Below the pieces are notes generated by a model. It was not told the DNA's origin and searched no databases. It saw only the letters and a list, made by a program, of their open reading frames with translations. This document shows positions 1 through 37,390 of a DNA stretch of 37,390 nucleotides, in pieces. Numbering within the stretch: position 1 is the stretch's first letter; the number at the start of each line of letters is the position of its first letter. Source of the DNA: Dactylosporangium siamense (lineage in GTDB: Bacteria > Actinomycetota > Actinomycetes > Mycobacteriales > Micromonosporaceae); assembly GCF_016862795.1 (NCBI RefSeq), contig NZ_BONQ01000136.1:1-37390 (forward strand), read 5' to 3'. The translations under genes and the position numbers were made by a program.

Positions 1-150
1 GGTCCGGCTGTGACGGCCCTGTGACCGCCCGGGCACCGCGAACCGGTCCGGCTGTGACCGGCCCGGCACCACGACCCAGTTCGGCTGTGACCGCCCCGGC
101 ACCGCGAACCGGCCCGACGGCCACCCCCGACGCCGCGAACCGGCCCGACC
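1..150. repeat. Imperfect tandem repeat upstream of NAD kinase
   Basis: The core CGGCTGTGAC recurs at 5-14, 49-58 and 82-91. Each copy is followed by a GC-rich CCGGCACC-like segment and, in two copies, by GCACCGCGAACCGG. Units are roughly 33-44 bp and diverge toward the right end. The same open frame runs through the repeat into NAD kinase, but the encoded Pro/Ala/Thr/Arg-rich peptide has no counterpart in the family, so I treat it as non-coding. Confidence 0.6.
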
Positions 151-176
151 GTGACCGGCCCGGCGGTGACCGGTCG

Positions 177-189
177 TACAGTTGCGCCA
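177..189 (+). promoter_or_regulatory. Possible -10 element of a leaderless NAD kinase promoter
   Basis: TACAGT at 177-182 resembles an actinobacterial -10 (TAnnnT) and lies so that transcription would begin at or next to the ATG at 189. No Shine-Dalgarno sequence is visible before that ATG, which fits a leaderless mRNA. No convincing -35 hexamer is seen at 17-18 bp spacing. Confidence 0.35.
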
Positions 190-1067
190 TGGGCATGGTG
201 CACACGGTCGGGCTGGTCCTGCATCCCCGGCGCGACTCGAAGCCGGCGATCGACGCCATCATCGACTGGGCGAGGACCCGCGACGTGACGGTGCTCGGGC
301 TGCCCGACGAGGTCGACCGCATCGACTGCACCGCCGTCGCGGTCAACGCCGACGAGTTGGTGAGCCGGGCGTCGCTGGTCGTGAGCCTCGGCGGCGACGG
401 CACGATGCTGCGCAGCATGCGGCTGCTGTCGGGCAAGCCGACCCCGGTGCTCGGGGTCAACCTCGGCCGGCTCGGGTTCCTCGCCGAGGTCGCGGTCGAG
501 GACCTGCCGGCGGCGCTCAGCTCGATCGACGCGCACCGCTACACGGTGGAGCCGCGCATGGCGATCCGCACCCGGCTGCCCGACGGCACCGACGTGACCG
601 CGTTCAACGACATCGCGCTGGTGCGGGTGCCCGGGCAGGGGCTCGCCGCGATCGGCATCTCGATGCAGGGCTACCCGTTCGTGCGGTACTCCGCGGACGC
701 GCTGATCGTGGCGACGCCGACGGGGTCGACCGCGTACAGCTTCTCCGCCGGGGGCCCGATCGTCTCGCCGAACGTCGAGGGCATCCTGGTCGTGCCGGCG
801 GCGGCGCACTCGGCGTTCAACCGGGCGATGGTGCTGTCCCCCGACGAGGACCTCGACCTGGAGCTGCTGCCGTCCAGCGGCCGGCTCGTGATGGAGATCG
901 ACGGGGTGCTGGGTGCCGAGCTGAAGCCGGGCGACCTGCTGACCGTGTCGGCGGCGCCGTCCGCGGCGAAGGTGGTGCGCCTCGGCTACACCACCTTCTA
1001 CGAGCGCGCCCGGCGGAAGCTGCAGGTCAACGGCAGCCTCGAGGTCGAGGAGCCGCCCGGCCGGTAG
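189..1067 (+). CDS. nadK: NAD kinase
   Basis: ATP- or polyphosphate-dependent NAD kinase, which phosphorylates the 2'-hydroxyl of the adenosine ribose of NAD to make NADP; cytosolic. The 292-residue product has the family GGDGT motif at residues 68-72, with the preceding strand VVSL, the NLGRLGFLAE segment at 91-100, and the downstream TPTGSTAYSFSAGG stretch that shapes the NAD site. The frame is open further upstream to 21, but that part is a low-complexity repeat translation; the ATG at 189 (or 195) gives a normal family N-terminus, MGMVHTVGLVLHPRRD. No Shine-Dalgarno sequence is evident, and a -10-like TACAGT just upstream suggests leaderless translation. The stop codon TAG lies in the first unit of a 28-bp tandem repeat. 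It converges on the gene ending at 1154. Confidence 0.95.
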   Translation: MGMVHTVGLVLHPRRDSKPAIDAIIDWARTRDVTVLGLPDEVDRIDCTAVAVNADELVSRASLVVSLGGDGTMLRSMRLLSGKPTPVLGVNLGRLGFLAEVAVEDLPAALSSIDAHRYTVEPRMAIRTRLPDGTDVTAFNDIALVRVPGQGLAAIGISMQGYPFVRYSADALIVATPTGSTAYSFSAGGPIVSPNVEGILVVPAAAHSAFNRAMVLSPDEDLDLELLPSSGRLVMEIDGVLGAELKPGDLLTVSAAPSAAKVVRLGYTTFYERARRKLQVNGSLEVEEPPGR

Positions 1068-1166
1068 GCGCAGCCGATGGCCGGGCGGCCGGTAGGTGCA
1101 GCCGACAGCCGGGCGGCCGGTAGGTGCAGCCGACAGCCGGGCGGCCGGTAGGTTCAGCCGAAGGCC
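1059..1166. repeat. 28-bp tandem repeat between convergent genes
   Basis: About 3.9 copies of a 28-bp unit: 1059-1086, 1087-1114, 1115-1142 and a partial copy at 1143-1166. The second and third copies are identical; the others differ at a few bases. Each unit contains CCGG-GCGG-CCGG, which can form small GC-rich hairpins on either strand. The first unit contains the stop codon of NAD kinase and the last contains the stop of the convergent gene, so the array fills the whole intergenic space. It may serve as a bidirectional terminator, which is inference. Confidence 0.9.
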
Positions 1167-1912
1167 ACGTGACCGAGCCAGTGCCGCAGCAACGCCTCGT
1201 CGCCGGTCACCGGCAGTCCGTCGGGCGTGCGGCGGCGGTACACCATGAGCAGCAGCTGCCGCAGCGGCGCCCGGACCGTCACGGCGGCCGGTCCCGTCCC
1301 GCGCCGCCAGGTGTTGACCGCACCGGTCAGGTCGACGAACCAGCCGCGGGGCAGCTCGTCGTCGAGCAGGGCGACCGTCCGGCCGGGACCGAGGATGGAC
1401 TTCTTCGCGGGGTCCAGGTCGAAGTGGATCGGGTGCGCGTCCAGCTCCATCCACTCGTCGAGGGCGTCGACGGCGACGTCGGTGGCCACCTCGAACGGCG
1501 TGCCGGCCGCGAGGGTCGCGTCGGCGCGATGCATCAGTGTCTCGTGGGCGAACCGGCGCGCCCAGAACGGCATGCCGCCCAGTTCGAACGGGGTCCACAC
1601 GGGTTCGTCGGGGCCGGCCTCGGTCAGGGCGGTGGCGAGCTCGTGGGCGCCGTCGAGCAGCCAGCCGGCGGGGACGGCGCCGGTGTCGTCGCCCGCGACA
1701 TCACGGATGATGCCGTCGGGCAGGAATCCCGTCGCCCTGGTGCGGACGACGTCGGCCGCCCACCGGTGCCCGCCGCCGATGTGCCTCAGCAGCATCCCGA
1801 GCGTCCAGCCGGGGCAGGACGGCACGGGCAGCGCGAGCGACGTGCCGGGCAGGTCGGCGACGAGCAGTTCGGTCTGGGCGACGATCCACGAACAGTGGTC
1901 CTCGAAGCGCAT
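1154..1912 (-). CDS. Maleylpyruvate isomerase family (mycothiol-dependent, DinB-fold) protein
   Basis: 252 residues. The N-terminal half (about 1-150) looks like the MDMPI_N/DinB-like four-helix metal-binding domain: SCPGWTLGMLLRHIGGGHRW near residues 32-51, then RRFAHETLMHRADA, which supplies the second histidine-containing helix. The C-terminal part (VRAPLRQLLLMVYRRR) fits the smaller C-terminal domain of this family. Known members act as mycothiol-dependent isomerases or unknown transferases; the substrate cannot be inferred here. The ATG at 1912 has GGGGAA just upstream. It follows the condensation-domain gene by 33 bp in the same direction, and the two are probably cotranscribed, with a 9-bp inverted repeat in the gap. 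Mycothiol use would suit an actinomycete. Confidence 0.85.
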   Translation of the reverse strand: MRFEDHCSWIVAQTELLVADLPGTSLALPVPSCPGWTLGMLLRHIGGGHRWAADVVRTRATGFLPDGIIRDVAGDDTGAVPAGWLLDGAHELATALTEAGPDEPVWTPFELGGMPFWARRFAHETLMHRADATLAAGTPFEVATDVAVDALDEWMELDAHPIHFDLDPAKKSILGPGRTVALLDDELPRGWFVDLTGAVNTWRRGTGPAAVTVRAPLRQLLLMVYRRRTPDGLPVTGDEALLRHWLGHVAFG

Positions 1913-1921
1913 GGTTCCCCA

Positions 1922-1953
1922 TCTCGTGACGCAGCGGTGATGCTGTCACGAGA
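1922..1953. other. 9-bp inverted repeat over the stop codon of the upstream gene
   Basis: TCTCGTGAC (1922-1930) pairs perfectly with GTCACGAGA (1945-1953) around a 14-nt loop. It overlaps the TGA of the condensation-domain gene (1946-1948) and lies just before the start of the downstream gene. There is no U tract. It could be a processing site or weak attenuator between the two minus-strand genes. Confidence 0.45.
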
Positions 1954-3220
1954 CGGTCGGAGCCACGACCCGTTCCTCGACACCCGCGGCGGCGACCGCG
2001 ACGCGCTCCATCGCCCACAGGACGGCCTCGGCGTCGGCCAGCGCCAGGAGGTGGGTGTCGATGTAGATCGTGATCTCCACCGCCTCGTCGGAGCCGTCGA
2101 CGTTGAGGAACAGCGCCGAGGAGGGCTCGTCGCCACTGGCGACCCAGGCGAAATCGCTGCGTGCGGGGCGCGGCACGGCCTGCAGGGCGCCGCCGAGGCG
2201 GCGGTCGTTGACGCTCAGGTCGAGGGCGAACTGCCGGCCCCGGTCGGCGATGACGGCCGCGACCACCGCGTTGAGGTCGAGGCGGTTGTAGTACGCGTAC
2301 TTGTACGCGGTGATGGCGGCCCCACGCGTGCGGTGCAGCACGGCGGCGAAGTCGCCGGCGGTGTCGATCACGCACAGTCCCGGCTGCGAGACGGGGGCGA
2401 CGACACCGGCCAGGCCGGCCCGGAAGCGGTTGCTCGACACCAGCCGCAGCGGCACCACGGTCACCCCGGTGACCTGCGCGAACGCGATGGCGAACGCGGC
2501 CAGCAGGGCCGGCGCCGGCTCGACGCCCTCGCGCAGTGCCGCCTCGCGCAGCGCCGAGGGCAGGACCGTGGAGTGCAGCACGCCGGTCCAGTGTCGCGGG
2601 GTGCGCACCTCGCGGGATGGGGCGAGGCCCGGGTCGGGGATGGCGCGCAGGTGGGTGTCCCAGTGCCGCAGCGCGGCCACGTTCTGCCGGACGCCGGCGG
2701 GGAGGGCCTGCCGGCGGGCCTGTTCGAGGGCGGAGTGGCCCTCGGTGGGGGCGGTGGTGCGGGCGTCGGTCTCGGTCATCATCAGCACCGCGCCGGCGCC
2801 GTCCATGACGATGTGCGACATGACCAGGACCGCGCTGCGGCACACCCCGCCGGCGCGGACGACGGCCATCCTGACCGGCCACTCGTTGGCGTGGTCGAAG
2901 GGGACGTCGCGGTAGCGCGCCTCGACCGCGCCCGCGTCCACGTCGTCGAGGACCTCCAGCTCGATCGAACCGGATCCGTGCACGACCTGGCGCGGTGGGC
3001 CGTCGCCATCCGGGACCAGCCGCGTGCGCATGCTCTCGTAGCGGCTCATGAGGTATCGCAGCTCGTCGGCGACGTCGTCGAGGGTGGTCCCGGGCGGCAG
3101 CGGGCGGACGCCACCCATCGCCATGGACTGCCCGACCGCGACCATTTTGAGCCAGATGTCCAGCTGTCCCCACGACAGCGGGCCGCTGCCGGCGCCGCTC
3201 CCCTCGAACGTCACCCTCAT
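1946..3220 (-). CDS. Stand-alone condensation-domain (NRPS C-domain-like acyltransferase) protein
   Basis: 424 residues, about the size of one NRPS condensation domain. The N-terminus (PLSWGQLDIWLKM) matches the C-domain opening motif. The catalytic motif appears as SHIVMDG near residue 135, meaning the first His of the usual HHxxxDG is Ser while the catalytic second His and the DG are kept. Later strands (VVPLRLVSSNRFRAGLAGVV) fit the C-domain core near its latch region. There is no adenylation or carrier domain attached or nearby, so it is a free-standing acyltransferase of the condensation/PapA/WES superfamily, cytosolic, with unknown donor and acceptor. The ATG at 3220 begins a normal C-domain N-terminus. 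It is probably cotranscribed with the downstream isomerase-family gene. Confidence 0.7.
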   Translation of the reverse strand: MRVTFEGSGAGSGPLSWGQLDIWLKMVAVGQSMAMGGVRPLPPGTTLDDVADELRYLMSRYESMRTRLVPDGDGPPRQVVHGSGSIELEVLDDVDAGAVEARYRDVPFDHANEWPVRMAVVRAGGVCRSAVLVMSHIVMDGAGAVLMMTETDARTTAPTEGHSALEQARRQALPAGVRQNVAALRHWDTHLRAIPDPGLAPSREVRTPRHWTGVLHSTVLPSALREAALREGVEPAPALLAAFAIAFAQVTGVTVVPLRLVSSNRFRAGLAGVVAPVSQPGLCVIDTAGDFAAVLHRTRGAAITAYKYAYYNRLDLNAVVAAVIADRGRQFALDLSVNDRRLGGALQAVPRPARSDFAWVASGDEPSSALFLNVDGSDEAVEITIYIDTHLLALADAEAVLWAMERVAVAAAGVEERVVAPTVS

Positions 3221-3292
3221 GCGGCTTACTTTAGGCCCCGAAATAACCCCGGATAACTGCCCGAACGTAGCCGATCGTCGATGCCGAGGCCG
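3221..3292 (-). promoter_or_regulatory. Probable promoter region of the condensation-domain gene
   Basis: This 72-bp gap is AT-richer than its surroundings. On the minus strand it holds a short direct repeat (GTTATCCGGG then GTTATTTCGGG) followed by TAAAGT, a possible -10, about 10 bp before the ATG. The assignment is tentative because no strong -35 is present. Confidence 0.3.
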
Positions 3293-3583
3293 CTACGGGT
3301 GGGAGCGCTCCGGCAGGCCGTCGACCTTGAGCAGGGCGTCGTCGGCGTAGCACCACACCCACTCCTCGCCCGGCTCGAACGACTGGACCAGGGGGTGGCC
3401 GACGCTGTTGTAGTGCGCGGTGGCGTGCTTGGCCGGCGAGGAGTCGCAGCAGCCGACGTGCCCGCAGCTCAGGCAGACCCGCAGGTGCACCCAGCGGCCG
3501 CCGACGGCCAGGCAGTCCTCACAACCCGGTGCGCTGGGCTGGACGTCGTTGATGGTGTCGAGGTGCTCACACGGTTTGCTCAC
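3293..3583 (-). CDS. UBP-type zinc finger protein
   Basis: A 96-residue zf-UBP (ZnF-UBP) protein. Visible ligands are an N-terminal C-x-H (CEHLD), C-x2-C (CEDCL), C-x2-C (VCLSCGH), a further CC pair, and His residues in AKHATAHYNSVGHPL, in the order typical of the domain. The C-terminus WCYADDALL matches the strand that carries the aromatic residue of the ubiquitin-binding pocket in eukaryotic homologues. The GRR-like arginine of that pocket appears absent, with CDSS in its place. The frame is open to 3748, but those residues lie antisense to the divergent gene; the GTG at 3583 begins directly at the domain (VSKPCEHLD). It is divergent from the receiver-flavoprotein gene with about 90 bp between them. 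The bacterial function of this family is not established. Confidence 0.85.
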   Translation of the reverse strand: MSKPCEHLDTINDVQPSAPGCEDCLAVGGRWVHLRVCLSCGHVGCCDSSPAKHATAHYNSVGHPLVQSFEPGEEWVWCYADDALLKVDGLPERSHP

Positions 3584-3674
3584 GGAGCACACCGTATCCG
3601 GTCCCGATCCGCTCGGAGAGCGAGACCGCGGGCGGTATTCGTGGAACGCCGGAACGCGTGGTTGGATTGGGACC
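3584..3674. promoter_or_regulatory. Divergent promoter region, UBP finger / receiver-flavoprotein
   Basis: A 91-bp spacer between divergent starts. On the minus strand TACGGT (revcomp of 3591-3596) lies 7 bp before the GTG at 3583, which is the right place for a -10 of a leaderless transcript. CGCTC-GGA-GAGCG forms a small inverted repeat near the middle. No clear promoter is assigned for the plus-strand gene. Confidence 0.35.
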
Positions 3675-5327
3675 ATGGCCAAGCCAGCGATCTTGACCGT
3701 GGACGACGATCCCGCGGTGTCCCGGGCGGTCGCCCGTGACCTCCGCAAGCAATATGCCCAGGACTACCGCATCATCCGCGCCGACTCCGGTCAGGAGGCC
3801 CTGGACGCGCTCAAGGAGCTGAAGCTGCGCGGCGAGCAGGTCGCGGTGCTGCTCGCGGACTACCGCATGCCCAACATGACGGGGCTGCAGTTCCTCGAGG
3901 CCGCGATGGACCTGTTCCCCCGGGCCCGCCGGGTGCTGCTGACCGCGTATGCCGACACCGACGCCGCGATCCAGGCGATCAACGTCGTCGACCTCGACCA
4001 CTACCTGCTCAAGCCGTGGCACCCGCCGGAGGAGAAGCTGTATCCGGTGATGGACGCCATGCTGGAGGCGTGGAAGGCCGCGCCCGACCGCCCGGTCGCC
4101 GACGTGAAGATCGTCGGGCACCGGTGGTCGGCGCCGTCATACGCGGTCCGCGACTTCCTGGCCCGCAACATGGTCTCGTACCGCTGGTACACCACGGACG
4201 ACGCCGAAGGGCAGCGGCTGCTGACCGCCGCCGGGCTGACCGAGGCCGACGTGCCGCTGGTGGTGACCCCCGAGGGCAAGACCATGGTCGCGCCGACGGA
4301 GGCCGAGCTGGCGGTCCAGGTCGGCCTGACGACCACCCCGGCGTCGGACTTCTACGACCTGGTCGTCGTCGGCGGAGGACCGGCCGGCCTCGGCGCGGCG
4401 GTGTACGGCGCCTCGGAGGGCCTGCGCACGGTGCTGCTCGAGGAGCGGGCGACCGGTGGGCAGGCCGGGCAGAGCAGCCGGATCGAGAACTACCTCGGAT
4501 TTCCCGACGGTGTCTCCGGTGCGCAGCTCACCGACCGGGCCCGCCGCCAGGCCGTCAAGTTCGGCGCCGAGCTGCTCACCGCGTGCCGGGTCACCCGGCT
4601 CGCGGTGGAGGGCTCGGCCCGCGTCCTGCACTTCGAGGACGGCACGACGATCGCCGCGCACAGCGTGATCCTGGCGACCGGGGTCTCCTACCGGCGGCTC
4701 ACCGCACCGGGCCTGGAGCAGTTCCACGGCCGGGGGGTCTACTACGGCTCCGCCTCCACCGAGGCGCCGAGCTGCTCCGACCAGGACGTCTACATCGTCG
4801 GCGGGGCGAACTCGGCCGGGCAGGCGGCGATGTTCTTCAGCCGCTACGCGCGGCGGGTCCACCTCGTCATCCGGGCCCCCAACCTGGACGCGTCGATGTC
4901 GCGGTACCTCATCGAGCAGATCGCCTCGGTGCCGGCCATCGAGGTCCACCCGTGCACCGAGATCATCGGCGCCGACGGCGACGAGCACCTGGAGCGGCTC
5001 ACGCTGCGGTCCGTGGACGGCAGCGGTGAACGCACCGTGGACAGCTCCTGGCTCTTCATCTTCATCGGCGCGGAGCCGCGCACCGACTGGCTGGACGGCG
5101 TGGTGCAGCGCGACGCGCGCGGGTTCGTGCTGACCGGCCCGGACGTCGAGGGCGGTGCCGACCACGCCGCGCTCGGCCGTGACCCCTATCACCTGGAGTG
5201 CAGCGTCCCCGGAGTGTTCGCGGCGGGCGATGTGCGCGCAGACTCGGTGAAGAGGGTGGCCTCGGCCGTCGGCGAGGGCGCGATGGCCGTGTCGCTGGTG
5301 CACCGGTATCTGGTGGAGGGGCAATGA
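3675..5327 (+). CDS. Response regulator receiver fused to thioredoxin-reductase-like flavoprotein
   Basis: 550 residues in three parts. Residues 1-135 are a CheY-like receiver: acidic D10-D12, phosphoacceptor D62 in LLADYRMP, T90 and K113 in LLKPW. Residues 143-220 resemble a thioredoxin/glutaredoxin fold without cysteines (VKIVGHRWSAPSYAVRDFL through VPLVVTPEG). Residues 226-550 are a pyridine nucleotide-disulphide oxidoreductase of thioredoxin-reductase type: FAD motif GGGPAG at 233-238, GGQAGQSS after 260, NAD(P)H motif GGANSAGQAA at 376-385, and the C-terminal GVFAAGDVR at 513-521. Where thioredoxin reductase has its CxxC, this protein has YYGSASTEAPSC (357-367), with only C367. It may therefore not reduce disulphides. 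The ATG at 3675 starts the receiver directly. Its stop overlaps the histidine kinase start (ATGA), so the two are probably partners. Confidence 0.9.
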   Translation: MAKPAILTVDDDPAVSRAVARDLRKQYAQDYRIIRADSGQEALDALKELKLRGEQVAVLLADYRMPNMTGLQFLEAAMDLFPRARRVLLTAYADTDAAIQAINVVDLDHYLLKPWHPPEEKLYPVMDAMLEAWKAAPDRPVADVKIVGHRWSAPSYAVRDFLARNMVSYRWYTTDDAEGQRLLTAAGLTEADVPLVVTPEGKTMVAPTEAELAVQVGLTTTPASDFYDLVVVGGGPAGLGAAVYGASEGLRTVLLEERATGGQAGQSSRIENYLGFPDGVSGAQLTDRARRQAVKFGAELLTACRVTRLAVEGSARVLHFEDGTTIAAHSVILATGVSYRRLTAPGLEQFHGRGVYYGSASTEAPSCSDQDVYIVGGANSAGQAAMFFSRYARRVHLVIRAPNLDASMSRYLIEQIASVPAIEVHPCTEIIGADGDEHLERLTLRSVDGSGERTVDSSWLFIFIGAEPRTDWLDGVVQRDARGFVLTGPDVEGGADHAALGRDPYHLECSVPGVFAAGDVRADSVKRVASAVGEGAMAVSLVHRYLVEGQ

Positions 5328-6754
5328 GCAGGCGCCTTTCGTTGGCCGAGCTTCGTGGGTTGTTCCTGTTCGAGGCGCTCGACGAGGAGCAGCTGACCTG
5401 GCTCGCCGAGCGTGGCGTGGCCGTGCGGTATGGCGGCGGCGATCTCGTCTTCCGTGAGGGCGACGCCGCGACCTGCTTCGTCGTGCTGCTCGACGGCATG
5501 ATCAGCCACAGCCGCAACGTGCGCGGCGACGACATCGAGATCACCCGCACCGACCAGGTCGGCGTCTACGGCGGCGCCACCCAGGCATATCTCGGCGACC
5601 GGGTCCCGCAGGTCTACGGCACGTCGTGGCACGCGATCACCGACGTCGAGGTGTACGAGCTGCCGGCCGTCGAGCTCGGCGCCGCGATGCTCAAGTGGTT
5701 CCCGATGGCGATGCACCTGCTCGAGGGCCTGTTCTTCGGCATGCGCAACACCAACAACGCCGCCGCCGAGCGGGAGCGGCTGCTCGCCCTCGGCGCACTG
5801 TCCGCCGGCCTGACGCACGAGCTCAACAACCCGGCCGCGGCGGCCGTGCGCGCCACCGCCGTGCTGCGCGACCGGATCGCCGGCATGCGCCACAAGCTCG
5901 CGATGATCGCCGACGGGCGGCTCGACGGCCAGCAGCTGCACGGCCTCGTAGAGCTGCAGGAACGCGCGGTCAAGCTGGCGCAGAACGCCCCGAAGCGCTC
6001 CGCCCTGGCCGCCAGCGACGCCGAGGACGCCATCGGCGACTGGCTCGACGAGCGCGGTGTCAACGGCGCCTGGGATCTCGCCCCGACCCTGGTCGCCGGC
6101 GGCGTCGACGTGCCGTGGCTGGACGACGTCAAGCTCTGCGTCGGCAAGCTCGACCTGGAGCCCGCGGTGCGCTGGCTGGTCTACACGATCGAGACCGAGC
6201 TGCTCATGGGCGAGATCGACGACGCCGTCACCCGGATCTCCGGCCTGGTCAACGCGGCGAAGCAGTACTCGCAGCTGGACCGCGGCCCGTTCCAGGTCGT
6301 CGACGTGCACGAGCTGCTCGACGCGACCCTCATCATGCTCAACGCGAAGATCTCGAAGCAGGGCGTCCGGGTCGTCACCCACTACGACCGCGAGCTGCCG
6401 CCGATCCCCGCGTACGCCGCCGAGCTCAACCAGGTCTGGACGAACCTCATCGCCAACGCGGTCGAGGCGATGCACGGCGACGGCACCCTGACGATCACCA
6501 CGTCGCTCGACGGCGACTGCCTGGCGGTCGAGATCGCCGACACCGGCGCCGGCATCCCCGCCGAGGTGCGCCCACGGATCTTCGAGCCGTTCTTCACCAC
6601 CAAACCGGTCGGCGAGGGTACGGGCCTCGGGCTGGACATCTCGTACCGCATCGTCGTGAAGAAGCACCACGGCGACATCCGGGTCACGTCCGCGCCCGGT
6701 GACACCCGCTTCACGGTCGTGCTCCCGTTGACGGAGGCCGCCCCGGCGGCGTGA
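5324..6754 (+). CDS. Histidine kinase with N-terminal cNMP-binding-like domain
   Basis: 476 residues, soluble, with no membrane segments. Residues 10-125 form a cyclic-nucleotide-binding-like beta barrel (DLVFREGDAATCFVVLLDG), but the phosphate-binding cassette reads GGATQAYLGDRVPQVYG, without the usual GE and R-S/T residues, so the ligand may differ. Residues 150-320 are a long helical dimerisation and phosphotransfer region with H165 in LTHELNNP as the likely phosphorylated His. Residues 365-470 are a HATPase: N box NQVWTNLIANAVEAM, G1 DTGAGIP at 406-412, and EGTGLGL at 431-437. It begins in a 4-base ATGA overlap with the receiver-flavoprotein gene, so the kinase very likely phosphorylates D62 of that protein. 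That pairing is inferred from gene order. Confidence 0.88.
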   Translation: MSRRLSLAELRGLFLFEALDEEQLTWLAERGVAVRYGGGDLVFREGDAATCFVVLLDGMISHSRNVRGDDIEITRTDQVGVYGGATQAYLGDRVPQVYGTSWHAITDVEVYELPAVELGAAMLKWFPMAMHLLEGLFFGMRNTNNAAAERERLLALGALSAGLTHELNNPAAAAVRATAVLRDRIAGMRHKLAMIADGRLDGQQLHGLVELQERAVKLAQNAPKRSALAASDAEDAIGDWLDERGVNGAWDLAPTLVAGGVDVPWLDDVKLCVGKLDLEPAVRWLVYTIETELLMGEIDDAVTRISGLVNAAKQYSQLDRGPFQVVDVHELLDATLIMLNAKISKQGVRVVTHYDRELPPIPAYAAELNQVWTNLIANAVEAMHGDGTLTITTSLDGDCLAVEIADTGAGIPAEVRPRIFEPFFTTKPVGEGTGLGLDISYRIVVKKHHGDIRVTSAPGDTRFTVVLPLTEAAPAA

Positions 6755-6787
6755 CAGCCGCCCGCCGATGCGGCATGATCACCCGTC

Positions 6788-7609
6788 ATGGGGGCAGCAG
6801 CCGAGCAGGCGCCGGTGCGGCAGCGGCGCGGGTGGCTCGCCGGGATCACGGGCGCGCTGACCCTCGGCGCGCTCGGCGCCGCGCTCGGCGGCTGGCTCGC
6901 CTGGGGCACCGCACCCGACCTGCCCGACGACCGGGCCGCGATCGCACTCGTGCAGCCCCTCGTGCCGGCCAGCCGGCTGAGCGTCGACCGGCGGCACGAT
7001 CCGGCCTTCGGCTACGACCCGCCGGAGGGCGCCGCGGCGCTGCTGTTCGGCGGCGACGATTACAACGGCGGCTACGTGGCCTTCCGCGTTGATCCCCCGT
7101 CGCAGAACCTGACCGGCGCCCTGGGCATCGCCCGGCAGGCGCTCATCGACGGCAACTGGACCGTCAGCACCCGCCCCGCGGATCTCGCCGGCCAGCTCGA
7201 CGGCGTCGTCGCCGTCCGGGGCGACCTGGTCGTGCAGGCCTACCAGGAGGGTGCGAGCGGACTCGTGCTGGAGATCGGCCGGCGGGAGCCGGCGCCGGTC
7301 GGGCCGATGGTCGCGCTCGGCGCGCTGGCCGGGCTGGCGCTCGGCTGGCTCGGGATGCGCCGGGCGGTCGAGGGCACCCCGCTCACCGTGGTGCTCGCCT
7401 GGGCCGGTGCCGGGTTCCTGGCGCCGTGCACCCTGCTGACGTTTCCGATCACCGCCATGATGTACGCCGCCCCGGCGACCGGGACGGTCGCGTCCTGGGA
7501 CATCTACACCGCGTTCGGCTTCCGGTTCCTGGCGAACCTCGGCATCCTGCTGCTGCTCGCCGCGACGGTCACCGCGCTGATCGAACGGCGGCGACACTTG
7601 CCCAGGTAA
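6788..7609 (+). CDS. Unknown membrane protein, four predicted transmembrane segments
   Basis: I do not recognise this 273-residue protein. A hydrophobic segment at about 16-40 is followed by a roughly 130-residue hydrophilic domain (about 42-170), then hydrophobic segments at about 172-190, 199-225 and 247-265, and a basic C-terminus (ERRRHLPR). Positive residues before the first segment (RQRR) suggest the N-terminus is inside and the 42-170 domain is outside. It lies 33 bp after the histidine kinase on the same strand and could be cotranscribed with it, but nothing in the sequence shows a functional link. Confidence 0.7.
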   Translation: MGAAAEQAPVRQRRGWLAGITGALTLGALGAALGGWLAWGTAPDLPDDRAAIALVQPLVPASRLSVDRRHDPAFGYDPPEGAAALLFGGDDYNGGYVAFRVDPPSQNLTGALGIARQALIDGNWTVSTRPADLAGQLDGVVAVRGDLVVQAYQEGASGLVLEIGRREPAPVGPMVALGALAGLALGWLGMRRAVEGTPLTVVLAWAGAGFLAPCTLLTFPITAMMYAAPATGTVASWDIYTAFGFRFLANLGILLLLAATVTALIERRRHLPR

Positions 7610-7621
7610 GGGCGCCTCATG

Positions 7622-7635
7622 CGAACATGTGTTCG
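7622..7635. promoter_or_regulatory. LexA (SOS) box over the dinB start
   Basis: CGAACATGTGTTCG: CGAAC and GTTCG are perfect inverted arms around ATGT, which matches the Gram-positive/actinobacterial SOS box CGAAC-N4-GTTCG. It covers the GTG at 7629 and ends on the first base of the GTG at 7635. Binding of LexA here should block transcription initiation if the message is leaderless. Confidence 0.85.
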
Positions 7636-8825
7636 TGTCGGAGGGTGCCTCGATCCTGCACGCTGACCTCGACGCGTTCTACGCCTCGGTGGAGCAGCGC
7701 GACGACCCGCGCCTGCGTGGGCGGCCGGTGATCGTCGGTGGCGGGGTCGTGCTCGCGTGCAGCTACGAGGCGAAGCGGCGCGGGGTGCGCACCGCGATGG
7801 GTGGCCGGCAGGCGCGGCAGCTGTGCCCGGACGCGATCGTGGTGCCGCCCCGGATGCGGGCGTACTCCGAGGCCAGCAAGCGGGTGTTCGAGGTGTTCCG
7901 CAACACCACCCCGGTCGTCGAGGGGATCTCGATCGACGAGGCGTTCCTCGACGTGCGCGGGCTGTGGCGGATCGCCGGGACACCGCGGCGCATCGCCGAG
8001 CGGCTGCGCGGCGACGTGCTGCGCGAGGTCGGGCTGCCGATCACGGTCGGGGTGGCGCGGACGAAGTTCCTGGCGAAGGTCGCCAGCGGCGTCGCCAAGC
8101 CCGACGGGCTGCTGGTCGTGGAGCCCGCGGACGAGCTGACGTTCCTGCACGCCCTGCCGGTCGAGCGACTCTGGGGCGTCGGCGCGGTCACCGCGGCGAA
8201 GCTGCACGCGCACCGGATCAAGACGGTGGGGCAGGTCGCCCGGCTCGGCGAGGCGACCCTGGTGTCGATGCTCGGGGAGGGCACCGGCCGGCACCTGAAC
8301 GCCCTGGCGCACAACCGGGATCCGCGGCCGGTGCAGGTGGGGCGGCGGCGCCGGTCGATGGGCGCGCAGCGGGCCCTCGGCCGCGGCCCGCACCCGCCGG
8401 CGTTCGTGGACGCGGTCCTCGCGGAGCTGGTCGACCGGGTCTGCCGCCGGCTGCGGGCCGCCGAGCGGGGCGGCCGGACCGTGGTGCTCAGGCTGCGCTT
8501 CGCCGACTTCACGAAGGTGACCCGCTCGCACACCCTGGCCAAGGAGACCTGGCACACCACGACGATCCTGGATGCGGTGCGCCGGCTGCACCACCAGGCC
8601 GGGTCGCTCATCGCGAACCGGGGACTGACCCTCGTCGGCATCGCCGTGGCGAACCTGGACGGCGACGGCGCCGTGCAACTCGAACTGCCGCTGCAGGCAC
8701 ACACCGGCGGCGAGCTCGACGCGGCGATGGACCAGGTCCGGAACCGGTTCGGCTCGGCCGCGCTGATGCGGGCGTCACTGCTGGGCCGGCAGCAGGGGCC
8801 AACGACTCCCCTGCTGCCGGACTGA
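7629..8825 (+). CDS. dinB: DNA polymerase IV (Y-family, DinB)
   Basis: A translesion DNA polymerase of 398 residues. Palm-domain catalytic acids are D13 (HADLDAFYASVE) and D103-E104 (SIDEAF). The steric-gate position holds Y18, which excludes ribonucleotides. Helix-hairpin-helix and little-finger regions follow (VERLWGVGAVTAAKLHA, then GRRRRSMGAQ). QLELPL at 350-355 looks like the beta-clamp-binding motif. Translation begins at GTG 7629 or GTG 7635; neither has a good Shine-Dalgarno, and an SOS box lies across both, so I expect a leaderless, LexA-controlled transcript. The 3' end encodes a strong hairpin, and the gene converges on the beta-glucosidase gene with 4 bp between the stops. Which DinB paralogue this is cannot be told from the window. 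Confidence 0.93.
   Translation: MFVSEGASILHADLDAFYASVEQRDDPRLRGRPVIVGGGVVLACSYEAKRRGVRTAMGGRQARQLCPDAIVVPPRMRAYSEASKRVFEVFRNTTPVVEGISIDEAFLDVRGLWRIAGTPRRIAERLRGDVLREVGLPITVGVARTKFLAKVASGVAKPDGLLVVEPADELTFLHALPVERLWGVGAVTAAKLHAHRIKTVGQVARLGEATLVSMLGEGTGRHLNALAHNRDPRPVQVGRRRRSMGAQRALGRGPHPPAFVDAVLAELVDRVCRRLRAAERGGRTVVLRLRFADFTKVTRSHTLAKETWHTTTILDAVRRLHHQAGSLIANRGLTLVGIAVANLDGDGAVQLELPLQAHTGGELDAAMDQVRNRFGSAALMRASLLGRQQGPTTPLLPD
8786..8820. terminator. Bidirectional terminator inside the dinB 3' end
   Basis: The 13-base arm at 8786-8798 (CCGGCAGCAGGGG) pairs perfectly with 8808-8820 around a 9-nt loop. It is coding sequence for the last residues of DinB, and it also lies just past the stop of the convergent GH1 gene, so it can terminate that transcript too. 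There is no U tract, as is common in actinomycetes. Confidence 0.65.
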
Positions 8826-8829
8826 ACGC

Positions 8830-10224
<1,395 letters not shown>

Positions 10225-10269
10225 GGTTCTCCTGTTTTCAGTTACTGGGACGTTGTGCCAGCGGCTGCG

Positions 10270-11279
<1,010 letters not shown>

Positions 11280-11283
<4 letters not shown>

Positions 11284-12407
11284 CGCTTCGCTCCATCAGT
11301 GCCGGTGCTGTGACCCTCGGTCGCGACAAGGTCGGCCCCGCCGGCGGTGGCGGCACGGCCGTTGCTCGCGGGCGGGTGCTTGATCTCGATCTCGGGGGTG
11401 GTGTCGACGCGGCCGCGGATGACGGGGGTGAACCCGACCCGCATGGTGACCTTGTCGCCGTTGGGGGCGCGCCGGGCGCCGGCGCCGGCGGTGCGCAGCC
11501 GGGGGCTCACGAACTCGTCGATACCGAAGTTGATCAGGCTCAGCGCGGTGCCGAGGAACGCGATGGCCAGACCGGCCGGCACGAACCACCACCAGGCGCC
11601 CTGCGCGAGGGCCTGCTGGCCCTGCGCCCAGAACAGGATGGTGCCCCAGTTCCAGGTGGAGACCGACGAGATGCCGATGAAGGCCAGCGTGATCTCCGAC
11701 ATGACGGCGAAGATGACGGTGCCGACGAAGCTGGACGCGATGATCGCGGTCAGGTTCGGCAGGATCTCGAACAGCACGATCCGCCAGGTCTTCTCGCCGG
11801 TCGCCCGGGACGCCTCGACGTAGTCCCGCCGTCGGAGTGACAGGGTCTGGGCTCTCAGCACCCGGGCGCCGTACGCCCAGGACGTACACCCGATGACCAG
11901 CGCGACGACGATGTCGCCGGCGTTGCTGATCGTGGAGGTGACGATGATGATCAGCGGCAGCGCCGGGATGACCAGGAAGACGTTGGACACCGCGGAGAGG
12001 CTCTCGTCGGCGGCGCCGCCCAGGTAGCCGGACGTGACGCCGATGAGCACCGACAGGATCGTCGCGACGATGCCGGCGATCGCGCCGACCAGCACGACGC
12101 CGCGGGTGCCGACCAGGATCTGGCTGAAGATGTCCTTGCCGAGGTGGTCGGTGCCGAACCAGTGCGCACCCGACGGCGCCTGCAGCTTGTCCGGGGTGAT
12201 CAGGTCGGCGTCGTACGGCGCCACCCACGGGCCGATGATCGCGAACAGCAGGTAGATGCCGAGCACGATCAGGCCGGTCGCGGCCTTGCCGTTGGCGACG
12301 AACCGGAACCGCTTGCGCTTCGCCTTCGACGACGGCTTCACGCTCGGCTGGGCCATCGAGCCCTGACCCGGGATCACCTGCTCGATGCTGGACGGAGTGA
12401 CGGTCAT
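11280..12407 (-). CDS. ABC importer permease, DppC/OppC-like
   Basis: 375 residues from the ATG at 12407. A hydrophilic N-terminus leads into the first membrane helix (GLIVLGIYLLFAIIGPWVAPY), then the GTDHLGKD segment typical of DppC, and further helices containing the permease EAA-like loop (DYVEASRATGEKTWRIVLFE). The C-terminal 60-70 residues are hydrophilic and unusually long, with no recognisable domain. A GTG at 12416 is an alternative start, but AAAGAG sits 8 bases before the ATG, so I prefer 12407. One base separates the stop of the upstream permease gene from this start, which points to coupled translation. Confidence 0.9.
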
Positions 12408-12408
12408 C

Positions 12409-13389
12409 TCAACCACTCTTTCGGGTGCGCGGGTCGAGCAGCAGGTAGGCCACGTCGGCCAGCAGGTTGGCCACCAGTACCGAGATCGTGATGACCAGGA
12501 AGATGCCCTGCATCAGCGGGTAGTCGTACGCCTGGACGCCCTGGAAGAGCTGGTAGCCGACGCCCGGGTAGGAGAACACGATCTCCACCAGCAGGGTGCC
12601 GCCGACGATGAAGCCCAGCGACAGCGCGAACCCGGACACGTTGGGCAGCAGCGCGTTGCGGGCCGCGTAGCTGAAGGCGACCCGCTTGTCGGACAGGCCC
12701 TTGGCGTGCGCGACGGTGATGTAGTCCTCGGAGGCGACGGTGACCATCATGTTGCGCATGCCGAGCATCCAGCCGCTCATCGAGGAGATGAGGATCGTGG
12801 CGGCCGGCAGGAGGCTGTGGTTGATCGCGCTGCCGATGAAGTAGTGGTCCCAGGCCGGCACCAGGCCGGGGGTGAAGCCGCCGGAGGACGGGAACCAGCT
12901 GCCGGGGCCGGCGAGCAGGGCGATCGCGACGAGCCCGAGCCAGAAGTACGGCACCGACGACAGGAACGTGGTGGCCGGCAGCAGGCTGTCGATCCACGAG
13001 CCGCGCTTCCAGCCGGCGCCGACACCCAGGGCGGTGCCGATGAGGAAGCTCAGGATGGTGGTGATGCCGACCAGGCCGACCGTCCACGGCAGGCTCTGGC
13101 TGATCACCTCGGACACCGGCGTCGGGAAGAACGTGAACGACATGCCGAGGTCGCCCTTGAACAGCTGCTGCCAGTAGCCGATGTACTGGTCCCAGAGACT
13201 CTGCTTCTTGTCCAGGCCGAACAGCACCTCGAGGGAGTGGATCGCGTCGCTGGTGAGCCGGCCCTGGTTCTTGGAGATCAGCGAGCTCACCGGGTCGCCG
13301 GGCATGACCCGCGGGATGAAGAAGTTGAGGGTGATCGCCGCCCACAGCGTGAACAGGTAGAAGGCGAAGCGTTGCAGCAGGAACTTCAT
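12409..13389 (-). CDS. ABC importer permease, DppB/OppB-like
   Basis: 326 residues. The N-terminal helix ([20 protein letters not shown]) followed by MPGDPVSSL is the standard opening of DppB/OppB permeases. Several further hydrophobic helices and the cytoplasmic loop [20 protein letters not shown], which docks onto the ATPase, follow. It is an inner-membrane subunit that pairs with the DppC-like permease just downstream. Its start overlaps the stop of the second ATPase by 4 bases (ATGA at 13386-13389). Confidence 0.92.
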
Positions 13390-14519
13390 CGTGCCTCCTC
13401 CGTCAGCGTCAGGGCCGGCGGCGTGGGGATGGCGGAGTCGACGTCGGCGGCGGAGCCGATGCCCTCTTTGGCGACGGTCTCCGCGTCGTACAACCAGCAG
13501 GCGGCCCAGTGACCGTCGCGGTCGCCGATCTCCAGGCGGGGCGGCAGGTCGACCTTGCAGCGGGGCATGGCGTGCGGGCAGCGCGGGTTGAACCGGCAGC
13601 CGGCCGGAGGCCGGATCAGGCTCGGCGGCTCGCCGTTGCCGCGGTCCAGCACGGTCGGGTCGGCGATGCCCTCGATGCGGTCCGGGTCGGGCGCGGACTC
13701 GATCAGCAGCCGGGTGTAGGGGTGCGCCGGGTTCTGGGTGACGGTCTCGCTGTCGCCGCCCTCGACCATGCGGCCCGCGTACATGACCATCGTCTCGTCG
13801 GCGAAGTACCGCGCCGAGGCGATGTCGTGCGTGATGTACAGGATGGCGAGGTTGAGCCGGTCCTTGAGGTCCTTCAGCAGGTTCAGGATGCCCAGCCGGA
13901 TCGACACGTCGAGCATGGAGACCGGCTCGTCGGCGAGCAGGGCCTCCGGGTCGGCGCCGAGGGCGCGGGCGATCGCGACGCGCTGGCGCTGGCCGCCGGA
14001 CAGCTCGTGCGGGAACTTGTCGATGTACCGCTCGGGCGGGGTGAGGCTGACCCGGGTGAGCAGGTTCGCCAGGGCCGCCTCGAGGTCGGCCGACGTCTTG
14101 CCCGCGTTGCCGTGGATCTTCAGCGCGCGGGTGAGGTGGTAGCGCACGGTGTGCACGGGGTTGAGCGAACCGAAGGGGTCCTGGAAGATGAGCTGCACCC
14201 GCTTGACGTAGGTGCGGAAGCGGCGGCCGCCGTGCACCTTCGTCGACGTGCCGTGCAGCAGGATGTCGCCGGCCGTGCGCGGGTAGAGCTGCGCGAGCAG
14301 GCGGGCGACTGTGGACTTGCCGGAGCCGGACTCGCCGACCAGTGCGGTGACTCTGCCCCGTCGCAGCGTCAGGTGGACGTCGTCCACGGCGTGGACGGCT
14401 GCCTTGGTGCCGGAGAAGAGGTCACTCAGCCGCCTGCGGACGGGGAAATGCTTGGTCAGGCCGACGGCCTCCAGCACCACCTCGCCGACCGGCGCCGCCG
14501 TGCTTTCGCTCAACGTCAT
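13386..14519 (-). CDS. ABC importer ATPase, DppF/OppF-like
   Basis: 377 residues. Walker [10 protein letters not shown] is at 62-70, the Q-loop is [12 protein letters not shown], the signature LSGGQRQR is at 173-180 and the Walker B glutamate is in ALLADEP. The C-terminal extension contains [14 protein letters not shown], the oligopeptide-transporter motif. It is the first gene after the binding protein, separated by 90 bp that contain a strong hairpin, so it may be made at a lower level than the binding protein. It overlaps the permease gene by 4 bases. Confidence 0.93.
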
Positions 14520-14555
14520 GCCGATGGTCCTGTCTCAAAGGTGTTGTCACGGGGT

Positions 14556-14594
14556 ACCGCTCCCCGGGTGACCGACGGCCACCCGGGGAGCGGT
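14556..14594 (-). terminator. Hairpin between binding protein and transporter genes
   Basis: A perfect 15-bp GC-rich stem: 14556-14570 pairs with 14580-14594 around a 9-nt loop. It lies just after the binding-protein stop at 14610. There is no U run. Such a hairpin between a binding-protein gene and its permease genes often acts as a partial terminator or as a 3' stabiliser that raises binding-protein mRNA. That role is inferred. Confidence 0.7.
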
Positions 14595-14609
14595 GTCACT
14601 TGCGACCGG

Positions 14610-16283
<1,674 letters not shown>

Positions 16284-16422
16284 GGGGGTGTCTCCTTACG
16301 GACCTGGATCGACAGGTGGGGCGGTCATTCGGGGTATGACGACGGGGCCTTCTTGCGGCAGGTCCCGCCCTTTGGTGCGGTGTCGGTGGTGCTGGCTGAA
16401 CGGTGGTGCGCTCGGGCTGCGC

Positions 16423-17418
16423 CTACGCGGTCGAGGACCGCACGACGAGCGTGGTGGACAGGATGTTGGGCTCACTCGTCAACGGCGTGCCGTCGAAGTG
16501 TGCGATGAGCCGCCGGGCCGCCATCTCGCCCATCTGCCGCATCGGCTGGCGGATGGTCGTGAGTGGGGGCTCGGTGTGCGCGGCGTGGAGGATGTCGTCG
16601 AAGCCCACGAGGGCGACATCTCCCGGCACCGTGCGGCCCGCGTGACGCAGCGCCTGGAGGGCACCGGCGGCGGACAGGTCGTTGTGGGCGAAGACGGCGT
16701 CGAACTCGAGGCCCAGACCCAGCGCCCGCTGGATCGCCTGGGCGCCGCAGTCGTACGTGAAATCGCCCTCCATCACAAACCGCGGGTCGACCGGGTGGCC
16801 GGAGGCGTCGAACACGTCGGCGAAGCCTCGGAGCCGGTCCTGCGTGCAACCGAACTTTTCCGGACCGGTGATCACCAGGGGGTGCCGCCGGCCGATCTCG
16901 ACGAGATGCCGGGCGGCGAGGGCCCCGCCGGCCCGGTTGGTGGTCCCGACCGACGGCATGAGCGGCTTGTCGCCCCGGTCGTCGATGAGCACCACCGGCA
17001 GGCCGCCGGCATACAGGTCCGCGAGGTAGTCCAGGGTGCCCTCCGGCTCGATCGCCAGCAGGCCGTCGAAGGCCTTGCCGGAGACCTGCGCGGAGAACTG
17101 CCGCATCGACTCGGCGCCACGGTTGCACGTGAACAGCAGCAACCCGTAACCCTCCGCCTCGACGACATCAACTGCCCCTTGCACGATCTCGCCCATCCAC
17201 GGCCAGATCAGCGACGGCACCAGCATCCCGATGACCCTGGTGTGGCCGCGGGCGAGGTTGACCGCCCGCGCGCTGGGCGTGTAGCCCAGCTCGTCGATGA
17301 CCCTCCGCACCCGTGCCGCGGTCGACTCGTCGACCTCTCCTTTGCCGTTGAGCACCCGCGAGACGGTGGTCTTGCTGACCCCGGCCCGGGACGCGACATC
17401 GGCGATGGTGATCGGCAC
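16423..17418 (-). CDS. LacI-family transcriptional regulator
   Basis: 331 residues. The HTH is at 1-25 (TIADVASRAGVSKTTVSRVL), followed by the hinge helix (TPSARAVNLARG) and a periplasmic-binding-protein-like sugar domain with DAVFAHNDLSAAGAL and DVALVGFDDI. It probably represses the downstream transporter and beta-glucosidase genes and is released by an imported or hydrolysed sugar. The start is GTG 17418. The promoter just upstream has a TTGACA -35 and four operator-like 12-mers downstream of the predicted +1, so autoregulation is likely. The order regulator, binding protein, importer, GH1, all on one strand, supports a single regulon. Confidence 0.93.
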   Translation of the reverse strand: MPITIADVASRAGVSKTTVSRVLNGKGEVDESTAARVRRVIDELGYTPSARAVNLARGHTRVIGMLVPSLIWPWMGEIVQGAVDVVEAEGYGLLLFTCNRGAESMRQFSAQVSGKAFDGLLAIEPEGTLDYLADLYAGGLPVVLIDDRGDKPLMPSVGTTNRAGGALAARHLVEIGRRHPLVITGPEKFGCTQDRLRGFADVFDASGHPVDPRFVMEGDFTYDCGAQAIQRALGLGLEFDAVFAHNDLSAAGALQALRHAGRTVPGDVALVGFDDILHAAHTEPPLTTIRQPMRQMGEMAARRLIAHFDGTPLTSEPNILSTTLVVRSSTA

Positions 17419-17436
17419 GCCGCGATCCTCTCTGTG

Positions 17437-17490
17437 AGAGCGCTTTCTGGCAAGAGAGCGTTTTCTGGAACCGGTTCCGCAACCGGTTCC
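17437..17490. promoter_or_regulatory. Composite operator: four 12-bp blocks of two kinds
   Basis: Two near-identical blocks AGAGCGCTTTCT (17437-17448) and AGAGCGTTTTCT (17455-17466) are followed directly by GGAACCGGTTCC (17467-17478, a perfect palindrome) and GCAACCGGTTCC (17479-17490). LacI-family operators are usually palindromes centred on CG or GC, and both kinds here fit. An inverted copy of the first, GAAAGCGCTCT, lies at 17644-17654, about 206 bp away, which could allow looping. Confidence 0.7.
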
Positions 17491-17495
17491 GGCAC

Positions 17496-17525
17496 ACTAA
17501 ATCTGATTGCGGACTGTGGTGTCAA
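17496..17525 (-). promoter_or_regulatory. Promoter of the LacI-family gene
   Basis: On the minus strand TTGACA (revcomp of 17520-17525) and TTTAGT (revcomp of 17496-17501) are separated by 18 bp. The -35 is a perfect consensus and the -10 matches TATAAT at 4 of 6. Transcription would begin near 17489, inside the operator blocks, so a bound repressor would sit on or just past +1. Confidence 0.65.
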
Positions 17526-17652
17526 TAACACGGTGGTAACGAAACTTAACCTCCGAGAAAACCTTGCCAAGGCCTCGGGCGGTGGTGTTTGCTCGGCAGC
17601 ACGTCGATGCGCGGGCGGCAGCGTCGACGCGCACGCCTGCCCTGAAAGCGCT
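17526..17652. other. Intergenic region upstream of the LacI promoter
   Basis: About 125 bp between the LacI promoter and the 3' end of the Ser/Thr kinase gene. It contains the short palindrome CCTTG-C-CAAGG (17562-17572), a loose direct repeat of GTCGA-GCGC elements, and the left part of the inverted operator copy GAAAGCGCTCT at 17644. I see no gene and no convincing terminator for the kinase transcript. Confidence 0.5.
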
Positions 17653-19284
17653 CTATCGGCCGGGCAGGTGGATGACCGTGCCGTCGCTCAACGGCTGCTG
17701 CTTGACGACCAGCACGTCGAACTTGAGCCCCTTCGGCACGTCGAAGACGAGGGTGCCGGTGACCGGTTTGCCCGCCTTGATCTCCCCGTACAGCGGACGG
17801 GTGGCCTCGTTGTAGAGCCACGACCACTCGTCCGGTTTGTGGTCGTTGCCGTCGGTGTCACGCAGCCGCTGCGAGCCCTGCCAGATGTACGTGCCGCCGC
17901 TGCCCAGGTTCTCCACCTGGATCTGCACCAGGCAGAACTCGCCCTTCGCGTCCTTGACCAAGGGACGCTTGCCGATCTGTGCCGCGCCGCAGTCGAAGTC
18001 CGTGACGGTGAAACGCAGGCCGCCGTCGGTCGCCACCGGACTCGGCTTCTTCGACGGTGCCTTGCTCGCCGGCGCCGCGGTGCTGGGGCCGACCTGCGGG
18101 TCGTCCGAACCGGCCGAATTGGCGAGCCGGAACACGCCCCAGAGACAGCCGAGCACGATGAGCACCGCCACGACGGCGCTGACCCCGCGGCCGATCCTGG
18201 GCGGTCTGGGCCGGGGCGGCGGGGGTACCGGCGGGAGCGGCATCCGTGGGCCCCAGCCGCCCGCATGTTGGGATGTTACGAATCCGCCGCCGATGCCGTG
18301 CGTCGGATCGATCATCGTCGGGCTCACGGGTACCGGCGAAACCGGCATTCCGGGCGCGTACGTGCCGTGCACGGCGGTCGGCGAGACCGGCACGACGGGC
18401 GCCGCGCCGGACGCGAACCGCCGGTTGGTCGGCGGTCTCGGGGCCGCGGCCCCGCGGATCGTCCTCGTGGTGCCCTGCGGCCCGTTGGCGCCGCGGGGGG
18501 ACGTCACGTGCACCGCGGCCGGGTCGTCGTCGCCGACGAGCGCCAGCAGGACCTGGCGGGCCGTGGGGCGGGCGGCCGGGTCGTCCCGCAGCGCCCGCGC
18601 GACCACGTCGGCGAGCTCCGGGGCCAGTCCCGCCGGCACGGACCCGGCCGGCTTGACGCCCGTGCCCGCCCACGCGACGAGGAGGCCCCAGGAGTACACG
18701 TCGGAGGCCTGGCTCGGCGGCGCGCCGCGCTCCTGCTCGGGGGCGAGCCAGCCCGGGGTGCCGAACAGCTGCCCCACGGGGCCGGCATGCCCCAGCAGGC
18801 GGGCCACGCCGAAGTCGATGACCTTCGGGCCGAACGGCGACAGCAGCACGTTGCGCGGGCTGAGGTCGGCGTGCACGAGCCCGACGGCGTGGATCGCGGT
18901 GAGCGCCGCGGCGACCCCGACGGCGACGGCCTCGACCTGACCCGCGAGAGGCCCGTTGAGGGTCGTGTAGTCGTGCAGGGACGGCCCGGAGACGTATTCG
19001 GTCACCAGGTGCGGCACGGGACCGTCCAGCGCCACGTCGAGCACGCGGGCGGTGCAGAAGCCGGCGACCCGGGACGCGGCGGCGGCCTCGGCCGCGAACC
19101 GCTGCCGGAACTGCGGGTCGCCGTGCCACGCCGGGTTGATGACCTTCAGCGCGACCCGGCGGTCGTCGGGGCCGGCGGCGAGGTAGACGGTCCCCATGCC
19201 GCCGACGCCGAGCACGCCGAGCAGCCGGTAAGACCCGACCGTGGCCGGGTCCTCGGCTCGCAACGGCGCGGGCACGTCCCCCAT
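17653..19284 (-). CDS. Transmembrane serine/threonine protein kinase
   Basis: 543 residues. The kinase domain is at about 17-250: glycine loop LGVGGMGTVY, K47 in VALKVI, catalytic loop HADLSPRN with D140 and N145, and DFG at 157-159. The usual HRD arginine is alanine (A139), so it is a non-RD kinase and may not depend on activation-loop phosphorylation in the usual way. A Pro-rich, Thr-rich linker (255-366) and one transmembrane helix (about 367-390) follow. The C-terminal extracellular domain (410-543) resembles small beta-sandwich domains of the DUF4352 type, and its ligand is unknown. It lies 37 bp after polyphosphate glucokinase on the same strand. Confidence 0.9.
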   Translation of the reverse strand: MGDVPAPLRAEDPATVGSYRLLGVLGVGGMGTVYLAAGPDDRRVALKVINPAWHGDPQFRQRFAAEAAAASRVAGFCTARVLDVALDGPVPHLVTEYVSGPSLHDYTTLNGPLAGQVEAVAVGVAAALTAIHAVGLVHADLSPRNVLLSPFGPKVIDFGVARLLGHAGPVGQLFGTPGWLAPEQERGAPPSQASDVYSWGLLVAWAGTGVKPAGSVPAGLAPELADVVARALRDDPAARPTARQVLLALVGDDDPAAVHVTSPRGANGPQGTTRTIRGAAAPRPPTNRRFASGAAPVVPVSPTAVHGTYAPGMPVSPVPVSPTMIDPTHGIGGGFVTSQHAGGWGPRMPLPPVPPPPRPRPPRIGRGVSAVVAVLIVLGCLWGVFRLANSAGSDDPQVGPSTAAPASKAPSKKPSPVATDGGLRFTVTDFDCGAAQIGKRPLVKDAKGEFCLVQIQVENLGSGGTYIWQGSQRLRDTDGNDHKPDEWSWLYNEATRPLYGEIKAGKPVTGTLVFDVPKGLKFDVLVVKQQPLSDGTVIHLPGR

Positions 19285-19321
19285 GGCACCTATCGTGCCC
19301 TATGCCCGCACACGTTCGCGC

Positions 19322-20077
19322 TCAGTGCGCCCGTCGTGACGCCAGCAGTGCGGCACCGACGATGCCGGCGTTGTTCTGCAGGGTCGCCGGGACGATCTTC
19401 GTGGGCACCGAGACGTACTGCAGCCACTTGTCGGTCTTCTTGCTCACCCCGCCGCCGATGATGATCAGGTCGGGCCACAGCAGGGCGTGCAGGTGCCGCA
19501 GGTAGACCTGGACCCGCTCGGCCCAGTCGGGCCAGCTGAGGTCCTCGGTCTCCCGGATGCGGTCCGAGGCGTAGTCCTCGGCGTCACCGCCGTGCAGGTG
19601 GTGCCCGGACAGCTGCAGGTGGCCGAACTCGGTGTTGGGCACCAGCCGGCCGTCGATGAACAGCGCGCTGCCGATGCCGGTGCCCAGCGTGACCATCACG
19701 ACCAGACCGCCGACGCCCTTGCCGGCGCCGTACTCGATCTCGGCGACGCCGGCCGCGTCCGCGTCGTTGAGGACCGTCACCGGCCGGCCCAGCTTGTCGC
19801 TGAAGAGCTGCTCCGCGGGCGCGTCGACCCAGGACGCGTCCACGTTGGCAGCGGTCTTCGTCACGCCGTGCTGGACCACGGCCGGGAACGTGATGCCGAC
19901 GCTGCTCGCCGGCGGGAACTGCGCGACCACCGCCGCGACGGTGTCGACGACGGCGGCGATGTCCGCGGGCTGCGGGGTCTCGATGCGGTGCCGTTCGGCG
20001 GTGAACTCACCGGTCTCCAGGTCGACCGGCGCTCCCTTGATTCCCGAACCACCGATGTCGATTCCCAGCACCACCAC
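19322..20077 (-). CDS. ppgK: Polyphosphate glucokinase (ROK family)
   Basis: 251 residues, the usual length of actinobacterial polyphosphate/ATP-glucokinases. The N-terminal phosphate loop is [15 protein letters not shown], the catalytic D105 lies in LNDADAAG, and the second phosphate motif [11 protein letters not shown] follows. It makes glucose 6-phosphate from glucose and polyphosphate or ATP. It would complete beta-glucoside use with the GH1 enzyme encoded 9 kb away. The protein begins with three GTG codons, and GGAGGA sits 6 bases before the first (20077). It is downstream of a small zinc-ribbon gene and upstream of the Ser/Thr kinase gene, on the same strand. Confidence 0.93.
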
Positions 20078-20154
20078 AGCTGCTCCTCCGCGACGCGTCC
20101 CTCATCCAATGCCCTGCTGTTGCAAGACCCAATCATGCGGGGCATGGGCAAGGA

Positions 20155-20415
20155 TCACCCGGGGTAGGCCCCGACCGCGTCGCGGATCTCCAACCCCAGT
20201 GCGTGATCGGCCGTGCGGGCGCAGTGTGCGCTGCAGTAGAAGCTGCCGGACACCTCCGCGCCATGGCCGACGATCTTCGTGCCGCAGTGCTCGCAGACCG
20301 GCGCGAGCCGGTGGATCGCGCACTCGAACGAGTCGAAGACGTGCACGCCGCCGCCGACCGTCCGGATCTCGAACGCCATGTAGTAGTCGTTGCCGCAGGT
20401 CTCACAGACCGCCAT
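20155..20415 (-). CDS. Small zinc-ribbon protein of unknown role
   Basis: 86 residues with paired cysteine motifs: C4-x2-C7, C32-x2-H35, C41-x2-C44 and C61-x3-C65, the pattern of two small zinc-binding knuckles. No catalytic domain is visible. Proteins of this kind are found beside regulatory genes in actinomycetes, but I cannot assign a function. It lies between the stressosome operon (61 bp downstream of its last gene) and polyphosphate glucokinase (77 bp upstream), all on one strand. AACCGGTT at 20470-20477, just upstream, resembles one of the operator blocks near the LacI gene. Confidence 0.7.
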   Translation of the reverse strand: MAVCETCGNDYYMAFEIRTVGGGVHVFDSFECAIHRLAPVCEHCGTKIVGHGAEVSGSFYCSAHCARTADHALGLEIRDAVGAYPG

Positions 20416-20476
20416 GGTTGATTCCCCCGTTTCGTCTCACGCAGCGTGTGCGGTCACGAGGCACGGTGCAACCGGT

Positions 20477-22051
20477 TCAGGGAAAATCCACCCTGCGGAT
20501 CACCAACAGCGCGACGTCGTCGTCGCGGGAGCCCGCGCCGAGGTCGTTGAGCAGCCGGTCACAGAACTGCTCCAGGTCCGCCTCGACGTCGGCGACCGCG
20601 ACGCACAGCGCCTCGAGACCCTCGTTGAAGGTGTGCCCGCGCGACTCGATCAGCCCGTCGGTGACCAGGACCAGGGTGTCCCCCGGTGCCAGGGTCAGCG
20701 CGATCTCCGCGTCGTGCGGGGTCGGCACGCCGAGCAGCGCGACCCGGCCCTCGATCTGGGTGACCCGCCCGTCGCTGACCAGCAGCGGCGGCGGGTGCCC
20801 GGCGTTGGTGAGCCGCACCGCACCGGTCGCCGGGTCCATGCGCAGCAGGCACATCGTGGCGATCTCCTCGGGCAGCAGCCGCAGCAGCATCCGGTTGAGC
20901 CGCTCCATGCTCGGCCCGGGCGCCGCGTCCTCGACCAGATACGCCCGCAGCGCGTGGCGGACCTCGGCCATGATCGTGGCGGCCCGCAGCGAGTGCCCGG
21001 CGACGTCGCCGATCGCCGCGACGAGGTGCCCGTCCAGCAGCAGCAGCTCGTAGAAGTCGCCGCCGACCGACGCGTGCTCGCTGGCCGGCTGGTACCGCAC
21101 CGCGAACTGCACCCCCGGCACCGCCGGCTTGCGCTGCGGCAGCATGCTCTGCTGCAAGGTCAGCGCGGTGCGGCGCTCCTCGTCGTAGCTGCGCAGCGCC
21201 TCCACCGCGAGCGCGACCGCCTGGCCGAACTGGCGCAGCAGGTCGGCGTCGTCGGCGCTGAACCCGGCGGCGGGCACCGCGACGTGCAGCGGCTCCCGGC
21301 CCGGCTTGGCCCGGGCCACGACCCGCCACACCGCGCCCGGCCACCACGGGCCGGTCTCCTGCCGGAACAGCACAGTGCCGGCCTGCCCGTCCAGCGGATC
21401 GTGCTCCCAGGGCTCCCGCATCGCCGGTCGCAGCTGTGGATCGCCGTCCACGGCGTCGACCTGCACCGCGATCGGGCCGGTCTCCTCGGACCCGGCGGCG
21501 ACGGCGGCCGGCCCCTCGAAGACCCGGGCGGCGCCGGTCGCCGCGGCCAGCAGCAGCTCCGGCAGGCTGGTCGTGGCGTTGAACAGCGTGGTGGTGTCCA
21601 CCAGGCGGGTGAGCCGCCCGGCGAGGCGCTCGGCCCGCCGGCGGGCCCGGTATTCGCGCAGCTTCGCCCGGACCGTGGCGAGCAGCTCGTCCGGGTCGAT
21701 CGGCTCGGCGAGGTACGCGTCGGCGCCGCGGTTGAGCCCCTGCGTGCGGTCGACCACGTGGACGGCGGTCGCCGAGATGTGGATCACGGGGACGGCGGTG
21801 GTCCGCGGGTCCTCCTTGATCCGTTCGGCGACCTCGAAGCCGTCGATGTCGGGCAGCCGCACGTCGAGCACGACCAGCTCGGCGTGCAGCGCGGCGCCGT
21901 CCGGTCCGCCGTGCAGCAGCCGCAGCGCCTCCAGGCCGGTCGCGGCCTCGGTGACCCGGTGCCCGTCGCGGCGCAGCCAGCTGGTGATGACGTAGCGCTT
22001 CGAAGGGCTGTCGTCGACGACGAGAATGTCGGCGGCGGCGTCCGCGGTCAC
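20477..22051 (-). CDS. Response regulator receiver with SpoIIE/PP2C phosphatase output (RsbU-like)
   Basis: 524 residues. The receiver domain is at about 8-130, with D63 in VVLDVRLPD. A helical linker and GAF-like middle (about 150-300) precede the PP2C/SpoIIE phosphatase (about 310-524). The phosphatase shows the metal-binding motifs VGGDFYE and AIGDVAGHS. Such phosphatases remove phosphate from anti-sigma-factor antagonists. It begins in a 4-base GTGA overlap with the hybrid kinase gene and is the last gene of the stressosome operon. It is a likely final output, activated by phosphorylation through the kinase. Confidence 0.9.
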   Translation of the reverse strand: MTADAAADILVVDDSPSKRYVITSWLRRDGHRVTEAATGLEALRLLHGGPDGAALHAELVVLDVRLPDIDGFEVAERIKEDPRTTAVPVIHISATAVHVVDRTQGLNRGADAYLAEPIDPDELLATVRAKLREYRARRRAERLAGRLTRLVDTTTLFNATTSLPELLLAAATGAARVFEGPAAVAAGSEETGPIAVQVDAVDGDPQLRPAMREPWEHDPLDGQAGTVLFRQETGPWWPGAVWRVVARAKPGREPLHVAVPAAGFSADDADLLRQFGQAVALAVEALRSYDEERRTALTLQQSMLPQRKPAVPGVQFAVRYQPASEHASVGGDFYELLLLDGHLVAAIGDVAGHSLRAATIMAEVRHALRAYLVEDAAPGPSMERLNRMLLRLLPEEIATMCLLRMDPATGAVRLTNAGHPPPLLVSDGRVTQIEGRVALLGVPTPHDAEIALTLAPGDTLVLVTDGLIESRGHTFNEGLEALCVAVADVEADLEQFCDRLLNDLGAGSRDDDVALLVIRRVDFP

Positions 22052-23742
22052 GCCGTCACCTGGGTGACGACGTCGGCGACGATCCGTCTCGTCAGCACCG
22101 ACTTCGCCAGGACCGCGGCGGCGCCGGGCACGTGCCCCACGTCGACGCCGGTCACCACCACGACGGGGATGCCGGCCAGGTCGGGCACCGCGGCGAGGGC
22201 GGCGATCAGCTCGCCGCCGTCGCCGCCGGGCATCCGCAGGTCCAGGAAGACCACCGACGGGCGCTCGCGGGTCGCGATCGCGAGGGCGGACCGGACGTCG
22301 GCCGCCTCGTGCACCGTCTCGGCGATGCCGGTGAGGTGCTCGCGCAGCACCTGCCGCGCGGCGGCCTCGTCGTCCACGACCAGGACCGCCGGCACGTGCG
22401 GCAGGTCCAGGTCGTCCTCGGGCGCCGGACGCAGCGGCAGGTCGAAGGTGAAGGTGCTGCCCTCCCCCGGCTCGCTGACCATGCTCAGCCCGCCGCCGAG
22501 CAGCGTCGCGAGCCGCCGCGCGTAGGGCAGCCCGAGCCCGGTCCCGCCCGCCTGGTGTGCGCCGCGCACCTGGTGGAACTCGTCGAAGACGCGGCGCTGC
22601 TCGGCGAACGGGATGCCGATGCCGGTGTCGGTGACGGCGATGTGCAGCCGGCCGTCCAGCACGAGCGCGGCCATCTCGACGCTGCCGGCGTCGGTGAACT
22701 TCAGCGCGTTGGTGAGCAGGTTGCGCAGGACCTGTGTGAGCAGCACCTCGTCGGTGACCAGCTCGACCTGGTCGACGTCCGGCTCGGCGATCTCGAACCG
22801 GACGCCGGGCTTGGCGAGGGGCCGCAGCGTGCCGCGCAGCTGACCGAAGACCGCGGCCAGGTCGACCGGCGCCCAGTTGGGCTCGATCCGGTTGGACTCG
22901 GCCTTCGCCAGGTCCAGCAGGTCGTTGACACGGGCGAGCAGATCCGCGGCGGAGCTCTGGACCAGCCCCAGCTGGTGGGTCTGGTCGCTGGTGAGCGGCT
23001 CGGAACGCGGGTCGAGCAGCAGCCGGGTCAGCCCGATGATGGCGGTGACCGGGGCGCGCAGCTCGTGCGACACGTTGGCGAGGAACCGGCTCTTCGCCTC
23101 GTTGGCCTCCCGCAGCTGGGCGGAGCGTTCGTCCAGCTCCGCATACAGGGCGACGACACCCTGGTTGGTCTGCTCCAGCTCCTCGGACAGCTGCGTGTAG
23201 AGCGCCATCACGCCGCGGTTGGTCTCCTCCAGCTCCGCGTTGAGGGTGAGCAGCTCGTCGCGGTGCGCCTGGACCTCCTCCAGGGCGGTGACCAGCTGCC
23301 GGTTCTGCACGCTGAGCTCGTCCAGCACCGTCGTCGGCTGGCTCGCGGCCAGCTCCCGGCGCGCCTCGGCCAGCCGCTCCGGGCCCACCTGGGTGGGCAG
23401 CCCGCGCGTCAGGCTGATCCGATCTCGTTCCACCCGCACCTCGTCCATCAGCCGGCCCGCCGCGGCAGTGCCCTCAGGCGGACTGACCCCGATGCCGTCC
23501 GCCTCTACCACGATGACCAGACGCGGCCCTGCGGAAACCTCGGCGGTGAAGGTCACGGTGGCGCCGATGGCGTGCCGACCGATCTCGCTGAGCGCCGTGG
23601 CGACCCTGACCTGGTCCTGGTACTCCATCCGGACGGCCGCGGCGACCTCCCGGCCCCGCTGGCGCAGCACGAACACGTCCTGGTCGCCGTGCAGCGTCAT
23701 CCGCAGCAGCGGCTCCGGCGGCGGCGTCCAGTCGTCGATCAC
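22048..23742 (-). CDS. Hybrid histidine kinase with RsbT-like N-terminus and C-terminal receiver
   Basis: 564 residues, soluble. Residues 1-115 resemble the anti-sigma-type HATPase fold of RsbT, but nucleotide-binding residues are degenerate (VATALSEIGRHAI in the N-box position). A coiled coil at 140-215 carries two similar segments, LEETNRGVMALYTQLSEE and LEQTNQGVVALYAELDER. The HisKA domain has H226 in NVSHELRAP, followed by a HATPase with the GTGLGLPYA box. The C-terminal receiver has its Asp in VVFLDLRMPGGDGGE. The start is GTG 23742, in a GTGA overlap with the ATPase-phosphatase gene; the frame is open further upstream, but that is antisense to the ORF of that gene. It is probably the link between the stressosome and the receiver-phosphatase. 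Confidence 0.85.
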   Translation of the reverse strand: MIDDWTPPPEPLLRMTLHGDQDVFVLRQRGREVAAAVRMEYQDQVRVATALSEIGRHAIGATVTFTAEVSAGPRLVIVVEADGIGVSPPEGTAAAGRLMDEVRVERDRISLTRGLPTQVGPERLAEARRELAASQPTTVLDELSVQNRQLVTALEEVQAHRDELLTLNAELEETNRGVMALYTQLSEELEQTNQGVVALYAELDERSAQLREANEAKSRFLANVSHELRAPVTAIIGLTRLLLDPRSEPLTSDQTHQLGLVQSSAADLLARVNDLLDLAKAESNRIEPNWAPVDLAAVFGQLRGTLRPLAKPGVRFEIAEPDVDQVELVTDEVLLTQVLRNLLTNALKFTDAGSVEMAALVLDGRLHIAVTDTGIGIPFAEQRRVFDEFHQVRGAHQAGGTGLGLPYARRLATLLGGGLSMVSEPGEGSTFTFDLPLRPAPEDDLDLPHVPAVLVVDDEAAARQVLREHLTGIAETVHEAADVRSALAIATRERPSVVFLDLRMPGGDGGELIAALAAVPDLAGIPVVVVTGVDVGHVPGAAAVLAKSVLTRRIVADVVTQVTA

Positions 23743-24761
23743 GGGCGCACCACCGCCACGCCGGCGTCGTCGCGGCGCACCCCCGCGTCGCGCAGCAGCG
23801 TGCCCGCGATGAGCAGCGGGTCCTGGCGGCTCAGGCCCGGGTAGTCCTTCAGGGTCCACCGGTCCGACACGCCGTCGGAATGCAGCACCACGACGGCCTC
23901 CGGCGGCAGGTCGTAGGCGAACTCGCGGACGCCGCGGGACTGGTGCCCGACGATGCCGGGCATGCTGACCATGCCTCGCCGCTCCCCGTCCGGGAACGCG
24001 ATCGTGCCGGCCACGTTGCCGAGCCCGGCGAACCGCACCGCGGCACCCTCGACGCGGGCCACCGAGACCGCCGCGCCACGGGTGTGCGACACCACGCGGT
24101 GCAGGTGCTGCACGATCGCGGCGGGCGCGTCGAGGTCGCTGGCAAGGAACGCGTCGACGGTGGCGTTCGCGGCCGCCGCCGCCAGGGACCCGTGCCCGAG
24201 CCCGTCGGCGACCAGCAGCAGCAGCGCACCGTCGCGCTCCCGGGCGGCCCAGCGGTCCCCGCACACCGTCTCGCCCGTGATCGGCCTGGTCAGCCCGGCG
24301 ACGACCGGCGTCCGCACGGCCCCGCGGTCCGGCCACAGCTGGGCGGTCAGCACCGTGCCGCGGCCGGGCAGCGAATACCCGCCCGAGTGGCTCGACAGCC
24401 GGCGCACCGCGCCGAGCCCGATGCCGAGGGTGCCGGCGGTGGACGTGCCGTCGGATCCGCTGAACACCAGATCGGCCATGCCGGGACCGCTGTCGACCGC
24501 GACGAGCTCGACCGCGCCGAGCGGGCCGGCGCGCAGGCAGCGCACCGACAGCGACCCGACGTCCGCGTGGCGGTGCAGGTTGCTCGCCAGCTCGGCGGCG
24601 ACGATCGCGACCTCGCCGGCGCGCTCGTCGCTGAAGCCGAGCCGGCGGGCGCAGTCGACCGCGACGCGGCGCGCCACACCCGCCCCGCCGGCCTCGTCGA
24701 TCGGGATCCAGCCGAGCTCCTCGACCAGGGGCACCGGCGCCGGTGGCGTCACCGTGCCCAC
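23739..24761 (-). CDS. RsbW-type ATPase fused to RsbX/SpoIIE-type phosphatase
   Basis: 340 residues. Residues 1-145 form an anti-sigma-type HATPase: N box VAIVAAELASNLHRHA, then DSGPGM, then GTLGIGLGAVRR. Residues 150-340 resemble a short PP2C phosphatase (CGDRWAARERDG, LLVADGLGHG, VVVLHSDGVSD). In B. subtilis, RsbX dephosphorylates RsbS/RsbR to reset the stressosome, which could be the role of the second half here. The start is GTG 24761, or GTG 24752, which would give a 4-base GTGA overlap with rsbT like its neighbours. It sits between rsbT and the hybrid kinase. Confidence 0.85.
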   Translation of the reverse strand: MGTVTPPAPVPLVEELGWIPIDEAGGAGVARRVAVDCARRLGFSDERAGEVAIVAAELASNLHRHADVGSLSVRCLRAGPLGAVELVAVDSGPGMADLVFSGSDGTSTAGTLGIGLGAVRRLSSHSGGYSLPGRGTVLTAQLWPDRGAVRTPVVAGLTRPITGETVCGDRWAARERDGALLLLVADGLGHGSLAAAAANATVDAFLASDLDAPAAIVQHLHRVVSHTRGAAVSVARVEGAAVRFAGLGNVAGTIAFPDGERRGMVSMPGIVGHQSRGVREFAYDLPPEAVVVLHSDGVSDRWTLKDYPGLSRQDPLLIAGTLLRDAGVRRDDAGVAVVRP

Positions 24762-25159
24762 TTGGTCACCGTGATCCGGGTGCCCTCCCCGGCGGCGGTG
24801 ACGATCTCGAACTCGTCCACCAGGCGGCGCGAGCCGCTCAGGCCGAGTCCCAGGCCGCTGCCGGTGGTGTAGCCGTCGGTGAAGGCGAGATCCAGGTCGG
24901 CGATGCCGGGTCCGGTGTCGACGAACTCGGCCCGGACCCCGGCGCGGCGCCCGTTGTGCACCTGGCCGACGAGGGCGTGCCCGCCGCCGCCGTGGATCAG
25001 GGTGTTGCGCGCCAGCTCGCTCGCCGCGGTCACCAGCTTCGTCTGGTCGACCAGCGGCAGCTTCGCGGCCAGCGCGATCACCCGGACCGCCTGCCGCACC
25101 CTGACCACGTCCTTGTCGTCCGCGATCGGCAGCCGCTGCGGCTCCTCCAGCTCCGTCAT
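24749..25159 (-). CDS. rsbT: RsbT, stressosome serine/threonine switch kinase
   Basis: 136 residues, standard RsbT length. It has an anti-sigma-type HATPase fold: N box ASELARNTLIHG, G1 FVDTGPGIAD and G2 TGSGLGLGL. RsbT phosphorylates RsbS (here S57) and RsbR in the stressosome core, then leaves to activate a downstream phosphatase. Its start overlaps the stop of rsbS by 4 bases (ATGA). The usual partner of RsbT is the N-terminal domain of RsbU; no gene with that domain was seen in the window, so its target here may be different. Confidence 0.92.
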   Translation of the reverse strand: MTELEEPQRLPIADDKDVVRVRQAVRVIALAAKLPLVDQTKLVTAASELARNTLIHGGGGHALVGQVHNGRRAGVRAEFVDTGPGIADLDLAFTDGYTTGSGLGLGLSGSRRLVDEFEIVTAAGEGTRITVTKWAR

Positions 25160-25563
25160 AGGGGCACGTCGTCGGAGCCGCGCACGGTCAGCACGCCCAC
25201 GCCGCGGACCTGCTTCGCCTCCGCGAGGATCTCCAGGGCCTTGTCGACGTTGAGCGCAGTGCGCACGCCGTTCAGCGACAGCCCCAGCTCGACCAGGGTG
25301 ATCGCGACCGCGGGGCGCATGCCGACGACGACCGTCTCCGCGTCCAGGACCCGGGACACGGCCGCGATCGTGGACAGCATCCGGCCGATGAACGAGTCGA
25401 CGATCTCCAGTGCGGAGATGTCGATCACCACGCCGTGCGCGCCGGTCTCCACGATCCGGTCGGAAAGGTCCTCCTGCAGTTGCAGCGCGGTCTGGTCGTC
25501 GAGGTCGATCTGGATCGAGACCAGCAGGATCTCGCCGATCTTCAGGACGGGGACCCGATCCAT
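25156..25563 (-). CDS. rsbS: RsbS, stressosome core STAS protein
   Basis: 135 residues, a single STAS domain with the highly conserved segment DISALEIVDSFIGRML at 48-63. S57 (VDS) corresponds to the Ser phosphorylated by RsbT in B. subtilis (S59). RsbS and RsbR form the stressosome shell that sequesters RsbT. Translation starts at ATG 25563, one base overlapping the rsbR stop (TGATG), which is expected for tightly matched amounts of the two core proteins. Confidence 0.95.
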   Translation of the reverse strand: MDRVPVLKIGEILLVSIQIDLDDQTALQLQEDLSDRIVETGAHGVVIDISALEIVDSFIGRMLSTIAAVSRVLDAETVVVGMRPAVAITLVELGLSLNGVRTALNVDKALEILAEAKQVRGVGVLTVRGSDDVPL

Positions 25564-26429
25564 CAGAACGCCTTGTCGCGGCTCGCCCGGCGGACCACCT
25601 CGACGCCGCTGGCGCGCAGCGCGTGCAGCAACGCGTCGGCGAGGTTGGACTTCGTCACGATGTCACCGAACTCGATGCCCAGCGCGACGACCGTCTGCGC
25701 GATCTGCGGGCGGATGCCGGAGATGATGCACTCCGCGCCCATCAGCCGGGCCGCCACGACCGTCTTCAGGATGTGCTGCGCCACCTGCGTGTCGACCGCC
25801 GGCACGCCGGTGATGTCGACGATCGCGAAGGCGGAGCCCGTGTCGACCAGGGTCTGCAGCAGCTTCTCCATCACCACCTGGGCGCGGGCGGAGTCCAGCG
25901 TGCCGACCAGCGGCACCGCCACGACGCCGTCCCACAGCTTCACCACCGGCGTCGACAGCTCCAGCAGCTGCTCGGTCTGGTCGGCGATCACCGACTCGCG
26001 GGTCTTGGTGTAGGTCTCGAACGTGAACAGACCCATGTCGTCGACGACCAGCGACAGCAGCAGGAAGTCGGTGGTCGGCAGCTCCGCCTGGCCGGACTCG
26101 GTGAGGCCGAGCACGACCTCCTTGACGGTGAAGACGAGGCCCGCGGTCTCGCTCGGCGTGAAGCCCTGCCGGGCCCAGGCCCGCGACAGCTCCGCCAGGG
26201 CGCCCCGCGACTCGCCGCTCTCGGCGCCCGCGATCTCGCCGTCACTGTCGGCACCCAGCACGGCCTGCAGCGCGCCGAACACGTCCCGGACCTGCCGGGT
26301 CAGCTCGGTGTTGGTGAGCCGGCCGCGCAACGTGCGGGCGGCGATCTCCGTCCACTGCCGCACGATCGGTTCCTCGTGCGTCACAAGAAACGCACTCAAC
26401 CGCTGCCGCGCCTCGGCATCGACCTTCAC
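25563..26429 (-). CDS. rsbR: RsbR, stressosome sensor with C-terminal STAS domain
   Basis: 288 residues. The N-terminal region (about 10-150) is helical and resembles the non-haem globin-like sensor of RsbR paralogues (RLSAFLVTHEEPIVRQW, then GFTPSETAGLVFTVKEVV). The STAS domain (about 165-275) has DITGVPAVDT, in which T214 aligns with RsbS S57 and the Thr205 site of B. subtilis RsbRA; the equivalent of Thr171 appears to be S180 in GTLDS. A signal perceived by the N-terminus would allow RsbT to phosphorylate these sites. The GTG at 26429 has AAGGAG 6 bases upstream; the frame is open to 26501, but that extension is not needed. It is the first gene of a six-gene coupled operon. Confidence 0.92.
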   Translation of the reverse strand: MKVDAEARQRLSAFLVTHEEPIVRQWTEIAARTLRGRLTNTELTRQVRDVFGALQAVLGADSDGEIAGAESGESRGALAELSRAWARQGFTPSETAGLVFTVKEVVLGLTESGQAELPTTDFLLLSLVVDDMGLFTFETYTKTRESVIADQTEQLLELSTPVVKLWDGVVAVPLVGTLDSARAQVVMEKLLQTLVDTGSAFAIVDITGVPAVDTQVAQHILKTVVAARLMGAECIISGIRPQIAQTVVALGIEFGDIVTKSNLADALLHALRASGVEVVRRASRDKAF

Positions 26430-26502
26430 TCGGATCTCCTTCGACCTCGTCCGTCGGACCAGACGGTACCGCTCCGCGCCACCCGCCGCGAACGATGCCA
26501 CG

Positions 26503-26524
26503 GATCGGTGTGTGATCGGTGTGT
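26503..26524. repeat. 11-bp tandem repeat upstream of rsbR
   Basis: Two exact copies of GATCGGTGTGT (26503-26513 and 26514-26524), about 75 bp upstream of the rsbR start. They could be a binding site for a regulator of the stressosome operon, since no strong promoter hexamers could be placed. A chance duplication is also possible. Confidence 0.5.
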
Positions 26525-26582
26525 CACGACGACGTCATCAGGGAAGGAACCGGTATGCGGGCGACCTGGCGCCCGTGAGACA

Positions 26583-26620
26583 CGCCGGCCCGCCCACCGT
26601 GCGGGGTGGGCGGGCCGGCG
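26583..26620 (-). terminator. Terminator of malate dehydrogenase
   Basis: A perfect 16-bp GC-rich stem: 26583-26598 pairs with 26605-26620 around the 6-nt loop GTGCGG. It starts 13 bp after the mdh stop. It lacks a U tract, as is usual in actinomycetes. It separates mdh from the rsbR upstream region. Confidence 0.85.
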
Positions 26621-26632
26621 ACGGCGGTGGGG

Positions 26633-27688
<1,056 letters not shown>

Positions 27689-27775
27689 TCACCCAATGGC
27701 GTTCCGGTGTGGCTTGGAGCACTCGGTCAGCCCTGAGGTGATTGCACCTTCCGTCGCCGGGGCATCACTGTGTGC

Positions 27776-28024
27776 ATGACGATCATCCCGCAGACCCAGG
27801 TGTTGTGGCTGGCCACGGCCGCCGACGACGAGATCCAGGCCGGCCGCGTCATCGGCTGGCAGACCGAGCACGTGCAGCCGGTCCCGCTGGTGGCGTGGAC
27901 CGACGAGACGGGGCTGCTGAGCCGGGTCGGCACGCCGGTCAACCCGGTCGTGTGGCTCGGCGACACCCGCGGCGAGGTGGTGGAGTCCGCGCAGCGCGAG
28001 ACCCGCCAACCGGCGCTGCGATAG
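27776..28024 (+). CDS. Unknown small protein
   Basis: 82 residues, no recognised domain. It is probably soluble, with a mixed alpha/beta look (TIIPQTQVLWLATAADDEIQAG, then VPLVAWTDETG). The ATG at 27776 is chosen over an upstream GTG at 27770 because MTIIPQ begins the ordered part. It lies divergent from malate dehydrogenase and converges on the next small gene, with 8 bp between their ends. Codon use shows the strong third-position GC typical of real genes here, which is the main support. Confidence 0.6.
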   Translation: MTIIPQTQVLWLATAADDEIQAGRVIGWQTEHVQPVPLVAWTDETGLLSRVGTPVNPVVWLGDTRGEVVESAQRETRQPALR

Positions 28025-28032
28025 CCACTCCC

Positions 28033-28341
28033 TCAGGCGGCGCTGCGCATGCGGTCCGCGGCTTCGCGCACGACCTCGGCGAGCGGCTCGATCAGGTCCG
28101 GTCGCTCCCGCATCAGGTCGCCGAGCCGCACCCGCCACATGCCGGCCTCCAGCGCCGCGGCCTCGTAGCCGTACCCGGCGACGAGGCGCGCCCGGCACTC
28201 CATCACCAGCTGCCCGAACGGCGGCCCGGCCTGCGCGTTGATCCAGTTGGCAAACCAGATCGCCCACTCACGGTCGGCGCAGGCCCGCACGATCGTCCGG
28301 GCACCGTCCCAGGCAACCCGTTGCGGGTGGGGTGTCGGCAT
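28033..28341 (-). CDS. Unknown small protein
   Basis: 102 residues, mostly helical, no recognised domain. Features are several aromatic residues (REWAIWFANWINAQAG) and an Arg-rich C-terminus (VREAADRMRSAA). The ATG at 28341 gives a sensible N-terminus. It is in the same orientation as a MazG-like and an SMI1/KNR4-like gene upstream and could be part of one accessory cluster. No signal peptide or membrane segment. Confidence 0.6.
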   Translation of the reverse strand: MPTPHPQRVAWDGARTIVRACADREWAIWFANWINAQAGPPFGQLVMECRARLVAGYGYEAAALEAGMWRVRLGDLMRERPDLIEPLAEVVREAADRMRSAA

Positions 28342-28407
28342 GTGTCAATGCTGTGCCGGTGTGACCCGCGACGCAACCCTCCCGGAGCCTCGGAGGTCTT
28401 CGTAGGT

Positions 28408-28767
28408 CTACGGGCTCACCGCGGAGGTCTGATCGGGCGGGCCGGCGGGTGGGCGATCGTGAGGGCCGGGGGGCTTGACGATCGCCTCCCGCCGGTGCCA
28501 GCCGTCGAAGGTCTCGCGTTTACCGGCCGCCCGCCGGGCGACCTCGGCCTCGATGCCGTTGGCGGCGGTGAGGTATCCGATCGCGGCGAGCAGGTCGCCG
28601 CACTCCTCCACCAGGCGCGCGCGCAGGTCGGAGCCGTCGTAGTGCTCGGTGCGACCGCCGGTGGCCACCAGCTTGCCGACGACCTGGAGCAGCTCTCCGG
28701 CCTCCTCCGCGACCTTCGCCAGGCCCGGCCACACGTCCGAGCCGATGCCGAACGGATCACCTGCCAA
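28408..28767 (-). CDS. MazG-like nucleotide pyrophosphohydrolase
   Basis: 119 residues. The metal-binding motifs of the all-alpha MazG superfamily are visible: EEAGE (E22, E25) and EECGD (E55, D58), as well as Lys residues in LAKVAEE. Such enzymes hydrolyse (d)NTPs or related nucleotides to NMP and pyrophosphate. The C-terminus (about 95-119) is Pro-rich and disordered. The start is TTG 28767, supported by GGAAGGG 7 bases upstream; a GTG at 28734 is an alternative. The start overlaps the end of the SMI1/KNR4 gene by 11 bases, so the two are probably coupled. Confidence 0.75.
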   Translation of the reverse strand: MAGDPFGIGSDVWPGLAKVAEEAGELLQVVGKLVATGGRTEHYDGSDLRARLVEECGDLLAAIGYLTAANGIEAEVARRAAGKRETFDGWHRREAIVKPPGPHDRPPAGPPDQTSAVSP

Positions 28768-29206
28768 CGCGCAGCCCTTCCGTGGCGACGAACTCCAGGA
28801 AGTCGTCGGCGGCCGGTTCGACGGCGCCGTCCTCGTGATACCGGAAGCTCACCGCGTCCTCACAGATCCCGTCGTGGACCACGAAGCCCCAGTAGTCGCC
28901 GGTGCCGACCGGCGCGACGGCGACGAACCCGCTGCCGGCCTCGTTGGCCCCGAGGAGCGTCTCGACCCAGCGGCGGCCCTCGTCGGCCGGGAGGAGCTCG
29001 ACGAAGAGGAAGCGGCCGGCACCGTACCGCAGCAGGAACCCCCGATACTGCTCCGGCAGCCGCACGCCCAGCCACCGCTGGACCCGCATCAGGTCCGCCT
29101 CGGTGGCCCGCCAGTGGTCGAAGACGGCGACGTCACCGTCGCGTTCGAGGGCCGCGTACCGCCGCAACGCCTGCTGCAGCAGGACGTCGAACTCGGCGAA
29201 TCGCAC
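28757..29206 (-). CDS. SMI1/KNR4 (SUKH) family protein
   Basis: 149 residues. The SUKH fold is suggested by the N-terminal helix followed by ATEADLMRVQRWLGVRLPEQ and the strand FLLRYGAGRF, then the FVAVAPVGTGDYWGFV strand and DGICEDAVSFRYHEDG. SUKH proteins are often immunity proteins against polymorphic toxins, but many are of unknown role, and no toxin gene is visible in the window. The start is GTG 29206. It is immediately followed by a MazG-like gene and preceded by endonuclease III, 22 bp away. Confidence 0.75.
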   Translation of the reverse strand: MRFAEFDVLLQQALRRYAALERDGDVAVFDHWRATEADLMRVQRWLGVRLPEQYRGFLLRYGAGRFLFVELLPADEGRRWVETLLGANEAGSGFVAVAPVGTGDYWGFVVHDGICEDAVSFRYHEDGAVEPAADDFLEFVATEGLRVGR

Positions 29207-29228
29207 CGGAGCAGTCTGCCACCGGCGG

Positions 29229-30113
29229 TCACTTCAGCAGGGCGCGGGCCTTCTCCGGGTCGAGCTCGCCCTTGCCGGCCAGGCCGATCGACGGGCAGTC
29301 CTCGGCAAGCGGGCAGGCGCCGCACGCCGGCTTGCGGGAGTGACAGGTGCGCCGGCCGTGCAGGATCAACAGCAGGTTGACCGACACCCAGTCCTTCTGG
29401 TCGAACAGCGCCGCGATGGCGGCCTCGGTGCCTTCGACGTCGTTCTCCGGCCCCCAGGCGAGCCGGTGCGCGACCCGGCCGACGTGCGTGTCCACGGAGA
29501 TCGCCGGCACCGAGAACGCGTTGCCGAGCACCATGTTGGCCGTCTTGCGGCCCACCCACGGCAGCTCGACGAGCTCCTCGAACGTGCCGGGCACCTCGCC
29601 GTCGTGCCGCTCGACCAGGGTCGCCGCGAGCTTCATGACGATCTGGGTCTTCTTCCGGTAGTACCCGACGGGCTGGAGGATCTCCTCCATCTCCGCCGGC
29701 TCGGCCGTGGCGAGGTCCTCGGCCGTCGGGTATCTGGCGAACAGGACCGGGGTCACGAGGTTGACCCGCTCGTCGAGGGTCTGCGCGGCGAGGACGGCGG
29801 CGACGAGCAGCTGCAGCGGCGACGCGAAGTCCAGCTCGAGGACGGGGTCCGGATACCTGGTGGTGAGCAGCCGCAGGATGCGCCGCGCCCGCCTGGTCTG
29901 CTCGAGGTCCGGCCCGGCCGGCACCACGACCACGGCCGCCTTCGAGGGCTTCTTGACCGGCGCCTTCTTCGCCACCGCCTTCGTCGCGGCGGTGGCTTCG
30001 GTGGCGGTGGCGTCGGCCACCTTCGGCGCTGCCGCCTGCTTCGCCACCGCCTTCTTCACGGGCGCTGCGGCGGCGGGTTCGGCGGCTGCTGGGGTCCTGT
30101 TCCGGCTCGGCAC
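29229..30113 (-). CDS. nth: Endonuclease III (base excision repair glycosylase/AP lyase)
   Basis: 294 residues from the GTG at 30113. The catalytic core is normal: HhH ELPWVGRKTANM with the catalytic Lys, VDTHVGRVAHRL with the catalytic Asp, and the 4Fe-4S cluster in CHSRKPACGACPLAEDC. It removes oxidised pyrimidines and cleaves the AP site. The N-terminal 65-70 residues are a Lys/Ala/Pro-rich, basic tail (KKAVAKQ, KKAPVKKPSK) that likely binds DNA. The frame is open to 30215, but the added part is Arg-rich and overlaps a terminator hairpin. It is separated from lon by that terminator. Confidence 0.94.
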   Translation of the reverse strand: MPSRNRTPAAAEPAAAAPVKKAVAKQAAAPKVADATATEATAATKAVAKKAPVKKPSKAAVVVVPAGPDLEQTRRARRILRLLTTRYPDPVLELDFASPLQLLVAAVLAAQTLDERVNLVTPVLFARYPTAEDLATAEPAEMEEILQPVGYYRKKTQIVMKLAATLVERHDGEVPGTFEELVELPWVGRKTANMVLGNAFSVPAISVDTHVGRVAHRLAWGPENDVEGTEAAIAALFDQKDWVSVNLLLILHGRRTCHSRKPACGACPLAEDCPSIGLAGKGELDPEKARALLK

Positions 30114-30213
30114 GCAGACGAGCCTACGTCGCCGCGCCGTCCGCCGAGGTCCGCCCCGCGGGTGCCTCGGGCTGTCACCGTCGGCCGTCGCGCGGGCGGT
30201 CTGGACGACACGC

Positions 30214-30260
30214 ACGACGAACCCGCCGCCCGCGTGTTCGGCGGGCGGCGGGTTCGTCGT
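30214..30260 (-). terminator. Terminator of lon
   Basis: A perfect 20-bp stem: 30214-30233 pairs with 30241-30260 around the 7-nt loop GTGTTCG. It starts 4 bp past the lon stop at 30264. No U tract. It isolates the downstream nth gene from the lon transcript. Confidence 0.9.
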
Positions 30261-30263
30261 CGG

Positions 30264-32570
<2,307 letters not shown>

Positions 32571-32594
32571 GTCTGACACCTGCCATCAGTGTGG

Positions 32595-32615
32595 GTTGAG
32601 CGTGTCAGGCTTAAG
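32595..32615. promoter_or_regulatory. HAIR-like (HspR) operator upstream of lon
   Basis: GTTGAGC-N7-GCTTAAG. It matches the HAIR consensus CTTGAGT-N7-ACTCAAG at 11 of 14 positions with the correct 7-bp spacer. HspR binds HAIR to repress heat-shock genes, including lon in Streptomyces. It lies 25 bp before the lon ATG and abuts the stop codon of the flavin monooxygenase gene, so the lon promoter probably overlaps the end of that gene. Confidence 0.6.
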
Positions 32616-33821
32616 TTACAAAAGGTTCCCTCTGTTCCCGGAAAGGTCCCGCGTGTGACCCAGGCCACCGTAGTCGGGCAGGTCGAAGGCGGTGGCGGTC
32701 CGGGTGGCAAGGTGCCTGAACAGGTGCTTCACCGGCGGCAGGTAGCGGATCGTGCGGAAGAACCGGTCCCGCTGGGCGATCTTCTTCTCGGTGGAGGGGA
32801 CCAGGAAGTCCGAGCCCCCGGACGCCTGCTTCTGGCAGGTTTCGACGTAGGGACGCAGGCGCCGCTCGTACTCCTGGAACGCCCGCTCGAACGGGAGCCT
32901 GCCGAGTTCACCGGCCAGGACGTGCGCACCGACGACCGCGAGGCCGGTGCCGTTGCCGCCCGGGCCACCCGCGTAGCCGGCGTCGCCGACCAGCACGACG
33001 CGGCCGCGGGACCAGCGCTCCATCCGGATCTGGGTGGTGGAGTCGAACCAGAAGTCGGGCGCGGTCCGCATGGCCTCGAGCAGCCGCGGCACCTTCCAGC
33101 CGGTGCCCTCGAACGCGTCGGCGACGATGCGCCGTTGCTGCTCGACGTCGCGCCGGTCGTGCTCGAGCCCGTCGGCGGTGAAGAACAGTGAGATAACTGC
33201 CTTTTCCGGATTGATCCCGCCGATGGTCACGGTCCGGCGGGGCTCGTTGTACATGAGGCCGGCGCGGTCCAGGCCGAACTCGTTGGCCATCGTGAAGATG
33301 CAGCCGTACACGCCGAGGGAGCGCTGCGGCACCGGGCCGAAGACCAGTTCACGCACCTTCGAGTTGACCCCGTCCGCGCCGACGACCAGGTCGAACCGCG
33401 CGGGCGCGCCGCGCTCGAAGGTCACGTCGACGCCGTCGGCGTCCTGCGCGATCGAGGCGATCGAGTCGCCGAAGACGTAGTCGACGTCGTCCCTGGTCGC
33501 GGCGTACAGCACCGCGCCGAGGTCGCCGCGCAGCAGCTCCAGGTCGCCGCTGAAGATGGCCGACGGCAGGGTGGCCCTGACCGTGTCATGCCGGTCGACG
33601 ATCGCGATGTCGCCCATGTGCGTGGCCCGCGCCCGCATCACGTCCAGCAGGCCCATCCGCCGCAGGACCTCCAGGTGGACCCGCCCGCGGAAGTCCACCG
33701 CGTAGCCGCCGCCGCGCAGCGCGGGCGCCCGCTCCACGACGGTGACGCGGTGTCCCGCGCGGTGCAGCCAGAGGGCGAGGGAGGGGCCGGCGACGCTCGC
33801 GCCGGAGATCAGGATGTCCAT
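32616..33821 (-). CDS. FAD-dependent monooxygenase (PHBH/TetX-like)
   Basis: 401 residues from the ATG at 33821. The FAD-binding Rossmann start is ISGASVAGPSLALWLHRAG, the internal ADGVNSKVRE holds the DG motif of group A flavin hydroxylases, and GDAGYAGGPGGNGTGLAV binds the FAD pyrophosphate/ribityl. The likely reaction is NAD(P)H-dependent aromatic or antibiotic hydroxylation, with unknown substrate. The frame is open upstream to 33920, but that part crosses the promoter region. It is divergent from a TetR regulator, with a shared operator-promoter of 55 bp, so it is probably repressed by that regulator together with the MFS gene. Confidence 0.9.
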   Translation of the reverse strand: MDILISGASVAGPSLALWLHRAGHRVTVVERAPALRGGGYAVDFRGRVHLEVLRRMGLLDVMRARATHMGDIAIVDRHDTVRATLPSAIFSGDLELLRGDLGAVLYAATRDDVDYVFGDSIASIAQDADGVDVTFERGAPARFDLVVGADGVNSKVRELVFGPVPQRSLGVYGCIFTMANEFGLDRAGLMYNEPRRTVTIGGINPEKAVISLFFTADGLEHDRRDVEQQRRIVADAFEGTGWKVPRLLEAMRTAPDFWFDSTTQIRMERWSRGRVVLVGDAGYAGGPGGNGTGLAVVGAHVLAGELGRLPFERAFQEYERRLRPYVETCQKQASGGSDFLVPSTEKKIAQRDRFFRTIRYLPPVKHLFRHLATRTATAFDLPDYGGLGHTRDLSGNRGNLL

Positions 33822-33831
33822 GGCTCGGAAA

Positions 33832-33860
33832 TATACATTCGTCTTATACGCTTGTATAGA
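33832..33860. promoter_or_regulatory. Divergent promoter with TetR operator
   Basis: This is an AT-rich island. TATAC-GCTT-GTATA (33845-33858) is an inverted repeat with a 4-nt spacer; TATAC-ATTC-GT starts a partial copy at 33832. TATACA (33832-33837) and TATAGA (33855-33860) form a plus-strand -35/-10 pair at 17 bp, and the minus strand has TATACA-N17-TATATT. The two promoters overlap, so one bound repressor could shut both. Confidence 0.65.
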
Positions 33861-33876
33861 CCCTAGGATCTGGACC

Positions 33877-34449
33877 ATGGGACATCGCGAGGACCTTCTC
33901 GACGGCGCCGTGCGCTGCATCTACGAGAAGGGCTACGGGCGGACCACCGCCCGCGACATCGTCGCCGCGTCCGGCACCAACCTCGGCTCGATCGGGTATC
34001 ACTACGGCTCGACCGAGGCCCTGCTCAACGCGGCCCTGGAGAAGGCCCTCGAAGACTGGGGCACGCAGCTGGCCACCGCGCTGCTGAGCACGAACGCCGA
34101 CGGGCTGCGTGGACTGCCGCGCTTCGAGGCGTACTGGAACAGCGTGATCGCCTCGATCGCCGCGCACCGTCCCGCGTTCCTGGCGTCGTTCGACGCGTTC
34201 GTGCAGATGGAGCACGCGCCGGCGATCCGGGCCATGATCTCCGAGGGCATGCAGGACGCCCGCGGGCTGTGGGCCTCGGTGTTCCACGGCGTCGACATCG
34301 CCACCGAGCCGCAGAAGGCGTTCCAGCTCGGCTCGTTCTACCAGGCCCTGATCAGCGGCGTGCTCACCCAGTGGCTGATCGACCCGGCCAACGCACCGAC
34401 GGGCCGCGACCTGGCCGAGGCGCTGCGGATGATCGCCGACTCGCTGTGA
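33877..34449 (+). CDS. TetR-family regulator
   Basis: 190 residues. The N-terminal HTH (REDLLDGAVRCIYEKGYGRT, then TARDIVAASGTNLGSIGYHY with recognition helix about 32-40) is typical of TetR. The C-terminal part (about 60-190) is all-helical, a ligand-binding/dimerisation domain. It starts at ATG 33877 with only a weak Shine-Dalgarno. It probably represses its own operon with the MFS gene and the divergent monooxygenase gene through the inverted repeat between them. The inducer could be the monooxygenase substrate. Confidence 0.9.
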   Translation: MGHREDLLDGAVRCIYEKGYGRTTARDIVAASGTNLGSIGYHYGSTEALLNAALEKALEDWGTQLATALLSTNADGLRGLPRFEAYWNSVIASIAAHRPAFLASFDAFVQMEHAPAIRAMISEGMQDARGLWASVFHGVDIATEPQKAFQLGSFYQALISGVLTQWLIDPANAPTGRDLAEALRMIADSL

Positions 34450-35702
34450 ACCGGCGCGTCGGCGGCATCCTGCTGCTCGGCGCGGTCGGCCGGGCGCCGC
34501 TGACCGCGGTCGGGCCGCTCGTCGCGGAGATCCGGGCCTCGGAGCACCTGTCGGGGGCGGCCGCGGGCCTGCTCACGACGCTGCCGCTGCTGGCGTTCGC
34601 CGGCTTCTCTCCCGTCGCGCCGCTGGTCGCCCGGCGGATCGGCCTGGAACGCGCCCTCGGCCTGGCCGTCGCCGTCCTCGCCACCGGGATCGCGGTGCGC
34701 TCCACCCCGGTGCCGGTCGCGCTGTGGCTGGGCACGGCGGCGGTCGGCGCGGCGATCGCCGGGTTCAACGTCCTCCTGCCGAGCCTCGTCAAACGCGACC
34801 ACCCCACCCGGGTGGCGCAGCTGTCCGGCGGATACTCGGCGACGCAGAGTGTGGTCGCGGCGGTTGCGTCGGGTACGGCGGTGCCCCTCGCCGCACTCAC
34901 CGGCGGCTGGCGGGCGGGACTGGCCTGCTGGGTCGCGGTGGTCGCGGTGACGGCCGTCGCCTGGCTGCCGCGCGTGATCCGCCCCGCACCCGAACCGTCC
35001 CCCGTCGCGGCCACCGACGCGCCCGACGCCGTCCGACCCGTTGCCGTCGGCGGATCTGCCAGCCGTACACCTGCCGCGGCGAAAACGCACAGTGCGACCA
35101 TCACCGCGCCCACGGCCGGACCTCGACCACCGTGGCGGACCGCGCTCGCGTGGCAGCTGACGGCGTTCATGGGGCTGCAGTCCATGGCCTTCTACGTGCT
35201 CATCACCTGGCTGCCGTCGCTGGAACGCGACCACGGCATCCCGGCGCAGGCGGCCGGGTGGCACCTGTTCGCGTACCTCGCCGCCGCCGTCGCCGCGAAC
35301 CTCGTCACCCCGGTCGCGCTGCACCGGATGCCGGATCAGCGGCTCGTCGGGCTGGTCGGGGTCGCCTGCATCGGCTTCGGCACCGCGGGGCTGCAATGGT
35401 TGCCGTGGACCGCGGCGTGGGCGCTGGTGTCGATCGTGGTGACCGGATTCGGCGCCGGCGGGATCCTGGTGGTGTGCCTGTCGCTGTTCAGCCTGCGCAC
35501 GACGGACCACGCGCAGGCGGCGGCGCTGTCCGGGATGGCGCAGACCGGTGGCTACGCCCTCGCCGCCGTCGGTCCGGTCCTGTTCGGCGCGCTGCGGGAC
35601 GGCAGCGGCTCATGGACGCTGCCCATCGCGGTCCTGTGCGCACTGACGGCCGTCATGGCGGTGTTCGCCGTCCTGTCCGGTCGCAACCGCTTGGTCGGCT
35701 AA
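34446..35702 (+). CDS. MFS transporter, CynX/NimT-like
   Basis: 418 residues. The first helix and loop (GGILLLGAVGRAPLTAVGPL, then LVAEIRASEHLS) match the CynX/NimT subfamily. About 12 hydrophobic helices follow, with a long (about 55-residue) Pro/Ala/Thr-rich cytoplasmic loop between helices 6 and 7 (about 180-235). Members include cyanate and 2-nitroimidazole transporters, but most are of unknown cargo; efflux of the monooxygenase substrate or product is possible. It starts at GTG 34446 in a 4-base GTGA overlap with the TetR gene. Confidence 0.88.
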   Translation: MNRRVGGILLLGAVGRAPLTAVGPLVAEIRASEHLSGAAAGLLTTLPLLAFAGFSPVAPLVARRIGLERALGLAVAVLATGIAVRSTPVPVALWLGTAAVGAAIAGFNVLLPSLVKRDHPTRVAQLSGGYSATQSVVAAVASGTAVPLAALTGGWRAGLACWVAVVAVTAVAWLPRVIRPAPEPSPVAATDAPDAVRPVAVGGSASRTPAAAKTHSATITAPTAGPRPPWRTALAWQLTAFMGLQSMAFYVLITWLPSLERDHGIPAQAAGWHLFAYLAAAVAANLVTPVALHRMPDQRLVGLVGVACIGFGTAGLQWLPWTAAWALVSIVVTGFGAGGILVVCLSLFSLRTTDHAQAAALSGMAQTGGYALAAVGPVLFGALRDGSGSWTLPIAVLCALTAVMAVFAVLSGRNRLVG

Positions 35703-35705
35703 GGC

Positions 35706-35731
35706 CTCAGCTCTGTTCGACCTCAACCGAT
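35706..35731 (+). promoter_or_regulatory. FliA-like promoter of the chemotaxis receptor gene
   Basis: CTCA (35706-35709), 16 bp, then ACCGAT (35726-35731). This resembles the flagellar sigma FliA promoter form (CTCA-N15-17-GCCGAA as I recall it for Actinoplanes; GCCGATAA as -10 in enterobacteria). TCAACCG-N7-CGGTTGA (35723-35743) also forms an inverted repeat here. If this is the promoter, transcription begins about 35740, so the upstream GTG at 35745 would have no Shine-Dalgarno, and the GTG at 35766 would be used. Confidence 0.5.
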
Positions 35732-35765
35732 AGGAGCGGTTGAAGTGCTGACAGGGGGTATTCCG

Positions 35766-37352
35766 GTGAGTCGGTTCGCGTCGCTCAAGGTGCGCCACAA
35801 CATCATGATCGCGGTGGCGGTCGCGGGGTTGGTGGCCGCCGCCGTCGGCGGCATCGGGTTGTACAAGATCTCGCAGGTCGCCGACAGCGCCGACGCGATG
35901 TACAGCCGTGCCCTGCTCCCCACCGCCGACGCCGCGGACCTGCGCGAGGCGGTATGGCGGTACCGGTTCTACGGCATCGGTGCGAACTCGCTGCCGGACC
36001 CGACGCAGCGGGCCCAGTTCAACGCGGCGCGGGACGCGGCCGCGGGCGACATCGACGAGGCCGCCCAGCGGTTCGCAGGCCGCGACCTGGACGCCGCCCA
36101 ACGCAGCGCGATCACCGCGTTCAGCACCACCTGGGCCGACTACCTCGGCAAGCTCAAACAGGGCATGGACATGATCGCCGCCGGCAGGACCGGCGAAGGG
36201 CAGGCATTCCTCGTCAAGCAGGCGGCGCCGGTCGCCGAGCAGGCGGCCCAGAAGCTCACCGTGCTCGCCGACGTGGCGCGCGCCACGGCGCAGGCCCGGC
36301 TCGCCGACGCCAACGACGCCCGCAACCAGGCCCGGCTCCTGGTCGCCGTGGTCCTCGTCGGCGGGCTGATCCTCGCGATCGCCGTCGCGATGGTGCTGGC
36401 GCAGGCGATCCTCAGGCCGCTGCTGCAGGTCCGAGACGTGCTGACCGCCGTCGGCGAGGGTGACCTGACCCGGGAGACCCCGTTCGCGGCGAGCAACGAG
36501 CTCGGGCAGATGGCGGCGGCGCTGAGCCGGGCCACGACCCGGATGCGCACCGCCGTGAAGACCCTGGCCAGCAGCAGCACCAGCCTCGCCGCCCGCGCCG
36601 ACGAGCTGCAGAACGCCAGCCGCGGCCTCGCCGACGGCGCCGAACGCACCGCCGGCGAGGTGTCGAAGATCAGCGGCTCCTCGCACGAGGTCTCCAGCAG
36701 CGTCCAGGCCGTCGCCTCCGGCGCGGAGGAGATGAACGCCTCGATCCGCGAGATCGCGATCAGCACCTCCGAGGCGGCCTCCGTGGCCGGCCAGGCCGTC
36801 GACGCGTCCGCCGCCGCCGAGCAGATCATGGTCCGGCTCGGCTCCTCCTCGGCCGAGATCGGCGACGTCATCAAGGTGATCACGTCGATCGCCGAGCAGA
36901 CCAACCTCCTCGCCCTGAACGCCACCATCGAGGCGGCCCGCGCGGGCGAGGCGGGGAAGGGCTTCGCGGTCGTCGCCGGCGAGGTCAAGGACCTCGCCCA
37001 GGAGACCGCGAAGGCCACGGAGGAGATCGGCCAGCGGGTCCGCGCGATCCAGACCGACACCGCCGGCGCCGTCGAGTCCATCTCGGAGATCGCGCGGGTG
37101 ATCGGCCGGATCAACGAGTACCAGACGACGATCGCCTCCGCGGTCGAGGAGCAGAGCGCGGTCACGACCAGCATGGCGGGCGACCTGAACGTGGCGGCGA
37201 GCGGCGCGGACCGCATCAACGGCGGCATCGGCGAGGTGGTGCACGCCGCGGACAACACGCTGCACGGCGCGCAGGCGACCCGTACGGCGGCAGCCGAGCT
37301 GACCAGCATGTCGGAGGAGCTGCGGGCGATCGTCGGCGGCTTCAGGCACTGA
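35766..37352 (+). CDS. Methyl-accepting chemotaxis protein
   Basis: 528 residues from the GTG at 35766, which has GGGGG 7 bases upstream. The frame also has an earlier GTG (35745) with AGGAG, but the likely promoter covers that site. Topology: TM1 at about 13-33, a periplasmic four-helix-bundle sensor at about 34-190, TM2 at about 191-215, HAMP at about 213-265, and the cytoplasmic signalling domain with the hairpin tip [18 protein letters not shown] near 375. No CheR/CheB-binding C-terminal pentapeptide is seen. It controls CheA activity, so the organism should be motile at some stage. The stop codon lies in an 18-bp tandem repeat. Confidence 0.93.
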
Positions 37353-37390
37353 CCGTGTCGACGGCACTGACCGTGTCGACGGCACTGACC
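37345..37390. repeat. 18-bp tandem repeat over the receptor stop codon
   Basis: GGCACTGACCGTGTCGAC is repeated exactly at 37345-37362 and 37363-37380, and a third copy begins at 37381 and is cut by the window end. The first unit contains the TGA stop of the chemotaxis receptor. The array may continue beyond the window. Confidence 0.85.

Follow-up and report, generated by a model that had tools for sequence, protein, structure and literature searches.

AhpF, one of the closest described relatives of the protein at the centre of this study, carries a redox-active CxxC in its N-terminal thioredoxin (Trx) folds and has the peroxiredoxin AhpC as its partner. In eukaryotic ZnF-UBP domains the Arg of the GR motif grips the ubiquitin C-terminus, and the canonical phosphate-binding cassette of cyclic-nucleotide (cNMP) domains consists of Gly-Glu plus Arg. 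Burroughs, Iyer and Aravind, in Mol Biosyst in 2011, are said to have predicted a bacterial ZF-UBP/cyclic-nucleotide/redox signalling system by comparative genomics. A receiver (REC) domain joined to a predicted thioredoxin-reductase (TrxR) output is already in print for response regulators from archaeal metagenomes (PMC5847659).

Gene organization

Three neighbouring genes were confirmed in the window, the whole 37,390-nucleotide stretch of Dactylosporangium siamense DNA that was analysed. The first, on the minus strand (3293..3583), encodes a 96-aa zf-UBP zinc-finger protein with a GTG start (Pfam PF02148, 56.6 bits, E 3e-15); the start lies at the same place in all five loci looked at, which come from three same-genus genomes. 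The other two are on the plus strand and encode a 550-aa response regulator with a flavoprotein output (3675..5327; assigned from Pfam, an AlphaFold2 model and Foldseek) and a 476-aa histidine kinase (5324..6754), the ATG of the kinase gene overlapping the TGA of the flavoprotein gene (ATGA, 5324-5327). The UBP gene is divergent from this pair across a 91-base intergenic region (3584..3674), in which a sigma-70 scan, a poor test in a GC-rich genome, found no sigma-70-type site. The overlap, the divergent UBP gene, and the receiver and TrxR-like domains (Response_reg, 54.5 bits; Pyr_redox_2, 111 bits) had all been described in the original prediction and were borne out. It had also stated that no settled function was known for the trio; our literature search (titles and abstract openings, top results of larger sets) found no experimental work on it, which is consistent with that statement, though the prediction of 2011 reportedly links bacterial UBP domains to redox signalling of the cyclic-nucleotide type.

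Conservation of the kinase and flavoprotein pair

In one genome scan the flavoprotein had at least 589 relatives, and its family is also represented on plasmids from Burkholderiales, Deinococcus, cyanobacteria and rhizobia. The loci of the best 80 of these matches, all Actinomycetota by their titles, were compared. A kinase homologue (>200 bits) lies downstream of the flavoprotein in 80/80 of them, and a UBP gene is present in 36/80; the stretches fetched for the other 44, some of them short, contain none. Neighbour clusters other than UBP, the two main genes and antisense shadow frames were each found in at most 9/80 loci. The gene caller used for neighbours was a crude GC3 rule, and short conserved neighbours could be missed since it clustered UBP in just 10 of the 36 UBP-bearing loci. 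Two functional leads were rejected. A link to formaldehyde/mycothiol detoxification had little to recommend it, as close S-(hydroxymethyl)mycothiol dehydrogenase homologues follow the trio in only three Tsukamurella loci among those gathered, and for a role in anti-phage defence there was no match, none of the three proteins hitting a PADLOC family at E 0.001.

The receiver occupies residues 6-118 of the flavoprotein (3690..4028, plus strand), with Asp62 at the phospho-acceptor position (codon 3858..3860). By sequence, the pair has the makings of a two-component system: a putative phospho-His and an HATPase domain in the kinase, and, in the receiver, the acidic pocket with D62, T90 and K113, these three residues each kept in 56/61 rows of the alignment of REC-type homologues. 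Where a kinase is found in the locus, Asp62 is retained in 121/121 flavoprotein homologues. It is lost in 23 and kept in 12 of the 35 homologues that had enough downstream DNA but no kinase in the locus. ORFs with identical last 300 residues were counted once here, and 6 ORFs followed by less than 600 bases of sequence were left out; the cells of this table are not independent, because the tie largely splits one clade (>=50% identity) from distant homologues. Kinase and receiver form a conserved pair, in partial support of the original prediction.

In a 37-row tree, flavoprotein cores of the REC type and of the cNBD type are split by one branch with support 98/96. Pfam places a cNBD-like domain on the kinase and none on its response regulator. 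The same modules therefore appear joined in cis in some proteins and split in trans in others.

The histidine kinase

The kinase begins with a degenerate CRP/cNMP-binding-like domain (residues 34-120; 5423..5683, plus strand), identified with Pfam and an alignment of 115 homologues. It scores 23.7 bits, under the Pfam cut-off of 27.5. Across the 115 homologues, G84 of the cassette is followed by A (92%), not by G-E, and no cassette Arg is conserved at 92% or more; single cyanobacterial and Deinococcus copies retain G-E or G-D. Judged by its cassette residues and Pfam score, the domain would not qualify as a canonical cyclic-nucleotide-binding domain. The kinase is probably soluble, since its N-terminus is this CRP-type domain. 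The original prediction had missed this domain, as well as the loss of the CxxC in the TrxR-like domain of the flavoprotein.

Further along the same strand, the H-box LTHELNNPAAAA contains the predicted phospho-donor His165 (codon 5816..5818; His fraction 1.00, n = 115 homologues). The two DHp helices are separated by a helical insertion of approximately 80 residues (197-277; 5912..6154), and the HATPase_c catalytic domain follows at residues 366-470 (6419..6733; Pfam, 91 bits).

The flavoprotein output

Between the receiver and the flavin domain, at approximately residues 143-218 (4101..4328, plus strand), lies the region that had been proposed as a thioredoxin-like domain devoid of cysteine. 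The translation indeed has no Cys there, and the beta-alpha-beta-alpha-beta-beta-alpha order of the AlphaFold2 model fits a thioredoxin/glutaredoxin-like fold. The best Foldseek match of the flavoprotein model is AhpF (4o5q/1hyu), with 581 columns aligned but an rmsd of 27. No Pfam match covers the region, and on this modelling the assignment is good but not proven.

The TrxR-like FAD/NAD(P) domain spans residues 227-546 (4353..5312; Pyr_redox_2 at 227-535, supported by alignment and Foldseek). Against the NCBI TrxR model TIGR01292 the protein scores 216 bits, below the cut-off of 343. In the alignment S-A-S-T (residues 359-362; 4749..4760) stands where TrxR has its CxxC, which is absent from that site in 61/61 REC-type rows and in the 5 cNBD rows displayed. 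The sole strongly conserved cysteine is Cys367 (codon 4773..4775; 55/61 rows). With both dithiols missing, the Trx-like cysteines as well as the CxxC, thioredoxin reductase and AhpF functions were both rejected. The label of a TrxR-like flavoenzyme is therefore not to be taken literally.

What remains is a core in which the glycines of the FAD and NAD sites and many other residues are invariant in the homologue alignments. Conservation of these motifs is no proof of activity. The lost dithiols point to a flavin reductase/oxidase or a redox-dependent binding protein, not to a thioredoxin reductase. One possibility, which we hold to be rather unlikely, is that the flavoprotein serves only as a sensor or adaptor: its FAD/NAD(P)H occupancy, together with phosphorylation, would set its shape and what it binds (UBP, for example), and there would be no turnover. 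The missing dithiols would suit such a role. So would the Foldseek result for the AlphaFold2 model, which is closest to the flavin-reducing form of Lactococcus TrxR (5mh4, rmsd 1.7, TMt 0.94), as expected if dithiol shuttling is not needed. However, five other TrxR chains that carry no flavin-reducing label (3cty, 3r9u A and B, 4up3 and 4a5l) fit at rmsd 1.9-2.9 in the same list, the choice of conformation by AlphaFold2 is weak evidence, and the invariant glycines and core residues exceed what binding alone may need.

Co-occurrence of the UBP finger

Among 101 genomes of the host's family, a UBP gene is present in 66/66 genomes with the REC-flavoprotein and in 10/35 others, a table tallied by eye for which only the p-value was computed. 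In 6 of the 66 genomes UBP occurs only as a fusion to a sodium/proton exchanger; discounting these leaves 60/66 versus 10/35 (p 2e-10, in statistics that ignore phylogeny). In a sample of the phylum, UBP was found in 48/69 genomes with the flavoprotein core and in 20/227 without it, again ignoring phylogeny and with exchanger-fused copies included in the counts, not separated. UBP is absent genome-wide from 9/37 REC-type genomes (>=50% identity) of this sample, so it is not essential to the kinase and flavoprotein pair. The original prediction had proposed searching for co-occurrence of the three families and named a lack of joint conservation as the result that would count against it; given the conserved pair and the co-occurrence of UBP, that result was not obtained.

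Physical linkage is looser. UBP lies within 2 kb of the pair in 14/66 family genomes, and approximately 3 kb away in one more, and is mostly unlinked. This would be expected if UBP were a separate passenger, a short gene found nearby by chance or through shared regulation in large soil-type genomes, and statistics that ignore phylogeny and genome size leave room for it. We nevertheless disfavour this explanation and consider it very improbable: the co-occurrence persists with the fusions discounted and at the level of the phylum, and three different gene orders keep UBP next to the flavoprotein core. UBP also adjoins a pseudo-REC core (locus L178), cNBD cores (locus L158 and, by annotations, Rhodococcus plasmids) and two short versions of the core (loci L157 and L159). 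Because it accompanies the pseudo-receiver and cNMP-domain versions, UBP appears to go with the flavoprotein core and not with the phosphorelay. Its genomic linkage to TrxR-like and cNMP-type modules fits the definition of the UBP/redox system attributed to Burroughs et al. No ORF fusing UBP with the flavoprotein was found among the loci gathered.

Features of the UBP finger

The zinc-ligand set is present in UBP: C21, C24, C37, C40, C45, C46, H53, H57 and H63 are invariant in 67/67 rows. D47-S48-S49 occupy the place of the eukaryotic GR motif in the alignments. The original suggestion of a protein-tag sensor is weakened by the missing ubiquitin-pocket Arg and by the flavoprotein tail, which has no GG: in 84 loci, H(R/Q)YL or a similar motif is followed by only a few more residues. 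The C-terminal end of the kinase is variable in the same 84 loci, and these C-termini leave a ubiquitin-like tag on either protein, to be read by UBP, unsupported.

The vicinal cysteines C45-C46 (codons 3446..3451, minus strand) form a CC that is invariant in the 67 rows and in 7/7 exchanger-fused copies, at a place where the four eukaryotic UBPs displayed have C then G. This raises the idea that UBP is a redox substrate, the flavoprotein passing electrons to, or oxidizing, its zinc thiolates, including the extra vicinal Cys, as a zinc/redox switch. That UBP accompanies the flavoprotein core whatever its input domain speaks for such a role. The invariant cysteines may, however, all be structural zinc ligands, and 21/69 core-bearing genomes have no UBP; we regard the idea as doubtful.

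Proposed mechanism

Our analyses lead us to lean, by a little more than even confidence, towards a two-component system whose output is a cysteine-free NAD(P)H flavoprotein, with UBP as a partner or target. The kinase would sense an intracellular cue through its CRP-fold domain, stripped of canonical cyclic-nucleotide residues, autophosphorylate on His165 and pass the phosphate to Asp62. The receiver, which may stand in for the cNMP domain that sister proteins join directly to this core, would then switch the Trx-like/TrxR-like core from one state to another. The core is predicted to bind FAD and NAD(P)H despite the loss of both dithiols. Its most probable role is that of an NAD(P)H-dependent flavin reductase/oxidase or of a binding protein dependent on NAD(P)H or flavin redox state, with the UBP finger as its presumed partner or target. 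A more speculative extension, to which we attach only a slim chance, is that the phosphorylation-gated flavoprotein acts on the vicinal cysteines or zinc of UBP, and that UBP, a ubiquitin-reader fold, relays the state to targets of its own, free or exchanger-fused, as a redox-controlled two-component output.

This widespread set unites two-component signalling with a flavoprotein that has lost its known chemistry and with a fold known above all as a ubiquitin reader. Should the predicted steps be confirmed, the set would offer a tractable route to the role of UBP fingers beyond the ubiquitin system and would add a redox output to response regulators.

Comparison with known systems

AhpF and bacterial TrxR share the FAD plus NAD(P) fold of the flavoprotein (Foldseek); unlike them, the window protein has a Cys-free Trx-like domain, SAST in place of CxxC, and an additional REC. 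The nearest solved sequence to UBP is 2ida (E 1.3e-33), a bacterial-type UBP protein, which has the CC motif in common with it and was deposited as a 'Hypothetical protein' with no function given. Eukaryotic ZnF-UBP domains (HDAC6, USP20, USP33 and USP49 were displayed) share the fold, most zinc ligands and an aromatic W-x-Y in the tail-pocket region. They differ in having a single C followed by G where the window protein has its extra invariant Cys, and in the GR Arg, replaced here by D-S-S, though USP20 and USP33 as displayed also have no Arg. The response regulators of PMC5847659 come from archaeal metagenomic samples, and the main text of that paper gives 0 hits for zf-UBP.

The trio appears to be a new member of the UBP/redox kind that Burroughs et al. 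reportedly predicted in 2011, in which a UBP finger is likewise tied to cyclic-nucleotide-type and redox domains. It would differ from that system in that the cNMP-like domain is on the histidine kinase, where it has no canonical binding residues, and in that the flavoprotein has REC instead and no CxxC.

Organization of the gene trio

Translation and Pfam searches confirmed the three genes where the original prediction had placed them. A zf-UBP gene (UBP) lies on the minus strand of the window (3583 to 3293; GTG start, 96 aa, zf-UBP at 56.6 bits), and the plus strand carries a receiver (REC) flavoprotein gene (3675-5327) followed by a histidine kinase gene (5324-6754), which overlap at ATGA. 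The assignment of D62 as the receiver aspartate also held. Two minus-strand genes adjoin the UBP gene and encode, by Pfam, a lone condensation-domain protein (1946-3220) and a mycothiol-dependent maleylpyruvate isomerase-like protein (1154-1912). An NAD kinase gene (21-1067) is located approximately 2.6 kb upstream, and what by eye is the same cluster was seen upstream in 6 of 80 loci (the best 80 of at least 589).

Conservation of the flavoprotein-kinase pair

Relatives were sought in GTDB genomes using an alignment of 16 homologues, which yielded at least 589, and the best 80 were retained. In every one of these 80 loci, a homologue of the kinase scoring over 200 bits lies on the same strand downstream of the REC gene, mostly immediately after it and approximately 1.3 kb away in locus L114. 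The pair was also found on plasmids of Deinococcus, Caballeronia, Nostoc and Gloeothece, with kinase similarities of 275 to 297 bits. An LtrA (low temperature requirement A) gene is present downstream of the pair on the plasmids of Deinococcus aetherius (L152, 11334-12563) and Nostoc (L154, 9154-10329), and two tandem kinases of the same family follow the REC-flavoprotein gene in Mycolicibacterium austroafricanum (L149, 8680-11556).

Of the non-redundant homologues, all 121 whose locus includes a kinase retain Asp62. Where the locus has no kinase and the flanking DNA was sufficient, Asp62 was lost in 23 of 35 homologues and kept in 12, and 9 of these 12 lack the Thr/Ser at position 90; the tally left out 6 homologues with too little downstream DNA. 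These sequence comparisons support phosphotransfer from the kinase to Asp62, with the reservation that the kinase-linked group amounts essentially to one clade (50% identity or more).

The flavoprotein core and its input domains

The original prediction overlooked that the TrxR-like domain has, by alignment, S-A-S-T at the position of the thioredoxin reductase CxxC. No CxxC was found at this site in any of 61 REC-type homologues, those with a receiver input domain, although an isolated CxxC appears at another site in one row. Cys367 (55 of 61) is the sole cysteine that is strongly conserved. The best PDB matches to an AlphaFold2 model of the protein (mean pLDDT 84.4) were AhpF and thioredoxin reductases. 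Six of the 50 listed chains gave an rmsd under 3: the tightest fit was to 5mh4, the flavin-reducing form of Lactococcus TrxR (1.7), and the others were 3cty, 3r9u A and B, 4up3 and 4a5l (1.9 to 2.9), none of which is labelled flavin-reducing. The remaining listed chains mostly fell between 5.7 and 9.3, with intact AhpF at 18 to 27. These fits are weak evidence for the conformation of the flavoprotein.

A tree of the TrxR-like domain (37 rows, midpoint rooted for drawing only) separates 25 REC-type from 10 cNBD-type proteins, which join the same core to a cNMP-binding-like domain, across a branch with 98/96 support; two short flavoproteins group on the REC side. A CRP-like domain is found in cis on cNBD-type proteins and in trans, on the kinase, for the REC-type. 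Both kinds occur in the host genome (contigs C136, C129 and C94). Its two further flavoproteins of this family, at G000:C129:173140-174279 (L065) and G000:C94:65220-66353 (L066), carry the cNMP-binding-like domain in cis at 40.2 and 31.3 bits, above the Pfam cut-off.

The kinase

At its N-terminus the kinase carries a CRP/cNMP-type domain, overlooked in the original prediction, that scores 23.7 bits, under the Pfam cut-off. Among 115 homologues, 92% carry G-A instead of the G-E of the cassette, and no arginine is conserved in it; a few non-actinobacterial copies retain an acidic residue. Judging from this cassette, a classical cyclic nucleotide would not be expected as the ligand of kinases in this branch. 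The structure model (pLDDT 82.6) places a helical insertion of approximately 80 residues between the two DHp helices (window 5912-6154, plus strand), which is conserved across phyla and includes E234, D235, W240 and A253 as conserved residues in the 115 homologues.

Linkage and residues of the UBP protein

UBP is present in 36 of the best 80 of at least 589 loci. Gene order was tallied over all retrieved loci containing both UBP and the flavoprotein. UBP was downstream on the same strand in 43 (in 4 of these at 3 to 7.5 kb), upstream on the same strand in 6 with a kinase and 3 without, and divergent upstream with a kinase in 5, the window among them. The divergent arrangement occurred in 5 more loci where a kinase was not detected, 4 being truncated stretches of the same genes and 1 from Burkholderia (L159).

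Co-occurrence extends beyond adjacency. Across 101 genomes from the host's family, a zf-UBP gene accompanied the REC-type protein in 66 of 66 genomes, against 10 of the 35 others (p 6e-16, phylogeny ignored). Six of the 66 have UBP solely as the C-terminal part of a sodium/proton exchanger; when these are not counted as carrying UBP, 60 of 66 have the gene, compared with 10 of 35 (p 2e-10, phylogeny ignored). By coordinates, UBP lies within 2 kb of the pair in just 14 of 66. In a phylum sample of 296 genomes, 69 had a flavoprotein of the family (E 1e-60 or lower) and 68 had zf-UBP, fused or not. Both were present in 48 of the 69, against UBP in 20 of 227 others (p 6e-23, phylogeny ignored), within 12 kb of each other in 21 of the 48. 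As counter-evidence, UBP is absent from 9 of 37 REC-type genomes of this sample.

UBP also adjoins a flavoprotein with a pseudo-receiver input and no kinase (L178), flavoproteins with cNMP-type input (Rhizobium L158 and, from annotations, Rhodococcus plasmids) and two short, unclassified flavoproteins (L157, L159). We infer that UBP accompanies the Trx-like/TrxR-like core and not the phosphorelay. At the Rhizobium leguminosarum locus (L158, 8237-9325), a cyclic nucleotide-gated ion channel adjoins UBP and the cNBD-type flavoprotein. In Tsukamurella (L156, 8556-10264; L092, L100), genes for S-(hydroxymethyl)mycothiol dehydrogenase and an MBL-fold hydrolase come after the trio. Within the host's family, zf-UBP forms the C-terminus of sodium/proton exchangers at nine loci (L032, L037, L043, L044, L045, L047, L049, L204 and L205), assigned by similarity for all nine and by Pfam for three.

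The zinc-ligand positions are invariant in 67 UBP sequences not fused to exchangers, as is the vicinal pair C45-C46, which 7 exchanger-fused copies share; the four eukaryotic UBPs displayed have a single C followed by G instead. The aromatic positions are kept (W77 in 59 of 67, otherwise Y; Y79 in 50 of 67, otherwise F). D-S-S occupies the site of the ubiquitin-tail-pocket arginine known from HDAC6 and USP5, and this arginine is also missing in the displayed USP20 and USP33. The nearest solved structure, 2ida, was deposited as a hypothetical protein.

Proposed mechanism and relation to known systems

A mechanism can be outlined around the observed gene set, architectures, conservation, co-occurrence and loss of dithiols. 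By analogy with its family, the kinase would autophosphorylate at H165 and pass the phosphate to D62, and the flavoprotein would bind FAD and NAD(P)H. The overall pattern suggests that phosphorylation may gate the flavoprotein and that UBP could be its partner or target.

Burroughs, Iyer and Aravind reportedly predicted a bacterial UBP/cyclic-nucleotide/redox system in 2011. That paper is cited in PMC4506424, and PMC5847659 describes, from archaeal metagenomes, response regulators whose output is predicted to be a thioredoxin reductase. The literature searched yielded no experimental study of the trio. On these grounds we assign the trio to an already predicted UBP/redox kind that is, as far as we found, experimentally untried. 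The present analysis worked out the cysteine-free core, the degeneracy of the cNMP domain, the tie between Asp62 and the kinase, the co-occurrence figures and the CC pair, some of which the 2011 paper may already contain. That system is said to have been labelled 'cyclic nucleotide-dependent', with which the degenerate cNMP-type cassette of the kinase described here contrasts.
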